NCBI RefSeq assembly: GCF_001011155.1
Contig: NZ_CP011479.1
Coordinates: forward strand, 1,320,501 to 1,384,500
Reading direction: 5' to 3'
Source: Hoeflea sp. IMCC20628
GTDB lineage: Bacteria > Pseudomonadota > Alphaproteobacteria > Rhizobiales > Rhizobiaceae
Length of the DNA stretch: 64,000 nt
A model generated the notes under the pieces. The model was not told the origin of the DNA. It saw only the letters and a program-made list of their open reading frames with translations, and did not search any database. The position numbers and the translations under genes are program-made. Every line of letters starts with the position of its first letter. The stretch's first letter is position 1. Below, one piece after another: positions 1 to 64,000 of the stretch.

Positions 1-195
1 CGGTCGTGAGTTGACGCGTTTCTCTTTCTTGTCCGTAGAGGGCGGCTTGGAAGACGTCCGAGAATCCTTGGCAGGCCGTTGGAGCCGAAGCACCATCTCG
101 ATCAATTCGTCCTTGCTCAGCTGCTGCAAATCAGTCCGATCCATATCATCATGGATTCAGACATTGTGGTGCATGGCAAGGGGGTGGGTAATTAC
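1..195 (-). mobile_element. IS66-family element, right end only (copy A, cut by window edge)
   Basis: These bases match 2479-2673 of the complete element, as far as I can compare by eye. They hold the first ~47 codons of the transposase (minus strand) and the outer terminal repeat, which ends in GGGGTGGGTAATTAC at 181-195. The rest of the element lies beyond the left window edge. The next bases (caataatg) do not repeat at any other copy boundary, so no 8-bp target duplication can be assigned. Confidence 0.85.
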
Positions 196-506
196 CAATA
201 ATGTATTGCCTGCCGCTTCGTGATTTTGATTTGACTGATGCCATTATTCTAGGAAGTTGCGCCACAATCTCTTCGTTCAGCGACAGTTCAGGCTCCTCCA
301 GAAGCAAAGGCGAGGTACCGCGCTCCTGCAAAAGCCAAAGGATCGACATTATTCTCAACGTTCCATCGGAAAATTGATCTTCTCGCTGTCTGGCTCCTCG
401 CGGGCGGTGGTGCTTAAACTTGATCTCCAAATGCGGATGGCCAGTAATGTCATCGTTCAGAAACTTCAGGTCTTCCAGATGCGGGACAATTGTCCTTAAC
501 GCTGTT
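196..506 (-). pseudogene. Internal fragment of an AAA (AAA_21/OLD-like) ATPase gene trapped between IS copies
   Basis: One minus-strand frame is open over the whole interval between the two IS ends, about 103 codons. It encodes an ABC-like signature segment (FSDGTLRIMSILWLL) and a Walker B/D-loop segment (LLLEEPELSLNEE), typical of AAA_21-type ATPases found in defence and DNA-repair contexts. The Walker A part, the true start and the C-terminus are missing because the frame runs into IS sequence on both sides. The fragment therefore cannot make a working ATPase. It is probably the remains of a gene destroyed by IS66 insertion and later rearrangement. The fold assignment rests on motifs only, and the original function is unknown. 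Confidence 0.7.
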
Positions 507-1298
507 GTAATTACCCACCCCTGAATTTATGATTTCGGGCCTTGATGTCGGCCTACGCCAAGACGGATGCGATAACCTGGAAGGGATTTGCGCCTTTAAG
601 GCGGGCGGTATCGACGGTTGTGCGTACATCCGCCTCGGCTTGGGTGGCCCACATGGCGCGATATCCGTTTGTCACCTTTCTCTGAATGACCCATGGACGG
701 AGCTTTCGCTCAGATGTGTTGTTGGTGACATCGACTTCTCCGGGATAGTCGCAAAACGTCAGCAGCTGATCGCGGGCCCGCCCGATCTTGGCCTGGAGCT
801 TTTGGGCCAGGTCGCATGAAGTCGGGGCGCATAGAAGCCCCGCAAGCTGTTTATCGAATTTGCGCTTCTTGCTTGCGACGGTAGACGCAGCGAATGTGCT
901 TATGGCTCTGGCGAAATCAAACACACGGCCAAACCAAAGCTGGAAGCGAAGAGGGAGATCATCCTCGCCATGTTCCAGCGCAAAGGCTGTATCACGCGCC
1001 AAATGTGCAAGGTAGGTTTGATGTCGGTGGCCGTGAGATTGCTGGGCTGAATACCGATCAGATATCCATACCTCGGGGACATGGCCGCCCATGGTCTCGT
1101 GAACGACCCGTGCTGCACGGGAGTAATCGGGCTGGTGGACAACGGCATCCTTGCAATGAAAAACCCAGTGCTGAGCATTCGTGCCCTCGATGCGCACACC
1201 GGTTTCGTCGCTGGCGACAACGCGGGCGGCTCGAAGGCTGGCCTTGGCGGCCTGTGCTGTGGCCTGGAAGCTCGGACGGGAGCGGGCAAACATGTTCA
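507..1298 (-). mobile_element. Truncated IS66-family element (copy B)
   Basis: It starts at 507 with the outer repeat GTAATTACCCACCCC and parallels the complete copy at an offset of 792 bases, with a few substitutions (for example Tyr for Cys in the TCLAHLARD segment). It stops abruptly at 1298, exactly where the complete element begins, so it lacks the promoter-proximal part. The transposase remnant inside is the C-terminal 246 residues. Copy C appears to have inserted into copy B, and the distal part of B was then lost, because B does not resume after 2673. Confidence 0.85.
553..1293 (-). pseudogene. IS66-type transposase, C-terminal fragment
   Basis: The open frame corresponds to residues 180-425 of the complete transposase at 1345-2622. 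It keeps all three catalytic positions of the DDE domain (ASDETG, WISDRYS, NNTSERK). It has lost the N-terminal helix-turn-helix region and the Cys4 zinc-binding region needed for end recognition. The Met at 1293 is an internal Met, not an authentic start, and no promoter or ribosome site precedes it because the next bases are the end of another IS copy. It is expected to be non-functional. Confidence 0.8.
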
Positions 1299-2673
1299 GT
1301 AATTACCCACCCCTGAATTTATGATTTCGGGCCTTGATGTCGGCCTACGCCAAGACGGATGCGATAACCTGGAAGGGATTTGCGCCTTTAAGGCGGGCGG
1401 TATCGACGGTTGTGCGTACATCCGCCTCGGCTTGGGTGGCCCACATGGCGCGATATCCGTTTGTCACCTTTCTCTGAATGACCCATGGACGGAGCTTTCG
1501 CTCAGATGTGTTGTTGGTGACATCGACTTCTCCGGGATAGTCGCAAAACGTCAGCAGCTGATCGCGGGCCCGCCCGACCTTGGCCTGGAGCTTCTGGGCC
1601 AGGTCGCATGAAGTCGGGGCGCATAGAAGCCCGGCAAGCTGTTTATCGAATTTGCGCTTCTTGCTTGCGACGGTAGACGCAGCGAATGTGCTTATGGCTC
1701 TGGCGAAATCAAACACACGGCCAAACCAAAGCTGGAAGCGAAGAGGGAGATCATCCTCGCCATGTTCCAGCGCAAAGGCTGTATCACGCGCCAAATGTGC
1801 AAGGCAGGTTTGATGTCGATGGCCGTGAGATTGCTGGGCTGAATACCGATCAGATATCCATACCTCGGGGACATGGCCGCCCATGGTCTCGTGAACGACC
1901 CGTGCTGCACGGGAGTAATCGGGCTGGTGGACAACGGCATCCTTGCAATGAAAAACCCAGTGTTGGGCATTTGTGCCCTCAATACGCACACCGGTTTCGT
2001 CGCTGGCGACAACGCGGGCGGCTCGAAGGCTGGCCTTGGCGGCCTGTGCTGTGGCCTGGAAGCTCGGACGGGAGCGGGCAAACATGTTCATGATCGCGCC
2101 CTCGCTCGCATGGAGGCCGAAGATATCCATGAACACATCGCTCAGGCGTTCGTAAGACAATGCATGGAAACTCTTGAGGTAGATCGCCAGCGCGTGAATG
2201 CCTGGCCCGAACGGCGTTGCGGTTGCCACGGCAGGTGCGGTGGCTTTTGTCGTCGTGCCGCATTGCGGGCAATGACAGGAAAAACGCCGATGCCGGGTGA
2301 CATGAGGACGGATCGCAGGAATATCGATCTCGTCATAGGCCCCGGCCAGCACCATCGTATCATCACCGGAAAACGCATGGCCGCATCTCTTGCAGGCGGT
2401 CGGTTCATGATCGCGAAACATGTCGGCAAAATCCGCCAGCACCCTATTGTGGGGTTCATGCCCGGGCTTGGCTCCACCCGGTCGTGAGTTGACGCGTTTC
2501 TCTTTCTTGTCCGTAGAGGGCGGCTTGGAAGACGTCCGAGAATCCTTGGCAGGCCGTTGGAGCCGAAGCACCATCTCGATCAATTCGTCCTTGCTCAGCT
2601 GCTGCAAATCAGTCCGATCCATATCATCATGGATTCAGACATTGTGGTGCATGGCAAGGGGGTGGGTAATTAC
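1299..2673 (-). mobile_element. Complete IS66-family insertion sequence (copy C)
   Basis: The element is 1375 bp, bounded by inverted terminal repeats GTAATTACCCACCCC (1299-1313) and GGGGTGGGTAATTAC (2659-2673). Ends starting with GTAA are typical of IS66. It contains a single transposase gene and no tnpA/tnpB-type accessory genes, as in the ISBst12-like branch. The eight flanking bases differ (catgttca on the left, ccataacg on the right), so the expected 8-bp target duplication is absent and at least one flank has been rearranged. Confidence 0.88.
1345..2622 (-). CDS. IS66-family transposase
   Basis: This 425-residue protein catalyses transposition of the surrounding element. The N-terminal ~60 residues are a basic, Ser/Lys/Pro-rich linker (SSKPPSTDKKEKRV). 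A Cys4 zinc-binding region follows (CKRC near 77-80 and CHCPQC near 116-121). The DDE domain then shows Asp208 (ASDETG), Asp258 (WISDRYS) and Glu374 (NNTSERKLRPW). Length and order match single-gene IS66 transposases of the ISBst12 type. The gene fills most of the element, starts 51 bases inside its right end, and has no visible frameshift, so this copy may be active. Confidence 0.92.
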   Translation of the reverse strand: MDRTDLQQLSKDELIEMVLRLQRPAKDSRTSSKPPSTDKKEKRVNSRPGGAKPGHEPHNRVLADFADMFRDHEPTACKRCGHAFSGDDTMVLAGAYDEIDIPAIRPHVTRHRRFSCHCPQCGTTTKATAPAVATATPFGPGIHALAIYLKSFHALSYERLSDVFMDIFGLHASEGAIMNMFARSRPSFQATAQAAKASLRAARVVASDETGVRIEGTNAQHWVFHCKDAVVHQPDYSRAARVVHETMGGHVPEVWISDRYSAQQSHGHRHQTCLAHLARDTAFALEHGEDDLPLRFQLWFGRVFDFARAISTFAASTVASKKRKFDKQLAGLLCAPTSCDLAQKLQAKVGRARDQLLTFCDYPGEVDVTNNTSERKLRPWVIQRKVTNGYRAMWATQAEADVRTTVDTARLKGANPFQVIASVLA

Positions 2674-2733
2674 CCATAACGTGCATGAGCGCGCCGCGCC
2701 GCCTTGTCCCCGAAGAAAAAAAGGAATTTTCCA

Positions 2734-3552
2734 GTGACACCAGCTGACCTGTTGGCCCCTTTCGATCTGAGCGGCCGGATTGTTCTTGTGACCGGCGGCA
2801 CCGGCGGCATTGGCCGGGCCTGTGTGGAACGGTTGGCGCAATACGGCGCGACGGTTGCCTTCACCTATGTCGAAAACGTCGAAGACCGCGCAGTGGCGCT
2901 GGACAGCTTTGACCTGCCGAATGTGACGGCCCACCCGCTGGATCTGCGCAGCCACGCATCGATCCGCCGCTGTTTTGCCAGCGTGATCGCCGAGCACGGC
3001 AGAATCGATATTCTGCTGAACAATGCCGCCGTCGGGTCGGCCACAGTCGCCGCCTTGTCGGATGACGCTGCCGAACAGGACAGTCTGATGATGACCATCA
3101 ATGCGGATGGCACCCTGAAAATGTGTCAGGAATTCCTGTCGCTGCCGGAAGGCACGAACCGCAAGCTGATCAACATCAGCTCTGTCGGCGGCGGCATTAC
3201 CGCGTTTCCGGGGTTCCGGCTGTCCGATGGCATGAGCAAGGCAGCCGTGGCCTTCTTGACCCGTCAATTGGCGGCCGAGACCACGCACAAGGATGTCGAT
3301 GTCTTTGCGATCTGCCCGGGGGCGACCGACACGCCGATGTTCCAGGCCAGCACGCTGAACAAGCTTACGCCCGAGGAACGCGCACGGTTTTGCGAAAACC
3401 TGCCCAGGAGCCGCCTGATCCAGCCCGCCGACATCGCCGCCGTGGTGCATTTTCTGGCGACACCTGCATCGCGCGTCATGCACGGAGCAATCCTGGATGC
3501 CTCCATGGGCCTGGGGTCGCGACCGGGGCTGCAGACCGAATTTCAGGGTTGA
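2734..3552 (+). CDS. SDR-family oxidoreductase lacking the catalytic tyrosine
   Basis: The 272-residue protein has a classical short-chain dehydrogenase fold: cofactor loop TGGTGGIG at ~20-27, the NNAA motif near 96-99 and paired Ser 149/150 before the active site. The normal YxxxK motif reads DGMSK (Asp165, Lys169), so the catalytic Tyr is replaced by Asp. It may be a non-canonical or non-catalytic member. I chose GTG 2734 because AAGGA (2721-2725) sits 8 bases upstream; a TTG at 2704 in the same frame has no comparable site. The gene starts 60 bases after the IS66 element, so its native upstream region has probably been replaced. The substrate is unknown. Confidence 0.8.
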   Translation: MTPADLLAPFDLSGRIVLVTGGTGGIGRACVERLAQYGATVAFTYVENVEDRAVALDSFDLPNVTAHPLDLRSHASIRRCFASVIAEHGRIDILLNNAAVGSATVAALSDDAAEQDSLMMTINADGTLKMCQEFLSLPEGTNRKLINISSVGGGITAFPGFRLSDGMSKAAVAFLTRQLAAETTHKDVDVFAICPGATDTPMFQASTLNKLTPEERARFCENLPRSRLIQPADIAAVVHFLATPASRVMHGAILDASMGLGSRPGLQTEFQG

Positions 3553-4574
3553 ACGAGACGTAGATGAAGACGCACATTTTCATCTCCCTGGGGGTTTGCT
3601 GACACGTGAGCATCGCAGCAACCGAGTCGTCATCAAACACGCATCTAACGTTTCGTCATCCTCGGCCTCCGAGCCGAGGATCCATTCCGTGATGCTTCCC
3701 AGTGGTTTGCTCGTGGATGGGGCACGGAATGGATCCTCGGGTCGGGGCCCGAGGATGACGACGGAGAGGGAGGTGCGCGACGAAACAGAGGGGCACGCGT
3801 GACGACCAAAAGAGTGGAGAGCGTGACGACGGAGATGGACGTGCAGACGCCGGAGAATGCGGCGGGCACGTGACGGCGGGCGGTTCGCGTCAACGGGTGG
3901 GCAACGCGCAAACACGCTCTCATGGGCCCAAAACGGGGACAATCCCGCGCCCAAACCCCGGCAAATCCAAGCCCCCTTGGCAAAATCCCTGCCGTTTTGT
4001 CCCCATCTTCCATCCCCATGCCATGCTTGGCCTGCTCCCGCTGCCGGATGGATCGCGAACGTTTCGATGCAGGTGGGAGGGAATGCCTCCCTGTCAGGCG
4101 CGCAAACGTCAGCGTGACCTTACGGGAGGAGGCGAGGGCCAACGCGGTTCCGCTGGCGGCGTGCTTTCCTTAGGGATTGCTGCGCCAGCCAGCCACCGGG
4201 CCGGGTTCTGCTTTCCTGCCTGCGGGCGGGGGCGGGGCACCGGTCCGGGCCTGTGGCGGACATGGCGTATTTTGCGTCAAGGTCCGTGCCGGAATGCGCG
4301 CCCAAAGCATCTCCCGCGGTTCGTCCGAACTGCGGCCGGGGCAACCCGGACGGAGGGCCCTGAAGAGGGGCAGGTGAAGTAGCCAACCTCCGTGTGCATT
4401 GCGAGGCTGATGCCTGTCGGATGGGGACGCCATCCGGCGAGTTCCGGGCCGCGCGCGCGTAGCGCCACCCAACTACTCCTTTACCAGAGGCACTGCCCGC
4501 GTGCGGCCCTCCGGATTCACTTCTCCTCACACCCCGGCGGCACAGTCGCGCGGGAGTAATTGCGGTTGCAGTGC
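3553..4574. other. About 1 kb with no convincing gene
   Basis: Several overlapping open frames exist on both strands, but none has a recognisable domain, a consistent ribosome site or natural-looking composition. They are rich in Arg, Pro and Ala, as expected from random GC-rich DNA. The only structured item I can define is the inverted repeat at 3654-3760. I looked for tmRNA, RNase P and SRP RNA landmarks and found none. It may be decayed DNA next to the IS cluster. Confidence 0.55.
3654..3760. repeat. Large inverted repeat of the CGTCATCCTCGG...GGAATGGATCC type
   Basis: The left arm contains CGTCATCCTCGG and CCGAGGATCCATTCCGTG (ending at 3691). The right arm, from 3723, contains CACGGAATGGATCCTCGG and CCCGAGGATGACG. 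Each arm is itself a small hairpin, and the two arms pair with each other, giving a cruciform-like unit of ~107 bases. Dispersed palindromic elements with such wording recur in intergenic DNA of Rhizobiales; that is from general knowledge and was not checked here. Confidence 0.7.
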
Positions 4575-4650
4575 GGGGACAGTTTACTTTCGGGCGATCA
4601 GCCGGCAGCCTGGCCATGAACGGACATCAGCCCGAAAGTAAACTGTCCCC
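4575..4650. repeat. REP-like palindrome (GGGGACAGTTTACTTT type)
   Basis: Two perfectly complementary 21-base arms (4575-4595 and 4630-4650) flank a 34-base loop, with the outer ends reading GGGGACAGTTTAC and its complement. A related palindrome lies at 19941-19993. Both sit directly at the 3' end of a minus-strand gene, here ten bases after the paaE stop. They may terminate or protect transcripts, or be REP sequences mobilised by a RAYT transposase elsewhere in the genome. No RAYT gene is in the window. Confidence 0.7.
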
Positions 4651-4659
4651 GACCTTGGC

Positions 4660-5754
4660 TCACTGCGCGTCGAAATCCAGCACCAGCCGGTCTGTGTCCG
4701 GCCGCGCCTGGCAGCTCAGCGTAAACCCGGCTTCGATCTCCCAGGGTTCGAGCGAGAAATTTTCATCCATGGTGGCGGTGCCTTCAACGATCTTGCAGCG
4801 GCAGGTGCAGCACATGCCGCCGGCGCAGGAAAAAGGCAGGTCCATGCCGGCCTTCATCGCCGCGCTGAGCACCGTGTCGGTGGCAGCGTCGACCTCTATG
4901 GTGCGGCGGGCGCCGTCGAGGATGATGTCGACCGAGGCGCCGGGACCATTCGGCCCTATGCCGTTGGCGGCTTTCGGTTTCGGCGCAGGGGCGGGCGCCG
5001 AGCCGGGGGCCGGGGTGAACAGCTCGAACTTGATCCGGTCTTCATTCACACCCATGGCCGCCATCGCGGTGGAGGCCGAGCGGATCATCGGCTCGGGGCC
5101 GCAGATATAGATGGCGTCGGCCCTGGCCGGATCGATCAGACCGTGGCTGGCCAAGGTCTCGAGCTTGGCGGCATCGAGCCGGCCATTCATGATCTCGACG
5201 TCCTGGACTTCCTCGTCCATCACATGCAGCAGCGTGAAGCGGGTGGTGTAGCGGTCTTTGAGATCATTGAGATCATCAAGGAACATGACGCTGGAGGAGT
5301 TGCGGTTGGCGTAGAGCAGCGTGACCGAGGAATTGGGTTCGCCGGCAAGCACCGACTTTGCGATCGACAGGCAGGGCGTGATGCCGGAGCCGGCGGCCAG
5401 CAGCAGATAGTTATGGTCGTCGCCACTGACCTCCACCGTAAACCGGCCCTGCGGCGGCATCACCTGAATGCGGTCGCCTGCTTTCAGCGTCTGGGCGAAG
5501 CCGGAAAAGCGGCCGTTCTCGATGTGCTTGACGCCGACGGTGCGGCGGTCGGTTTCACTGAGCGGCGAGCAGATCGAATAGGAACGGCGCATGTCCTCGC
5601 CACCAATGTCGGCGCGCAGCGTCAGGTATTGGCCCGGCAGGAAAGCGAAGGCGTCGCGTCTCTCCTCGGGGATGGCAAAGGTGATGGCCACGGCGTCCGG
5701 CGTTTCGTTGCGGACAGCGGAAATTTCGAGTTCATGAAAGCGCGGAGCGGCCAT
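4660..5754 (-). CDS. paaE: Phenylacetyl-CoA 1,2-epoxidase, reductase subunit PaaE
   Basis: PaaE passes electrons from NAD(P)H through FAD and a [2Fe-2S] centre to the PaaABC(D) monooxygenase, which epoxidises the ring of phenylacetyl-CoA. The N-terminal ~240 residues form a ferredoxin-reductase module: RRSYSICSP for FAD, AAGSGITPCLSIAK and CGPEPMI for the nucleotide. After an Ala/Pro-rich linker comes a plant-type ferredoxin domain with CAGGMCCTC and a later Cys (FTLSCQ). I start at ATG 5754 (MAAPRFHELEI), preceded by GAGGA; an upstream in-frame Met at 5787 would overlap paaD. It is the last gene of paaABCDE, with a 10-base gap after paaD, and a palindrome follows its stop. Confidence 0.95.
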   Translation of the reverse strand: MAAPRFHELEISAVRNETPDAVAITFAIPEERRDAFAFLPGQYLTLRADIGGEDMRRSYSICSPLSETDRRTVGVKHIENGRFSGFAQTLKAGDRIQVMPPQGRFTVEVSGDDHNYLLLAAGSGITPCLSIAKSVLAGEPNSSVTLLYANRNSSSVMFLDDLNDLKDRYTTRFTLLHVMDEEVQDVEIMNGRLDAAKLETLASHGLIDPARADAIYICGPEPMIRSASTAMAAMGVNEDRIKFELFTPAPGSAPAPAPKPKAANGIGPNGPGASVDIILDGARRTIEVDAATDTVLSAAMKAGMDLPFSCAGGMCCTCRCKIVEGTATMDENFSLEPWEIEAGFTLSCQARPDTDRLVLDFDAQ

Positions 5755-5764
5755 TGTCAGTTCC

Positions 5765-6295
5765 TCAGATGCACTTGAAATAGTCAAACGGTTCGGCGCA
5801 GTCGTCGCAGCGGTAATGCGCCTTGCAGGCGGTGGAGCCGAATTCGGAGACCTTGGTGGTATGGCTCGAGCCGCAGCGCGGGCAGGCGATCACGTCTTCT
5901 GCGAAGAAAGCCCGCCTGCCTCCGGACACGCCCACCGGCGGGGCGATGCCATAGGCGCGCAGCTTCTCGCGGCCTTCGTCCGTTATCCAGTCGGTGGTCC
6001 AGGCCGGCGACATGACGCGCTCGATCCGCGAGTCAATTCTGGCGCTTAGCAGCGCTGTTTCAACCGCCATCTCAATGGCGATCACCGCCGGGCAGCCGGA
6101 ATAGGTCGGCGTCAGTCTGACGACGATTTGGCCGCTCTCGTCACGGCTGACCGAGCGCAAAATGCCGAGATCGGCAACGGTGACGCAAGGCACTTCCGGA
6201 TCGGGCACGGCGCTCGCCACTTCGAGCGCGCGGGCGAGCTCGAAGTCGGTCACATTCGTGACGGGGCCTTCTGCGGTGGTCGGCGTCTGGCTCAC
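5765..6295 (-). CDS. paaD: Phenylacetyl-CoA epoxidase accessory protein PaaD
   Basis: PaaD (176 residues) belongs to the MIP18/DUF59-like family and is thought to help mature the iron centres of the epoxidase. The DUF59 part is N-terminal (VPDPEVPCVTVADLGIL, then TPTYSGCPAV). The C-terminus carries a CxxC pair and further Cys (CPRCGSS, then CKAHYRCDDC), typical of PaaD. I chose GTG 6295, five bases after the paaC stop, because the protein begins naturally there. The frame stays open well upstream, but that stretch only overlaps paaC in another frame. It ends ten bases before paaE. Confidence 0.92.
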   Translation of the reverse strand: MSQTPTTAEGPVTNVTDFELARALEVASAVPDPEVPCVTVADLGILRSVSRDESGQIVVRLTPTYSGCPAVIAIEMAVETALLSARIDSRIERVMSPAWTTDWITDEGREKLRAYGIAPPVGVSGGRRAFFAEDVIACPRCGSSHTTKVSEFGSTACKAHYRCDDCAEPFDYFKCI

Positions 6296-6300
6296 AGCGC

Positions 6301-7077
6301 TTACCAGGTCTGGCCGGGATAGGCGCGCTGCATGAACTGCAGCTCGGCCAGCAGATGGCCCATGTCCTCGCCATGAATACCGTCGCGGCCGCCCTTTTGC
6401 GGAACACGCACTTCCGGCAGCTCGAGCTTGGCCGCAGCGAACACGGTGGCGATGGTGTCGTCCCATGTGGCGCGGATCGGTTCCGGGTCGGGCAGCAGAC
6501 CATTGGCAATGGCCTGGGCGCGGGCGGGCGAGGCCATGAACAGCTCGCCGGTGTAGCGGTGCAGTTCGGTGACCGCGTCGGCCATGCGGCGAGCGCTCTC
6601 GTCGGTACCGTCGCCCATGCGGATCACCCATTCGCCGGCATGGCGCAGATGATAGGTCATTTCCTTGTTGGTCTTGGCAGCGATGCCGCGCAACGTCTCG
6701 TCGCTCGATGTGGCGGCGATGGCCTGCCACATGGGCTGCATGAAGGCTGCGAAGTAAAGCTGGCGCAACATGGTGTGGGCGAAATCGCGGTTCTCGCGCT
6801 CGACCAGCAGGCAATTGCGATACTCGCGCTCGCGGCGCAGGAAGGCGAAATCGTCCTCGCTTCTGCCCTTGCCTTCGAGCTCTCCGGCATAGGCATAGAG
6901 CGCGCGGGCCTGGCCGATCAGATCGAGCCCCATATTGGCCAGCGCCAGCTCTTCCTCGAGGATCGGTGCATGGCCGCACCATTCCGACAGGCGATGGCCG
7001 AGGATCAGGCAATCATCGGCGATTTCGACGATGGCGCGGACCGCGGTTTCCTCAGCGCTTGCAACGGGCGCGCTCAT
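6301..7077 (-). CDS. paaC: Phenylacetyl-CoA 1,2-epoxidase, structural subunit PaaC
   Basis: PaaC (258 residues) is the catalytically silent ferritin-like partner that forms the heterodimeric core with PaaA and helps bind CoA substrate. The all-helical sequence shows typical PaaC segments (DDCLILGHRLSEW, GHAPILEEELALANMG, TNKEMTYHLRHAGEWV). The ATG at 7077 overlaps the paaB stop by one base (TGATG); the GTG just before it is less likely. It lies fourth from the promoter side in the tight paaABCDE operon, which implies coupled translation. Length is normal for the family. Confidence 0.94.
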   Translation of the reverse strand: MSAPVASAEETAVRAIVEIADDCLILGHRLSEWCGHAPILEEELALANMGLDLIGQARALYAYAGELEGKGRSEDDFAFLRREREYRNCLLVERENRDFAHTMLRQLYFAAFMQPMWQAIAATSSDETLRGIAAKTNKEMTYHLRHAGEWVIRMGDGTDESARRMADAVTELHRYTGELFMASPARAQAIANGLLPDPEPIRATWDDTIATVFAAAKLELPEVRVPQKGGRDGIHGEDMGHLLAELQFMQRAYPGQTW

Positions 7078-7364
7078 CACATGTGCCCCACTTCATCGGG
7101 GATCTCGTAGAAGGAGGGGTGACGGTAGATCTTGTCGTCGGCGGGCTCGAAATTCGGCTCGGCGAAGGACGGATCGGAAGCGGCAATGTCGGACGAGCGG
7201 ACCACCCAGATCGAGTTGCCTTCGCCGCGGCGGGTGTAGACGTCGCGGGCGGACTCTAGGGCAAGTGCTGAATCAGCTGCATGCAACGAGCCGACATGGC
7301 GGTGGTGCAGACCGTTGCGCGGGCGGATGAAGACTTCCCAGAGCGGCGTGAGTTCGGTTGTCAT
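7077..7364 (-). CDS. paaB: Phenylacetyl-CoA 1,2-epoxidase subunit PaaB
   Basis: PaaB is a small bridging subunit (95 residues here, the usual size) needed for assembly of the PaaABCE complex. The sequence has the family signature [21 protein letters not shown], followed by the segment around [17 protein letters not shown]. Its ATG overlaps the paaA stop by four bases (ATGA), and its own stop overlaps the paaC start, so translation is probably coupled along the operon. Confidence 0.95.
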
Positions 7365-8356
7365 TCGGCGGCCTCCTGGGCACTCGGTTTCATGTCAGCG
7401 CGTTTCTTGGCGTGGGCAAGCGCTGCTTCGCGCACCCAGGCGCCATCGTCCCAGGCCTTGTTGCGGTCGCGCAGGCGGTCGCGGTTCATCGCGCCGTCGC
7501 CCCTGACCACGGCCTTGAACTCGGCCCAGTCGATCTCGCCATGGTCGTAGAGTTTGGTGTCTTCGTTCCACTTGAGGTCGGGATCGGGTACACTTAGGCC
7601 AAGATATTCAGCCTGCGGCACGGTGGCGGTGATGAATTTCTGCCGCAGCTCGTCATTGGAGAAGCGCTTGATCTTCCACTTCATCGACTGGTCGGAATTG
7701 GTGCTGTCAGTGTCGGAGGGGCCGAACATCATCAGCGATGGCCACCACCAGCGATTGAGCGCGTCCTGCGCCATTTCCTTCTGCTCGTCGGAGCCCTTGG
7801 CCAGCGTCATCATGATTTCATAGCCCTGACGCTGGTGGAAGCTTTCTTCCTTGCAGACGCGGATCATGGCGCGGGCATAGGGACCGTAGGAGCAGCGGCA
7901 GAGCGGGATCTGGTTCATGATCGCAGCACCATCGACCAGCCAGCCGATCGCGCCGATGTCGGCCCAGGTGGGCGTCGGGTAATTGAAGATCGAGGAGTAT
8001 TTGGCTTTGCCCGACAAGAGCTCTTCAGTCATCTGCTCGCGGGAGACGCCTAGCGTTTCGGCGGCGGAATAGAGATAGAGGCCGTGGCCGCCCTCATCCT
8101 GCACCTTTGCCAGAAGCGCGATCTTGCGACGCAGCGACGGCGCGCGGGTGATCCAGTTGCCCTCAGGCAGCATGCCGACGATTTCCGAATGCGCGTGCTG
8201 GCCGATCTGGCGCACCAGCGTGCGGCGATAGCCTTCGGGCATCGGATCGTTGGGTTCGATTTTTTCCTCGCGGTCAACGCGTGCCTGGAAGGCGGCGAGA
8301 AACTCTTCCGATTCCGTGGTGCTTGAGTCCGCGCCGATTAAGCCCTGGCTGTACAT
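7361..8356 (-). CDS. paaA: Phenylacetyl-CoA 1,2-epoxidase, catalytic subunit PaaA
   Basis: PaaA (331 residues) is the di-iron oxygenase subunit that inserts oxygen into the aromatic ring of phenylacetyl-CoA in the aerobic hybrid pathway. Ferritin-like iron-binding stretches are visible: [29 protein letters not shown] and [14 protein letters not shown] supply the Glu/His ligands expected of the family. GGAGGA lies just upstream of the ATG at 8356. It is the first gene of paaABCDE and lies directly behind the promoter/operator region at 8382-8426. Confidence 0.96.
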
Positions 8357-8381
8357 ATCGAGATCCTCCGCTATGGAGAAT

Positions 8382-8426
8382 ACTATATGTTACAGGCTTA
8401 AAGAAAGTCAAGCGCATCGTGTAACA
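8382..8426 (-). promoter_or_regulatory. Predicted paaA promoter with inverted-repeat operator
   Basis: On the minus strand a -35 box TTGACT (8406-8411) and a -10 box TATAGT (8382-8387) are separated by 18 bases, upstream of paaA. A perfect 7-base inverted repeat, TGTTACA at 8388-8394 and TGTAACA at 8420-8426, brackets the -35 region and touches the -10 box. A repressor bound there would block RNA polymerase. PaaX, encoded immediately upstream, is the natural candidate, with phenylacetyl-CoA as the known inducer of the family. Binding is inference. Confidence 0.6.
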
Positions 8427-8452
8427 CGTTGCCGGAGAGCCTGATTTGAGGA

Positions 8453-9346
8453 TCAGGTGTTGCCAAAGCGCTGCGCGAGTCGTGCATCAGGCGGCGGTAG
8501 CGGGCCGGAGGGCGTGGTGGCATTGGCATCAAGCCAGGCTTCGGACGGTGCAAGCACGCGGGCATAGATCGAGGCGACAAGCGCGCGGGTCTCGGGTTCG
8601 GGATCGTTCGGTTGTACCAGGTCAGCGGGGATGGCGAGCACGCGCAATGCCAGACGCCGCCATTCGTGGATCATCAGGCATCTGAGCGCCATGGCGGCTT
8701 CGGGCTGAGGGGCGGGGGCCTGTTCCTGCGCTGCACGGACCGGCAGATAGGCCTGCCGCAAGTCCCCGATCTCGATGCTATGCCGTGCCTCGGCCATGGT
8801 TTCGAGCATGGCAGCACCCGGGATCAGTGATGGCGCATCGGTGAGGGTTGCGCCGGGCAGGCGCAGGGCCGCGGGAAGGTCGGCGGCCCCGGCAAAGCAG
8901 ATGAAGACTTGCGGCGTGAGCTGCAGTGCGCCAGCCGTTTCAACGGTGCGCAGGGTGGCGTCCGACAACGGTTCGGGAGCGATGATCAGGGAGCGCGGGG
9001 TGCCGGGCGGTAACAGCGACGAGGCAGCGTAGATCCGGCGCTCGGCGCTCAGCACCGTCTCCGCCACATCAGCTGACAAGCGGTAAAAACTGTTTCGGCC
9101 CTCGCGCGAGCGTTCGATCCAGCCGTCGGCGGCCAGCCGCGAGAGTGCGGTGCGCACCGCGCCGTGGCCGATTCCGAGCCGCTGCATCAGGCTCTGCAAG
9201 GTGCTGGCCGAGACCTCGCCGCCGCGCGGAACAATGGCGTCGCCCAGAAAAGTGACGATCAGCGACCATGCCGACAGCCGCTGCGAGGCTTGCAGCGCGG
9301 TCAGGCGGGCGGTGATGGTTTTGGCTATCGGATCGGGTTCAAGCAT
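8453..9346 (-). CDS. paaX: Phenylacetic acid degradation repressor PaaX
   Basis: PaaX represses paa genes and is released by phenylacetyl-CoA. The 297-residue protein has an N-terminal winged helix (about 20-95: SLIVTFLGDAIVPRGGEVSASTL, then GHGAVRTALSRLAADGWI) and the PaaX-like central and C-terminal domains; overall length fits the family. It lies directly upstream of paaA on the same strand, separated by the operator region. It is therefore well placed to control paaABCDE and perhaps itself. A second regulator of TetR type accompanies the other paa block at 30166. Confidence 0.93.
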   Translation of the reverse strand: MLEPDPIAKTITARLTALQASQRLSAWSLIVTFLGDAIVPRGGEVSASTLQSLMQRLGIGHGAVRTALSRLAADGWIERSREGRNSFYRLSADVAETVLSAERRIYAASSLLPPGTPRSLIIAPEPLSDATLRTVETAGALQLTPQVFICFAGAADLPAALRLPGATLTDAPSLIPGAAMLETMAEARHSIEIGDLRQAYLPVRAAQEQAPAPQPEAAMALRCLMIHEWRRLALRVLAIPADLVQPNDPEPETRALVASIYARVLAPSEAWLDANATTPSGPLPPPDARLAQRFGNT

Positions 9347-9463
9347 GGCGGAGAGGGAATAGCCGGATTTCGGCGGAGCGGGAAGCCCTGCTCGGAATCA
9401 GCGTTTGCCGCTGGGGATCCCCGGTTTGAAGCCTGGCGTGCAATTATATGCATGGCGCTGTCG

Positions 9464-11068
9464 TCAGCGTTCGGGCACCTCGAACATCTTCATCATGAGT
9501 TCAACATGTGCGGGCTCATTGTCCCATTTGGGCAACAGGGCTTGCATCAATTCGGGCGTCAGGTCCGAATTGCTCTCCCGCCATTTCCGCCCCGCTTCCA
9601 GCGCCTCTTGCTTGCGCCCCGCCATCCAGAATGCGCTGAACAGCATTCGGTAAGCCCAGACCACACCGGGCCCGGCGCGCATTCCGCGCTGGATGAGCTC
9701 TATGGCTTCGTCATAGCGTTTGAGGATCCGGTATGTTGCCGCCCTGCCAAACAGCACGTTGAAATGGAAAGGGTCGAGCGGGCTGAGAGCTTCCGCCCGG
9801 TCGAAATAGACCAGCGCCTCGTTCGGACAGCCGCGGTAATTCGCATTCCAGCCCTTGCGCAGCCAGCCCCAGGCATTGTTCGGATCAAGCGTTAGCGCCC
9901 TGTCGGCAAAAAGGTCGGCCTGGACGAAATCATCTGCGGCCAGCGCACTGGCCGCCGACAAAGCGACAAGCGATGCGGGATCGTCACCCGCCAGGGGGGC
10001 TGCCCGGGCCACCAGATCGACCGCTGCCAAACGGTCGGTAACCGCATCCTTGCTCCATAGATAGCAGCACTCATGGCTGTGGCACCACGCCTTGTAGGCG
10101 AGCGCCGGTGCATAGTCGGGCGCATGGTCGAGCGCGGTGTCGAGCAAAGCGATGGCCTTGAGGTTTTCTTCCCGCCGGTGCGCCCAGAAATGAGGAAGCG
10201 CGGTCAGCACCAGCTCATAGGCGGTCCTGTCCGCCGCCGGCCGCTGCCTGGCGCGGGCAATCTCGGCGGCACGCAAATTGGGGGCGATCTGGCCTGCAAC
10301 CTGGGCTGCGATCCGGTCCTGAAGGTCGAAGAGGTCATCGATCCGGTCATCGAACCGCTCGGCCCAGAGCGCGCGTCCGTCGCCGGCCGACACCAGCTCC
10401 ACCGATATGCGGATCCGCTCGCCGGATCGGCGCACCGTTCCTTCGACCACGTAATCAGCGCCAAGCCGGTCGCCAATGGTCTGGATGTCAAGCGGCTGAC
10501 CGCGCAAGGCAAAGGCCGACTGGCGGGCGATCACATGAAAATCATGCACCCGCGACAGCGCGCCGGTGATTTCGGAGACCACTCCGTCAGCAAACATGTC
10601 GGCATCCGCAGCACCGAGTTCGTCAAAGGCGAGGACAGCCAGCCGTGGCCGGTTGTGCTGGAACTGCGGTTGCGGCAGGCCGGATTCGGGGGCGTCGTCG
10701 GCTGCCGTACGCATCATCCGCAACCAATCCTCAAATCCTTCCGAGGCGAGGTCAAAACCATCGAGAAAAACCCCGTCCTCTTCGCTATCAACGGTGATTT
10801 CACTGCCGTGCAACCAGACATATTGCCGGTCGGCCAACAGCGCGCCCGCAAGGTCGCGGCGCATCACCGAGAGTTCCTGGCGCAGAGACGCCCGCGCCTG
10901 ATCGCCCGACCGGTCCGACCACAGCAGGTCAGCCAGCCGTCCGCGCTCGGCCCGCATGTCAGGTTGCCGGGCAAGGAATGCCAGCATCGCCTGGCCGCGC
11001 CGCGACAGGGCCTTGGGCGCAGCCGGACCGGTCAAGCGGAATGGACCTTTGAGATGCAATGTCAGCAC
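9464..11068 (-). CDS. SARP/winged-helix regulator with TolB-like and TPR domains
   Basis: The 534-residue protein looks like a one-component cytoplasmic regulator. Residues ~1-95 form a winged-helix DNA-binding domain of the SARP/BTAD type (LSRRGQAMLAFLARQPDMRA). Residues ~140-275 match the TolB-like domain often found behind such domains (LAVLAFDELGAADADMFADG, GADYVVEGTVRRSGERI). The remainder is a run of TPR-like helices, e.g. around NNAWGWLRKGWNANYRG. No membrane span or sensor domain is visible. It is transcribed away from the DUF1127 gene at 11251, a pairing seen with other regulators in Rhizobiales. The ligand and regulon are unknown. Confidence 0.8.
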   Translation of the reverse strand: MLTLHLKGPFRLTGPAAPKALSRRGQAMLAFLARQPDMRAERGRLADLLWSDRSGDQARASLRQELSVMRRDLAGALLADRQYVWLHGSEITVDSEEDGVFLDGFDLASEGFEDWLRMMRTAADDAPESGLPQPQFQHNRPRLAVLAFDELGAADADMFADGVVSEITGALSRVHDFHVIARQSAFALRGQPLDIQTIGDRLGADYVVEGTVRRSGERIRISVELVSAGDGRALWAERFDDRIDDLFDLQDRIAAQVAGQIAPNLRAAEIARARQRPAADRTAYELVLTALPHFWAHRREENLKAIALLDTALDHAPDYAPALAYKAWCHSHECCYLWSKDAVTDRLAAVDLVARAAPLAGDDPASLVALSAASALAADDFVQADLFADRALTLDPNNAWGWLRKGWNANYRGCPNEALVYFDRAEALSPLDPFHFNVLFGRAATYRILKRYDEAIELIQRGMRAGPGVVWAYRMLFSAFWMAGRKQEALEAGRKWRESNSDLTPELMQALLPKWDNEPAHVELMMKMFEVPER

Positions 11069-11250
11069 GGATACACCAGCAACCGGAGGGAAGATTCAAA
11101 GCGGAACGGCGCTTTTTACGCGCCAAGCTAACATTTTTACGGAAATCTTGCGATGGGGCCGGAGTTTTTGTGCCGAGGCTTGCGAGGGTTTTGCGCGGGC
11201 GATGCAGTGTGAGGCATCGACATTCGCCAATCCAACCGCAGGAGAAGACC

Positions 11251-11463
11251 ATGGCCATTTCCATTGCCACCAGCACTGCTCCAGTGGCCTCGCTGGCCCG
11301 CAGCATCACCCGGCCCACCGTGGCGGTTCTGAATTGGTTGATCGCCTGGGATGCCAGATGGTGTCAAGCCCAGCGCATGAAGCAGCTCACCAATGAGGAG
11401 CGCCGCGATATGGGGTTGCCGCTCCGCATCGAGCGGCCACGTCTGCCCGATTACGGGTGGTGA
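11251..11463 (+). CDS. DUF1127 (YjiS-like) small protein
   Basis: This 70-residue basic protein ends in the conserved DUF1127 core (LTNEERRDMGLPL). In alphaproteobacteria, short Arg-rich DUF1127 proteins have been linked to RNA turnover and phosphate or carbon metabolism; the exact role here is unknown. The ATG at 11251 is preceded by AGGAGA at the correct distance, so the longer in-frame opening upstream is not used. It is divergent from the SARP-type regulator and convergent with the DUF938 gene. Confidence 0.85.
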   Translation: MAISIATSTAPVASLARSITRPTVAVLNWLIAWDARWCQAQRMKQLTNEERRDMGLPLRIERPRLPDYGW

Positions 11464-11520
11464 CCCCTGTGGTGAACGCCTGCGGCACAGGACAGGGCGC
11501 AATTACGGCCCCCCAACGCC

Positions 11521-12129
11521 TTACTGCCGCGTGAACACCACGCCGAGATTGTTGGCGGGCATTTCGGTGACGGATGTCAGGGCCATTCCGGATTGCCCGG
11601 CAACGCTTTCCACATCCTCAAGCAGGCGAATGCCCCAAGCGGGGTTTCGGGCGCGCAGGCTTGCGTCGAACTCGACATTGCTTGGAACAAGCGGCTGGCC
11701 TTGGCGCCGGTAGGGGCCGTAAAGCACCAGTACGCCACCGACGGGCAGAAGCTGGCCCGCGGATGTGAGCAGGCCTTGTGTGGCTGGCCAAGGGCTGATG
11801 TGGACCATGTTGATGGCGATCATCGCGTCGGCGCGTTCGACCGGCCAGATCTCGGCCGCAGCGTCGATGTCGAGTGGTGTCAGCACGTTGGGCATGACGT
11901 CGGTTTTGGCCCAGTGCTCAATTGAGGCACGGGCTTCCGGTGAGGGATCGGATGGCTGCCAGATCAGGTTTGGAAACAGGCGCGCGAAATGGATGACGTG
12001 CTCGCCGGAGCCGCTGGCAAGTTCGAGCACGGTTCCGCTGTCGGGCAGGACATGGCGCAACAGATCGGCGATCGGGTCACGATTGCGAAGCGCGGACGGG
12101 CTGGAAAGTCTCGGGTCCTGGTCGGGCAT
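11521..12129 (-). CDS. DUF938 family SAM-dependent methyltransferase
   Basis: The 202-residue protein resembles class I methyltransferases of the DUF938 family. The SAM-binding loop is VLELASGSGEHV, followed by ACFQ-like region WQPSDPSPEA and the acidic/helix segment AINMVHISPWPATQGLL. DUF938 substrates are not established. I start at ATG 12129, which gives the usual family length. The same frame continues open upstream to a Met at 12375 (about 82 extra codons with a hydrophobic start), which does not resemble the family. It is convergent with the DUF1127 gene. Confidence 0.8.
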   Translation of the reverse strand: MPDQDPRLSSPSALRNRDPIADLLRHVLPDSGTVLELASGSGEHVIHFARLFPNLIWQPSDPSPEARASIEHWAKTDVMPNVLTPLDIDAAAEIWPVERADAMIAINMVHISPWPATQGLLTSAGQLLPVGGVLVLYGPYRRQGQPLVPSNVEFDASLRARNPAWGIRLLEDVESVAGQSGMALTSVTEMPANNLGVVFTRQ

Positions 12130-12436
12130 TTCGGGTCCTTGGCGGCTGTGCAGAGAGAGGATGCTGCTGGAGACAGCACGGATATCAACAGCCAGCCTAC
12201 AATGGACGAGCTGACCATGGATCACAAATGCGAGGCACTCGATTTCACTCATACCCACCGAAAACTCCGGCCAGCCCCGCAGCACTCTCTCTTGCTGCTT
12301 GAACATTATCTGTTTCGTACCCCGGATGCGTTTTTTGGCGATGAACACACCAACCGTTAACGCCAGCCCAGCCATTTGCTGTTCTCACAGGAATGGCCCG
12401 CCTTGCGATGTCATTTCGATGTCTGGTGGGCTGCAA
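12130..12436. other. Intergenic, 307 bp, upstream of the DUF938 gene
   Basis: No separate gene is supported. The DUF938 reading frame stays open through most of it on the minus strand (to a Met near 12375), encoding a hydrophobic start (AGLALTVGVFIAKK) with no domain I recognise. It could be an unusual N-terminal extension, a small membrane protein read into the downstream gene, or chance. The promoter of the methyltransferase presumably lies here. Confidence 0.4.
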
Positions 12437-13216
12437 TCAGCCGGTTCGGCCGTAAAAGGTCATGCGGGCCGCCTCGGACAGGGAGACGCCTGGCTCGGTG
12501 TTGTAGGCAAGTACCGCGAGCATGCGGGTTCGATCGCCTTCGTTTGGCGCGACGCGGTGCATCGAATTGCGTCCGCGGAAAAACACCAGCGTGCCGGCTT
12601 CCGCATTCAGTTGCTCGACTTCTGTCCGGCCATCGAGAATGTCGGCGACAGCGTCGAAATTCATTTCGCCGGCATCGGCATCGCGAACGGCGTTGACATA
12701 TTCAAACTCGCCGCCGCGTTCGGGCGGCTGAACCATCAGCGTGATGGCAAAGGACGAGTTGTCAAAATGCCAGCCCAGTTCCTGGCCGGTCCTGGCAAAG
12801 TGGAGATTGATCGACGACAAGGGATCGGCGTATTCATAGAGCGCGGTCTCGCCCAGCACCTTGCAGAGGAAGTCGCGAAATTCCGGTGCGTTGTAGAGCG
12901 TTCTGAGAGCAGATTGCTGCGGCATCAGATCATCGGTGATGCAGCCTTTTGAAGACACGACAAGCCGGTTGCGCGGGTGGTCGGCGTCAAAGTCCGGGTC
13001 CTGCGGGCTGAGATAGACCGTGTGTTTGGCGGTGCTGGCGAAAACCTTGTCCTCGTTCTCGCGCCCCTCGGCCTGAATTTCCTCAATCGCTGGCTGCGTC
13101 ACGAATTGCGGCATCACCAGAATGCCGTGGTCTTCGTATGTCTTGCGGCAGGCGGCGCGAAAGGCAGAAATTTCAATGGGATAGGTGGTCAAGTCAACAA
13201 TCTGATTCAGGTCCAT
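12437..13216 (-). CDS. 2-oxoglutarate/Fe(II)-dependent oxygenase (ArpA-like)
   Basis: The 259-residue protein carries the double-stranded beta-helix iron site: His150-x-Asp152 (WHFDNS) and His220 (NSMHRVAP), with Arg231 (RTRML) placed to bind 2-oxoglutarate. It probably hydroxylates a small molecule, possibly an amino acid. It resembles the ArpA-like group named after a Streptomyces protein. It is divergent from the LysR gene at 13336, which is followed by a DadA-type amino-acid dehydrogenase. That suggests a LysR-controlled amino-acid modification or catabolic unit. The substrate is not predictable from sequence alone. Confidence 0.75.
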   Translation of the reverse strand: MDLNQIVDLTTYPIEISAFRAACRKTYEDHGILVMPQFVTQPAIEEIQAEGRENEDKVFASTAKHTVYLSPQDPDFDADHPRNRLVVSSKGCITDDLMPQQSALRTLYNAPEFRDFLCKVLGETALYEYADPLSSINLHFARTGQELGWHFDNSSFAITLMVQPPERGGEFEYVNAVRDADAGEMNFDAVADILDGRTEVEQLNAEAGTLVFFRGRNSMHRVAPNEGDRTRMLAVLAYNTEPGVSLSEAARMTFYGRTG

Positions 13217-13285
13217 GATCTGTCCTCAGCAACAGGTTCGAGTGATGGCCTGACAAGCATTACACGGCGCGGAAGAATTGAAATA

Positions 13286-13299
13286 ATTGTATTATCAAT
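13286..13299. promoter_or_regulatory. Candidate LysR box between oxygenase and LysR gene
   Basis: ATTG and CAAT arms separated by six A/T-rich bases form an interrupted inverted repeat in the 119-bp divergent gap. LysR regulators bind such dyads between their own gene and the divergent target. Position and composition fit. The evidence is one weak dyad in an A/T-rich stretch, so confidence is low. Confidence 0.35.
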
Positions 13300-13335
13300 G
13301 TTTTTAAGAAAGAAAACCTTGGCTTACAAGAGGCG

Positions 13336-14241
13336 ATGAGCAAAATCACGATACGGCAATGCGAGTATTTTCGGGCGGTTGCGCAAACCGGTGGCATCGC
13401 GTCCGCGGCGCGGGCAATCGGGATTTCGCAGCCTGCGGTGGCCCAGTCGATCAGCAAGCTGGAGGACATGACCGGGCTTGTGCTGTTCCGGCGCCTTCAT
13501 GCACGCGGCATGGTGCTGACGGCGCAGGGCACCGAGTTCCTGCGCCATACCGAGGAGTTGCTGGCGTGTGCGGAGCGGGTTGATCAAGCCATCGAAGGCA
13601 TCGCCGACAATCGGACCGGCACAATCCGGCTTGGCTGCTTTCAATCGATCGCGCCGTTCTGTCTGGCGCGGATCGTGCGCGGCTATCGTGATCTGGCGCC
13701 GGGCGTTGTTCTCGAGGTCAAGGAAATGCTGCAGGAGGAGCTGATGGTTGCGATCGGGCAGAACGAACTCGATCTGGCCATCATGTATGATCTCGGGCTG
13801 GATCCGGGTCTGTTTGGCTGGCGCGGGCTGTCAGCGGCCAAACCCTATCTCATCGTTCCTGAGGGCCACCGGCTGGCGCACAACACATCGGTGTCGTTGA
13901 GCGAGATCGCGTCGGAGGATTACATCCTGTTTGATGCGCCGCGGAGCAGGGAGTATTTCCATTCGATCTTTGCCCATCACGGCATCAGCCCACGCATCGT
14001 GTTTCGCTCCGCCTCGATCGAATCTGTGCGGTGCAGTGTTGCCAATGGGCTTGGGGTTTCGTTGCTGGCGATGCGCCCGGTTGCCAATGAGACCTATGAC
14101 GGTGGCCGGGTGGTGCCGATCGAACTTGAGGAAAACCTGCCGCCAATGCCAATCGTCGCTGCTTACAAAGCGGACCATGCCCCGGGTGCCCTGACGCTGC
14201 CGTTTGTCGACTATTGCGAGCAGCTGTTCAAGGAGCTTTAG
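13336..14241 (+). CDS. LysR-family transcriptional regulator
   Basis: The 301-residue protein has the LysR architecture: an N-terminal helix-turn-helix (ITIRQCEYFRAVAQTGGIAS, then ARAIGISQPAVAQSISKLE) over residues ~1-65, and a type-2 periplasmic-binding-protein effector domain over ~90-295. It lies between a divergent 2OG-Fe(II) oxygenase and a downstream DadA-like dehydrogenase. Those two are its likely targets, probably with an amino acid or its oxo-acid as effector. The neighbours suggest this; the sequence does not prove it. Confidence 0.88.
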   Translation: MSKITIRQCEYFRAVAQTGGIASAARAIGISQPAVAQSISKLEDMTGLVLFRRLHARGMVLTAQGTEFLRHTEELLACAERVDQAIEGIADNRTGTIRLGCFQSIAPFCLARIVRGYRDLAPGVVLEVKEMLQEELMVAIGQNELDLAIMYDLGLDPGLFGWRGLSAAKPYLIVPEGHRLAHNTSVSLSEIASEDYILFDAPRSREYFHSIFAHHGISPRIVFRSASIESVRCSVANGLGVSLLAMRPVANETYDGGRVVPIELEENLPPMPIVAAYKADHAPGALTLPFVDYCEQLFKEL

Positions 14242-14351
14242 GCTGCTTGGAACGCGTCCTCCGGCATCGCTTGCAACGCAGGTTATTTACCCTAGGATCG
14301 GAATTGATTTGCTTCAGTAAGCGCGTGAAAAGCCGGGAAGGACTGCCAGTC

Positions 14352-15608
14352 ATGAGAGTTGTCGTAATGGGAGCCGGGGTCATTGGCGTCACCACCGCCT
14401 ATTATCTGGCCAAGGGTGGCGCGGACGTTGTGGTGCTTGACCGGCAGACCGGGCCGGGGCTGGAAACCAGCTATGCCAATGCCGGCGAGCTGAGCTACGG
14501 CATGACCTCGCCATGGGCCGCACCCGGCGTGCCGGTGAAGGCGCTCAAATGGCTGTTCATGAAGCGCCGTCCGCTGTTCATCTGGCCGCTAATCAGCCCG
14601 ACCATGTGGAAGTGGGGGCTGCAGATGCTGCAGAATTGCAACGACGAAAGCTACCGGGTCAACAAGGGACGGATGATGAGAATTTCGAACTATTCGCGCG
14701 ATGTGATGCCCGAGCTGATCAGCGAGACCGGCATCGACTATGACGGACGTGAGCAGGGCACGCTGCAGCTGTTCCGCAATGCCAAGCAGATGAAGGATTC
14801 GCGCGCCGATCAGGAGATCCTCGCGGAATACGACTCGCCCTACGAGGTGCTGGGCCGCGACGCCTGCATCGCGGTTGAACCGGCGCTCAGCGAGGTTCGC
14901 AACAAGTTCGTCGGCGGGCTGCGGCTGACGGCCGACCGCACCGGCGATTGCCGCATGTTCACCATGGCGCTGGCGGAAAAATGTGCCGAGATGGGCGTCG
15001 AGTTCCAGTATGGCCAGTCGATCAGGGCCATCGCCGTTGAGGACGGCAAGATTGCCGGGGTCGACACCGAGATCGCCGGGCGGATCGAAGGCGACGCCTA
15101 TGTATGTGCGCTGGGAAGTTTTGGTCCGCGGCTGCTCAAACCCATTGGCGTCAATCTGCCGGTCTATCCGGTCAAAGGCTATTCGGTGACGCTGCCGGTA
15201 ACTGACGATGCTTTCGCTCCGCAATCGACCATCATGGACGAGACCCACAAGGTGGCGATCACCCGGCTCGGTGACCGCATCCGCGTTGCCGGCACCGCCG
15301 AAATCGCCGGGTATTCCAACCGCCTCGGTCCGCATGCCACCGACACGGTCAAACACGTCATCAGCGATCTGTTCCCCAAGGGCGGCGACATCACCAAAGC
15401 CGAAGGCTGGACTGGCCTCAGGCCGATGACGCCGGACGGCACGCCGGTGCTCGGGGCCTCGCGCTACGACAATCTCTACCTCAACACCGGTCACGGCACA
15501 CTGGGCTGGACCATGGCCTGCGGCTCCGGCCGCGCGGTGGCGGATGTGGTGCTGGGCAAGCAGCCGGAGATCTCGTTCGAGGGACTGACGGCGGAGCGGT
15601 ATGGGTGA
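14352..15608 (+). CDS. dadA: D-amino-acid dehydrogenase (DadA family, FAD-dependent)
   Basis: DadA-type enzymes oxidise D-amino acids to oxo acids and pass electrons to the respiratory chain. The 418-residue protein begins with the FAD-binding Rossmann motif VVVMGAGVIGVTTAYYLA and ends with the DAO-family C-terminal signature GWTGLRPMTPDGTP and NTGHGTLGWTMACGSGRAV. I chose ATG 14352, which has GGAAGGA upstream and places the Rossmann loop at the very N-terminus; the frame is open further upstream without a ribosome site. It follows the LysR gene by 110 bp on the same strand. Many DadA paralogues act on other imino/amino acids such as hydroxyproline isomers, so specificity is open. Confidence 0.85.
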   Translation: MRVVVMGAGVIGVTTAYYLAKGGADVVVLDRQTGPGLETSYANAGELSYGMTSPWAAPGVPVKALKWLFMKRRPLFIWPLISPTMWKWGLQMLQNCNDESYRVNKGRMMRISNYSRDVMPELISETGIDYDGREQGTLQLFRNAKQMKDSRADQEILAEYDSPYEVLGRDACIAVEPALSEVRNKFVGGLRLTADRTGDCRMFTMALAEKCAEMGVEFQYGQSIRAIAVEDGKIAGVDTEIAGRIEGDAYVCALGSFGPRLLKPIGVNLPVYPVKGYSVTLPVTDDAFAPQSTIMDETHKVAITRLGDRIRVAGTAEIAGYSNRLGPHATDTVKHVISDLFPKGGDITKAEGWTGLRPMTPDGTPVLGASRYDNLYLNTGHGTLGWTMACGSGRAVADVVLGKQPEISFEGLTAERYG

Positions 15609-15776
15609 GGCACCCATTCGGGTGGATTGCTTGGCCGTCATGTTTGGGGCTCAGTCGAGGCCGATGAAAACGAAACCCTGATTGAGCCTGACGTCGCAAT
15701 TGACAGTTTTCACAGACAGGTGGATTCTGTTTCGTCAGCCGCAGTGTGCTGATTGGTCTCAACAGAGGTGAATCAC

Positions 15777-16136
15777 ATGAAAAGTTTGATTTTGGTCTGT
15801 CTTGCGGCAACGCTGGGCATGATGAGTGCGGCACAGGCAGAGGTGACTGCCGGCACCTACACGGTCGAAGGAACCAATCTCGACGGCAGCAGCTATGGCG
15901 GCACCGCGACCATCGAGCTCAGCTCCGACACCACCTGCCACATTCACTGGAGCACCGGCACTGAATCTAACGGCATCTGCATGCTTTATGACAATGCATT
16001 TGCCGCGGGCTATGTGTTCGAGACTGGCACCGTCGGGCTGGTGGTCTACCAGGTGATGGACGACGGCACGCTTGAAGGCGCCTGGACCATCGACGGTCAG
16101 TCCGGCTCGGGTACGGAGAGACTGATCCCGCAGTGA
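15777..16136 (+). CDS. Small secreted protein of unknown function
   Basis: This 119-residue protein has a clear signal peptide (KSLILVCLAATLGMMSAAQA) and a mature part rich in Gly, Thr and Ser. It contains two Cys (DTTCHIHW, NGICMLYD) about 15 residues apart that could form a disulphide in the periplasm. The mature region looks like a small all-beta fold. I recognise no family. The ATG is preceded by AGAGGTG at a good distance. It stands alone between dadA and a convergent SDR gene. Confidence 0.7.
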   Translation: MKSLILVCLAATLGMMSAAQAEVTAGTYTVEGTNLDGSSYGGTATIELSSDTTCHIHWSTGTESNGICMLYDNAFAAGYVFETGTVGLVVYQVMDDGTLEGAWTIDGQSGSGTERLIPQ

Positions 16137-16245
16137 TGGACGAGGGCAGGGACCGGCCGGTGCGGTGGCCACGCGTACCACACATTGCATGTCGACACCG
16201 GGACCGGAACACTGGGCAGGATCATGGCGTGCGGTTCAAAACCCG

Positions 16246-16848
16246 CTAAGCCGACTGCATGTTCAGCGCCTTCCCATCATACCGGCCTGTCGTTGCAGCT
16301 TGCGCCAGCACATGCGCCACATCGGCGCGGGAGGCCTTGGCGGTCTTGTCAACGTCATCGCCGAGGATCACATCCGTGCTGCGACCGTCATCGGTCAAGG
16401 CCACCGGGCGCAGGATGGCATAGGTCAGGCCTGAAGCCTTGAGGTGTTCGTCGGCCTCGTGCTTGGCCTTGAGGTAATGAGCCAGGTCGCCTTCGGGATT
16501 GGACTGGTCGGCGCCGACGGAGCTCAGCATCACGAAGCGGCTGACACCGGCTTCAACCGCCAGATCGACCAGACGCTTGGCGCCATCGCGATCGACCTTG
16601 TCGGTCATGTCCGGGCCGGTGGATCCGCCGGAACCGGCGGCGAAGATGACGGCGTCCATGCCATCGCAAACGCCCGATTGCAGATCAGTCAGATCACCGT
16701 GGCGCAGGCTGACGCCCTTGGGGAGATCGCTGGTGTCGGAGCTTTCGCGCACCAGCGCCGTGGGTGTGTGGCCCTGATCAACGAGGTCCTGGACCAGTTG
16801 CAGACCGGTTGTGCCGGTTGCGCCGGCGACAAGAATGTTCATGCTCAT
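16246..16848 (-). CDS. NmrA/SDR-like NAD(P)-binding protein
   Basis: The 200-residue protein is an atypical short-chain dehydrogenase of the NAD(P)-binding_10/YwnB type. The cofactor loop is VAGATGTTGLQLV at the N-terminus, and the middle has VSRFVMLSSVGADQ followed by HYLKAKHEADEHL, where a Lys occupies the usual active-site helix. The ATG at 16848 has AAGGA upstream. It follows the GST gene by 21 bp on the same strand, so it is probably the third gene of an aldehyde dehydrogenase-GST-SDR operon. The substrate is unknown. Confidence 0.82.
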   Translation of the reverse strand: MSMNILVAGATGTTGLQLVQDLVDQGHTPTALVRESSDTSDLPKGVSLRHGDLTDLQSGVCDGMDAVIFAAGSGGSTGPDMTDKVDRDGAKRLVDLAVEAGVSRFVMLSSVGADQSNPEGDLAHYLKAKHEADEHLKASGLTYAILRPVALTDDGRSTDVILGDDVDKTAKASRADVAHVLAQAATTGRYDGKALNMQSA

Positions 16849-16869
16849 GATGTGTTCCTTCAGATTGGG

Positions 16870-17484
16870 TCAGTTGGGCGGCGCCATCGGGCCTGCGGCC
16901 CTGGTTGCCGCGATATAGCCGGGCTGCTCCTGCAGCGTCTTCCAGTAACCAGCGATTTGCGGGTGACCGCCGAGCAGGCCGAGTGTTTCGAGAAGCGCCA
17001 GAATGTAGGAGATCTGGATGTCGGACAGCGTCAGCCTGGTGCCGAACAGCAGCGGACCTTCGCCCAGTTCCCCGGTGATATAGTCGAGATGCTTGCCGAG
17101 CGCTGCCTTGGCCTTCTCCGGCACGTCCTTGCCTTGAAAGGCAGGCATGATCGCCTGCATGACGACTTCGGCAAAAGACGCCTCGACATAATCAAACAGC
17201 GCTTCGTGCCGCCAGAAGGCCCTTGTGCCGCGCGGCGGTTGGTGGCTGTAGTCGCCATATTTGGCGATCAGATAGCGCAGGATCGTCGACGATTCCGCGA
17301 TCATCTCGCCATTGTCCTCGATCACCGGAGATTTTCCCAAGGGATGAATTTTGGACAAGGCCTCCGGCGCGCGAAACTCGGAATTGCGATCATAGTCGAT
17401 CCGCTCGCAAGGCTGCTCGAGGTCTTCGAGCAGCCAGAGCACCCGGGTGGCGCGGGAGAATTTCAGAGCGTGGAGCGTGATCAT
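16870..17484 (-). CDS. Glutathione S-transferase
   Basis: The 204-residue protein has the thioredoxin-like GST N-domain (ITLHALKFSRATRVLWLLED; then GKSPVIEDNGEMIAESSTIL, the glutathione-binding cis-Pro and Glu-Ser region) and an all-helical C-domain. It overlaps the stop of the upstream aldehyde dehydrogenase gene by four bases, implying coupled translation. It may detoxify an electrophile made or used by that dehydrogenase. The active-site residue near Ser9 suggests a Ser-type or bacterial GST. Confidence 0.88.
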   Translation of the reverse strand: MITLHALKFSRATRVLWLLEDLEQPCERIDYDRNSEFRAPEALSKIHPLGKSPVIEDNGEMIAESSTILRYLIAKYGDYSHQPPRGTRAFWRHEALFDYVEASFAEVVMQAIMPAFQGKDVPEKAKAALGKHLDYITGELGEGPLLFGTRLTLSDIQISYILALLETLGLLGGHPQIAGYWKTLQEQPGYIAATRAAGPMAPPN

Positions 17485-18857
17485 GGCAGGAAGATCGCTT
17501 TGGTGTTGACGAATTCCTTCATACCGAAGCCGCCATGTTCGCGGCCATAGCCGGAATCCTTGACGCCGCCAAAGGGCATGTTCGGATCGGCTGCGCCAAA
17601 GGTGTTGATGCGGATCATGCCGGTGTCGAAGTGCTCGCGGGCCAGTTTCAGCGCACGCTCTTCGTTCTTGGAAAAAATGCCGCCGCCCAGGCCATAGCGG
17701 CTTTCATTGGCCAGCCGCATGGCGTCCTCGTCATCCTTGGCGCGGATGACCGAGGCGACTGGGCCGAAAATCTCGTCGTCATAGGCAGGCATGCCCGGTG
17801 CGAGGTCCGCCAGCACCGTGGCCGGATAGTAGGCGCCCGTCCGGTCCGGCGCCTGTCCGCCGCAGAGCACAGTGGCGCCCTTGGCCACACTGTCATCGAC
17901 TTGGCTTTTGACAGTGTCGAACTGGTCCTGGCTCGACAGCGGGCCGAGCTGGCTGTTCTCGTCTGTGGGATCACCCATAGTGATGTTTTTCATCTGAGCG
18001 ACGAAGGCGTCGACAAATGCGTCATAGACCTTGTCGGTAACGATGAAGCGCTTGGCAGACACGCAGGTCTCACCATTGTTGTAGAGACGTCCCATGACCG
18101 AAAACTTGACGGCCGTCTCAATGTCGGCGTCTTCGAGCACCAGATAGGCGTCGTTCGAGCCGAGCTCGAGCACGGTCTTCTTCAGCGCCTTGGCCGCCAC
18201 GGAGCCGATGTGGCGTCCGGCACCATCGCTGCCCGTCATCGTGACGCCACGGACCTTCGGGTGCACGATCAGCTTGTCGCTGACATCATGGTCGATCAGG
18301 ATCACCTGGAACAGATCCTCTGGCAGGCCGGCCTCGATGCACAATTCACGCAGACGCAGGCCGGAGCCGGTGCAGATGCTGGCGTGCTTGAGCATGCAGC
18401 CATTGTCGGCCATCAGGTTGGCAGCGAGCACGCGGACTGGCTGGTAAAGCGGAAAATTCCACGGCTGGATCGAATAGATCACGCCGATTGGTTGGTAGCT
18501 GACCACACCGCGCTTTTGCTTTGGGCCGTGCGTGCGTTCTTCGTCAGCCAGCAAATCAGGGCCGTTATTGGCGGTGTATTCAAAGATCGCCGCGCAGATT
18601 TCGACTTCGGTGAGGCCGTCCCTGATGAGCTTGCCGGTTTCCCGTGTCATCAGGGCTGCCAGCTCATCGGCATTGTCGCGCAGCTTTTGCGCAATCTTGT
18701 TCAGATAGGGCGCGCGGTCTGCATGGGACAGCTTGCGCCATTCCAAAAACGCCGCGTGGCATGCCTCTAGCCGATCAGTCGCTTCAGCCTCGCTCATCCG
18801 ATCGTAGGTCTGGATTTCCTCTTCGGTGGCGGGATTGATTGTGGTGATCGTTGACAT
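17481..18857 (-). CDS. NAD(P)-dependent aldehyde dehydrogenase (succinate-semialdehyde type)
   Basis: The 458-residue enzyme oxidises an aldehyde to an acid. Motifs in order: PWNFPLYQPVRVLAANLMA (cofactor entry), GSDGAGRHIGSVAAKALKK, the general-base Glu in LELGSNDAYLV and the nucleophile Cys in NNGETCVSAKRF. The ELGG motif is altered to ELGS. Overall similarity in wording is to GabD/Sad-type succinate-semialdehyde dehydrogenases, but specificity is uncertain. ATG 18857 has AAAGGAG upstream; a Met 36 codons earlier is not needed. It is the first gene of a three-gene operon with GST and an NmrA-like SDR. Confidence 0.88.
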   Translation of the reverse strand: MSTITTINPATEEEIQTYDRMSEAEATDRLEACHAAFLEWRKLSHADRAPYLNKIAQKLRDNADELAALMTRETGKLIRDGLTEVEICAAIFEYTANNGPDLLADEERTHGPKQKRGVVSYQPIGVIYSIQPWNFPLYQPVRVLAANLMADNGCMLKHASICTGSGLRLRELCIEAGLPEDLFQVILIDHDVSDKLIVHPKVRGVTMTGSDGAGRHIGSVAAKALKKTVLELGSNDAYLVLEDADIETAVKFSVMGRLYNNGETCVSAKRFIVTDKVYDAFVDAFVAQMKNITMGDPTDENSQLGPLSSQDQFDTVKSQVDDSVAKGATVLCGGQAPDRTGAYYPATVLADLAPGMPAYDDEIFGPVASVIRAKDDEDAMRLANESRYGLGGGIFSKNEERALKLAREHFDTGMIRINTFGAADPNMPFGGVKDSGYGREHGGFGMKEFVNTKAIFLP

Positions 18858-18981
18858 GCTTGCTCCTTTAAAAACTTGGGCAATCAACGAACGGCGCTGC
18901 GATAAGTTCCTTGCTGAAGCTGTTTCAGAGGCGCTTGACGTCGGCCAGCGTCGTTTCCGCACCAAGTCGCAAGCTCTTCGA

Positions 18982-19872
18982 TCAACTTGCCACCCTGTGC
19001 TCCCTCCAGATGATGAAGACGCCGCTGGCGATGATCACTGCTGCACCGACGAAGGTCAGCGCGTCGGGGATCTCGTTCCAGAACAGCCAGCCCAGCAGCG
19101 TGGCCCAGATGATGGCCGAGTAGTCCAAGGGGGCGACGACGACGGCGGGGGCTAAGCGGAAGGCCTGGGTGATCATGGTCATGCCGGCGGTGCCGAATAT
19201 GGCGACGGCGACGAACAGCCAAAGGTCTTCAGGCCTGACCGGGTTCCAGATGAAGGGGACGATGAACAGGCTGATGGCGGCACCGGTTCCGGTCATGTAG
19301 AGCAGCAGGGTCCAGACGCTCTCGCGGCTGTCGACCCAGCGAGCCGACAGCATCAGTACCGCGTAGACGAAGGCGGTGGCGATGGGCAGCAGCGAGACGG
19401 TCTGGAAGGTTGAGCTGCCGGGCCGGACGGCAATCAGCACACCGGCGAAGCCGACGAGGACGGCGAGCCAGCGCTTCCAACCGACCTGCTCGCGCAGAAA
19501 CAGCGCCGAAAGCGCGGTGATGAACAGTGGTGCGACAAAGACCAGCGCCGTGGCTTCGGCCAGGCCCATATAGGTGATGGAAGTGAAGAACAGGAAGGTT
19601 GCGCCGACCCAGAGCCCACCGCGCAGGAAATGTGCCAGCGGCCGGTGCGAGCGCAAGGCTGCGCCGCCGCCCATCTTCCATGCGATCATAATGGCGAAGG
19701 GCAGGGCGATCAGATTGCGCAGAAACTGGATCTGAAACGGCGAGTAGTGCGCTGTGAGGGTTTTGGCCAGCGCGTCGTTGACGCAAAGACAGGCGATGCC
19801 GACGGACATCAGGAGGATGCCCGCCGAGGTTTGGGTCGGCGATTGTGTCGGTGCTGGCTGCAAGATTCTCAC
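18982..19872 (-). CDS. EamA/DMT-superfamily transporter
   Basis: This 296-residue inner-membrane protein has about ten hydrophobic segments arranged as two EamA repeats. The first repeat includes LMSVGIACLCVNDALAK and FLFFTSITYMGLAEATALVF, the second LLPIATAFVYAVLMLSARWV and IIWATLLGWLFWNEIPD. Such proteins export metabolites such as amino acids or are of unknown substrate. It stands alone, and its start is followed upstream by a strong palindrome at 19941. Confidence 0.88.
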   Translation of the reverse strand: MRILQPAPTQSPTQTSAGILLMSVGIACLCVNDALAKTLTAHYSPFQIQFLRNLIALPFAIMIAWKMGGGAALRSHRPLAHFLRGGLWVGATFLFFTSITYMGLAEATALVFVAPLFITALSALFLREQVGWKRWLAVLVGFAGVLIAVRPGSSTFQTVSLLPIATAFVYAVLMLSARWVDSRESVWTLLLYMTGTGAAISLFIVPFIWNPVRPEDLWLFVAVAIFGTAGMTMITQAFRLAPAVVVAPLDYSAIIWATLLGWLFWNEIPDALTFVGAAVIIASGVFIIWREHRVAS

Positions 19873-19940
19873 CCCGGGGCTGGTGGTGCGAGACTAACAG
19901 CATCGGTTTGAAAATCGAGCGCGGTTTTGAAGTTCGGGAT

Positions 19941-19993
19941 AATCGGGGACAGTTTGCTCTTGGAGTTTGTCCAAAAGCAAACTGTCCCCGATT
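19941..19993. repeat. REP-like palindrome (GGGGACAGTTTGCT type)
   Basis: Arms at 19941-19964 and 19970-19993 match in 23 of 24 positions around a 5-base loop, and contain GGGGACAGTTTGC and its complement. The outer part matches the palindrome at 4575-4650. It lies four bases after the stop of the minus-strand histidine kinase gene and 68 bases upstream of the EamA gene start. It can act as a terminator-like hairpin between the two genes. The origin may be a RAYT-mobilised REP; this is inference. Confidence 0.7.
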
Positions 19994-19996
19994 GTA

Positions 19997-21883
19997 TCAG
20001 CCGGCGGGCAGCGGCAAAGAGAGGCGGCAGTAGAATGTGGGGTCGATTTCGGTGGTGACCTTGCCGCGCCATTTGGCCTCAATCAGCTGATGGATCAGCT
20101 TGGTGCCGAAGCCGGTGCTGGGCACCGGAGCGGCCGGCTGGCGTTTGCCGTCGCTCCAGGTCAGCACGAAATGCTGTTTGGCGTCTTTAGTTTCGATCAC
20201 CCAGCTCAGCGAGACCTGGCCTTCATCGCCGGCAAAGGCGCCATATTTGCTGGAATTGGTCGCCAGTTCGTGCAGCACCAGGCCAAGATCGAAACACAGA
20301 TCCGCCGGCAGGATGACATCGCGGCCACTGATGTCGACCCGGCCCTGAAACGGTTCCAGCGTCTGCGCCACCAGATCGCGGAGGCTGGATTTGGTCCAGC
20401 CGTCATTGGAAATCAGCAGGTTGGATTTCGACATTTGCGCCAGCCGTTGTTCGAACTTGGTCTTGGCATCGGTGAGGCTTTCGGACTTGCGCACGGTCTG
20501 ATTGAAGATCGAGGTGACGAATTGCAGCATGTTGCCCGACCGGTGGGCGATCTCGCGCACCAGCAGGGTCTGGCGCTTGGCGGATTGGTGCTGACGGTGG
20601 CAGCTGGCGATCAGGTTTGCCACAGTCACCAGAAAGGCAATCTGGCCCTCGTCAAAATCGCGCAGCTGAGTGTCGTGCACGCCGATGACGCCAAAGGGCC
20701 GCGAGCCGGTGCCGGGGATGGTGACGCTCATGCCGCCGCGCACGCCGTGCTGATGCAGCAGCGGCGGGCCGTCGAACCGTGTCTCGGTCTGCAGGTCGGG
20801 GACCACCACAGGACCTTCCACCGACAGGGTGTAACCGGCCTGGGAGGCCAGTTCGACACCGACGGTGGCCTTGCCGACCAGGCCCTCGTTCCAGCCGACA
20901 CCAGCGGCGAGCCAGAGATGATCCGCCTGATCTGCAAAGGGCAGTATCTTGGCCAGCGGCACTTCCAGCACCTCGGCCACAAGCGCGATTGTGCGGTCCA
21001 TGAATGCCTGGAACGAGCCTTCCGTCAGCGCCAGCGCACCGATTTGGCTCAGCGCCTCCTGCCGCGCCAGTTGCCGGGTCTTTTCCCAGGCTTCACGCAA
21101 ACCAGCGGTGATGTCGCGGGAGATCACCAGATAGCCGGTGGGCTTTCCTTCAGCATCGTTGATCAGCGACAGCATCTCGTCCCAAGTGGTCAGCGTGCCG
21201 AAGCGGCTGACAAAATCTGCGGAGAAGCGGCCGGAGCCGGTGTTTTGCGCGGATTCGGCCGCCGCCAGCGCGGCCTCGCGGTCGGCCGGCTGCCAGAAGT
21301 CAAAATAGTTCATTCCCAGCGCGTCGTCCTGGGAAGCCAGTTCAAGGCTGGAGCAGCCGCAGGGGTTGATCGAACGCAGCGTGCCGTCAAGGTCAAGCAG
21401 CTTGATGCAGTCCTTGGAGTTGCGCAGGATCGACTGGGTCAACTGGTTGCTGGTGTCGCGCTCGCGCTCGCTCTGGCGCTGCTCGGTGATGTCATCAATG
21501 GTGTTGATGGCGCCGATCATCTGGCCCTTGCCATCTCGGATCGGCCGCGGCGAGATGCGCACATGTTTCCGGCCGCCGTCGGGACGTTCGACAAGGATCT
21601 CCTGATCGCCGACCGATGCGCCGGTCTTGACACAGACGGCCATCGGGCAGTCTTCATGAGCCAGCAGTGTTCCATCGAGACGCCGCATCCGCAAGGAGCC
21701 GCACCACAGGCTGACCCCGACCTCAGGCTTGCGACCCCATAGCTCGACAGCTGCCGGGTTGAAATAGGTGATGATGCCGTTGCGATCAGTGGTGTAGACC
21801 GCGCAGGCCATGGCATCGAGAAGCGGGCGCGAGGTTTCAAGTCCTTCGCGGTCAGACAGGCTGGAGACGGTCGTGATGGACAT
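19997..21883 (-). CDS. PAS-PAS-GAF HWE/HisKA_2-type sensor histidine kinase
   Basis: The 628-residue protein has no membrane span, so it is probably cytosolic. Two PAS domains come first (~15-125: DAMACAVYTTDRNGIITYFN; ~130-265: DCIKLLDLDGTLRSI), then a GAF domain (~275-420: FMDRTIALVAEVLEVPLAK), a phosphoacceptor box (REIAHRSGNMLQFVTSIF) and an HATPase (HELATNSSKYGAF). That transmitter type is the HWE/HisKA_2 class, which in alphaproteobacteria often feeds the general stress response or light sensing. The ATG at 21883 has AGGGG upstream; an alternative TTG lies 48 bases earlier. There is no response regulator gene next to it. A palindrome follows its stop. Confidence 0.85.
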   Translation of the reverse strand: MSITTVSSLSDREGLETSRPLLDAMACAVYTTDRNGIITYFNPAAVELWGRKPEVGVSLWCGSLRMRRLDGTLLAHEDCPMAVCVKTGASVGDQEILVERPDGGRKHVRISPRPIRDGKGQMIGAINTIDDITEQRQSERERDTSNQLTQSILRNSKDCIKLLDLDGTLRSINPCGCSSLELASQDDALGMNYFDFWQPADREAALAAAESAQNTGSGRFSADFVSRFGTLTTWDEMLSLINDAEGKPTGYLVISRDITAGLREAWEKTRQLARQEALSQIGALALTEGSFQAFMDRTIALVAEVLEVPLAKILPFADQADHLWLAAGVGWNEGLVGKATVGVELASQAGYTLSVEGPVVVPDLQTETRFDGPPLLHQHGVRGGMSVTIPGTGSRPFGVIGVHDTQLRDFDEGQIAFLVTVANLIASCHRQHQSAKRQTLLVREIAHRSGNMLQFVTSIFNQTVRKSESLTDAKTKFEQRLAQMSKSNLLISNDGWTKSSLRDLVAQTLEPFQGRVDISGRDVILPADLCFDLGLVLHELATNSSKYGAFAGDEGQVSLSWVIETKDAKQHFVLTWSDGKRQPAAPVPSTGFGTKLIHQLIEAKWRGKVTTEIDPTFYCRLSLPLPAG

Positions 21884-22213
21884 GGCCGATGATCCCCTAA
21901 CTGCGTGCAACGCCCCGAGGTACAGGGCCAATCCTTGCAGTAAGTGTAATATGCATCAGTGGATGCCGGATTCAATGGTGTTGTTGAGTTGTCGATGAGG
22001 GTTTGTGGAGATTTTGTGACCGGAAGCCATTTACGCAGGCCCTTGCAAGGTCATCTCCCATGCGCATTTATCCCGTGCAGTTTGATATTCGGATGCTGCC
22101 TCACCGGCTTGGGCAGGGGGGCAGGCAAACCGGTTGTTTACCCTTTGAATGTACAACAAAGCGACTGTTTGAGTTGGTCTTGAAAGTGTCCGGATTTGCA
22201 TAAATTTGGCAGA

Positions 22214-23266
22214 ATGGTTTTTCTTACACTGGTCGCGATTATCATTCTGGCCATGCTGGTGTTGGCCGGCTTCAGGATGAGTGCGTGGTGGCGGGAAACG
22301 GCTGCCGCCGAAGCGCTTGCTCCGGTCAATGGCCAGTTCGTCGAAACCGGTCTTGGCACCATCCATGTTTCTGTCTGGGGGAATGACAACCCGAAAACGG
22401 TGGTGATGACCCACGGTATGGCCGCATGGGGCGGGCTTTGGCAGGAAACGGCTGAAGTGCTTCAGTCTGCCGGATACCGGGTGATCGCAGTGGACATGCC
22501 GCCATTCGGTTTTTCGAACAGGGACGACACCGATTTCTCCCGAAGCAGGCAGGCTCAACGGCTGAAGGCCCTGGAAACCGCGCTGGACCTGAAAGACTAT
22601 TTCCTGGTTGGTCATTCCTATGGCGGCGGCATCGCTCTTGAGATGGCGCTGCTGCATCCGGAGAATGTCAGGGCTCTGGTTCTGGTGGCGCCGGTGATCG
22701 GTCTGGAGCCGGAAGATATGTCCGATGTGGTGCCCGCAGAGCCCGGCATGGCGCAGAATCTGCTCGGCAACGACATGATCGCCGAGGCTCTGGTCAGCCT
22801 TTCGATCACCAATCCGCTGGCGACGTCGTTTCTGACCAAGCAATTCATGCATCGCAAGGTTGCGCTGACCCAACGGCATATCGACATACTGCAGCAGCCG
22901 ATGCGGCTTAAGGGCAATACGCCTCACATGGTGGGCTGGCTTCGCCAGTTTCTTTCGGGTGACCCGGATGCTGTCAGCCCGAAGCGGTCGCGCGTTGCCA
23001 ATGCGCGGCTGCCGATCAGCCTGATCTGGGGCGAAGAAGACGTTGTGACGCCGATTGTCCAGGGCGATGAGCTGAGCCGGGTGCGTCAGCCGGTGCGGTT
23101 CACGCGGCTGGCAGATGTCGGCCACATGCCGCAACTGGAAGCGCCGAATGTTTTTGCGAAGGTGCTTGTTGAAACGCTAGTTGATTTCAATGTTGCCGCC
23201 GAGCTTGAACTGCGCGGCGCTATGCAAGAAACGGAGCCCGACACCACCGCGGTATCGGGCAACTAA
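22214..23266 (+). CDS. Membrane-anchored alpha/beta hydrolase
   Basis: The 350-residue protein begins with one hydrophobic anchor (VFLTLVAIIILAMLVLAGF), followed by an alpha/beta hydrolase fold. Visible features are the oxyanion strand MTHGMAAWGG, the nucleophile elbow GHSYGG, the acid region LIWGEEDVVTP and the catalytic His in DVGHMPQLE. The role is unknown, possibly an esterase at the periplasmic face. A TTG at 22196 gives a slightly longer form; the ATG at 22214 starts right at the hydrophobic segment. It is divergent from the histidine kinase and convergent with paaZ. Confidence 0.82.
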   Translation: MVFLTLVAIIILAMLVLAGFRMSAWWRETAAAEALAPVNGQFVETGLGTIHVSVWGNDNPKTVVMTHGMAAWGGLWQETAEVLQSAGYRVIAVDMPPFGFSNRDDTDFSRSRQAQRLKALETALDLKDYFLVGHSYGGGIALEMALLHPENVRALVLVAPVIGLEPEDMSDVVPAEPGMAQNLLGNDMIAEALVSLSITNPLATSFLTKQFMHRKVALTQRHIDILQQPMRLKGNTPHMVGWLRQFLSGDPDAVSPKRSRVANARLPISLIWGEEDVVTPIVQGDELSRVRQPVRFTRLADVGHMPQLEAPNVFAKVLVETLVDFNVAAELELRGAMQETEPDTTAVSGN

Positions 23267-23275
23267 GCCCCGGCG

Positions 23276-25309
23276 TCAGCCATATTCATTCATCGTGTGC
23301 AGCTCGTATTCGGCCACATCGTCACCGTCCTGATTGACCACCGCGACATGCCAGCGGACTTCGCCGTATTCGTCGGTGCGACGGGTCTTGCGCTTGACTG
23401 TGAGCGCCACAGAAATAGCGTCGCCGGGTGAGACGGGTTTCATGAATTTGAGGCCGTCGAGCCCGGTGTTGGCCAGAACCGGGCCGGGGTCAGGTGAGAC
23501 GAACAGGCCGGCGGCGAAGGACAGAAGCAGATAGCCGTGGGCGACGCGACCGGGGAAGAACGGGTTGGCCTTGGCTGCTTCCTCGTCCATGTGGGCGTAG
23601 AAGGTGTCGCCGGTGAAGTGGGCGAATTTTTCGATGTCCTCAAGCGTGACCGTGCGCGGGCCGGCCTCAATGGTGTCGCCGATGGCGAGCTCGTCGAATG
23701 TTCGGGTGAAGGGGTGAGCCGAGGTTATTGGCTTGGCTGCGCCCTTGACCCAGGTGCTGGTGATACCGGAGATGATGTCGGGGCTGCCCTGGATGGCGGT
23801 GCGCTGCATGTAATGCATGACGCCACGGATGCCGCCGAGTTCCTCGCCGCCGCCGGCGCGTCCGGGGCCGCCGTGAACCATGTGCGGCAGCGGCGACCCG
23901 TGGCCGGTGGCTTCCTTGGCGCTATCGCGGTTGTTGACATAGATGCGGCCATGGGCGGCACCGGCATCCATCAGCAGAGACCGCGCGACAGCGGGATCAT
24001 GGGTGATCACCGAGGCGACGAGGCTGCCGCGGCCGCGGTTCATCAGCTGGCCGGCATGGGCGAGATCGCGGTAGGGCATCAGCGTTGCCACCGGGCCGAA
24101 AGCCTCGACTGAGTGCACGGCATTGGCGGTGTCGGGATCGTCGCAGGCAAACAGCATTGGCGGGACGAAGGCGCCCTTGGCCTTGTCGGCGCCGTCGACT
24201 TCGAAGTTGTCCGGATCGCCGGTCAGCACCCGGCATTCGGCAGCAATCTGGCGGGCCTTGTCGAGTACATCGGCTTTCTGGGCGGCCGACGCCAGCGCAC
24301 CCATGCGGGTGGTCTCCAGCGCCGGGTCGCCGATGCGGGTCTTGCCGAGCTTTTCGGCAATCGTCTCGCCGACCGGACCCAGCAGCGCCTGAGGCACGAT
24401 GATGCGGCGGATGGCGGTGCACTTTTGGCCGGCCTTGGCGGTGATCTCGCGGACGGCTTCCTTGACCAGAATATCAAATTCCGGGCTGCCTTCGGTCACG
24501 TCCGGACCAAGAACGGAGGCGTTGAGGCTGTCCTGCTCGGCGACGAAACGGACGCTTTTTTTCAGCAGGATCGGATTGGAGCGCAGCATCAGCGCTGTCT
24601 TGGCCGAGCCGGTGAAGCCGACCACGTCCTGATAGTCCAGCCGGTCGAGCAGATCGCCCAGACCGCCCGAAACCAGCTGCAGCGCACCTTCGGGCAGAAT
24701 GCCGCTCTCGATCATGCGGCGGACGGCTTGCTCGGTGACATGGCAGGTGGCGGTGGCCGGTTTGACGATGGCCGGCATGCCGGCCAGCAAAGTGGGGGCA
24801 AGCTTTTCGAGCATGCCCCAGACCGGGAAATTGAAGGCATTGATGTGAACCGCGACGCCCTGTAGCGAGGTGGCAACGTGCTGGCCGACGAAGGTGCCAT
24901 TGCGCGAGAGCGTTTCCAGATCGCCATCGACATAGATGTGGCCATCAGGCATTTCGCGGCGGCCTTTTGAGGCGTAAACCAGCATGGTTCCGATGCCGCC
25001 GTCGATGTCGATCATCGAGTCGGGCTTTGTGGCGCCTGTTGTGTAGGACAGCGCGTAAAGCTCATCCTTGAACTTGCCGAGTTCCAGCGCCAGCGCTTTC
25101 AGCATGCGGGCGCGGTCGTGAAAGCTCATCGCTCGAAGTGCGGGGCCGCCCTTGGTGTGGGCGAAATCGATCATGGCTTGGGTGTCGAGCGACGACTGGC
25201 CGGCAATCGCTAGGGGCTCTCCGGTGACAGCACTTGCAATGGCGCGGGCTCCGTCATCGGCCGGTTTCCAGTGTCCGGCCAGATAGCTGTTCACATTGAT
25301 CAAACCCAT
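23276..25309 (-). CDS. paaZ: Bifunctional oxepin-CoA hydrolase/3-oxo-5,6-dehydrosuberyl-CoA semialdehyde dehydrogenase PaaZ
   Basis: PaaZ opens the oxepin ring made by the epoxidase and isomerase and oxidises the resulting aldehyde. The 677-residue fusion has an N-terminal aldehyde dehydrogenase (~1-520: VHINAFNFPVWGMLEKLAP; nucleophile Cys in AGQKCTAIRR; Glu in VAEQDSLNASV) and a C-terminal MaoC-like (R)-hydratase domain (~540-677: FAHFTGDTFYAHMDEE, then FFPGRVAHGYLLLSFAAG). Length is normal for PaaZ. It lies 57 bp after the fused hydratase/dehydrogenase gene on the same strand, with GGGAGAGAG before its ATG. It ends convergent with the hydrolase gene. Confidence 0.95.
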   Translation of the reverse strand: MGLINVNSYLAGHWKPADDGARAIASAVTGEPLAIAGQSSLDTQAMIDFAHTKGGPALRAMSFHDRARMLKALALELGKFKDELYALSYTTGATKPDSMIDIDGGIGTMLVYASKGRREMPDGHIYVDGDLETLSRNGTFVGQHVATSLQGVAVHINAFNFPVWGMLEKLAPTLLAGMPAIVKPATATCHVTEQAVRRMIESGILPEGALQLVSGGLGDLLDRLDYQDVVGFTGSAKTALMLRSNPILLKKSVRFVAEQDSLNASVLGPDVTEGSPEFDILVKEAVREITAKAGQKCTAIRRIIVPQALLGPVGETIAEKLGKTRIGDPALETTRMGALASAAQKADVLDKARQIAAECRVLTGDPDNFEVDGADKAKGAFVPPMLFACDDPDTANAVHSVEAFGPVATLMPYRDLAHAGQLMNRGRGSLVASVITHDPAVARSLLMDAGAAHGRIYVNNRDSAKEATGHGSPLPHMVHGGPGRAGGGEELGGIRGVMHYMQRTAIQGSPDIISGITSTWVKGAAKPITSAHPFTRTFDELAIGDTIEAGPRTVTLEDIEKFAHFTGDTFYAHMDEEAAKANPFFPGRVAHGYLLLSFAAGLFVSPDPGPVLANTGLDGLKFMKPVSPGDAISVALTVKRKTRRTDEYGEVRWHVAVVNQDGDDVAEYELHTMNEYG

Positions 25310-25366
25310 GTCTCTCTCCCTACTGGCGGCGGTCCGCCTGCCGTCTTGCGTGCTGTGTGACGCGCG

Positions 25367-27430
25367 CTATCGCTTGAAGACGCCGGAGGCTTTCCAGGAG
25401 CCGGTGCTTTGCTCCTCGATGGCAGCAAAGGCTTCGCGCATCCGGTCCATGCCGGTCTCCTCGGCCCAGAACATTGGGCCGCCGAGATGTTTGGGGAAAC
25501 CATAGCCCTCGGTCCAGACAATATCGATGGCGGTGTCGCTGGTGGCGATACCCTCTTCGAGGATCAGATTGGCCTCGTTGACGATGGCAGCCATGATGCG
25601 GATGACGATCTCGTCAGCAGTGAAGGTCTGCCTGCCGGAGCCATGCTCTTCGCGCCAGTCGGTAACCAGGGCTTCGACCTCGGGGTCGCGGGCGCCTGCC
25701 ACCTCGGTATGATCGTACCAGCCCTTCTTTGCCGGGCTGCCACGGCCCTGACGGCCCAATTCGCAGAGCTTGTCGGCGATATCGACATAGCGGCCGGGCC
25801 AGGTGCCTGCGGCCAGCTGGCGCTTGCGGTTGGCCCAGCTGATCTGCAGCCCTGTCAGGTCCTGCAATTCGTAAGGCCCCATCGGCATGCCGAGGCCGCG
25901 CATGGCGGTATCGACCTCATAGGGCGATGCGCCATCGGCGACCATGTAATCGGCCTGGCGGCGATAGGCGGAGAGAATACGGTTGCCAATAAAGCCGTCG
26001 CAGACGCCGGTTTCGACCGGGATCTTGCCGAGGCCGCGGGCGAAGGCAAAGGCGGTCGACATGGTCTGATCAGTTGTGACCGAGGTGCCGACAACTTCGA
26101 CCAGCTTCATGATGTTGGCGGGCGAGAAGAAATGCAGGCCGAGGAAACGGCCAGGCCCGGGCATGCCTTCGCTGATCATGTTGGGATCGAGATAGGAGGT
26201 GTTGGTGGCGATCAGCGCTGTCTCGGACATGACATCCGCCAGCTGCTTGAACACCGCACGCTTGACGTCGGGGTCCTCGAACACGGCTTCGATGGCGATG
26301 TCGGCGTCACGGGCCACCGCGTAGTCTGCGCCGGCGGAGAAGGCTGCGCGACGGGCCTCGGCCTTGGCTTCGGTGATGCGGCCCGAGGCCAGATCTTTGG
26401 CAATGATGGCCTCGACGCGGCCGCGTCCGGCGTCAGCACTTTCGACATCACGTTCAAGCAGGGTGACGCGGTGGCCAGCGGCGAGGCTGGCGGCTGCGAT
26501 GCCTGCGCCCATCAGGCCGCCACCGACGATGGCGACGTGATTGATTTCGGCGGGCTGAAACGCTTTCAGACGCTCTGGCCTTGTTACCGAGCGGCTGGCA
26601 AAGAACAGGCGGCGCAGTGCGCGGGATTGGGCGCTGGTGCGAAGATCGAGATGGGTCTGGCGTTCGATCCTGCTGCCTTCCGCAAACGACAGGGTAGCGG
26701 CCTGCGCGGTGGTTTCGAGCGCGATCATCGGGGCGTTGGAGCCCTTGGCTGATTTGGTGATTTCCGCCTTGAGAGCTGTCAGGTCAGCGTTTTCAACTGT
26801 GCGGACAGAGGTGTTTTGCGGTCGGGCAGGTAGGGCGTCGCGGAAGGTGGCAATCGCCGCCATGGGATCGCCTGAAAAGACGAGATCCAGTCCGCCGAAC
26901 TCTTCAAAGGTTTTGGCCGTGACCGGCTTGCCATTGGCGGCCATGCGCGCGGCGCGTTCCAGTCCGATGACGCGAGGCAGACGCTGGGTGCCGCCGGCGC
27001 CGGGGATCAGGCCGAGGTTGACTTCGGGCAGGCCGAATTTGGTCTTCTCATCAGCAATGCGCCAGGCGCAGGCCAGCGCCAGTTCCAGCCCGCCACCGAG
27101 AACTGTGCCGTGCATGACGGCGATGAACGGTGTGGCACTGGCTTCGATGGCATCAAGCACATCGGGAAGATGTGGCAGCGGTGGCGGTCCGGCGAATTCA
27201 GAGATGTCACCGCCGGCCACGAATGTGCGTCCGGCGCAAACGATTGCGGCGGTGATGCATTTCGCTTCATTGACCAGTTTCAGCGCATCCATCAGTCCTT
27301 TGCGGACACTCACCGAGAGCGGATTGACCGGCGGATTGTCGATGGTGACCAAGGCGTGGCCGTTCTCGATGACGACATCAACAACCTTTGTGCCCGGACC
27401 TGATTGTGGGGTGGCGGAACGGGTGGTCAC
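25367..27430 (-). CDS. Fused enoyl-CoA hydratase/3-hydroxyacyl-CoA dehydrogenase (replacing PaaF and PaaH)
   Basis: The 687-residue protein joins a crotonase domain (~25-200: FVAGGDISEFAGPPP, then GGGLELALACAW) to a 3-hydroxyacyl-CoA dehydrogenase (NAD loop VGGGLMGAGIAAASLAAGHR; catalytic region LHFFSPANIMKLVEVV; two C-terminal helical domains). FadB/FadJ-like enzymes hydrate an enoyl-CoA and oxidise the 3-hydroxy product. Next to paaZ, the likely substrate is 2,3-dehydroadipyl-CoA, so it would replace separate PaaF and PaaH; this is inference. I chose GTG 27430, preceded by GAGGAG; a Met 28 codons upstream would lie in the divergent control region. Confidence 0.88.
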   Translation of the reverse strand: MTTRSATPQSGPGTKVVDVVIENGHALVTIDNPPVNPLSVSVRKGLMDALKLVNEAKCITAAIVCAGRTFVAGGDISEFAGPPPLPHLPDVLDAIEASATPFIAVMHGTVLGGGLELALACAWRIADEKTKFGLPEVNLGLIPGAGGTQRLPRVIGLERAARMAANGKPVTAKTFEEFGGLDLVFSGDPMAAIATFRDALPARPQNTSVRTVENADLTALKAEITKSAKGSNAPMIALETTAQAATLSFAEGSRIERQTHLDLRTSAQSRALRRLFFASRSVTRPERLKAFQPAEINHVAIVGGGLMGAGIAAASLAAGHRVTLLERDVESADAGRGRVEAIIAKDLASGRITEAKAEARRAAFSAGADYAVARDADIAIEAVFEDPDVKRAVFKQLADVMSETALIATNTSYLDPNMISEGMPGPGRFLGLHFFSPANIMKLVEVVGTSVTTDQTMSTAFAFARGLGKIPVETGVCDGFIGNRILSAYRRQADYMVADGASPYEVDTAMRGLGMPMGPYELQDLTGLQISWANRKRQLAAGTWPGRYVDIADKLCELGRQGRGSPAKKGWYDHTEVAGARDPEVEALVTDWREEHGSGRQTFTADEIVIRIMAAIVNEANLILEEGIATSDTAIDIVWTEGYGFPKHLGGPMFWAEETGMDRMREAFAAIEEQSTGSWKASGVFKR

Positions 27431-27489
27431 GATGGCGGCTCCTCGAGAATTTTCGGCAAATCTGACGGTGAATGATGGTGGATTATTAA

Positions 27490-27507
27490 TTGACCAACCG
27501 GTCGGCC
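27490..27507. promoter_or_regulatory. Candidate TetR operator between the fadB-like gene and paaG
   Basis: The gap of 110 bp between the divergent starts holds an imperfect palindrome, GACCAACCGGTCGGCC (27492-27507), centred on ACCGGT. It overlaps a TTGACC box (27490-27495) that could be the -35 of paaG. A single TetR-type repressor bound here could control both directions. The TetR gene at 30166, at the end of the paaGIK operon, is the natural candidate. Confidence 0.45.
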
Positions 27508-27540
27508 TATGCAACCATTATTTTCAGGAGGACCTTGGCG

Positions 27541-28332
27541 ATGAGTGAACCTGTCTTGCATTCCTGGAACGGCGGCGTGCTGGAAATCACGCTGAACCGA
27601 CCGGATAGACTGAACTCTTTCAACGACGAGATGCATGTGGCATTGGCTGAGTGCATGGACATGGCACGCGACGATGCGCGATGCCGGGCCGTGCTGCTGA
27701 CCGGGAGTGGCCGCGGCTTTTGTGCCGGCCAGGACCTCAGTGCCCGCGACCCGGCGAAGATGTCCGGTCCACCGGATCTCGGCGATACGCTGTCCCGCTT
27801 CTACAACCCATTGATCCGGAGTATCCGGGCTCTTCCGAAGCCAATGGTCTGTGCCGTCAACGGCGTGGCAGCAGGCGCAGGGGCGAATGTGGCGCTGGCC
27901 TGCGACATCGTGCTGGCGGCGCGCAGCGCAAAGTTCATCCAGTCGTTTGCGCGCGTTGGCCTCATTCCCGACGCGGGCGGCAGCTGGATGCTGCCACGGC
28001 TGATTGGTGAGGCGCGGGCCAAGGCGATCGCCATGACTGCCGAACCGGTGTCTGCCGAAAAGGCTGCCGATTGGGGCATGATCTGGCAAGTTGTCGAGGA
28101 TGCGGAGCTTATGAGCGAGGCGCGGTCGCTTGCCACCCGTCTTGCAGCAGGATCGACCGCCGGACTGGGCCGCATGAAAGGCCTGATCCAGGCTGCAGCC
28201 GGGCAGGAGCTCGACGCGCATCTTGACCTTGAAGCCCAAACCCAGCGCGAAGCCGGTTTTTCTGCTGACTATGCGGAAGGGGTAAGCGCCTTTCTGGAGA
28301 AGCGCGAGCCGAAGTTCGGAGGCTCGAAATGA
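27541..28332 (+). CDS. paaG: 1,2-epoxyphenylacetyl-CoA isomerase PaaG
   Basis: PaaG isomerises the ring-epoxide of phenylacetyl-CoA to the oxepin that PaaZ opens. The 263-residue crotonase-fold protein shows oxyanion-hole segments GRGFCAGQDLS and GVAAGAGANVALACDIVL, and the PaaG-like stretch IPDAGGSWMLPRL. ATG 27541 has AGGAGG upstream; an earlier in-frame start lies inside the promoter. Its stop overlaps the paaI start by four bases. It heads the paaG-paaI-paaK-tetR operon. Confidence 0.92.
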   Translation: MSEPVLHSWNGGVLEITLNRPDRLNSFNDEMHVALAECMDMARDDARCRAVLLTGSGRGFCAGQDLSARDPAKMSGPPDLGDTLSRFYNPLIRSIRALPKPMVCAVNGVAAGAGANVALACDIVLAARSAKFIQSFARVGLIPDAGGSWMLPRLIGEARAKAIAMTAEPVSAEKAADWGMIWQVVEDAELMSEARSLATRLAAGSTAGLGRMKGLIQAAAGQELDAHLDLEAQTQREAGFSADYAEGVSAFLEKREPKFGGSK

Positions 28333-28772
28333 GCGGGATTTCGGATCAGGAACGGGCCGAACGTTCGTCGGTCGCGATGCTGAAACATGACCATACCACA
28401 AAGGGCATGGGCATGAAGGTCGAGGCGGTGGGGCCAGGGACCGCGACCATTTCGATGGTGGTGCGCAAGGACCATCTCAATGGTCACGGCAGCTGCCATG
28501 GCGGGGCGATTTTCACGCTCGCCGACAGCGCTTTTGCCTTCGCCTGCAACAGCCACAACAAGGTGACCGTGGCGCAGCATTGCTCGGTGACTTTTCTGGC
28601 GCCGGGGCGCGAAGGCGACCGGCTGACGGCAGTCGCGCGGGAAGTGACGCTGGCCGGACGCTCGGGCATCTATGACGTGACGGTAACCCGTGATGACGGC
28701 GTGGCGATTGCCGAATTTCGCGGGCTGTCGCGCACTGTCTCGGGCGCGCATTTTGAAGAGCCTGCTGCCTGA
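28329..28772 (+). CDS. paaI: Acyl-CoA thioesterase PaaI
   Basis: PaaI hydrolyses stalled CoA thioesters of the pathway, freeing CoA. The 147-residue hot-dog protein has the family signature GHGSCHGGAIFTLADSAFA and a C-terminal strand AGRSGIYDVTVTRDDGV. Length and signature fit PaaI well. It overlaps paaG (ATGA) and lies 78 bp before paaK. Confidence 0.93.
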   Translation: MSGISDQERAERSSVAMLKHDHTTKGMGMKVEAVGPGTATISMVVRKDHLNGHGSCHGGAIFTLADSAFAFACNSHNKVTVAQHCSVTFLAPGREGDRLTAVAREVTLAGRSGIYDVTVTRDDGVAIAEFRGLSRTVSGAHFEEPAA

Positions 28773-28850
28773 GCCGCAGCAGGGCAGAATTTGGGAGTGG
28801 GCGCGCGAGACAAAATGACATCCGCGCCCTGGTGATTTGAGGAGATCCCG

Positions 28851-30161
28851 ATGCTTGATCTGACGCCCGACCGGGCCAGTCTTGATCCGATTGAAATTGC
28901 GTCCCGCGACGAGATCGCTGCGTTGCAGCTCAGCCGGATGCAATGGTCGCTGGCCCATGCCTATGAGAATGTGCCGCACTATAAAGCGGCGTTTGACGCC
29001 AAGGGTGTGCATCCGGACGATCTCAAGACGCTGAGTGATCTGGCGAAATTCCCGTTCACCACCAAAAGCGACCTTAGGGACAATTACCCCTTCGGCATGT
29101 TCGCCGTGCCGCGTGAGCAAATCACACGCCTGCATGGATCTTCGGGCACAACCGGCAAACCGACCGTGGTGGGCTATACCGCGGGCGATATCGACACCTG
29201 GTCTGATCTGGTGGCGCGCTCGATCCGTGCTTCGGGCGGCAGGCAGGGCGACATCGTGCATGTCTCCTATGGCTATGGGCTGTTCACTGGCGGGCTTGGC
29301 GCCCATTACGGCGCCGAGAGGCTTGGCTGTACCGTCGTGCCGGTGTCGGGCGGCATGACCGAGCGGCAGGTGGCGTTGATCACCGATTTCAAACCCCGCG
29401 TCATCATGGTGACGCCGTCCTACATGTTGTCGATCCTCGACGAGTTTCGTGCCAAGGGCATTGACCCGCGCGAAAGCTCGCTGGCTGTGGGCATTTTCGG
29501 GGCCGAGCCCTGGACCAATGCGATGCGCAACGAGATCGAGCAGGCTTTCGACATGCATGCCGTCGACATTTACGGGCTGTCGGAAATCATGGGGCCGGGC
29601 GTTGCCAATGAATGCGTCGAGACCAAGGACGGGCTGCATATCTGGGAAGATCATTTCTATCCGGAAGTGATCGATCCGGTCAGCGGTGAAGTGCTGCCTG
29701 ACGGTGAAATCGGCGAGCTGGTGTTCACCACGCTGTCGAAGGAAGCGCTGCCGATGGTGCGTTACCGCACCCGCGACCTGACCCGGCTGTTGCCCGGCAC
29801 CGCGCGCTCGATGCGGCGGATGGAGAAGATCACCGGGCGTTCCGACGACATGATGATCCTGCGTGGAGTCAATGTATTTCCCACACAGATCGAGGAGCAG
29901 ATTTTGAAATGCGCCGGTCTTGCGCCGCATTTCCAGATTGAACTGAGCCGCAGCGGGCGGATGGACGACATGACCGTGCATGTCGAATGCACGCTTGTTG
30001 CCACCGGCGAGGACGCTCGCGCCGCATCCGGCAAGGAACTGGCGCATCACATCAAGAGCGTGGTCGGCGTGACGGCACGGATCAATGTGGCGGAACCGGG
30101 CAACGTGGCGCGCTCCGAGGGCAAGGCCAAGCGGGTGGTCGATAACCGGCCGCGGAGCTGA
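28851..30161 (+). CDS. paaK: Phenylacetate-CoA ligase PaaK
   Basis: PaaK activates phenylacetate to phenylacetyl-CoA with ATP, the entry step of the pathway. The 436-residue protein shows the AMP-binding loop LHGSSGTTGKPTVVGYT, the segment YGLSEIMGPGVANE and the hinge RSDDMMILRGVNVFP; length is normal. The ATG at 28851 has GAGGAG at a good distance. It lies between paaI and a TetR regulator four bases beyond its stop. No phenylacetate permease (PaaL) is visible in the window. Confidence 0.95.
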   Translation: MLDLTPDRASLDPIEIASRDEIAALQLSRMQWSLAHAYENVPHYKAAFDAKGVHPDDLKTLSDLAKFPFTTKSDLRDNYPFGMFAVPREQITRLHGSSGTTGKPTVVGYTAGDIDTWSDLVARSIRASGGRQGDIVHVSYGYGLFTGGLGAHYGAERLGCTVVPVSGGMTERQVALITDFKPRVIMVTPSYMLSILDEFRAKGIDPRESSLAVGIFGAEPWTNAMRNEIEQAFDMHAVDIYGLSEIMGPGVANECVETKDGLHIWEDHFYPEVIDPVSGEVLPDGEIGELVFTTLSKEALPMVRYRTRDLTRLLPGTARSMRRMEKITGRSDDMMILRGVNVFPTQIEEQILKCAGLAPHFQIELSRSGRMDDMTVHVECTLVATGEDARAASGKELAHHIKSVVGVTARINVAEPGNVARSEGKAKRVVDNRPRS

Positions 30162-30165
30162 ATTT

Positions 30166-30786
30166 ATGGCCCGGACCATTGCCAAGGACTATGAAGCCAA
30201 GCGCGAGGCGATCCTGAAGACCGCTGCCGTGTTTTTTGCCGAACAGGGGTTTGATCGGGCCTCTATGGGCAAGCTGGCGCAAGCCTGCGGTGTTTCCAAG
30301 GCGTTGATATATCACTATTATCCGTCCAAGGATGCGCTGCTTTTTGACATTATTGATACCCACCTGACGGAACTGGTGGATATGGTCGAGACAGCTGCTG
30401 CCGAGCCGGGCTCAGCCTCTGTGCGGCTGCGGGCGCTGATCAGGGCAATCCTGATCGCCTACAGGGATTCCGACGCTGAACACAAGGTGCAGCTTGACGC
30501 GCTGTCATCGCTGCCCGAAGAAAACCAGATCCATCTGCGCGCCCTGCAACGGCGGCTGGTGACCTGCATGTCGGACAGCGTGCGGGCGATCGAGCCGGAG
30601 CGGTTTGCAGACCGGCCCGAACTGGTGGGGCCGGTGACCATGTCGATCTTCGGCATGCTCAACTGGTTTTTTCTCTGGTACCGGCCAGGCGGTCCTGTCG
30701 ACCGCGATGCCTATGCCGATATTGTCGCCGACATGGTGATCGGCGGCTTGCCGGCGGTGTGCGCGGCTGAAGCGGCCAAATCATAG
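30166..30786 (+). CDS. paaR: TetR-family regulator of the paaGIK block (PaaR-like)
   Basis: The 206-residue protein has an N-terminal TetR helix-turn-helix (~10-60: ILKTAAVFFAEQGFDRAS, then GKLAQACGVSKALIYHYY) and a TetR_C-like ligand domain. It begins four bases after paaK, so it belongs to the same transcript. It probably represses the paaG and fadB-like/paaZ promoters through the palindrome at 27490 and responds to a pathway CoA ester. Similarity to named PaaR proteins is inferred from context only. Confidence 0.8.
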   Translation: MARTIAKDYEAKREAILKTAAVFFAEQGFDRASMGKLAQACGVSKALIYHYYPSKDALLFDIIDTHLTELVDMVETAAAEPGSASVRLRALIRAILIAYRDSDAEHKVQLDALSSLPEENQIHLRALQRRLVTCMSDSVRAIEPERFADRPELVGPVTMSIFGMLNWFFLWYRPGGPVDRDAYADIVADMVIGGLPAVCAAEAAKS

Positions 30787-30847
30787 CGAGGCGGGGACAG
30801 TCACTTCCGGCGCTGTGCGACCAAAGCAACGGTCCCCTGACTATGCC

Positions 30848-31024
30848 TCAGCTGTTGTCTTCGGTGGGCGCTCCCGGACCGTTTTTCTTGATCGAGTCGA
30901 TGGCGTTTTGCGCACTGGCCTTGCTCGAATAGCCTTCCGTCGAAAACATCACTTCGCTGTTGTATTTGAATCGAACCCGGAACTCGCCGGCCTTGTCCTT
31001 GTAGATTTCGAACTTGTGGGCCAT
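30848..31024 (-). CDS. DUF1508 (YegP-like) small protein
   Basis: The 58-residue protein carries the DUF1508 fold core (FEIYKDKAGEFRVRFKYNSE, then GYSSKASAQNAIDSIKKN). YegP-like proteins are short beta-alpha repeats of unknown role; this is a single-repeat form. ATG 31024 has GAGGAAG upstream, and a longer frame to 31063 lacks a good site. It is convergent with the TetR gene and divergent from the CoA-transferase. Confidence 0.85.
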   Translation of the reverse strand: MAHKFEIYKDKAGEFRVRFKYNSEVMFSTEGYSSKASAQNAIDSIKKNGPGAPTEDNS

Positions 31025-31251
31025 GTGCTTCCTCTCCATGCAGTGTGAATCATGCCAAAGCAAGGTGCCAGTATCCGGCTGCGTTCACAAGCGGGGAAAA
31101 GCATTCATGCGTGGACATGCAGGTCGGGCTTTGCGCGAGGCAATGGCTGGGTGCGTGGTCAATGATGCTTTCGGTTGGTTGATCAATCAACATTGACGAA
31201 TTCCGGATTTATAGCTTGTGTGACGGCCTGACCGGAAAAAGGACCTCTGTG

Positions 31252-32643
31252 ATGCCACAACACTCAAGCAGTGACAGTGCCAGGACCGAAAGGATGATGT
31301 CCGCATTGTGGGGTGCCCTTGGCGGCGAGCCCGATCTGATCGACAAGGTGCATGTCAAGGGCGAGGGCTCGTTGCCGTCAGTCTTTGCTGTGAGCGATTT
31401 TGCAGCTGCCGCGATTGCCACGGCCGGATCGGCGCTTGCCGAATGGACCGGGGCGCGGTCGGGCAGGATTCCAGATGTCAGTGTCGACCGGCGGCTGGCC
31501 TCGCTATGGTTCGGCTTTTCCATCGCACCGCAAGGCTGGGAGTTGCCGCCGGTCTGGGATGCCATTGCGGGGGATTACGCGACCGCGGATGGATGGATCC
31601 GGCTGCACACCAATGCGCCGCGTCATCGCGTGGCAGCGCTGAGTGTGCTGGGAACCGCGCCTGAACGTGACGCTGTTGCTGCCGTGGTGGCGACATTGCG
31701 GGCCGACGATCTCGAGTTGTCGATCGTGGCCAATGGCGGATGTGCGGCGGCGATGCGCAACCGGCAGCAATGGGCCGATCACCCGCAGGGCCGGGCGGTG
31801 TTGGCGGAACCTCTGATGCGGATGGACATGGGGGCAGGCGCGCCGGACTTTGCAGCCGATTTCGATGTGTCACGGCCGCTTGCGGGCGTAAAAATTCTGG
31901 ATCTGACACGGGTTCTGGCGGGGCCGGTGGCAACTCGGTTTCTGGCCGGATTTGGTGCTGATGTGCTGCGGGTTGATCCGCCGGCATGGGACGAGGGGGC
32001 GGTGATACCGGAGGTGACGCCGGGCAAGCGCTGCGCGCGGCTTGATCTGAAAAATGCAAGTGATCGCGAGCGTTTCAAGGACTTGCTGGCCGAGGCCGAC
32101 GTGCTTGTGCATGGCTACCGTCCTGACGCGCTGGAGGCTTTGGGATTGGGCGGCGAGGTGCGCGGGCAGCTCAATCCGGGGCTGATCGATGTGTCGCTGG
32201 ACGCCTATGGCTGGAGCGGACCATGGTCGGGCCGGCGCGGCTTTGACAGTCTGGTGCAGATGAGTTGCGGTATAACGCAAGCCGGGATGGCGCTTGGAGG
32301 CGCGGACAGGCCGGTGCCGCTGCCGGTTCAGGCACTGGATCATGGTGCCGGGTATCTGCTTGCCGCGGCGGTGATGCGCGGGCTGACGCTGCGCCACAAA
32401 CAGGCGACCGGATCGTGGTGGCGGACGTCGCTGGCCGGTGTGGGCGGTTTTCTCACTCGTTATCCGCAAAAACCGGAAGCCGGAGGGATCGGCAAGCCGG
32501 AGCGGGCGGATTATGCCGATGAGTGGGAGCAGACGGATTGGGGTCCGGCGCTGCGGTTGCTTCCGCCGATCCGGCTCGACAATGCGGCGATGGGTTGGGA
32601 CCGGCCAGCCGGGAAGCTGGGCACATCAGCGCCAAGTTGGTAG
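31252..32643 (+). CDS. CoA-transferase of the CaiB/BaiF type with permuted order
   Basis: Family III CoA-transferases move CoA between acids. In this 463-residue protein the usual N-terminal motif (KILDLTRVLAGPVATRF) is not at the start but at ~214-230. The first ~200 residues look like the middle/C-terminal part of the family (FAVSDFAAAAIATAG, then GDYATADGWIRLHT). The order therefore seems circularly permuted or built from two half-domains. AAAGGA lies 8 bases before the ATG at 31252; a GTG at 31216 is possible. It stands alone, so substrates are unknown, but it follows the paa region. Confidence 0.7.
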   Translation: MPQHSSSDSARTERMMSALWGALGGEPDLIDKVHVKGEGSLPSVFAVSDFAAAAIATAGSALAEWTGARSGRIPDVSVDRRLASLWFGFSIAPQGWELPPVWDAIAGDYATADGWIRLHTNAPRHRVAALSVLGTAPERDAVAAVVATLRADDLELSIVANGGCAAAMRNRQQWADHPQGRAVLAEPLMRMDMGAGAPDFAADFDVSRPLAGVKILDLTRVLAGPVATRFLAGFGADVLRVDPPAWDEGAVIPEVTPGKRCARLDLKNASDRERFKDLLAEADVLVHGYRPDALEALGLGGEVRGQLNPGLIDVSLDAYGWSGPWSGRRGFDSLVQMSCGITQAGMALGGADRPVPLPVQALDHGAGYLLAAAVMRGLTLRHKQATGSWWRTSLAGVGGFLTRYPQKPEAGGIGKPERADYADEWEQTDWGPALRLLPPIRLDNAAMGWDRPAGKLGTSAPSW

Positions 32644-32676
32644 AACCGGGCAGGGCTGGTCGGGCCGCATGTCGGC

Positions 32677-33354
32677 TCAGTAGATGAACGGAATGAATTT
32701 GGCGGTGCTGGCCGCGTATCGTTCAAATTCAGCGCCGTAACGGGCCGCCAGATATTTATCCAATGCCGGGATGTGAAACAACACAAAGCCGGCAGTCACA
32801 AAGATGGGGATGGCCCAAGCGAAGATCGATGCTGCCAGAATTGCCCATCCGGTGAACAATATCGCGTCACCAAAATAGTTGATGTGCATGGAATAACCAA
32901 ACAATCCTTCAGTGTAGCAGTGGCCTTTTGCAGCAGGCTGTTTCTTCCACTTCCATCGTTGGAATTCGGAAGCCGTGTTCAAACCGGATCCGAGAAGAAC
33001 CAGCGCGAGCGCAACCCAATCCATGCTGCCCAAAGGCGTAGGGGTATCATCAAGAATACCTGCCCCCAACAGCAGAAAGCCGATTTCAAAACTGGCCATG
33101 AACAGCAAAAGGCCAAAAACTTCGGACAATGCGACCTGCCGCTTGAGGAGAACAAACAGCGTCACGCAGTGTCGCGCCCAGTAAAGGACTGCGCAAAAAG
33201 CAAGAAGGCGCGCGCGCATCGGGTTAAGCCAATCATAGGCACCGAATGCCAGCCACAGGCACAGTGCGGCGATACAGCCATGAATCAAGGCGAATGTCAG
33301 CTTTTGCGGGAAGGATCGATCATGGTCACGACTAACACCACCAGAACCTGACAT
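32677..33354 (-). CDS. DUF1295/steroid-reductase-like membrane protein
   Basis: The 225-residue inner-membrane protein has about six hydrophobic segments and a C-terminal region (GLFGYSMHINYFGDAILFTG, then GAEFERYAASTAKFIPFIY) like DUF1295 and isoprenylcysteine methyltransferase/steroid 5-alpha-reductase proteins. These often act on lipids or isoprenoid-like substrates. The exact activity is unknown. It lies convergent with the CoA-transferase and upstream of nothing on its strand. Confidence 0.72.
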   Translation of the reverse strand: MSGSGGVSRDHDRSFPQKLTFALIHGCIAALCLWLAFGAYDWLNPMRARLLAFCAVLYWARHCVTLFVLLKRQVALSEVFGLLLFMASFEIGFLLLGAGILDDTPTPLGSMDWVALALVLLGSGLNTASEFQRWKWKKQPAAKGHCYTEGLFGYSMHINYFGDAILFTGWAILAASIFAWAIPIFVTAGFVLFHIPALDKYLAARYGAEFERYAASTAKFIPFIY

Positions 33355-33476
33355 CGGACTCTCCTTAAGACGATTTGAAGATTACCAAGACCAAAGCCGC
33401 CAAGCGCGTCACGAAGGTTGTAAAAACCGCCTGATCTCACCGCCATGCGGTTCAGCCGTCTTCCCGTTGGTGTCGG

Positions 33477-33869
33477 TCAGACCTCGGACCGGTCTGTTGT
33501 GCCGCGATTGCGTGCGTATTGTCGGCTCAGCGGAAACGGTGGCAACCAGGACTCGCGACGGCTGATCCAGAGTTCATAGGTCGGCTTGAGTTGGTCAGGC
33601 GCATCCAGGGAGCCCAGATTGATCTCGATTTCGTCTCCGCTGCTTCCGAAAACTGTCGACCCGCAGTTCGGGCAGAAATGCCGGCCGGTGTAGTCGCGTG
33701 TTTCGCCCTCTATTGTCACTGCATCCTGAGGGAACACCGCGGATGCGTGGAAAAGCGCGCCATGATGTTTGCGACAGTCCAGACAATGGCAAAGGCCCAC
33801 GCGGTAGGGGAGGCCCGACGCCACAATCCGGACCTCGCCGCACAGGCAACTGCCGGTGAATTGTTCCAT
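33477..33869 (-). CDS. GFA/CENP-V family zinc protein
   Basis: The 130-residue protein has the glutathione-dependent formaldehyde-activating (GFA) fold with zinc-binding Cys: GSCLCGEV, LCHCLDCRKHHGAL and HFCPNCGS. Family members bind zinc, and some bind glutathione adducts; most, like this one, have no proven substrate. It is divergent from the TAXI operon across a 328-bp gap. Confidence 0.88.
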   Translation of the reverse strand: MEQFTGSCLCGEVRIVASGLPYRVGLCHCLDCRKHHGALFHASAVFPQDAVTIEGETRDYTGRHFCPNCGSTVFGSSGDEIEINLGSLDAPDQLKPTYELWISRRESWLPPFPLSRQYARNRGTTDRSEV

Positions 33870-34197
33870 GCTGCCTCTCCTGAGAAACCGGATGACAGAG
33901 ATGTGTAAACCGAGCTACCTCATGCGTACACGGTGCTGGAATTGGCAGACCTTTGCTTTGGGAGATGTGGGATTATTACCAGACATCTGGACAAACAGCC
34001 TGCATTGCATCACATGTGTTTTTGCCAGTAGCTGCCTGCCATCTGGCAAGAAATCGGCGGTTCTCGGCTTCGGGTATGGCCAAGCTGCGGAAATCCTGTA
34101 AGGCTGAATACGGCACGCTCTTTGCTCGCAACATGCAGTGGCAAAGTGGTGTGGAGAAGAGCGCTTTACATGTCTTAGAACACGGAGGAAAATCCTG
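33870..34197. other. Intergenic, 328 bp, divergent GFA/TAXI control region
   Basis: Short open frames here have no ribosome site or domain, so I call no gene. The region is richer in A/T than its neighbours. It must hold the promoters of the GFA gene and of the TAXI-TRAP operon. I could not define -35/-10 boxes with confidence. AGGAAA lies just before the TAXI start (34198). Confidence 0.4.
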
Positions 34198-35157
34198 ATG
34201 ATCAACATCAATCGAAAAAGCTTTGTAACCCTTTTGGCCGCGACGGCCATGGGGCTGTCGCTGGCGCCGGCCAAGGCCGCCGACCAGTTCGTCAACATCC
34301 TGACCGGCGGCACTTCGGGCGTCTATTATCCGCTCGGCGTCGGCCTGTCGAAGATCTATGCTGAAAAAATCGATGGCGTGCGCACGCAGGTGCAGTCGAC
34401 CAAGGCATCGGTGGAAAACCTCAACCTGCTGCAGCAGGGCAAGGGCGAACTGGCCCTGGCGCTCGGCGATTCCGTCAAGCTGGCCTGGGAAGGCGATGCG
34501 GATGCAGGCTTCAAGGCACCGCTCGACAAGCTGCGCGGCATTTCAGCCGTCTACCCGAACTACATCCAGATCGTGGCGTCGAAGGACTCGGGCATCGCCA
34601 ATTTCGCTGACCTGAAGGGCAAGAGCCTGTCGGTCGGAGCGGCCAAGTCGGGCACAGAACTCAACGCGCGCAAGATCTTTGAAGCGGCCGGCATGTCTTA
34701 TGAGGACCTGTCGAAGACCGAATATCTGCCATTTGCGGAATCGGTCGAGCTGATCAAGAACCGTCAGCTGGATGCGACGTTGCAGTCGGCTGGTCTTGGC
34801 GTCTCGTCGATCAAGGATCTGTCGACTTCGATCGATGTGCAGTTGGTGGCCGTGCCTGAAGATGTGGTCAAAGCCCTTGGCGCACCTTACATCTCCGCGA
34901 CCATTCCCGCAGGCACCTACACTGGCCAGGACGCCGATGTTCAGACCGTGGCCGTGGTCAACTTCCTCGTCACGCATTCCGATGTCAGCGACGATCTCGC
35001 CTATGAGATGACCAAGCAGCTGTTTGAAAACCTGCCTGAACTGGAAGCCGCCCACAAAGCTGCTGCGCAGATCAAGCTCGAGAATGCGCTCAACGGCATG
35101 CCTGTACCGCTGCATCCCGGTGCAGAGCGTTACTACAAAGAAAAAGGCATGATGTAA
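34198..35157 (+). CDS. TAXI-family TRAP solute-binding protein
   Basis: The 319-residue periplasmic protein binds the substrate of a TAXI-TRAP transporter. A signal peptide (FVTLLAATAMGLSLAPAKA) is followed by the TAXI hallmark ILTGGTSGVYYPLGVGLS and an ending in LHPGAERYYKEKG. GGAGGAAAA precedes the ATG at 34198; a longer in-frame start at 34138 would hide the signal peptide. The permease follows after a hairpin. TAXI systems often carry glutamate, aromatics or other organic acids; the substrate is unknown here. Confidence 0.92.
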   Translation: MININRKSFVTLLAATAMGLSLAPAKAADQFVNILTGGTSGVYYPLGVGLSKIYAEKIDGVRTQVQSTKASVENLNLLQQGKGELALALGDSVKLAWEGDADAGFKAPLDKLRGISAVYPNYIQIVASKDSGIANFADLKGKSLSVGAAKSGTELNARKIFEAAGMSYEDLSKTEYLPFAESVELIKNRQLDATLQSAGLGVSSIKDLSTSIDVQLVAVPEDVVKALGAPYISATIPAGTYTGQDADVQTVAVVNFLVTHSDVSDDLAYEMTKQLFENLPELEAAHKAAAQIKLENALNGMPVPLHPGAERYYKEKGMM

Positions 35158-35192
35158 GACCGGACGCAAGTTCGGTTAGCATCATCATTTGA

Positions 35193-35225
35193 CCGTGGCG
35201 GCACCTCAGTAGAGGGCCGCCACGG
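35193..35225 (+). promoter_or_regulatory. Hairpin between the TAXI binding-protein and permease genes
   Basis: A perfect 10-bp stem (35193-35202 with 35216-35225, CCGTGGCGGC/GCCGCCACGG) and a 13-base loop sit in the 95-bp gap between the two genes, 35 bases after the first stop. No U-run follows directly, so it may stabilise the upstream mRNA or partly attenuate. Either would raise binding protein over permease, as is usual for such transporters. Confidence 0.6.
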
Positions 35226-35252
35226 GTATTTGCGTTTTGGGGAGGATACCGC

Positions 35253-37358
35253 ATGCTTCATGATCAGACGCCGCATCAGATGCCGGAGGGGCAACCCGAT
35301 CTGAGCCTGCATGATCCATTGGCTGAAAGTTTTCCGGCCACACGCGAAGGGCGATTGCTGTTCTGGATCGCGTTGGTTTTCTCGGTTTTCCAGATTGCCA
35401 CGGCAGCCCATATTGTTGATTTCGCCAGCCAGATCGTGCGGGCGTTCCATGTCGGCTTTCTGATGTTGCTGACATTCCCTCTGATCGCGCTGGCGCGCAA
35501 ATCCGGTCCGGCGGTCAAGACCATTGCCTGGATCGCAGGCGGTCTCGGCGTCGTTGTCGCCTTCTATCAGTGGTATGAATATACCGAACTGCTGTTGCGC
35601 GCCGGCGATCCGCTGGAGCGCGATATCGTGCTCGGCGTGATTGCGCTCGCAACAGTGTTCGCAGCAGCCTGGGTGATCATGGGGCCGGCGCTGCCGATCA
35701 TTTCCGGCGCGTTCCTGGCCTACTGCCTGTTCGGCGAATATCTGCCTGCGCCGCTGGATCACCGCGGCTATGATTTCGCCCAGGTCATCGACCACATGGC
35801 CTATGGCACCGAAGGCATTTACGGCATCCCGATCTTTGTCTCTTCGAGCTTCATTTTCCTGTTCATCCTGTTTGGCGCTTTCCTCGAGAAGGCTGGCATG
35901 ATCCAGCTGTTCACCGACGTGTCGCTGGGTCTGGTCGGCCACAAGCGCGGCGGGGCAGCCAAGGTCTCGGTGATCTCATCGGGGCTGATGGGCACGATTT
36001 CCGGGTCCGGCGTCGCCAATGTGGTGACCACCGGGCAATTCACCATTCCGCTGATGAAGAAGTTCGGCTACCGCTCGGCCTTTGCCGGCGGGGTGGAAGC
36101 AACCTCCTCAATGGGCGGGCAGCTGATGCCGCCGGTGATGGGCGCGGTGGCGTTCATCATGGCCGAGACTCTCGGCGTTGAATATTACGAAGTCGTCCAG
36201 GCGGCGATCATTCCAGCCGTGCTCTATTTCGCTTCGGCTTTCTGGATGGTGCATCTGGAAGCCGGACGGCACAATCTGGTCGGCCTACCGAAGGATGAAT
36301 TGCCATCGCCCTTGAAGGCGCTGAAAGAACAGTGGTTCCTTGTGTTGCCGCTGTTGATGCTGATCTATCTGCTGTTTTCGGGTTACACGCCGCTGTTCGC
36401 CGGAACCGTCGGACTGGCGCTGACGGTGCTGCTCATTCTCGGCGGTTCAATCGCGTTGGGACTGCCAGCCGGGGTGATCCGGATCATCTTCTGGGTCGGG
36501 CTTGGCCTCATTGCCGCGGCCTTTCTGCAGTTCGGCATTATGGTGATCCTCGCCGCCGTGCTGGCACTGGTGGCCTGGAACGCGTTGAGCAAGGGCGGGC
36601 GGGAGACACTTGTAATCTGCCGCGATGCGCTGGCCGAAGGGGCGAAAACCGCACTGCCGGTGGGCGTCGCCTGCGCCGTTGTCGGCATCATCATTGGTAC
36701 CATGACGCTAACGGGGGCCGCCAATACGTTTGGTCAGTTCATCGTTTCAGTCGGTGCGCACAGTCTGTTCCTGTCGCTGGTGCTGACGATGATCACCTGC
36801 ATCGTGCTGGGGATGGGGATTCCGACAATCCCCAACTACATCATCACGTCGTCGATTGCCGGTCCGGCGCTGCTGGAGCTTGGCGTGCCGCTGATCGTCA
36901 GCCACATGTTCGTGTTCTATTTCGGCATTCTGGCGGATCTGACACCGCCGGTGGCGCTGGCCTGTTTTGCAGCCGCGCCGATTGCCAAGGAGAACGGGCT
37001 GAAAATCTCGATGGAGGCGATCAAGGTGGCAGCCGCTGGCTTCGTCATTCCGTTCATGGCAGTCTACACCCCGGCGCTGATGCTGCAGGATGGCGGGCCG
37101 CTGGCGGCCGAGATCGGCTATGTGCCTGCGGTCATCTATGTGGTTGCCAAGACAACGCTGGCTATCGGACTGTGGGGCGCGGCCGTGATCGGGTTCCTTG
37201 GCAGCCGGCTCGGCTGGCCGATGCGCGGTCTGGCGATGGTTGCGGCCTTCACGCTCGTTGCCTCCGTGCAATTGACCGACGAGATTGGTTTCGCGCTGGC
37301 GGCTGCTTTCGCGTTTCTGGCATACAGGCAAATGCGCGCCAGCGAGGCACTGGCCTAG
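35253..37358 (+). CDS. TRAP transporter fused permease (DctQM, TAXI-associated)
   Basis: The 701-residue inner-membrane protein fuses the small (DctQ-like) and large (DctM-like) TRAP subunits, as is normal for TAXI systems. About 16-18 hydrophobic segments are visible. Conserved stretches include SSGLMGTISGSGVANVVTTG, GGVEATSSMGGQLMPPVMGA, GMGIPTIPNYI and GILADLTPPVALACF. It works with the periplasmic protein encoded upstream and uses a sodium or proton gradient. The DUF1850 gene starts at the base after its stop. Confidence 0.94.
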   Translation: MLHDQTPHQMPEGQPDLSLHDPLAESFPATREGRLLFWIALVFSVFQIATAAHIVDFASQIVRAFHVGFLMLLTFPLIALARKSGPAVKTIAWIAGGLGVVVAFYQWYEYTELLLRAGDPLERDIVLGVIALATVFAAAWVIMGPALPIISGAFLAYCLFGEYLPAPLDHRGYDFAQVIDHMAYGTEGIYGIPIFVSSSFIFLFILFGAFLEKAGMIQLFTDVSLGLVGHKRGGAAKVSVISSGLMGTISGSGVANVVTTGQFTIPLMKKFGYRSAFAGGVEATSSMGGQLMPPVMGAVAFIMAETLGVEYYEVVQAAIIPAVLYFASAFWMVHLEAGRHNLVGLPKDELPSPLKALKEQWFLVLPLLMLIYLLFSGYTPLFAGTVGLALTVLLILGGSIALGLPAGVIRIIFWVGLGLIAAAFLQFGIMVILAAVLALVAWNALSKGGRETLVICRDALAEGAKTALPVGVACAVVGIIIGTMTLTGAANTFGQFIVSVGAHSLFLSLVLTMITCIVLGMGIPTIPNYIITSSIAGPALLELGVPLIVSHMFVFYFGILADLTPPVALACFAAAPIAKENGLKISMEAIKVAAAGFVIPFMAVYTPALMLQDGGPLAAEIGYVPAVIYVVAKTTLAIGLWGAAVIGFLGSRLGWPMRGLAMVAAFTLVASVQLTDEIGFALAAAFAFLAYRQMRASEALA

Positions 37359-37727
37359 ATGGGACTTGCGCTGTGCGTCGCTGCTGCTGGCAAAGCGATC
37401 GTCATCGCCACGGGGATCTTCAGCCTGTCCTGGACCCATTCGGTTGAGAAGACCGAGTGGCGTGAGGACTGGCGGGTGACGCCAGGCGGGTTGGAACTGA
37501 CCGAAGCGCGGGTCAAGGGCTCTGGTGCGGGCATGGATCCGGGCGAGGGTGCGAAGCTAGAGAACGGGTGGTGGGTATGGACCCCGGAGTTGCCATTGGT
37601 GCCGGAACTGGTGCTGGCCGCGTCCGGTGCGACAGTGTCTGGCTGGAACCTGTGTCATGCGGTTGAGTGCATGGAACTTGGCGCCGACGCGGAGGTGCCA
37701 GTGCGGATCGAGGCGTGTGAGCGCTGA
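37359..37727 (+). CDS. DUF1850 protein, TAXI-TRAP companion
   Basis: The 122-residue protein has one N-terminal hydrophobic stretch and the DUF1850 core (FSLSWTHSVEKTEWREDWRV, then LTEARVKGSGAGMDPGEGA). DUF1850 genes recur next to TAXI-TRAP permeases, so it is probably an accessory of the transporter at the membrane; its mechanism is unknown. The ATG at 37359 abuts the permease stop, implying coupled translation. Confidence 0.88.
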   Translation: MGLALCVAAAGKAIVIATGIFSLSWTHSVEKTEWREDWRVTPGGLELTEARVKGSGAGMDPGEGAKLENGWWVWTPELPLVPELVLAASGATVSGWNLCHAVECMELGADAEVPVRIEACER

Positions 37728-37823
37728 ATTGTCGCTTTGATCTGGTTGGTAAGCGCTTTATACATAGAATTAATGCAATGTTTAGGCGCGCATCGAGAGG
37801 CGGATTGAGAGGGACAGCAGAGC

Positions 37824-39101
37824 ATGGGCAGATTTTCATTTCCGATGGCTGCGGGGCGGGCCGAGGCGCTGGGCGAGATCCATGCGCGGCCCTATGCGCT
37901 GGTGGGCCAGTCGCGGGTGATCTTTCAGCTGGCGTTTCTGACCGAAGGCGGCGCGGTGGTCGATCATGCGGTGCTGGCCGAACTGGCACGCGCCCGCGGC
38001 GTGGCGGTGCCCGGCCGTGATACCGCGCATTTTTCCATGGGGTGGGGTCAGGGCACGCTGCGCTGGGAGCGGCACACGGAATTTTCCACCTATTTCTGGG
38101 ATGCGCCGGCGCCAGCGCGGTTTGGCGACAGCATCGACACGCATCCTTTTGGTGACCAGTTCTCGGCGCCAGGCAGCATGATCTCCGGAATCAGGCTTGA
38201 GGTGCGGGCGGATTCGGCCGAGACGCAAGCGGCGATGGACAGTTTTGATCCGACCAGCCTGTGTCTGAGCGAGGTCAAGGGTGGGCAGGCGATGATCGCC
38301 ACCGATTTCCGCCAGGATGGCAACGGCCTGACCCGGATTCTGGTGATCGACAAGGGCATGACCGATGCCGGCCGCGGCGCAGTGGTGCAGCGGCTGCTGG
38401 ACATCGAGACTTACCGGACGCTGGCAACGATCGGATTGTCGCTGGCGCGGTCGTTGTCGCCGGAAATGCGGCGGATCGAGGACAGTCTGACAAAAATCAC
38501 CCAGGCGATGAAGACCGGCGCGCGCGAAAATGCCGACAGCCTGTTGTCGGACATCACCGGCCTTGCTGCCGAGCTGGAAGCCGGCGCGGCACTCAGCCTT
38601 TACCGGTTCGGGGCGAGCCGCGCCTATTACGACATCGTGCGCGAGCGCATTGCCTCGCTGGATGAAACCCAGCAGCCGGGGTTCGAGACCATCGGCGCGT
38701 TTCTGGAAAAGCGGCTGGCACCGGCAATGCGCACCTGCCAGTCGATCGAAGAACGTCAGGCCAATCTGTCGCGCAAGCTGTCACGCGCCACCACGCTGTT
38801 GCGCAGCTGGATCGATGTCGAGCTGGCGCAGCAAAACAGTGCGCTGTTGAGTTCGATGAACCGCCGCGTCAAGCTGCAACTGCGCATGCAGCAGACCGTG
38901 GAAGGGCTCTCGGTCGCCGCCATTTCCTATTATATCGTCGGCTTGTTCGGCTATCTGGCCAAGCCGCTGGACGGCTTTGGCCTGCCGATCAAGTCCGGCC
39001 TGGCCTCGGCGCTGTTCGTGCCGATTGCCATCGGATTTACCTGGATGGTGGTGCGCTCGATCCGCAAGAAGCATGACGCCGAGGATCAGACCGGCGAATA
39101 G
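37824..39101 (+). CDS. DUF3422 family membrane protein
   Basis: The 425-residue protein belongs to DUF3422, common in proteobacteria. A soluble N-terminal part (ALGEIHARPYALVGQ, then FSMGWGQGTLRWERHTEFST) is followed by a helical region and two membrane spans near the C-terminus (SVAAISYYIVGLFGYLA and FVPIAIGFTWMVVRSI). This topology suggests a large cytoplasmic domain anchored at the inner membrane. Function is unknown. It begins 96 bp after the DUF1850 gene on the same strand and may be independent. Confidence 0.86.
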   Translation: MGRFSFPMAAGRAEALGEIHARPYALVGQSRVIFQLAFLTEGGAVVDHAVLAELARARGVAVPGRDTAHFSMGWGQGTLRWERHTEFSTYFWDAPAPARFGDSIDTHPFGDQFSAPGSMISGIRLEVRADSAETQAAMDSFDPTSLCLSEVKGGQAMIATDFRQDGNGLTRILVIDKGMTDAGRGAVVQRLLDIETYRTLATIGLSLARSLSPEMRRIEDSLTKITQAMKTGARENADSLLSDITGLAAELEAGAALSLYRFGASRAYYDIVRERIASLDETQQPGFETIGAFLEKRLAPAMRTCQSIEERQANLSRKLSRATTLLRSWIDVELAQQNSALLSSMNRRVKLQLRMQQTVEGLSVAAISYYIVGLFGYLAKPLDGFGLPIKSGLASALFVPIAIGFTWMVVRSIRKKHDAEDQTGE

Positions 39102-39256
39102 CGCTCAGGTCTGTGCTACGCCCAAAACCGTCTAAACAGCATATTCAACGCATGGATCTTGGCCAGGAGCTTATGTTCGCCCCAGGCCAAAAGTGATTGT
39201 TCTCGGTGGATGCAAAGGCCCCGGGTTAACAACCGGAGCAGCAGGCGCAGTGGCTG

Positions 39257-39385
39257 TTACTTGGCCGACCGAAGCATTTTGGCGCCAGAATGCAAAATGG
39301 TTTCGATGCCAACCACAGCCCGGTAAGCTGCCCGGGAAAAAATAAGCGAAAGCGCGACTGACTGGTTTGGAAGCTGGGCGTTCAT
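39257..39385 (-). CDS. Possible 42-residue protein facing the GcvA-like gene
   Basis: The frame starts with ATG 39383-39385 and ends with TAA at 39257-39259. TTGGAGA lies at a normal distance upstream, in the gap before the divergent LysR gene. The product is small, Ala/Ser/Arg-rich and helical (NQSVALSLIFSRAAYRAVVG, then KMLRSAK). It recalls the N-terminal part of DUF1127-type small proteins, here possibly cut short, because the frame stays open after the stop and ends in FRRFWA. Coding is plausible but unproven. The remaining bases of 39102-39256 and 39386-39518 show no other gene. Confidence 0.4.
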   Translation of the reverse strand: MNAQLPNQSVALSLIFSRAAYRAVVGIETILHSGAKMLRSAK

Positions 39386-39518
39386 TGGTTTGTCTCCAAG
39401 GTTGGATTTGACATCAGGTCTATGGTCTCATCTAGCCTGCATTTGACAGGCTGGACAAACGGTGATTTCTATCTCGATGAATAAGAAAAACTTATTTGTC
39501 CACGATTGGAAATCCTGT

Positions 39519-40448
39519 ATGCGCCGGTTGCCTCCACTAAAATCACTGCAAGCCTTTGAAGCTGCGGCCAGATGGTTGAGTTTTACTAAGGCTGCGGAGG
39601 AGCTTTTCGTTACCCCGGCTGCAATCAGCCAGCAAATCAAGCAGCTGGAGGCCTACCTCGGCATTCCGCTGTTTCACCGCATGACAAGAGCGGTGCAGTT
39701 GACCGAAGAAGCCAAGACCGTGCTGCCTTTGGTAACGGAAGGTTTTGACAGGCTCGCAGAAGCGGTCGAACGCCTGGCTCTCGAGGAGGAAACCGGCTTG
39801 CTGACCGTGAGCAGTGCCCCGACCTTCGCGATCAAATGGCTGGTCCATCAACTGACGGATTTTTCGAACAAGTATCCGGACATTGATGTGCGGCTCGACG
39901 CCTCGCTGGAGACCCGCGACTTTCAACGCGACGGCATCGATGTGAGCATCCGCCTCGGGATGGGGGATTATCCGGGGCTTCATGTGGACCGAATCTTTGG
40001 CGAAGAAGTCAGTCCGGTGTGCAGTCCGAAGCTGATGAGCGGTGCAAAGCCCCTGGGCTCGCTCGAGGATCTGAAGAACCATCGGCTGCTGCATGTCGAG
40101 TGGGGGGCTCTGACCTTGCAATCACCCGATTGGCGGATGTGGGCCAAGGCGGCCGGACTTGACGACATCGACGTCAAGCGTGGCCCGAGATTCACGGTTG
40201 AAAGCATGGCGATCGAAGCTGCGATCAACGGCGATGGCGTGGCCCTGGTCAGCCATTCCGCGGTAGTCGAGGATTTGAAGGCGGGCCGGCTGGTCAGGCC
40301 GTTCAATCTCGCCGTGCAAAGCGACATCGGCTATTGGCTTGTCTGCCCTCACAGCCATATGCGGCGTGCAAAAGTCAGGGTGTTTTGCGAGTGGCTGCTG
40401 GCGGGGGCCTCAAAGAACGCTCGGGAAGCGACACCGGCTCTGCCGTGA
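39519..40448 (+). CDS. LysR-family regulator (GcvA type)
   Basis: The 309-residue protein has the GcvA-like N-terminus RRLPPLKSLQAFEAAARWLS with a helix-turn-helix (TKAAEELFVTPAAISQQIKQ) and a PBP2-like effector domain with the segment DVSIRLGMGDYPGL. GcvA controls glycine cleavage in E. coli, but the group is large. I start at ATG 39519; an earlier Met at 39462 lacks a good ribosome site. It is divergent from a possible small gene at 39257 and lies 12 bp before the convergent TetR gene. Confidence 0.86.
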   Translation: MRRLPPLKSLQAFEAAARWLSFTKAAEELFVTPAAISQQIKQLEAYLGIPLFHRMTRAVQLTEEAKTVLPLVTEGFDRLAEAVERLALEEETGLLTVSSAPTFAIKWLVHQLTDFSNKYPDIDVRLDASLETRDFQRDGIDVSIRLGMGDYPGLHVDRIFGEEVSPVCSPKLMSGAKPLGSLEDLKNHRLLHVEWGALTLQSPDWRMWAKAAGLDDIDVKRGPRFTVESMAIEAAINGDGVALVSHSAVVEDLKAGRLVRPFNLAVQSDIGYWLVCPHSHMRRAKVRVFCEWLLAGASKNAREATPALP

Positions 40449-40460
40449 CAGTGCTGGGCA

Positions 40461-41138
40461 TCAACCGCTGATCGCGGCGCGCATACCTGCTTCGCAGAAT
40501 CGGACCAGATCATCGGCCAGACGGTGTTTTGCAGCCTGCTGGCCAGATGCCGCCGACAGCGCTTCGATGCGCCAGGTCGAGGTTGACAGCGACAGCATGG
40601 CCGAGACCGAGAACACGAATGCTACGGCGATCGTGGCCTGATCCGCTTTGGGGAACAGTTTTGCGATCTCGCTGATGAAGGCACCGGCGGTGGGGTCGAA
40701 GCAGCGCTCCGAAATCGCGTGCCAGCGAGCATCCGCCGAAACGATGGCCACCAGCCTTGCATAGGCCAGCCATTGCGGATCGCCGGCGCCGGCCTTTTCC
40801 AGATAGGGGCGCAGGAAGGCCGACAGCACGGCGTCGAGCGTCAGTGGCTCGTCTTTGGCTTTCCGCGCTGCCAGCGCCTCAAGCCGCAACTGCGACAATT
40901 GTGATGCCCGTCGCTCGACGACGCGCTCAAACAATGCTTCCTTGCCGCCATGGTGAAAGCTGATTGACGCCAGTTGCGCGCCAGCGCTAGCGGCAATGTC
41001 GCGCACCGAGGCGCCGTCATAGCCGCGCTCGGCAAACAGGATTTCAGCCGCATCGAGAATACTCAGACTGGTGGCCAGGGCCCGCTGCGAAATGGCGCGG
41101 CGGCGTGGCGGGTTGGGGGCATCTGAAATTTCGCTCAT
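40461..41138 (-). CDS. TetR-family regulator of the FMO operon
   Basis: The 225-residue protein has a TetR helix-turn-helix (~15-65: ILDAAEILFAERGYDGAS, then HHGGKEALFERVVERR) and a TetR_C-type C-terminal domain. It is divergent from the flavin monooxygenase operon, and a perfect 14-bp palindrome (41158-41171) lies in the 79-bp gap. It is the probable repressor, with a substrate or CoA ester of that pathway as inducer. Confidence 0.84.
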   Translation of the reverse strand: MSEISDAPNPPRRRAISQRALATSLSILDAAEILFAERGYDGASVRDIAASAGAQLASISFHHGGKEALFERVVERRASQLSQLRLEALAARKAKDEPLTLDAVLSAFLRPYLEKAGAGDPQWLAYARLVAIVSADARWHAISERCFDPTAGAFISEIAKLFPKADQATIAVAFVFSVSAMLSLSTSTWRIEALSAASGQQAAKHRLADDLVRFCEAGMRAAISG

Positions 41139-41157
41139 GATTCATCTTGCCTTATTA

Positions 41158-41171
41158 TGAACGATCGTTCA
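41158..41171. promoter_or_regulatory. Palindromic TetR operator of the FMO operon
   Basis: TGAACGATCGTTCA is a perfect 14-bp palindrome midway between the divergent TetR and FMO starts. A GATAAT box (41187-41192) lies 15 bases downstream and fits as the -10 of the operon, so the palindrome would cover its -35. A repressor bound there would block both directions. Confidence 0.68.
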
Positions 41172-41217
41172 ATTGTAGGTGGAAGAGATAATCGACTGAA
41201 CCAGGGGAGGGGGACAG

Positions 41218-42579
41218 TTGGACACGCAATTGACACCGGCAGGCGAAAATCCGGCCGCGAGCCAAGACAGCCAGTCGCGCTATGCGCTGATCGGCGCCGG
41301 GCCGATGGGGCTGGCGATGGCCAAGACACTGATCGAGCAGGGCATTGCCTTTCAAGGGTTTGAGCTGCATTCCGATGTCGGTGGGCTATGGGACATCGAT
41401 GGTCCGAAATCGACCATGTACGAGACCGCGCATCTGATTTCGTCGAAGAAGATGACCGAATTTGCGGATTTTCCGATGGAAGACCGGGTGGCGGAATATC
41501 CGTCACACCGCGAGCTCAAGTCCTACTTTCAGAAATTTTCCGATCACTATGGAATAAGGAATCATTTCCTGTTCAATACAGAAGTGATGTCTGCCGTGCC
41601 AATGGGCAAGTCCGCTGACGGATGGCGTCTGGTCTGGCGCGATGCAGAGGGCAAGGAGCACGAGGGCGAGTTTGCCGGACTGCTGATTGCCAATGGCACC
41701 CTGTCCGAGCCAAACATGCCGGAGTTCAAGGGGGATTTCGCCGGAGAGCTGATCCATTCCAGCGCCTATCGCGATCCCAAAATCTTCAAGGGCAAGCGGG
41801 TGCTGATCATTGGTGCCGGCAATTCGGGCTGCGACATTGCGGTGGATGCGATCCATCACGGCAAGAGCTGCGACATCTCAATGCGGCGCGGCTATTATTT
41901 CGTGCCCAAATATGTCTTCGGCCGTCCCGCCGACACGATGGGCGGGGCGATCAAACTGCCGATGTGGCTCAAGCGCCGCGTCGATGGCATGATCCTGAAA
42001 TGGTTTACCGGCGATCCGGCGAAATACGGCTTTCCGAAGCCCGACTACGCGCTTTACGAATCCCACCCGGTTGTCAATTCGCTGATCCTGTTTCATGCCG
42101 GTCATGGCGACATCACGGTCAAGCCCGACATCGATCGCTTTGACGGCCATACGGTGCATTTCAAGGATGGCGGCCAAGCCGATTACGATCTAGTTTTGGC
42201 GGCGACCGGATACAGCCTGCATTACCCGTTCATCGACAAGGCGCTCTTGAACTGGCAGGGCGATGCGCCGCATCTGTTCCTCAATTGTCTGCATCCCGAG
42301 CGTGACGATGTGTTTGTGCTGGGCATGGTCGAGGCCTCGGGGCTCGGCTGGCAGGGCCGGCATGAGCAGGCCGAGATGGTGGCGCGCTATATTGCCGGGC
42401 TCAAATCGGGCATCATGGCAGCCAAGGCGTTGAAGGAAGAAAAGGGCGCCGGGTTCACCCGGGCAACCGGCGGGATGAAGTATATCGATCTGCCGCGCAT
42501 GGCCTATTATGTCGACAAGGCCACCTACCGGACCGCCGTGACCAGCTGGATCGCGGCTCTCAAGGGGAATGGCAAATGA
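41218..42579 (+). CDS. Flavin-containing monooxygenase
   Basis: The 453-residue enzyme has an FAD loop (GAGPMG at 26-31), the FMO signature FxGxxxHxxxY (FAGELIHSSAY, 174-184) and an NADPH loop (GAGNSG at 199-204). It could oxidise heteroatoms or perform Baeyer-Villiger chemistry; the signature is FMO-type. The start is TTG at 41218 with a strong GGAGGGGG site upstream, and no suitable ATG precedes the FAD loop. Four genes follow with ATGA/GTGA overlaps (BASS transporter, two SDRs) and then an acyl-CoA synthetase, which suggests a degradation pathway. Confidence 0.88.
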   Translation: MDTQLTPAGENPAASQDSQSRYALIGAGPMGLAMAKTLIEQGIAFQGFELHSDVGGLWDIDGPKSTMYETAHLISSKKMTEFADFPMEDRVAEYPSHRELKSYFQKFSDHYGIRNHFLFNTEVMSAVPMGKSADGWRLVWRDAEGKEHEGEFAGLLIANGTLSEPNMPEFKGDFAGELIHSSAYRDPKIFKGKRVLIIGAGNSGCDIAVDAIHHGKSCDISMRRGYYFVPKYVFGRPADTMGGAIKLPMWLKRRVDGMILKWFTGDPAKYGFPKPDYALYESHPVVNSLILFHAGHGDITVKPDIDRFDGHTVHFKDGGQADYDLVLAATGYSLHYPFIDKALLNWQGDAPHLFLNCLHPERDDVFVLGMVEASGLGWQGRHEQAEMVARYIAGLKSGIMAAKALKEEKGAGFTRATGGMKYIDLPRMAYYVDKATYRTAVTSWIAALKGNGK

Positions 42580-43478
42580 CCGAAATCGATGCCGTACGGC
42601 TGAATTTCAGCCCGGAAAGCCTGACCTTGCTCAATGCCATCCTGGCCATTGTGATGTTCTCGATCGCGCTGGATCTGCGGCCATCCGACTTCCGCGCACT
42701 GCTGCGGGCGCCGAAAGCGCTGTTGACCGGCATGGTGTCGCAGTTCCTGGTGCTGCCGGCGCTGACCTACCTGATGTTATTGGTCACCAATCCACAGCCG
42801 TCGATTGCGCTGGGGCTGATCCTGGTGGCGGCCTGTCCGGGTGGCAATATTTCCAATTTCATCACCCATCGCGCCGGTGGCAATGCGGCGCTGTCGGTGT
42901 CGATGACCGGGGTGGCCACTCTTGCCGCGATCCTGTTCACGCCGCTCAATGTGGCGTTCTGGGGCAATCTCTACGAACCGACGCGGGCGCTGTTGCGAAC
43001 AACCACGCTGGATCCTGTGTCCATCGCCATCACCGTGTTCTTCATGCTTGTGCTGCCTTTGATCCTCGGGATCGTGCTCAATGTGCAAAAGCCCAAGCTG
43101 GCGGCGCGCATCCGCAAGCCGATGCAAGGACTGTCGATGGCGATCTTCATCGGCTTCATCGTGCTGGCGCTGGCTGCCAATTGGAGCTTTTTCCTCGCCT
43201 ATGTGGCCGCAGTTGCCGGGCTGGTGGTGCTGCACAATGCGCTGGCGCTGTCGGGCGGTTATCTGACGGCCACGGTGATGCGGCTTTCCGATTATGACCG
43301 GCGGGCGATCACCATCGAGACCGGCATCCAGAATTCGGGTCTTGGCCTGGTGCTGATCTTCGCCTTCTTCGGCGGACTTGGCGGCATGGCGGTGGCTGCG
43401 GCGTTCTGGGGCATCTGGCATGCGATTTCCGGACTGGCGCTCGCCAGCCTCTGGTCGCGCAGCGAGGCGAAGCGATGA
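42576..43478 (+). CDS. Bile acid:sodium symporter (BASS) family transporter
   Basis: The 300-residue membrane protein has about nine to ten hydrophobic segments and BASS motifs (PGGNISNFITHRAGGNAALS, then ETGIQNSGLGLVLIFAFFGG). Family members use sodium to bring in organic anions such as bile acids, pantoate or keto acids. It overlaps the FMO stop and the next gene start by four bases, so it probably imports the substrate of this operon. Confidence 0.92.
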   Translation: MTEIDAVRLNFSPESLTLLNAILAIVMFSIALDLRPSDFRALLRAPKALLTGMVSQFLVLPALTYLMLLVTNPQPSIALGLILVAACPGGNISNFITHRAGGNAALSVSMTGVATLAAILFTPLNVAFWGNLYEPTRALLRTTTLDPVSIAITVFFMLVLPLILGIVLNVQKPKLAARIRKPMQGLSMAIFIGFIVLALAANWSFFLAYVAAVAGLVVLHNALALSGGYLTATVMRLSDYDRRAITIETGIQNSGLGLVLIFAFFGGLGGMAVAAAFWGIWHAISGLALASLWSRSEAKR

Positions 43479-44413
43479 GCCGGGTACTGGTTACGGGTGC
43501 TGCGGGGGCTGTCGGGCAGGTGCTTCTCGAAGAATTGGCTGCGTCGGGTTGCGAAACACTTGCGACCGATGTGCGGCGGCCGCAGGCACTGCCCGAAGGC
43601 GTTGCTTTTGAAACACTCGACGTGCGCGGCGACGATGCCGGCCGCTTGGTGGAAGCGTTTAACCCGGATGTGATCATTCACCTGGCCTCGATCGTCTCGC
43701 CGACGCGCGGCATGACCCGGAAATTTGCCTATGATGTCGATGTCCAGGGCACCCGCAATGTTCTCGACGCGGCGATCACCCACGGGGTCGAGCGGCTGGT
43801 GGTGACCTCGTCGGGGGCGGCCTATGGCTACCATGCCGACAATCCGGTGCCGCTCCACGAGACCGACGCGCTGCGCGGCAACAGTGAATTTGCCTATTCC
43901 GACCACAAGCGGCAGGTCGAGGAGATGCTGGCGCGGGCGCGCGTCACTCACCCGGATGTCGAGCAGGTGGTGCTGCGTGTCGGCACCGTGCTTGGCGCCG
44001 GGCTTGAAAACCAGATCACCGAACTGTTTCACCGTCCCAAGCTGATCGCGGTTTACGGCTCGGACAGCCCGTTCGTGTTCATCTGGACCCGCGATCTGGC
44101 CCGCATCCTGTTGCGCGCCGCCACGAACGGTCCGGCCGGTATCTTCAATGTCTGCGGTGATGGCGCGCTGTCGGTGCATGACATTGCGGCCAGTCTCGGC
44201 AAGCCGGTGATGGCGCTGCCGGCCTGGTTGCTCAAGGCCGCACTTGCCGTGGCCAAGCCGCTCGGTGTGTCGCGCTATGGACCGGAACAGGTGCGGTTTT
44301 TGCAATACCGCCCGGTGCTCGACAACACCGCGCTGAAGACGGTGTTCGGTTATCAGCCGGAATTGACCAGCGCCGAGACTTTTGATCTGTGGAAGAAGGC
44401 GGCCGGACTGTGA
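43475..44413 (+). CDS. NAD-dependent epimerase/extended-SDR protein
   Basis: The 312-residue protein has the extended-SDR cofactor motif VTGAAGAVGQVLLEEL and an active-site pair YSDHK with preceding Ser (TSSGAAYG). Such proteins oxidise or epimerise sugars, sterols or other alcohols. The context (FMO, BASS, second SDR, acyl-CoA synthetase) suggests an alcohol dehydrogenation step in a catabolic route. Its stop overlaps the GTG of the next gene. Confidence 0.85.
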   Translation: MSRVLVTGAAGAVGQVLLEELAASGCETLATDVRRPQALPEGVAFETLDVRGDDAGRLVEAFNPDVIIHLASIVSPTRGMTRKFAYDVDVQGTRNVLDAAITHGVERLVVTSSGAAYGYHADNPVPLHETDALRGNSEFAYSDHKRQVEEMLARARVTHPDVEQVVLRVGTVLGAGLENQITELFHRPKLIAVYGSDSPFVFIWTRDLARILLRAATNGPAGIFNVCGDGALSVHDIAASLGKPVMALPAWLLKAALAVAKPLGVSRYGPEQVRFLQYRPVLDNTALKTVFGYQPELTSAETFDLWKKAAGL

Positions 44414-45177
44414 GCCCGGTGGCGGTGATCACCGGCGGCGCGGGAGGGCTGGGTCAGGCCTTTGCCGCTCAACTGGTGGCGGAGAGCTGGCAAGTGGTGC
44501 TGGTCGATCTGCCAACGGCGTTGGCGACTTTGTCCCCGGCGAGTGACCGGGTGGAGCGGGTCCGCTGCGACCTGACCGATGAAGCCGCGGTGGCCGCGGT
44601 CTGCGCCGGGATTTCAGCCGATTATCCGGCCATTGATCTGGTCATCCACAATGCCGGGGTGACCCAGATCGGCCTGTTTTCGGAGACCACGCTGGCCTCG
44701 CAGCGGCGGGTGATGGAGATCAATTATTTCGGCTCGGTGCGGGTGGCGTCGGGTCTGTTGCACGCGGTACGGGCGGGCAGGGGGACGCATCTGGCGATCT
44801 CCTCGGTGGCGGGCTTCGCGCCGCTTTGCAAACGCACCGCCTATGCGGCGAGCAAGCACGCGCTCAACGGCTTCTTCTCTTCGCTCGCATCGGAAGAAGC
44901 GCAGCATGACGTAAAGGTTGTGATTGCCGCGCCCTCCTTCGTGGCCACCAATTCGGGACGGCTTGACGCCGGGACGGATGGTATCGGCAGGCCGGGGGCT
45001 GCGACGGACGGTTTTGACGAGATGAGCCCGCAGCGGGCCGCCGAAATCATTCTCGATGGCTGGCGGCGCGGCAGACGCTTTGTCCCGGTGGGACGGGTGG
45101 CGACGCTTGGCTGGTTGATCAACCGGCTGTCGCCCCGGCTTTATCACTGGCTGATGATGCGAAAAATCCGCGACTGA
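44410..45177 (+). CDS. Classical SDR-family oxidoreductase
   Basis: The 255-residue protein has the cofactor loop ITGGAGGLGQAF, NAG motif VIHNAGVTQIG and the active site with Ser (ISSVAG) and YAASK, all intact. GTG 44410 overlaps the previous stop by four bases; an ATG upstream would sit inside the preceding gene. It is an alcohol or ketone reductase of the same operon. Confidence 0.86.
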   Translation: MSPVAVITGGAGGLGQAFAAQLVAESWQVVLVDLPTALATLSPASDRVERVRCDLTDEAAVAAVCAGISADYPAIDLVIHNAGVTQIGLFSETTLASQRRVMEINYFGSVRVASGLLHAVRAGRGTHLAISSVAGFAPLCKRTAYAASKHALNGFFSSLASEEAQHDVKVVIAAPSFVATNSGRLDAGTDGIGRPGAATDGFDEMSPQRAAEIILDGWRRGRRFVPVGRVATLGWLINRLSPRLYHWLMMRKIRD

Positions 45178-45259
45178 GACATGCCCCTTGCCGCGTGGTG
45201 CATTGCCATTTGCCGGTGTCGGCGCGATGGTTTCTGCACTGAGGATTGGGGAGAGAATC

Positions 45260-46798
45260 ATGAATGTCGCGGAATGGCTGGCGCGCAGCGGCCGGAAATA
45301 TCCCGGCCATCCGGCATTGTTTTCAGGCGCTCAACAGATTGCTGATTATCGCGGCTTTGCCCAAAATGCTGCGGCTATCGGCGCGGGCCTGCGCGAGCAT
45401 CATAGTGTCAAGCCGGGGGACCGGGTGGCGATCTTTGCCAAAAATACGCCCGCCTATCTGGAAGCGATGTTCGGCGCTTGGTTTGCAGGCGCTGCCATCG
45501 TGCCGATCAACGCCAAGCTTCATCCCAAAGAGGCCGCTTATATCATTGCCAATTCCTGTGCGTCGGTGGTGTTTTGCACCGCACCGCTTGGGGCGGAACT
45601 GACCGGGGCGCTGGCGCAGCCTATGCCTGTGCTGATTGATCTGGCGGGCGTGGACTTCGAGGCCTTGCGACAGAGCCAACCGCTTGCAGCCCACGTGGCG
45701 CGGGAAGGATCGGACATGGCGTGGCTGTTTTACACCTCGGGCACCACCGGCCGCCCCAAGGGCGTGATGATCAGCCATGCCAATATGCAGGCGATGGTGT
45801 TTTCCTATCTTGCGGATGTCGATGCGGTGCATGCGAGCGATGCGGCCTTGTATGCGGCGCCACTGAGCCATGGCGCCGGGCTCTATTGTCTGCAGCACGT
45901 GCTCAAGGCCGCACGCCACGTCGTGCCGCTGTCGGGTGGTTTCGATCCGGATGAGATCTTTGCGCTGGCCCGCAGCCTCGGCGACATCCACATGTTTGCC
46001 GCTCCCACCATGGTCAAGCGGCTGGTTGCATCTGCCCGGGAGCTTGGCGAAACCGGGGAAGGGATCCGCACCATCGTCTATGGCGGCGGGCCGATGTATC
46101 TGGCCGACATTGTTGAGGCGGTCGAGGTTCTGGGGCCGCGGTTCTGCCAGATCTATGGCCAGGGTGAGAGCCCTATGACGATCACCGCACTTGATCGCGC
46201 TTCGGTAGCTGATCGCACCCATCCGCGCTGGCGCGAGCGGCTGGCCTCGGTGGGCACGGCACAATCATGTGTCGAAGTCCGCATTGTTGATGATGCGGGC
46301 AATGTCATGGCCACGGGAGAGACCGGCGAGATCTTGGTGCGCGGCACGCCGGTCATGTCCGGCTACTGGCGCGATCCTGATGCCACCGCTGCAGCGCTGC
46401 GTGATGGCTGGCTCTGGACCGGCGACATGGGCGCGCTTGATGCGGACGGGTTTTTGACGCTGAAAGATCGGTCCAAGGACGTGATCATTTCCGGCGGTAC
46501 CAATATCTATCCGCGCGAGGTGGAGGAGGCCTTGCTGACCCATCCCGGCGTCCGCGAGGTCAGCGTCGTCGGCGTGCCCGATGCCGAGTGGGGCGAAAGC
46601 ATTCTGGCCTTTGTGGTCACAGATCTGGACGCGCCCCCGGATGCGGCGGAGCTTGATCAGCATTGTCTTGGCTCGATCGCCCGGTTCAAGCGGCCGAAGG
46701 TCTACCGTTTTGTGTCCGAACTGCCCAAGAACAATTACGGCAAGGTGCTCAAGACCGAATTGCGCAGGGTGTTTGCTGACGAGCAGGCTGGCAGCTAA
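45260..46798 (+). CDS. Acyl-CoA synthetase (class I adenylate-forming)
   Basis: The 512-residue enzyme activates a carboxylic acid with ATP and CoA. The AMP-binding loop is FYTSGTTGRPKGVMISHAN, the middle motif YGQGESPMTI, the hinge LKDRSKDVIISGGTNIYPRE and the catalytic Lys region KNNYGKVLKTEL. ATG 45260 has GGGGAGAG upstream; the frame is open further up to 45188. It ends the FMO operon and could activate the acid product of that pathway. Confidence 0.9.
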   Translation: MNVAEWLARSGRKYPGHPALFSGAQQIADYRGFAQNAAAIGAGLREHHSVKPGDRVAIFAKNTPAYLEAMFGAWFAGAAIVPINAKLHPKEAAYIIANSCASVVFCTAPLGAELTGALAQPMPVLIDLAGVDFEALRQSQPLAAHVAREGSDMAWLFYTSGTTGRPKGVMISHANMQAMVFSYLADVDAVHASDAALYAAPLSHGAGLYCLQHVLKAARHVVPLSGGFDPDEIFALARSLGDIHMFAAPTMVKRLVASARELGETGEGIRTIVYGGGPMYLADIVEAVEVLGPRFCQIYGQGESPMTITALDRASVADRTHPRWRERLASVGTAQSCVEVRIVDDAGNVMATGETGEILVRGTPVMSGYWRDPDATAAALRDGWLWTGDMGALDADGFLTLKDRSKDVIISGGTNIYPREVEEALLTHPGVREVSVVGVPDAEWGESILAFVVTDLDAPPDAAELDQHCLGSIARFKRPKVYRFVSELPKNNYGKVLKTELRRVFADEQAGS

Positions 46799-46842
46799 GC
46801 CGGTCGCGGCGGGAACCATGGAGGCCGCGGGAGACGTTATTC

Positions 46843-46858
46843 AATCAATCGATTGATT
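46843..46858. promoter_or_regulatory. Palindromic operator upstream of the CecR-like gene
   Basis: AATCAATCGATTGATT is a perfect 16-bp palindrome 55 bp before the GTG start of the TetR-type gene. This position is typical of autoregulation. The same site would control the whole downstream export operon. It also shows that a start at 46853, inside the palindrome, is unlikely. Confidence 0.65.
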
Positions 46859-46912
46859 AATTATTTCTCTGCGCTATCATCGTGGCAGTCACACCTGCCA
46901 GTGAGGATTGCC

Positions 46913-47584
46913 GTGCCGCCGAAACTCTCAGCCCAGACCGGAAAAGCCGGAGACCAGACCCGCATGGCGTTGCTGATGGCAGGCGTGCGACTGTTCGGCA
47001 CCAAGGGGGTGGATGCCACCTCGACCCGCGAGATCGCTGCCGCGGCCAATGCCAATATCGCCTCCATTGCCTATCATTTTGGCGGCAAGGACGGCTTGCG
47101 GCTGGCCTGTGCCGAAATGGTGGCCGGGCGGATTCAGGCCGTGGTGCTCCCGTTTCTGCAGTCGATCGACGCGCACGACGATCCGGCGGCGGCGCAAGCG
47201 GCATTCGAGCGGGTGATCATGGGCGTGGCCGATTTCATGCTCGGGCAGGTCGAGGCGCGCGACATTGCCAGCTTCATGGTGCGTGAAATGGGCATTCCCG
47301 GTCCGGTGTTCGACAAGGTCTATGCCGATTTCATTCTGCCGGTGCATCGCAGCCTGTGCACGCTTCTGGGACTGGCCACCGGCCAGGATCCCGAAAGCGA
47401 CCTGATCCGCCTTGGCACTTTCAGCATAGCCGGCCAGGTCGTCTATTTCCGCATCGGCCATGCCATCGTTGCCAGGCGGATGGAATGGAAGCATCCCGGG
47501 CCGGACGAACTCACGGCGATCAAGACCGTCATTCTCGGCAATATCCGCGCCTTTGTCGCCACCACCAGGAAACCAGTCCGATGA
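46913..47584 (+). CDS. CecR-like TetR-family regulator
   Basis: The 223-residue protein has a TetR helix-turn-helix (LLMAGVRLFGTKGVDATSTR, then AAAANANIASIAYHFGGKDG) and a C-terminal domain like DUF1956/CecR (YbiH). In E. coli, cecR precedes ybhGFSR, an export system, and the order here is the same. I use GTG 46913, with GAGGA five bases upstream. It overlaps the next gene by four bases. Confidence 0.82.
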   Translation: MPPKLSAQTGKAGDQTRMALLMAGVRLFGTKGVDATSTREIAAAANANIASIAYHFGGKDGLRLACAEMVAGRIQAVVLPFLQSIDAHDDPAAAQAAFERVIMGVADFMLGQVEARDIASFMVREMGIPGPVFDKVYADFILPVHRSLCTLLGLATGQDPESDLIRLGTFSIAGQVVYFRIGHAIVARRMEWKHPGPDELTAIKTVILGNIRAFVATTRKPVR

Positions 47585-48537
47585 TATCCTTTCTCTGTTC
47601 GCTTCCGCTGCTTGCCGGATTGTTTGCCGCCTGCAACGGCGCCGGTCCGCTGGCTGTCGGCTATGTCGAGGGTGAATATGTGCTGGTGGCGCCGATCGAG
47701 GTCGCCCAGATCGTCGAGATCAATGTCCGGCGCGGCGACCAGATTATCGCCGGACAGCCGCTGGGACGGCTGGAACGGCGCGATGCGGAGATCGCCGTTG
47801 CCCAGGCCGAAGCCGGGCTGGCGCAGGCCGAGAGCCAGCTGGCCAATCTGCAAGAGGGCCGGCGGCCGGAGGAAATCGCCAGCATCACGGCGGCACTGAG
47901 GTCCGCCCAGGCCCAGGCCGACGAGGCCGAGCGCGTGCGCCAAAGGCAGGCCGATTTGTTGAAGCAGGGGATATCGACGCAAGCAACCTATGATTCCGCC
48001 TCCACGGCGGTCGAGCTGGCCCAGGCCAAGGTTGCCGAGCTCGATGCCAATCTGGCCGTGGCGCGGCTACCGGCGCGCACCAACGAGATCAAGGCGGCGC
48101 AGGCCGCGGTCGAACAGGCCAAGGCGGTGCTGGAATCGGCCGAGTGGCGGCTGTCGAAGCGCACTTTGTCGGTGCCGCTGGCGGGCGTCGTCTCCGACAT
48201 CATCCGCAACGCCGGCGAGGTCGCGGGTCCGCAGGCTCCGGTGTTGTCGGTTCTGCCCGACGGTGCACGCAAGCTCCGGGTCTATGTGCCGGAATTCGCG
48301 CTGTCGAGCATCCACGTCGGCAGCGTCCTTGTGGTGCATTGCGATGGCTGCGGCGAGGGCATGGGCGCCACCGTCAGCTATGTCTCGGCCGATCCCGAAT
48401 TCACCCCGCCGGTGATCTATTCTCTCGAGAACCGGCAGAAGCTGGTTTACCTGGTCGAGGCGCGTCCGGATGCGGATGCCTGGGCGCTGGAGCCGGGACA
48501 GATTGTCGATGTCGATCTGCAAGGCGAGAGCCAATGA
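47581..48537 (+). CDS. HlyD/YbhG-like membrane-fusion protein
   Basis: The 318-residue protein has a hydrophobic N-terminus with a lipobox-like LFAAC, then a HlyD-type barrel-sandwich and coiled-coil region (about 80-190 with heptad Ala/Glu repeats), and a C-terminal beta domain (RVYVPEFALSSIHVGSVLV). It should bridge the inner-membrane ABC transporter to the outer membrane. Its start overlaps the regulator and its stop the ATPase gene, both ATGA-type. Confidence 0.87.
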   Translation: MISFLCSLPLLAGLFAACNGAGPLAVGYVEGEYVLVAPIEVAQIVEINVRRGDQIIAGQPLGRLERRDAEIAVAQAEAGLAQAESQLANLQEGRRPEEIASITAALRSAQAQADEAERVRQRQADLLKQGISTQATYDSASTAVELAQAKVAELDANLAVARLPARTNEIKAAQAAVEQAKAVLESAEWRLSKRTLSVPLAGVVSDIIRNAGEVAGPQAPVLSVLPDGARKLRVYVPEFALSSIHVGSVLVVHCDGCGEGMGATVSYVSADPEFTPPVIYSLENRQKLVYLVEARPDADAWALEPGQIVDVDLQGESQ

Positions 48538-49451
48538 ACGCCATCGAGGTCAGCGGGCTGGTCAAGCGGTTTGGCGACAAGACCGTGGTCGATCATGTGT
48601 CGATGCAGGTGGCGGAAGGTGAAATTTCCGGATTTCTCGGCCCCAACGGATCTGGAAAGACCACCACCATCCGGGTGATGTGCGGGTTGCTGACGCCGGA
48701 CGAGGGCGAAGGCCGGGTTCTGGGACACGACATCCGCACCGAGGGCCGGCTTATCAAGCTCAATGTCGGCTACATGACCCAGAAATTCTCGTTTTACGAG
48801 GATCTGTCGATCGAGGAGAACCTGACCTTTGTCGCCCGTCTTTATGATCTCGACCCCGTGTCGACGGTGGTGCGCGATACGCTGGAGGATCTCGGGCTGT
48901 CCTCGCGGCGAAAACAACTGGCGGGCACGCTGTCAGGCGGCTGGAAACAGCGGCTGGCACTGGCCGCCTGCATCATGCACAAGCCGAAGCTGTTGTTGCT
49001 CGATGAGCCGACTGCCGGTGTCGACCCGAAGGCGCGGCGGGAATTCTGGGACGAGATCCACATGCGCGCCAGCGCCGGGCTGACGGTGCTGGTCTCGACG
49101 CACTATATGGATGAGGCGGAACGCTGCCACCGGATCCACTACATCTCCTATGGCAAGCTCCTGGCCAGCGGCACGGTGCCCGACGTGATCCGCGACGCGG
49201 CGCTGACCACCTACTTCCTCGAAGGCGGCAAGATCAATGAAGCGGCGCAAATGCTTGAGGGCATGGACGGTGTTGATCAGGTGGCGCCCTTTGGCCTGAC
49301 CCTGCATGTGGTCGGTCAGAACGCGGCATTGCTGGAGCCGGCGGTGGCACGCGTGGCCCAGCAAACCGGGGCGACTTACCGCCAGGGAACCACCAGTCTC
49401 GAGGATGTCTTCATCCAGTTCATGGGCAAATCGACGGACAACATGGCATGA
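48534..49451 (+). CDS. ABC transporter ATP-binding protein (YbhF-like, single domain)
   Basis: The 305-residue ATPase has Walker A GPNGSGKTTT, a signature region TLSGGWKQRLALAA, Walker B LLLLDEPTAGVDP and the H-loop VSTHYMDEAE. It carries one nucleotide-binding domain, whereas E. coli YbhF has two, and ends with a drug-type C-terminal extension (TTYFLEGGKINEAAQML). It would power export by the permease encoded next. Confidence 0.92.
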   Translation: MNAIEVSGLVKRFGDKTVVDHVSMQVAEGEISGFLGPNGSGKTTTIRVMCGLLTPDEGEGRVLGHDIRTEGRLIKLNVGYMTQKFSFYEDLSIEENLTFVARLYDLDPVSTVVRDTLEDLGLSSRRKQLAGTLSGGWKQRLALAACIMHKPKLLLLDEPTAGVDPKARREFWDEIHMRASAGLTVLVSTHYMDEAERCHRIHYISYGKLLASGTVPDVIRDAALTTYFLEGGKINEAAQMLEGMDGVDQVAPFGLTLHVVGQNAALLEPAVARVAQQTGATYRQGTTSLEDVFIQFMGKSTDNMA

Positions 49452-50584
49452 GCGCGCTGTTCTCGTTTCGCCGGCTGATGGCGATCATCGCCAAGGAAAC
49501 CATCCAGATGCGCCGCGATCGCATCACCTTCGCGATGATGCTGGGTGTGCCGCTGATGCAGCTGGTGCTGTTCGGCTTTGCCATCAACAATGATCCCAAG
49601 GGACTGCCCGCAGCCCTGGTGACGACCAGCCAGGACCATTATACCCGCGCCATGGTCTCGGCGATGGAGAACACCGGTTATTACCGTTTCGTCCATGTGG
49701 TGGCGAGTGCGGCTGAAGCCGAGCGGCTGATCCAGTCGGGTGCTGTGTCATTCGTTGTCACCGTGCCATCGGATTTTGCCCGGCGGGTGCAGCGCGGTGA
49801 TCATCCGCAGATCCTGATCGAGGCAGATGCAACCGATCCCTCGGTGGCCTCAGGCGCGATCTCGACGCTTGGCACGGTGGCAGCACAGGCGCTGCTGCGC
49901 GAACAATCGGCCGAAGCGCTGGCCGCGCAGCAATCGACAGCCGCGCTCGAGGTGGTGGTGCACCGTCTCTACAATCCCGAAGGCATCACCCAGTACAACA
50001 TCGTGCCCGGCCTGCTCGGGGTGATCCTGCAACTGACCATGGTGATGATGACCTCGATGGCGCTGACCCGCGAGGTCGAGCGCGGCACCATGGAAAACCT
50101 GCTGGCGATGCCGGCGAGTTCGCTCGAGATCATGCTTGGCAAGGTGTTGCCCTACCTCGCAGTGGGCGGGGTTCAGGTGGTGGTAGTGCTGACTGCGGCG
50201 AAATTCCTGTTCAATGTGCCGTTTGTCGGTTCGCTGACGCTGCTTTTGGTCTCCATCCTGATCTTTGTTCTGGCGCTGGTGCTGCTGGGCTATGCATTTT
50301 CGACGCTGGCGCGGACCCAGATGCAGGCGATGCAGCTGACCTTCTTCTTTTTCCTGCCGTCGCTGCTGCTGTCGGGCTTCATGTTCCCGTTTCGCGGCAT
50401 GCCGCCCTGGGCGCAGACGCTGGGTGAAATCTTTCCGCTGACGCATTTTCTCAGAATTATCCGCGCCGTCATGCTCAAGGGCGCCGACCTGCAGGGTGTG
50501 GCCACGCCGTTGGCGGCGCTGCTGATCTTTGTGGCGGTGTTCATGGCGCTGGCGCTGGCCCGGTTCCGGCGAACGCTGGATTAA
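49448..50584 (+). CDS. ABC transporter permease (YbhS/ABC-2 type)
   Basis: The 378-residue permease has an N-terminal span (FAMMLGVPLMQLVLFGFAIN), a large periplasmic loop (~50-180), and five C-terminal spans, with the ABC-2 motif REVERGTMENLLAMPAS. Only one permease gene is present, whereas E. coli has YbhS and YbhR; a homodimer is likely. A hairpin terminator follows at 50711. It overlaps the ATPase gene by four bases. Confidence 0.9.
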   Translation: MSALFSFRRLMAIIAKETIQMRRDRITFAMMLGVPLMQLVLFGFAINNDPKGLPAALVTTSQDHYTRAMVSAMENTGYYRFVHVVASAAEAERLIQSGAVSFVVTVPSDFARRVQRGDHPQILIEADATDPSVASGAISTLGTVAAQALLREQSAEALAAQQSTAALEVVVHRLYNPEGITQYNIVPGLLGVILQLTMVMMTSMALTREVERGTMENLLAMPASSLEIMLGKVLPYLAVGGVQVVVVLTAAKFLFNVPFVGSLTLLLVSILIFVLALVLLGYAFSTLARTQMQAMQLTFFFFLPSLLLSGFMFPFRGMPPWAQTLGEIFPLTHFLRIIRAVMLKGADLQGVATPLAALLIFVAVFMALALARFRRTLD

Positions 50585-50710
50585 ATCCACTCTGATTTGC
50601 CTGCAGAGACGTTCGGGATTCGTTTTGGCGTCCAAACGGGTCATTTTTGGCCTGACGATGGCGACTAAAAAATTGCTGATTTTGTTCTCGGGTTGTTACG
50701 ACGTCTGCTG

Positions 50711-50740
50711 AAAGCCGGTTTTGGTCGGCTTTTTATTATT
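50711..50740 (+). terminator. Rho-independent terminator after the export operon
   Basis: AAAGCCG (50711-50717) pairs with CGGCTTT (50726-50732) around an 8-base loop and is followed by a T-rich run (TTTATTATTTT). It lies 126 bp after the permease stop and probably ends the cecR-ybhG-ybhF-ybhS transcript. Confidence 0.75.
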
Positions 50741-50742
50741 TT

Positions 50743-51047
50743 GAACGTCGTTTTGTGAACGCTGCGGACACAACGTGGTGCACAGTCACGTTTCGCGTCA
50801 TCTGCTCCATGACAAATTTGATTTCCTTAAGATACTGAAAAATAACGAAATACCACCTTGCTATGAACTCGCAACGTTGGTTTCAAGATATAGTTTCAGC
50901 ACGTGTTCTCACAAAAGTGTGGTTGGCAATTTTATCTGGGCGAGCCCATTTGAAAGTCATCGGAACGCAGCGAACAAGCGCCTCCCAACGCCCCGCCGTT
51001 CCGCATGAAAATTTGAACAAGAACACAATGACGACGGAGAAAATACC
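50743..51047. other. A/T-rich leader region of the tandem secreted-protein genes
   Basis: About 300 bp that are clearly richer in A/T than the window average. Short open frames are not convincing. The region should hold the promoter of the first small gene at 51048 (GACGGAGAAA precedes its ATG). I could not pick -35/-10 boxes reliably. The composition could mark foreign DNA or a strong promoter region. Confidence 0.4.
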
Positions 51048-51344
51048 ATGAACAAGATCATCATCGCACTCGGCCTTACACTCGCAGCATCCACCGGCGC
51101 TTTCGCCGACTCCACAGCACTTGACGCCTACGATGTGCCTGCCGCACAGGGCTCCGCAACATACGCTGTTGGCGTTTCCAACGACCTGGTCAGCTACGAC
51201 CGCACCGGCAATGACGGTTCGCCGTCCTTCCAGGCACCGCAGGGTGACGTTGACTACACGGCGACTGCTTCGGTCGGCGACGTGTCCAATGACAAGGTCA
51301 CCTATGACCGCGCCGGCAACGATGGTTCGCCGCGCTTCCAGTAA
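51048..51344 (+). CDS. Tandem secreted repeat protein, copy 1
   Basis: The 98-residue protein has a 20-residue signal peptide ending in STGAFA, leaving a 78-residue acidic, Cys-free mature part. Two copies of a motif are visible: SNDLVSYDRTGNDGSPSFQ (44-62) and SNDKVTYDRAGNDGSPRFQ (80-98), joined by APQGDVDYTATASVG. I do not recognise a family. Two near-copies follow at 51451 and 51859. It differs from copy 3 at about nine positions. Small folded or partly disordered periplasmic or extracellular protein is the best guess. Confidence 0.82.
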   Translation: MNKIIIALGLTLAASTGAFADSTALDAYDVPAAQGSATYAVGVSNDLVSYDRTGNDGSPSFQAPQGDVDYTATASVGDVSNDKVTYDRAGNDGSPRFQ

Positions 51345-51356
51345 GCCGCTCCCGCA

Positions 51357-51382
51357 GGTGGCGGAGCCAATGCTCCGCCGCC
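51357..51382 (+). terminator. Hairpin between tandem copies 1 and 2
   Basis: GCGGAGC (51361-51367) and GCTCCGC (51372-51378) pair around CAAT, and the stem extends to about 11 bp (51357-51367 with 51372-51382). The same hairpin follows copy 2. There is no U-run, so it may stabilise the 3' end of each transcript or attenuate. Confidence 0.55.
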
Positions 51383-51450
51383 GCTGAGCCGGAAATCAAA
51401 ACAACAGGTTGTCCTCCCAAGACACGACCCGAATTCAAAGGAATATCATC

Positions 51451-51747
51451 ATGAACAAGCTCATTATCGCACTCGGCCTCACTCTCGCAGCATCCACCGG
51501 CGCCTTCGCCGACTCCACAGCAATGGACGCCTACGACGTGCCTGCCGCACAGGGCTCAGCCCCATATGCTGTTGGCACTTCCAACGATCTGGTCAGCTAC
51601 GAGCGCGCCGGCAATGACGGTTCGCCGACATTCCAGGCACCGCAGGGTGGCGTTGATTACACCGCAACCGCTTCGGTCGGTGACGTGTCCAACGACCAGG
51701 TCGTCTATGACCGCGCCGGCAACGATGGTTCGCCGCGCTTCCAGTAA
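51451..51747 (+). CDS. Tandem secreted repeat protein, copy 2
   Basis: This 98-residue paralogue has the same signal peptide and the same two 19-residue motifs (SNDLVSYERAGNDGSPTFQ at 44-62, SNDQVVYDRAGNDGSPRFQ at 80-98). It differs from copy 3 at only five residues, so the duplication is recent or kept uniform by gene conversion. AAAGGAATA precedes the ATG. It is 403 bases after copy 1 and 408 before copy 3. Confidence 0.82.
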   Translation: MNKLIIALGLTLAASTGAFADSTAMDAYDVPAAQGSAPYAVGTSNDLVSYERAGNDGSPTFQAPQGGVDYTATASVGDVSNDQVVYDRAGNDGSPRFQ

Positions 51748-51759
51748 GCCGTTCTCGCA

Positions 51760-51785
51760 GGTGGCGGAGCCAATGCTCCGTCACC
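51760..51785 (+). terminator. Hairpin between tandem copies 2 and 3
   Basis: An 11-bp stem (51760-51770 with 51775-51785, one G-T wobble) encloses CAAT and matches the hairpin after copy 1. It belongs to the repeated ~408-bp unit, not to a one-off terminator. Confidence 0.55.
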
Positions 51786-51858
51786 GTTGAGCCGGAACCT
51801 AAATAAAATCAATGTGTTGTCCTCCCAAGACACGACCCGAATTCAAAGGAATATTATC

Positions 51859-52155
51859 ATGAACAAGCTCATCATCGCCCTCGGCCTGACCCTCGCAGCA
51901 TCCACCGGCGCCTTCGCCGACTCCATAGCAATGGACGCTTACGACGTGCCTGCCGCACAGGGCTCGGCCACGTATGCAATTGGCACTTCCAACGATCTGG
52001 TCAGCTATGACCGCGCCGGCAACGACGGTTCGCCGTCCTTCCAGGCACCGCAGGGTGGCGTTGACTACACCGCAACCGCTTCGGTCGGTGACGTGTCCAA
52101 CGACCAGGTCGTCTATGACCGCGCCGGTAACGATGGTTCGCCGCGCTTCCAGTAA
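51859..52155 (+). CDS. Tandem secreted repeat protein, copy 3
   Basis: The third 98-residue copy again ends in GSPRFQ and carries both 19-residue motifs. Its leader sequence (TTCAAAGGAATATTATC) nearly repeats that of copy 2, and the shared 5' block (CCTCCCAAGACACGACCCG) is present before both. A strong terminator follows at 52181. The gene set may therefore be one transcript or three. Confidence 0.82.
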   Translation: MNKLIIALGLTLAASTGAFADSIAMDAYDVPAAQGSATYAIGTSNDLVSYDRAGNDGSPSFQAPQGGVDYTATASVGDVSNDQVVYDRAGNDGSPRFQ

Positions 52156-52180
52156 GCACAGTCACATCGTGCAGACACAG

Positions 52181-52217
52181 CGGGGCATCAGGTCTGACCT
52201 GAGTGCCCCGTTTCTGT
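52181..52217 (+). terminator. Terminator after the tandem secreted-protein genes
   Basis: A GC-rich stem starting GGGGCATCAGGT and closing ACCTGAGTGCCCC, with a 3-base loop and one small internal mismatch, is followed by GTTTCTGTCT. It lies 26 bases after the stop of copy 3 and should end the tandem-gene transcript. Confidence 0.75.
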
Positions 52218-52296
52218 CTGAATATTCTGACATCGGTTACGTCATCATCAATGGGCGGGCCGCAATGCAACACTTACCGGGAACGAAAGGACTATC

Positions 52297-52893
52297 ATGA
52301 CCAAGTTCAATACCGCCTTTCTGCCTGCCGCTCTTGCGACCCTGATGCTGTCGGCGACATCTGTTCCTGTATCCGCCGCAAGTTGGTTGAGGCTTGGCAC
52401 CTTTACCAGCCGTCCCTATGGTCACGTCGATTATTGTGCCCGGCATATTCGCGATTGCGGCGTGCGGATGAAACACACCGCCTTGCCGCCGGCCAGGCTG
52501 GCCGTGCTCGAACAGATCAACAGGGCGGTCAATCTGGCCATCACGCCTGTGACCGACGAAGAGCAGTATGGCCGCTACGAAGTGTGGAACGTGAATGCCA
52601 AGGCCGGTGACTGCGAAGACTATGCTCTCGAAAAACGGGCACAGTTGATGCGCAAGGGATTTCATCCCGAAAACCTGCTGCTGGCCATGACCCATACCGG
52701 AACAGAGTTCCACACTGTGTTGGTGGTGCGGACAAGAGTGGGTGATTTCGTGCTCGACAACCTCACCGAGGAAGTTTTGCCGGTGTCGGCGAGCCGGCTC
52801 GATTTCATCAAGGTTCAGTCACCCGATCATGGTGGCAACTGGCTCAAGGTGACCGGGAAAACCAGCGCGGCGCCCAAAGCTTCCACAAGTTAG
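52297..52893 (+). CDS. Transglutaminase-like cysteine protease (C93/BTLCP family)
   Basis: The 198-residue protein has a signal peptide ending in VPVSAA, so it acts in the periplasm. Cys, His and Asp of the triad are visible in GDCEDYALEKRAQ, EFHTVLVVRT and VLDNLTEEV. The family includes LapG, which cuts an adhesin at the outer membrane to release biofilm, but most rhizobial members have no known target. It lies after the tandem secreted proteins, with its own start, and convergent with eptA. Confidence 0.88.
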   Translation: MTKFNTAFLPAALATLMLSATSVPVSAASWLRLGTFTSRPYGHVDYCARHIRDCGVRMKHTALPPARLAVLEQINRAVNLAITPVTDEEQYGRYEVWNVNAKAGDCEDYALEKRAQLMRKGFHPENLLLAMTHTGTEFHTVLVVRTRVGDFVLDNLTEEVLPVSASRLDFIKVQSPDHGGNWLKVTGKTSAAPKASTS

Positions 52894-52921
52894 AGCGCGC
52901 CGGGATTCCGGTCGAAAATTC

Positions 52922-54583
52922 TCATGGCTGGCGCCGGGAAGCGGACTGCAACTCGGCCTTGGGCGGCTTCGATGCCGCCCGACATTGAGCCGTGAGGTCA
53001 AGCGCCGGATCGTAATGCGCGGCTTCCACGCCCATCAAACCCAGAACCGTGTGAAACAGATTGTCCTGCGACACCGGATCATCCGCGTGGGTGGCGAGGC
53101 AAGCGGTGGTGCTGCCGAAAATATTGGAATGACTGTCCGACTCCCACATCAGGAACGGTATATGGGTCTGTTCCTGGGGTGCGAAGAGGTAAGGCATGCC
53201 GTGCAGGTAGAGACCCTTTTCGCCCAGCGATTCGCCATGGTCCGACATGTAGATCATCGCGGAGGCAATACGGTCTGAACGGGCTTCCAGCATGTCGATG
53301 ACCTGGGCCAGCATATGGTCGACGGCGACAATGGTGTTGTCATAGGCGTTGGTGATTTCCTCACTGGTGCAGTCGGCGAATTCGGCGGTCTGGCAATCCG
53401 GCCGGAACAGCCGTTCCTCCTCCGAATAGCGGGCATAATAGGCTGGGCCGTGGCTTCCCAACTGATGCAGGACAAGGGTCGCATTGCCCTTGATCGAATC
53501 GAGCCAGGGTCCAAGCGCGTCGATCATGACCTGGTCGTGGCACTCGGTGTTGACACAAAAACGTGGGTCGTTTTCTGTTGAGAAATCCCGCTTCGAAATG
53601 CGTGTAGCCACTTCCTTGTCGCCAGTGTTGTTTTCCCACCATTCGACCGTCACGCCGGCGTGGGCGAGTACGTCCATCAGGTTTTCCTGGGCAAGTCCCT
53701 TGTCGCTCGAGTATTCGTCACGGCCATAAAGTGAGAACATGCAGGGAAGAGAGACCTCTGTCGCGGTTCCGCAGGACGAGGCGTTGCGAAAATAGACGAT
53801 GTCACGTTTCTCAAGCTGAGGATTGGTTTTCCGCTCGTAGCCGTTGAGGGAGAAGTTCTGGGCACGGGAGGTTTCGCCTGCGACAATGATGGTCACCACT
53901 GGTTTGTCGGCATGGGCCAGTTGCACTCCCGGGTTGGCGTCCGGGTCGAGGGGGGCTGCGACTATGTTTTTCTCTTTTCCCTGACGAATATAGTATTTCG
54001 CCACGCTCACCATCGGCATGACCGGGTTGAGCTTCTTGATGATGATACGGTTGTTGCGCATGGTCGACGCAATGGTCGGGTACTGCCAGAACGACAGGAT
54101 CAGGGCGATAAGCAGCAGCGGTACGATCAGTTTCAGGTTCGCCACCAGCTTGGAACCAAAAGTCAGATGCCGGATGCGCACCACCGCAACCAGCCCTGAA
54201 GGCAGCAGGGCGTAGATGAACATGTGGCGAAAGAACGCCGGTGTCATCAGATGTCCGGCCTCTGCGGGGGTTGTGTGAACAGCGTTGCGGATCATGTCGG
54301 TGTCTATGATGACGCCGAACTTTTGCATGAACCAGGAAGACGCGGCGGCGCTGACAATGGCCAGGATGAATATCGGCTTGGTGATGTATTTCACCGACAC
54401 GCTCAGAAACAGCGCGGCCAGCAGCGCGGACATGCCGACGCAGAAAGCAACAAGTCCTTCGCGATGATCGCCAAAAGCCGTGAATATATCGGTCCAGAAG
54501 GCCGTATTGACGACGAAGATGATCCAGGCTGCGACGAGGAGACTCAAGGTGACGCTGCCGAAGACGGGTCGGTGAAAGTTCAT
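52922..54583 (-). CDS. eptA: Lipid A phosphoethanolamine transferase EptA
   Basis: EptA adds phosphoethanolamine to lipid A at the periplasmic face of the inner membrane, lowering surface charge and helping resist cationic peptides. The 553-residue protein has five N-terminal spans (~10-170) and a C-terminal alkaline-phosphatase fold with metal and nucleophile regions (IIVAGETSRAQNFSLNGYER, then CGTATEVSLPCMFS and SDHGESLGEKGLYLHGMPY). ATG 54583 is preceded by AGGAAT; the frame is open further upstream. It lies 55 bp after the histidine kinase, as the last gene of PepSY-RR-HK-eptA. Confidence 0.93.
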   Translation of the reverse strand: MNFHRPVFGSVTLSLLVAAWIIFVVNTAFWTDIFTAFGDHREGLVAFCVGMSALLAALFLSVSVKYITKPIFILAIVSAAASSWFMQKFGVIIDTDMIRNAVHTTPAEAGHLMTPAFFRHMFIYALLPSGLVAVVRIRHLTFGSKLVANLKLIVPLLLIALILSFWQYPTIASTMRNNRIIIKKLNPVMPMVSVAKYYIRQGKEKNIVAAPLDPDANPGVQLAHADKPVVTIIVAGETSRAQNFSLNGYERKTNPQLEKRDIVYFRNASSCGTATEVSLPCMFSLYGRDEYSSDKGLAQENLMDVLAHAGVTVEWWENNTGDKEVATRISKRDFSTENDPRFCVNTECHDQVMIDALGPWLDSIKGNATLVLHQLGSHGPAYYARYSEEERLFRPDCQTAEFADCTSEEITNAYDNTIVAVDHMLAQVIDMLEARSDRIASAMIYMSDHGESLGEKGLYLHGMPYLFAPQEQTHIPFLMWESDSHSNIFGSTTACLATHADDPVSQDNLFHTVLGLMGVEAAHYDPALDLTAQCRAASKPPKAELQSASRRQP

Positions 54584-54638
54584 AAAGGATATTCCTGACA
54601 ATATTTTTGGTTCTGGTTGGTCTTGGCTCTGTCGGAAG

Positions 54639-56009
54639 TCAGGACGGAGGGTGGATAAGGGGGATGGAGACACGTGCTTCCAGTCCTCCAAGCGCTGAAC
54701 TGCGCAATTCAAGCTGTCCGCCGAAGGATTCAACGATGTCACTGGAGATCGCCAGGCCAAGTCCGGCACCCAATGCCGATTGGTCCAGCCTCTGGTCCGG
54801 TTTCATCGCGCTGGCGATGCGGGCCGGATCCAGGCCGGGACCGTCATCGCCAATGCGGATGATGAGGGCGGTGGAAGATGTCTCAGTGTCCACCAGCACC
54901 CGGCTGCGGGCGAAACGAACTGCGTTTTCCGCGAGATTGCCTATGAGTTCATTGAGGTCATCGGGATCGACGGGGACGGTCGCCCTGGCGTCGACGCTAC
55001 ATTGCAGGTCCAGCTCTTCACCGGCCGGTGTGCGCTTGAGCGTCCGCAGAATGCCGTCGACAACCGGCTTGAGCGGCGTCTTGTCGTGGCTGCGGCCGTG
55101 GCGCAGCCGGGCGCGGGCAAGTTCGCGCTGCATATGCCGGCTCATACGCTGGGCGAGTTCGGCGATGTCATCGGCGATTTCGGTTTCACCCTTGGCGCGA
55201 AGCCGCTCGATATCGGTTTCCAGCGCCGATAGCGGTGTTTTCAGACCGTGGGCAAGATTGGCGGCCCGGTCCCGCGCCCGGCTGATTGCGGCATCCTGAG
55301 CGTCCAGCAGGGCATTGACCTCCTCGACCAGCGGCGAGACTTCGCGCGGAACGCCATCGGATTCAAGTCGCTTGCGGTCACCGGACCGAATGGCGCTGAT
55401 CCCGGACAGAACGCGATAGACAGGCTTCAGGCCTTCGCCGATCTGCAGCAGAAAGCCGAGCAGCAGAACCACGCCGAGGATCGCCAGAACCGGGGCAAGG
55501 TCTCTTGCAAAACCGCTGGCCAACGCGCTGATCTCGGCCCTGTCGATGGCCACCGATACCCGCAATTTGTGATCGCCATCCGGAGCTGAAAGCAGCACCA
55601 TTGATTCATGAACCAACAGTTGTGAAGCCTCGGGGCCGGTGACGTCGTGAACATGGGTCTCCCCCGGCTGCAACACGTCGCCGGGAATATCGAGAAACGT
55701 ATCCCACAAGGACCTCGACCGTAGTTGCGAGCCAGCCGTGACATCGTCAACCTGCCAATACAAACCACCAAAAATGGACTGGAACCTGGGATCAACCGGC
55801 TCGCGAGCCAGCGACAGAGCCGAACCGGCATCGAGCCGCAAACCACCGGTGAGCTGGGTCAGGTGGGTGTCGAGTTCCTGGCCGACGCGGCGCTCGAGAT
55901 GGCGGGCAAACAGAGCCGACAAGCTGAATCCGGTGACCAGCAGTGCCGCAGCGACAACGATGACAGCATAGGCAAAAAGCCTGAATCGCAGGGAGCGGGC
56001 AGGTTTCAT
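54639..56009 (-). CDS. Sensor histidine kinase of the PmrB/PhoQ type
   Basis: The 456-residue protein has an N-terminal span (FAYAVIVVAAALLVTGFSLS), a periplasmic sensor (~40-165), a second span (DLAPVLAILGVVLLLGFLL), HAMP-like linker, the phosphoacceptor NLAHGLKTPLSALETDIE and an ATPase domain (NLAENAVRFARSR, DDGPGLDPARI). It is transcribed with the response regulator (4-bp overlap) and ahead of eptA. It probably senses envelope or cation stress; the ligand is unknown. Confidence 0.9.
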   Translation of the reverse strand: MKPARSLRFRLFAYAVIVVAAALLVTGFSLSALFARHLERRVGQELDTHLTQLTGGLRLDAGSALSLAREPVDPRFQSIFGGLYWQVDDVTAGSQLRSRSLWDTFLDIPGDVLQPGETHVHDVTGPEASQLLVHESMVLLSAPDGDHKLRVSVAIDRAEISALASGFARDLAPVLAILGVVLLLGFLLQIGEGLKPVYRVLSGISAIRSGDRKRLESDGVPREVSPLVEEVNALLDAQDAAISRARDRAANLAHGLKTPLSALETDIERLRAKGETEIADDIAELAQRMSRHMQRELARARLRHGRSHDKTPLKPVVDGILRTLKRTPAGEELDLQCSVDARATVPVDPDDLNELIGNLAENAVRFARSRVLVDTETSSTALIIRIGDDGPGLDPARIASAMKPDQRLDQSALGAGLGLAISSDIVESFGGQLELRSSALGGLEARVSIPLIHPPS

Positions 56010-56677
56010 GACGCCTCGACAGGCACGTCGACGATATAGCCGAAACCACGCCGCGTTTCGATGAGGGTGGACGGCAACTTGCGCCGCACACGTCCGACCA
56101 GCACTTCAATGGCGTTGGATTCGCGCTCGAAGTGGACTGACTGCAAATGTTCGGACAGTTCCTGTTGGCTCACCACACGTCCCTTGTTGAGCATCAGATA
56201 GGCAACCAGGCGATATTCCTGAGGCGATAGATTGACCGGGACGCCACGGACGCTGAGCCGCATTTGCCGTGTGTCGAGTTCTGCCTCGCCGACGATGACC
56301 ACCGGGTTGGCCTGTCCGCCGGAGCGGCGGATGATGGCGCGCAACCGGGCAACCAGTTCTTCCATGCGAAAGGGTTTTGGCAGGTAATCATCGGCACCGG
56401 CATCGATCCCTTCGACCCGTTCGGTCCACGCGCCTCGGGCGGTCAGCACCAGAACAGGAAAGTCACGTCCGCCGGCGCGCCAGCGCTTGAGCACGCTCAA
56501 CCCGTCCATGCCGGGCAGGCCGAGATCGAGGATGGCGGCTGCATAGGTTTCTGTGTCGCCGAGGAACCAGGCCTCTTCGCCATTGGTTTCAGTGTCGACC
56601 ACATAGCCGGAAGCTTCCAGCGCACGGCTGACATCCTCCCGGATACGATCATCATCTTCGACAAGCAGAACGCGCAT
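56006..56677 (-). CDS. OmpR-family response regulator of the PmrA/QseB type
   Basis: The 223-residue regulator has the receiver acidic pair (LLVEDDDR), phospho-Asp (AILDLGLPGMDGL), Lys (DYLPKPFRMEELV) and an OmpR-type winged helix (LSPQEYRLVAYLMLNKGRVV). The ATG at 56677 has GAGGA upstream, five bases after the PepSY stop. The 11-bp direct repeat at 57028-57043 is a good target site. It should turn on eptA and perhaps the divergent PepSY-cytochrome b561 pair. Confidence 0.91.
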   Translation of the reverse strand: MRVLLVEDDDRIREDVSRALEASGYVVDTETNGEEAWFLGDTETYAAAILDLGLPGMDGLSVLKRWRAGGRDFPVLVLTARGAWTERVEGIDAGADDYLPKPFRMEELVARLRAIIRRSGGQANPVVIVGEAELDTRQMRLSVRGVPVNLSPQEYRLVAYLMLNKGRVVSQQELSEHLQSVHFERESNAIEVLVGRVRRKLPSTLIETRRGFGYIVDVPVEAS

Positions 56678-56682
56678 CAGGC

Positions 56683-57003
56683 TCAATCCTCGTCTTCAAG
56701 TCGGAGGATTTCCGCGGTGCGGGCATCGATTTCATACTCAAGACGGCGGCCTTCACTGTTGATGATATAGATCTCGTAAATCGGCATTTCCCGTGAGTAC
56801 TCGAATTCAATTTCGACAATCCGACCTTGAATTTTCCCTTTCACCTTTTCGAGTATTTCAGTCAATTTCATGACCTCGCCGCGCTTTATGGCGGCGTCGA
56901 GACTGGCGCGCTGATGATGGTCATCGTCATCATCCGCAGAGGCGGATGCAAACACAGGTTTGATGGCTGCGAACAGCAGCAGGAGAAAGCCATATCGGTT
57001 CAT
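56683..57003 (-). CDS. PepSY-domain periplasmic protein (operon with RR/HK/eptA)
   Basis: The 106-residue protein has a signal peptide (YGFLLLLFAAIKPVFASA), an acidic/His stretch (DDDDDHHQRA) that could bind metal, and a PepSY domain (LTEILEKVKGKIQGRIVEIE, then EYEIDARTAEILRLEDED). PepSY proteins are periplasmic and may inhibit peptidases or sense the envelope. It is the first gene of the two-component operon, ending five bases before the response regulator start. Confidence 0.85.
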   Translation of the reverse strand: MNRYGFLLLLFAAIKPVFASASADDDDDHHQRASLDAAIKRGEVMKLTEILEKVKGKIQGRIVEIEFEYSREMPIYEIYIINSEGRRLEYEIDARTAEILRLEDED

Positions 57004-57025
57004 GATCGCATCATCCGGGTTTCAA

Positions 57026-57066
57026 CATGACAAAACGCTGACACTCCTCCTCAGCGGCTTGTCATG
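57026..57066. promoter_or_regulatory. Response-regulator box in the PepSY divergent gap
   Basis: A hyphenated palindrome has outer arms CATGACAA (57026-57033) and TTGTCATG (57059-57066), with inner GCTG/CAGC pairing. Inside its left half are two TGACA half-sites exactly 11 bases apart (57028-57032 and 57039-57043), the usual spacing of OmpR/PhoB-family sites. It lies between the two divergent PepSY genes and could switch both operons. Confidence 0.62.
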
Positions 57067-57134
57067 AGCGCCGTGCGAGAACAGCCAGGTCAATGGCCGG
57101 TGGCCAATATCGCACTTCTTGAAGGAGACAAAAC

Positions 57135-57407
57135 ATGAAGACCATACTCATCGCAGCAACCCTTGTCACACTGCTTGCGCCAGCCGCAGCATATGCCTCC
57201 CAGGACTGCCCCGACGTGCCGCGCGATCAGTGGATGAGCGACGCTGCCATCACCGAAAAGGCCAAGACCCAGGGCTTTGACGTACGGTCGATCAAGGTTG
57301 AGGACGGCTGCATGGAAGCCTATGCGCTCGACAAGGACGGCAAGCGCGTCGAGGTCTATTTTCATCCGGGCACCGGTGACGTGCTCAGGGTGAAGGCTGA
57401 AGACTGA
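57135..57407 (+). CDS. PepSY-domain secreted protein
   Basis: The 90-residue protein has a signal peptide (TILIAATLVTLLAPAAAYA) and a PepSY core (TEKAKTQGFDVRSIKVEDGC, then KDGKRVEVYFHPGTGDVLRV). Two Cys (QDCPDV and EDGCMEAY) could make a disulphide. The ATG has AAGGAG upstream. Its stop overlaps the cytochrome b561 start by one base (TGATG), so the two are coupled. Confidence 0.86.
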   Translation: MKTILIAATLVTLLAPAAAYASQDCPDVPRDQWMSDAAITEKAKTQGFDVRSIKVEDGCMEAYALDKDGKRVEVYFHPGTGDVLRVKAED

Positions 57408-57988
57408 TGGCCGCAGTCACGACCACGATGGAAACCGGCGACACCCAGTCGCCGGCGACCGTCCGGGTGTGGGACCCGCTGGTCAGGATCTTCCACTGGT
57501 CGCTGGTCGGCTTGTTCAGCTTTGCCTTTCTCACCGGCGATGAATGGCAAGTGCCGCATGAAACCGCAGGCTATATCATTGCGGGCCTGATTGCGTTCCG
57601 CGTGCTCTGGGGTTTGGTCGGATCGCGGCACGCGCGGTTTTCGTCCTTCATCTACGGGCCGTCGACCGTAGCCGGGTTCGTTGCTGATACGGTTCGGCTG
57701 AAGGCGCATCGGTATCTGGGGCACAACCCGGCAGGCGGCTTGATGGTGCTCGGTCTGTTGCTGGCCAATTCGGTGATTTCGCTCAGCGGCTGGATGATGA
57801 CGACAGACGCCTATTGGGGCGTCAAATGGGTTGGGGAACTGCATGAAGGTGCGGCTTTTGCAGCACTTGGCCTCGTCGCGCTGCATATTGGCGGAGTGGT
57901 GCTTGCAAGTTTTGAACATGGCGAAAACCTGGTTTGCGCCATGTTCACCGGTAAAAAACGTGCGGCCGGTCCCGATGACATAGCCTGA
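57407..57988 (+). CDS. Cytochrome b561-type membrane haem protein
   Basis: The 193-residue protein is a four-span b-type cytochrome of the b561/Ni-Fe hydrogenase family. Haem-ligand His are visible in RIFHWSLVGLFSF, VPHETAGYIIAG and ALHIGGVVLASFEHG. Such proteins move electrons across the inner membrane. Its partner PepSY protein precedes it. A hairpin terminator follows at 58016. Confidence 0.86.
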   Translation: MAAVTTTMETGDTQSPATVRVWDPLVRIFHWSLVGLFSFAFLTGDEWQVPHETAGYIIAGLIAFRVLWGLVGSRHARFSSFIYGPSTVAGFVADTVRLKAHRYLGHNPAGGLMVLGLLLANSVISLSGWMMTTDAYWGVKWVGELHEGAAFAALGLVALHIGGVVLASFEHGENLVCAMFTGKKRAAGPDDIA

Positions 57989-58015
57989 GTGTCATCGCCC
58001 CCTGATACTGAGTCT

Positions 58016-58055
58016 GACCTGCCAGTAGCTGACGCACTGGCGGGTCATTTTGTCT
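58016..58055 (+). terminator. Terminator after the cytochrome b561 gene
   Basis: GACCTGCCAGT (58016-58026) pairs with ACTGGCGGGTC (58036-58046) in ten of eleven positions (one G-T), followed by ATTTTGTCT. It lies 27 bases after the cytochrome gene stop. Confidence 0.7.
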
Positions 58056-58165
58056 GTCTTGTATCTGTTGGAGCTGTGGGGCAAGGTCGCTTGCACGCGG
58101 GTCGTGCCCAGAACCCGGTTGCCGGGCACCCGCCGCTATCAAACGGACTGTCCTTGGAGCAACGC

Positions 58166-59572
58166 ATGAACCTGATTGAAAACCGCACTCTTGATGAAAT
58201 CGGCATTGGCGAGACTGCGGATCTCGAACGGATACTGACCCGTCAGGACATGGCGCTGTTTGCCACCGCATCAGCCGACGTCAATCCCGCCGATATCGAT
58301 GCCGATGATGAGGAAGCCGCGGGTCTGCTGCAGGGCATTGCACATGGCATGTGGGCAGGCACTCTGATTTCGGCGGTTCTGGCCACGCGATTACCGGGGC
58401 CGGGAACTGTGCATCTGGGCCAGACGCTGGCCTTTCACCAGCCAGTCAGCATTGGCGACAAGATCACGGTGCGGGTTGAGGTGACCGGCGTCGACAGGAA
58501 CTCGGGTCATGTCACGCTCGATTGCGCCTGTGTCAATGCAGACGGTGTGACGGTGGTGTCAGGCACCGCCGAGGTGCGCGCTCCGCGCCAAAAGATCAAA
58601 CGCCCGGTCGCCCGTATGCCCTCTGCCGGACGGCATACACATGGTGTGCGGTTTGGGGCGCTGGTGGAGAAGGCCAGATCGCTTGACCCGCTGATCACCG
58701 CGATTGTGCATCCCTGCGATGATCTCAGCCTGGGCGGCGCGATTGCCGCGCGCGACGAAGGCATGATCGTACCGGTGCTTGTTGGTCCGCAAGCCAAGAT
58801 CAAGGCAGCTGCCGAGGCGGCCGGACTGGATTTGCAGGGTCTGGAAATTGTTGATGCGCCGCACAGCCATGCGGCGGCCGAAATGGCCGTGGCTCTGGTG
58901 CATGAGGGGCGGGTGGGGGCCTTGATGAAGGGCAAGCTGCACACCGATGAATTGCTCTCCGCCGTGCTCGACCGGACCCATGGACTGCGCACCGAGCGGC
59001 GGTTGAGCCATGTCTTTGCGCTCGACATGCCAGGCCAGAACCGGACGCTGTTTGTCACCGATGCGGCGATAAATATTTCGCCCGATCTCGAGGCGCTCAG
59101 CGACATCGTCCAGAACGCTATTGATCTGGCGATTGCGCTGGGCGTGGAAACCCCGCTGGTGGCGCTGTTGTCGGCGGTTGAAACCGTGACCGGCAAGCTG
59201 CCGTCGACGCTGCTTGCCGCAGCGATCTGCAAGATGCATGACCGTGGCCAGATTGTCGGTGGCAAGGTGGATGGTCCGCTGGGGTTCGACAACGCCATCT
59301 CGCCGGCTGCCGTGGCGGCAAAGGGCATCGTCTCGGATGTGGCGGGCTATGCCGACATTCTGGTGACGCCCAATCTCGAAAGCGGCAACATGATCGCCAA
59401 ACAGCTGATCCACTTGGCCGGCGCCTCATCGGCCGGCATTGCGCTCGGCGCCCGGGTTCCGATCATGCTGACCAGCCGGTCGGACACCGTCGACGCCCGC
59501 ATTGTTTCAGCCGCGCTGGCCAAGGTGTTTTATCACTGGCGGCGGCAGAGGCCGTTGGGCTTGCCGGGGTAG
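58166..59572 (+). CDS. MaoC-like hydratase fused to phosphate acetyl/butyryltransferase
   Basis: The 468-residue protein has a MaoC-type hot-dog domain (~15-150: FATASADVNPADIDADDEEA, then GIAHGMWAGTLISAVLATRL) and a C-terminal phosphotransacetylase domain (~165-465: DDLSLGGAIAARDEGMIVPV; then LMKGKLHTDELLSAVL, TPNLESGNMIAKQL). This fusion is known in Rhizobiales, usually with acetate kinase and sometimes FabI nearby. No acetate kinase gene is present here. ATG 58166 has TTGGAGC upstream; the frame is open further upstream. The role is likely acyl-CoA/acyl-phosphate exchange in short-chain metabolism. Confidence 0.88.
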   Translation: MNLIENRTLDEIGIGETADLERILTRQDMALFATASADVNPADIDADDEEAAGLLQGIAHGMWAGTLISAVLATRLPGPGTVHLGQTLAFHQPVSIGDKITVRVEVTGVDRNSGHVTLDCACVNADGVTVVSGTAEVRAPRQKIKRPVARMPSAGRHTHGVRFGALVEKARSLDPLITAIVHPCDDLSLGGAIAARDEGMIVPVLVGPQAKIKAAAEAAGLDLQGLEIVDAPHSHAAAEMAVALVHEGRVGALMKGKLHTDELLSAVLDRTHGLRTERRLSHVFALDMPGQNRTLFVTDAAINISPDLEALSDIVQNAIDLAIALGVETPLVALLSAVETVTGKLPSTLLAAAICKMHDRGQIVGGKVDGPLGFDNAISPAAVAAKGIVSDVAGYADILVTPNLESGNMIAKQLIHLAGASSAGIALGARVPIMLTSRSDTVDARIVSAALAKVFYHWRRQRPLGLPG

Positions 59573-59904
59573 GGGGCGTGTTCTGTGATCAGATTCGACT
59601 GAAAGCTGATGTCTGATGCCGTTTGATTTCGTACGGCTTTGCGAAGCGGCTGTTCGTTGAGAAAGGTTCTGGAACGACCGGGTAGTCCTATCGGATTCAT
59701 TTGAATGATAACGTACATACATCAATCCATCGCGTTGCCGAATCCTTTGCACTTTCTGTTGGATGCAGTGCTGTTGCAGGTACATCACCGGGCCTTGCGA
59801 AAGTCGCATCGTTCCGTTCGGGGGATCTGTAGCAAAACCGCTATAGCCAACAAAATGCATTCTCGCTAAGCATTGCTGCTAGGCGATTTTGGAGAGGATG
59901 CTCA
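59573..59904. other. Intergenic, 332 bp, upstream of the Cache histidine kinase
   Basis: I see no gene. A GGAAC motif at about 59670 could be half of a general-stress (EcfG) promoter, but the matching -10 part is not convincing. GAGAGGA lies before the kinase start. Confidence 0.4.
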
Positions 59905-61434
59905 GTGGTCACCAAAGCGATTGCTGGTTCAGCGCGTGCTGCGATAACATTCATTATCGCAACCTTGCTCATCTATTCATTTATCGTTGGTTCCCTTGTC
60001 TATCAGGGGTTCAATGACGCGGAAGAGCGGGCCGAGGCTTCCGCAACCGCAGCTGCCAAGGCGGTGAAGATCAATACCGGGTGGATCGTTGAGGTCGCTG
60101 CGCAAGCTCTGCGGCGTATGGACTCCGCGCTTGGGCGAGATGTACAGCCCAATGATACATCGACTTTGACTAACGTAAGAGACGCTCTCGAAGGCCTGCC
60201 CGCCAGTGCCAAGGCTTACATCGTCGCGGCCGAAGGTCAGACCCTCTACACGACCGATTCCAACTTCGTAAACATCGACATTCGTGACCGAGAATATTTC
60301 TCCGCCCCGGCAGCGGGCAAGCCCTTCTTCACCTCGTCGCTTCTGATCAGTCGCCTTGATGGGAGTCAGATCTTTGCGTTCAGCCGACGGCTTGAGCGAG
60401 GTGGTGTGTTCATCGGCGTGGCAATAATTTCATTCGATGCGGCCCTGCTGGAAGACTTGCTTGAATCGCTGGACCTGGGAACTGATTCAACCATCAGTAT
60501 TCTGCGCTCTGACGGAATGCTGGTTGCGCGTTACCCGCAATCGGACGCACCGGCAGACCTGAGCAAGTATGTCCTTTTCACCGATCTGCTCCCGAAAGCT
60601 GACTTTGGTGTCTACACCAGCAATTCTCCCGTCGATGGCGTACAACGAGTGGTTAGCTACCAGACGGTGCCGGGCACGGAACTTATCGCCCTGGCTTCGG
60701 TAGGGACGGCCGAAACGGTAGGTCGGTTCTGGCAACGTGTCTGGATATTCCTGGCGATCGTCATTCCGACCAGCCTGGCCCTGGCGATCTGCGCGATCTG
60801 GATCATCCGGCTCCTGCAACGGGATGGCCGTCGTCACGAAGAGCTAAGAACAGCTCTGGCCACGAATACGATGTTGTTTCGCGAGATCCATCACCGGGTC
60901 AAGAACAACCTGCAGTCGATGCAGTCGCTCGTCAGGATGCAAGATCTTCCTGAAGCCATCAAAACCGATATCCAGTTGCGGTTTGCCGCCATGTCCTCTG
61001 TCCACGAGCATATGTATAACCATGATGCCTTTGCCGCCCTTGATGCTCCGACGTTCATTGCTTCAATCACAGAATCGCTTTTTCAGGCGTATGGCTCATC
61101 GGCCAAGCTAACTCTCGACATAGATCCAGTCTCTATCAGCCATGATCGGGCGACGTCATTGGCGCTGCTGATCAATGAAGTCGTCACCAACGCCTTCAAA
61201 TATGCTGATCTGGACAAGCCTGATGCTGCAATTTCCATCAGCCTCAAGCGCTTGACCCAGGGCAGGGCAAGGCTTGTCATTGCGGACAACGGGCCCGGGT
61301 TTGATATCGCAAGCGCCCGCACCGGCATGGGCACAAAAATCATCAAGGGCATGGTAATGCAACTCGGTGGATCGCATACCTATACGTTTGACGAGGGCAC
61401 GGTCTTTTCCACCGAGATCAATATTGACGAGTAA
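59905..61434 (+). CDS. Cache-domain HisKA_2 sensor histidine kinase (orphan)
   Basis: The 509-residue protein has two spans (IAGSARAAITFIIATLLIY region and VWIFLAIVIPTSLALAICAI) around a periplasmic dCache-like sensor (~35-285: DIRDREYFSAPAAGKPFFTS). The transmitter has a HisKA_2 box (FREIHHRVKNNLQSMQSLVR) and HATPase (LINEVVTNAFKYADLDK, ADNGPGFDIASAR). I use GTG 59905, with GAGAGGA six bases upstream. No response regulator gene is adjacent. Its stop is followed by a poly-C run. Confidence 0.88.
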   Translation: MVTKAIAGSARAAITFIIATLLIYSFIVGSLVYQGFNDAEERAEASATAAAKAVKINTGWIVEVAAQALRRMDSALGRDVQPNDTSTLTNVRDALEGLPASAKAYIVAAEGQTLYTTDSNFVNIDIRDREYFSAPAAGKPFFTSSLLISRLDGSQIFAFSRRLERGGVFIGVAIISFDAALLEDLLESLDLGTDSTISILRSDGMLVARYPQSDAPADLSKYVLFTDLLPKADFGVYTSNSPVDGVQRVVSYQTVPGTELIALASVGTAETVGRFWQRVWIFLAIVIPTSLALAICAIWIIRLLQRDGRRHEELRTALATNTMLFREIHHRVKNNLQSMQSLVRMQDLPEAIKTDIQLRFAAMSSVHEHMYNHDAFAALDAPTFIASITESLFQAYGSSAKLTLDIDPVSISHDRATSLALLINEVVTNAFKYADLDKPDAAISISLKRLTQGRARLVIADNGPGFDIASARTGMGTKIIKGMVMQLGGSHTYTFDEGTVFSTEINIDE

Positions 61435-61468
61435 CCGGCACCCATTCGTCAGGACCTTCGGGTGGCGA

Positions 61469-61480
61469 CCCCCCCCCCCC
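61469..61480. repeat. Poly-C tract of 12 bases
   Basis: Twelve C residues in a row lie between the kinase stop (61434) and the convergent universal stress protein gene. Such tracts slip during replication and are also common sequencing-error sites. It is outside genes, so any effect would be on transcription or mRNA ends. Confidence 0.85.
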
Positions 61481-61537
61481 ATCCAATCTGCCGAATTCAA
61501 CTCATGCGATGGCCGGTGTAGTCAGGCTTTGCCGAGA

Positions 61538-62392
61538 TCACCGCATCAACAGCACTGGCGCCTTGCAGGAGCGCAGCATTTCGGTCGTTGTCGAGCCGAT
61601 GACGAAGCTGCGGATGCGGGAGTGGCCGTAGGCGCCCATAGCGACCATGGAGGCGCCGCTTTCCTCGACTCGCTGGGCCAATACCACGTCGGGCTGGCCC
61701 GACAGGATGGCGGTCTCGACGCTCAGGCCCGCGCCTTCGAGCAGGGCCTTGGCGTTTTCGAGCGCGCGTTCGGTGTCGCGGTTGCGGCTTCCGACGGTAA
61801 TGACGTCGATGGTGAGGCCGGCAAACAGCGGATTGCGGGCGATGTGATCGACAACACGCTGGCTTGATGCGCCGCCATCATAGGCAATGACCGCCTTTTT
61901 GATCGGCTTGAAGGCGCGGGACGTTACAAAGACCGGCTTGTGGCTGGCGCGGATGAAGCGTTCGAGATGCGCGCCGAGGCGCAGGCTGGCGAAATCGGCT
62001 TCTTCGCCGCGCTTGCCGACCATGATCATGCTGGCAGGGCCTTCCTGCTCGATCACCGTGTCGACAATTTCGCCCATACGAAGATGGGCGCCGGCAACCT
62101 TCTGGCCAGCAGCTTCGATGATGGCGCGGGCATCGTCGAGGATGGCGCGGCCCTTGAGCTGCAACAGCTTTGCGCGCTGTTCATCGAGCGTTGACAGCTC
62201 CTCAAGCAGTGCCGTGCGTGCGCCCAGCGCAATCGAGCCGGACAGATCGGATGTGTCGCTGCCGGAGCGGCGGCCCAGCACGTGCAGCAGATCGACCTCG
62301 GCGTTCATGCGGCCTGCTGCCCAGGCCGCATGGTCGCAAACGCTCTTGGAATAGGTGGACCCGTCGACAAGGGCCAGAATGATGTTGGTCAT
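61538..62392 (-). CDS. Tandem-domain universal stress protein
   Basis: The 284-residue protein has two USP domains of about 140 residues. The C-terminal domain keeps the ATP-binding motif G2xG9xG(S/T) (GAYGHSRIRSFVIGST), while the N-terminal one is degenerate (GKRGEEADFASLRLGAH). USPs respond to stress and bind ATP or act as sensors. ATG 62392 is internal to a slightly longer frame. It lies 109 bp after the SulP gene on the same strand, so both may share a transcript. Confidence 0.88.
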   Translation of the reverse strand: MTNIILALVDGSTYSKSVCDHAAWAAGRMNAEVDLLHVLGRRSGSDTSDLSGSIALGARTALLEELSTLDEQRAKLLQLKGRAILDDARAIIEAAGQKVAGAHLRMGEIVDTVIEQEGPASMIMVGKRGEEADFASLRLGAHLERFIRASHKPVFVTSRAFKPIKKAVIAYDGGASSQRVVDHIARNPLFAGLTIDVITVGSRNRDTERALENAKALLEGAGLSVETAILSGQPDVVLAQRVEESGASMVAMGAYGHSRIRSFVIGSTTTEMLRSCKAPVLLMR

Positions 62393-62501
62393 GGTTCTTG
62401 TTCCCCTAAAGCGCGGTGCGTCCATTTGGAAGCAGCGTTCTCTCTCTTTGATCTAGGCATCTTGTCTGCAATCAGGCGATGCCGCCTGATCGCAGGATGC
62501 A

Positions 62502-63986
62502 CTAATGCGACACCAGCTGATCCATCGCGCCGGGCTTGTCATGAATGGCAAGCCGGTCGACGATGGTCTCAGACGCTTCGTTCATGCCAACAATCTCCAC
62601 CGTTGCGCCATCGCGCCGGAACTTCAATACTGCCATGTCGAGCGCCATGACGCTGGATATGTCCCAGATGTGGGCGCGGGAGACATCGATGACGATCTTT
62701 TCCAGCACTTCGCGAAAATCGAAGCCCTGCATGAAATCATCGGCGGAGGCGAAAAACAACTGGCCTTCAACGATATAGGTCCGCGTATTGCCATCTTCCG
62801 ATAGGGTGGAGCGGATGCCGAACAACTGGGCGATCTTCCAGGCGAAGAACAGGCCGGACAGCAGCACGCCGACCAGAACGCCGATCGCCAGATTGTGGGT
62901 GAAGACCACGAACAGCACCGTTGCCAGCATCACCACTGAGGACGAGCGCGGATGGGTGCGCAGGTTCTTGATCGAGGACCAGGAGAAGGTACCGATCGAG
63001 ACCATGATCATGATCGCCACAAGGGCTGCCATCGGGATCTGGGCAACCCAGTCGCCCAGCACAACGATGAAGAACAGCAGCATGGCGCCGGCCATGAAGG
63101 TGGAGAGCCTTCCGCGGCCGCCGGATTTCACATTGATGATCGACTGGCCGATCATGGCGCAACCGGCCATGCCGCCGATGAAGCCGGTGGCGGTGTTGGC
63201 GATTCCCTGGCCGATGCATTCCATGTTGCGGTCGGACGGGGTGTCGGTGAGATCGTCGACGATGGTCTGGGTCATCAGTGATTCGAGCAAGCCTACGGCT
63301 GCAACAGCGACCGAATAGGGCAGGATGATCAGCAGCGTTTCCAGCGTCAGCGGGATATCCGGGATCAGGAAGATCGGCAGGGTGTCAGGCAGGTCGCCCA
63401 TGTCGCCGACGGTGCGCAGGTCGAAGCCGAAGAACAGGGTGACGGCTGTGAGCACGATGATGGTGACCAGCGGCGAGGGCACCGCCTTGGTGATCAGCGG
63501 AAACAGATAGATGATCGCCAGGCCAGCCGCGACCATGACATAGGTGAGCCATGGCACGCCGATGAGTTCGGGCAATTGCGCCATGAAGATCAGGATCGCC
63601 AGCGCGTTGACGAAGCCGGTCATCACCGATTTCGACACAAACCGCATGACATAGCCAAGCTTGGCCAGACCGGCGACAACCTGGATCAGACCGGCGAGCA
63701 CCGTGGCTGCCAGCAGATATTCAAGCCCATGCTCCTTGACCAGCGTGACCATCAGCACCGCGGTGGCGGCGGTGGCGGCCGAGATCATGCCCGGGCGACC
63801 GCCGACGATCGCGGTGATCACGGCGATGGAGAACGAGGCATAAAGCCCGACTTTCGGATCAACGCCGGCGATGATCGAGAATGCGATGGCTTCGGGGATC
63901 AGGGCAAGGGCGACGACGAGACCCGAGAGGATGTCACCGCGGACGTTGCCGGTCCATTGCGCGAGATAGCTGTTGAACGAGATCAT
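62502..63986 (-). CDS. SulP-family anion transporter with STAS domain
   Basis: The 494-residue inner-membrane protein has 10-14 hydrophobic segments and SulP motifs ([20 protein letters not shown], then [20 protein letters not shown]), with a shortened C-terminal STAS domain ([20 protein letters not shown]). Members transport sulfate, bicarbonate or other anions; the substrate here is uncertain. Its neighbour is a universal stress protein, and the ATG at 63986 is 14 bases from the right window edge. Confidence 0.92.
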
Positions 63987-64000
63987 GGCGAGTTGGCGTC

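Follow-up and report, generated by a model that had tools for sequence, protein, structure and literature searches.

Three tandem copies of a small gene stand upstream of a gene for a C93 cysteine peptidase in the marine bacterium Hoeflea sp. IMCC20628, which raises the question of what the small proteins do and whether the protease acts on them. The locus lies in a stretch of 64,000 nucleotides, here called the window, and an earlier note, made from its sequence alone, had described the three genes and suggested that their products might be a target of the neighbouring protease. We compared the locus (Table 1) with related loci in other genomes.

Table 1. Features of the array and the adjacent protease gene, in window positions.
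Feature	Position	Strand	Basis
Copy 1, 98-aa exported repeat protein	51048..51344	+	ORF list, family matches, sequence comparison
Stable hairpin 3' of copy 1	51346..51392	+	z -4.46
Leader of copy 2, same in copy 3 (51816-51858)	51408..51450	+	sequence comparison
Copy 2, same protein as copy 1	51451..51747	+	ORF list, family matches, sequence comparison
Hairpin 3' of copy 2, related to copy 1 hairpin	51749..51795	+	z -5.26
Copy 3, same protein as copy 1	51859..52155	+	ORF list, family matches, sequence comparison
Different stable hairpin 3' of copy 3	52173..52219	+	z -4.73
C93 (BTLCP, LapG-fold) cysteine peptidase, signal-like N-terminus	52297..52893	+	PF06035 160.1 bits, cut-off 27

Each copy runs from ATG to TAA, and the ORF coordinates confirm the three frames of equal length, with start spacings of 403 and 408, that had been described. 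Every copy comprises a 20-residue signal-like N-terminus, assigned by pattern, followed by an acidic mature part of 78 residues (pI 4.05, charge about -8; 1, 0 and 0 lysines in the three mature copies). As reported, STGAFA occupies residues 15-20 and GSPRFQ terminates the protein in all three copies, and exactly five residues separate copy 2 from copy 3 (T23I, P38T, V41I, E51D and T60S; 18 bases). The 19-residue motif is indeed found at residues 44-62 and 80-98, but the consensus given for it fails in two of the six instances (YDRTGN in copy 1, YERAGN in copy 2). Likewise, there is a repeat within each gene, but its period is 108 bp, or 36 residues, and thus extends beyond the motif alone. Across 15 pairs formed from the window copies and their three counterparts in the sister genome G017, dN/dS was about 0.08-0.23, which marks constrained proteins rather than chance ORFs. 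The three 98-residue ORFs are under purifying selection.

The repetition of flanking DNA that the earlier note had claimed holds in part. A stable hairpin follows every copy, but copies 1 and 2 have similar hairpins and copy 3 a different one, and the leader is common to copies 2 and 3 only, with copy 1 having its own. A role of the hairpins as terminators is unsupported by a terminator scan, which reported no + strand site 3' of any copy. By a codon index whose reference was 12 ORFs of the ribosomal protein region, picked by position and not each verified, the copies rank above 49, 48 and 50 of the 51 window ORFs and the protease above 12; seven members from other clusters rank above 35-50. 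Codon use is only suggestive of abundant small proteins, because the ORFs are short and their composition is odd. On the far side of the protease, positions 52922-54769 on the - strand encode a phosphoethanolamine-transferase-like protein (EptA_B_N and Sulfatase), after which positions 54639-56686 resemble, by eye, a two-component pair.

The 36-residue repeat carries two motifs, motif A ([IV]DYTATAS[IV]) and motif B (YDRAGNDGSPxF). Among 42 Hoeflea members, hand-picked for alignment from the matches in the genus, conservation is highest in the signal peptide and in [IV]DYTATAS, and the remainder is variable; members at L066, L067 and L072 have little else in common with the family. The layout A-B-A-B is plain in the longer Hoeflea members and in those of the genera g99 and g58, with [IV]D[YF]TATASIG as A and YDRAGNDGSPxF or RLGDGSPVY as B. 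The first A of the window copies has degenerated to TYAVG, PYAVG and TYAIG, and copy 1, for example, carries after its signal-like residues 1-20 one intact A motif (VDYTATASVG) and two B motifs. The terminal Gln is not conserved across the family. Structure prediction with the 42 sequences as input gave a pLDDT of 49.8 and a pTM of 0.16. The small protein is thus predicted to be disordered. A structural or adhesive role, which the earlier note had also suggested, gained no support here and may or may not apply, but the predicted disorder argues against a folded adhesin domain.

The description of the protein as unrecognised stands: searches of Pfam, NCBIfam and the PDB found no match stronger than E 0.0028, whether with the window copies, with the alignments A1, A3 and A5 against Pfam, or with A1 and A3 against NCBIfam, and the PDB sequence search with A1 reached E 0.021 at best. 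The mature parts are alike between genera (A1-A5, probability 99, E 1e-18; A1-A3, 94, 1.9e-7; A5-A3, 94, 8.4e-8; reversed controls, E 0.04-0.24). Membership of DUF680 (PF05079) was considered and rejected, since the best family member in the host genome scores 15.5 bits against a cut-off of 24; the PF05079 search that was run on the host genome also found matches in 6 of 14 control genomes. At E <= 1, PF05079 matches 5 of 42, 4 of 15 and 2 of 16 members of three alignments (best E 0.0051, 0.0055 and 0.021). The small exported DUF680 proteins, which occur in Mesorhizobium and are represented here by those of g73, are similarly short, exported and tandem, carry VDxSxTAS[IV] at the place of motif A, and are reached by the full-length A3 profile, signal peptide included, at E 2.6e-8. 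They differ in that the Hoeflea members fall under the Pfam cut-off, that the match of DUF680 to the mature parts of A1, A5 and A3 is weak (hhalign probability 9.0, 2.4 and 13.9%; E 0.0037, 0.02 and 0.002; reversed controls, E 0.78, 0.57 and 0.49), and that no C93 neighbour was found at the two loci checked. At a separate locus, L111 (g47, G155), five tandem exported ORFs share a different ending, DYYxGxNRPN, and perhaps form another amplified family; one of them matches DUF680 at E 4.8e-5.

The window copies are 3 of 14 family matches in the host genome (G000), which lie in four clusters, one of them on a 123-kb contig. This contig (L022, G000:C3) is possibly a plasmid, and one of its members has an altered C-terminal end. 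Two arrays on C1, at 2.04 Mb (L020:4978-6325) and 3.58 Mb (L021:5420-6767), have 1,348 bp in common at 99% identity. As they lie about 1.5 Mb apart, copies appear to move or convert between clusters, and the shared block suggests cassette copying or gene conversion. Together with the 14 matches, it bears out the view of a recently amplified secreted family. In G003, array members at L056 (C1:4142000-4155000) recur as a near-identical second block, with close copies also at 0.53 Mb (L055). A family match (E <= 0.01) is present in 17 of 18 Hoeflea genomes; the one genome without arrays, G013, is also without the C93 clade described below. Ten named loci contain the family, nine labelled Hoeflea and one an alphaproteobacterial MAG. 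In an order-level sample of 297 genomes, the A1 profile found no strong match beyond the genus, and outside the host genome only four weak ones (best E 1.2e-4); a plasmid collection held no match to window copy 3 or to one g17 protein. A mobile element as the cause of the spread was looked for near the three other host clusters. The ten ORFs scanned there contained no transposase; six had Pfam matches (TRCF, an HflX-type GTPase, NnrS, dihydroxy-acid dehydratase, alpha-amylase and an efflux protein) and four had none.

In the protease, C106, H139 and D154 are invariant among 12 aligned C93 proteins, and we assume from context that they form a Cys-His-Asp triad. Its model has a mean pLDDT of 81.1, and its six closest matches in the PDB are all LapG entries (TM about 0.48, 22-24% identity); against the LapG equivalog NF045674 of NCBIfam it scores 33.2 bits, the cut-off being 320. 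A profile built from 12 window-type C93s was run against 297 genomes from the same family, presumably Rhizobiaceae, with a limit of E 1e-60. Matches scored 298-337 bits in g1, g14, g58 and g99, 276-285 bits for a second Hoeflea C93 (C93b), and 212-227 bits in g17 and g50. The C93b of the host genome (G000:C1:1389661-1390215, L215) belongs to the same clade and lies about 17 kb past the array, without adjacent small proteins. In a tree of 60 rows, the linked C93s group with C93b, apart from the remaining 32 rows (support 100/99), and this group of 28 stayed intact when 28 further C93 rows were added (SH-aLRT 100 against 60 rows).

This one clade adjoins tandem small exported proteins in six genera, with the arrays upstream of the protease in four and downstream in two. 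Motif-bearing exported ORFs lie upstream on the same strand in 12 of 14 window-type loci (G017 and G005 added beyond the profile search), a set that is partly circular because most of it was first found via the small proteins, as were most of the linked loci from which the C93 profile was made. Measured from the edge of the C93 match, the nearest ORF of these upstream arrays is 142-351 bp away. Of the remaining two loci, L205 shows a family fragment at the edge of a contig and L204 shows family pieces interrupted by N runs. Nine loci of g17 and g50 were found by C93 sequence alone, and seven of them have two or three exported ORFs directly downstream, at 392-472 bp, with VDYTAPASI-like and RFGDASP-like motifs; the Hoeflea profile missed these ORFs except for one match in G204 (E 0.009). 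In G220 the small-protein pair lies 3.9 kb downstream of C93, behind a large frame that is autotransporter-like by eye, and in G260 the C93 gene stands at a contig end while another contig starts with such an array. Linked partner frames are 69-106 aa long, apart from one of 158 aa in L058. A family match at E <= 1e-10 occurs in 11 of the 297 genomes, all of them among the 13 with a C93 match of at least 276 bits; the other two are G224, with a linked family match at 2e-5, and G188, which has N runs. By comparison, such ORFs were found at none of 64 control C93 loci (7 Hoeflea C93b, 31 distinct other Hoeflea C93s and 26 C93s of other genera), within stretches that mostly had flanks of 1.5 kb and in a few cases less.

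Within Hoeflea, an adjacent C93 is present in only 5 of 18 genomes (G000, G017, G005, G006 and G014). Arrays without one are the majority and include three of the four host-genome clusters; the second arrays of g17 and g50, those of g75, g92 and g96, and the DUF680 arrays of g73 also have no C93 neighbour. An array stands about 15-20 kb from C93b in G000, G017, G003, G006 and G014. In G011 and G015 the distance between arrays and C93s of similar Pfam score, which are not among the tree rows, is 18-21 kb, and in G016 and G007 C93 and array are far apart. Judging from these distances, the window locus may be the old home of the pair. The proposal that the small proteins are a target of the neighbouring C93 thus gains comparative support beyond proximity, but most arrays have no such neighbour.

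Motif A varies with the presence of the clade. With Ala or Pro at position 5 it is carried by 81 of the 87 members sampled in the six clade-bearing genera, as against 0 of 32 in six genera where the clade was not found, by a rule chosen after seeing the sequences and among related genomes and genera that are not independent. Left out of this count were L134, L135, L136 and L111, as weak matches with an unclear layout, and L261, which yielded no small ORF. Allowing any residue at positions 3-5, 22 of the 32 have it (in g75, g92, g73, g59 and g108). Gly does not occur at position 9 in any of the instances counted, which have I, V, T, F, L or N there. Absence of the clade was judged by the C93 profile at E 1e-60 and, for g75, g92, g96 and g73, by an extra C93 search and tree; those genera without the clade that were tested do have other C93s. 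The clearest case is g96. Its proteins (L254-L257) agree with those of g17 in the signal peptide and through ENPNVGTPxDLY and DGSAxxFGDxSP, but motif A is missing in all eight, and the C93s of this genus reach at most 174 bits.

The analysis thus shows signal-like N-termini, tandem amplification, selection, clade-specific linkage, co-variation of motif A with the clade and predicted disorder, whereas the abundance of the small proteins (from codon use only), their cutting, its site and its purpose are inferred. The reading that we tentatively prefer, though with less than even confidence, is that they are an abundant exported substrate of a dedicated LapG-like C93 protease, cut at motif A. On this view the three genes would encode a repeat protein that is exported and acidic, is probably disordered, is produced in large amounts and is functionally coupled to the co-encoded cysteine protease. 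Cutting would take place at motif A, [IV]D[YFH]T[AP][TP]A-[SA][IV], a sequence similar to the LapG site, [T/A/P]A-AG with an Asp-containing motif before it: an Asp is followed four residues on by [TP]-A-[SAT], in a chain predicted to be disordered, as a substrate would be. With the two motifs alternating along the chain, each B motif would be freed by cutting as part of a peptide, either in the periplasm or outside. In a stronger version, which we regard as improbable, the proteins are polyprotein precursors in which C93 cuts each A motif and frees RxGxDGSP peptides of about 20-25 residues as extracellular signals or antagonists, tandem duplication and gene conversion having diversified the copies while their leader stayed constant.

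The many arrays without an adjacent C93, in most Hoeflea genomes and in g75, g92, g96 and g73, would also be expected if the small proteins had an independent role as abundant components of the envelope or matrix, such as stress buffering or a surface coat, and only in some genera did C93 touch them or the surface that they share. Codon bias and the acidic mature part (pI 4.05) are compatible with such a role, which we hold to be somewhat unlikely given the clade-specific adjacency in two gene orders and the lack of motif A in g96, where the clade was not found. Alternatively, linkage might reflect inherited gene order and sampling without any functional tie; only six genera are involved, loci within a genus share descent, and most Hoeflea arrays are unlinked. 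Against this slim chance stand the two gene orders, the empty control loci, the co-variation of the motif and the G220 pair, which was kept near C93 across an insertion.

Two further accounts keep the tie to the protease and change its nature. Calpastatin is a disordered repeat inhibitor of calpain, and by analogy the small proteins could be disordered repeat inhibitors or regulators that bind the active site via motif A and are not consumed. The same linkage and motif co-variation, the disorder and internal repeats, and a codon use consistent with excess over the enzyme would all suit this; since the [TP]A[SA] composition resembles a cut site, the copies have spread far beyond the protease locus and binding is putative, we think it unlikely. 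Cross-linking of the small proteins into a surface layer by C93 as a transamidase or deamidase, a chemistry proposed for the BTLCP domain in the portion of PMC4241560 consulted, might draw on the GSPRFQ ends of the window copies. It seems very improbable to us, as the terminal Gln is not conserved, the mature copies are nearly or wholly devoid of Lys, and LapG and DvhG are proteases according to the sections used of PMC13090378.

Taken together, the recurrence of the array-protease pairing in some relatives suggests that the small proteins are what C93 acts on, as in the substrate reading. A C93 clade defined by sequence is now paired with a partner family defined in the same way and with a predicted cut motif, and a family of small exported proteins that went unrecognised by Pfam-A and NCBIfam now has a motif pair. 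Since there are also natural genomes without the clade and the full motif, the substrate question comes down to a simple in vitro assay. Among the papers listed for DUF680, Hoeflea secreted proteins, C93/BTLCP/LapG and S. meliloti, none has a title or abstract opening that describes the pairing.

The portion consulted of one account presents BTLCPs (C93) as poorly characterised, widespread in alphaproteobacteria and probably directed at periplasmic or extracytoplasmic targets (PMC4241560). HvyA and other alphaproteobacterial BTLCPs are, like the window protease, exported members of this peptidase family; HvyA differs in belonging to a capsule export locus, with no small repeat partner described in that portion (PMC4241560). 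In the sections used of a second source, LapG cuts between the two Ala of [T/A/P]AAG, after a conserved Asp-Pro (PMC13090378). The present system differs from LapG-LapA in that motif A has no Gly after A-A/S, the protease scores below the NCBIfam LapG cut-off, and the partner is short, disordered and tandem, whereas LapA is a giant adhesin. Like LapG, the protease is an exported LapG-fold protein with invariant Cys, His and Asp, and its gene adjoins one for an exported protein in which an Asp is followed by [T/P]-A-[A/S].
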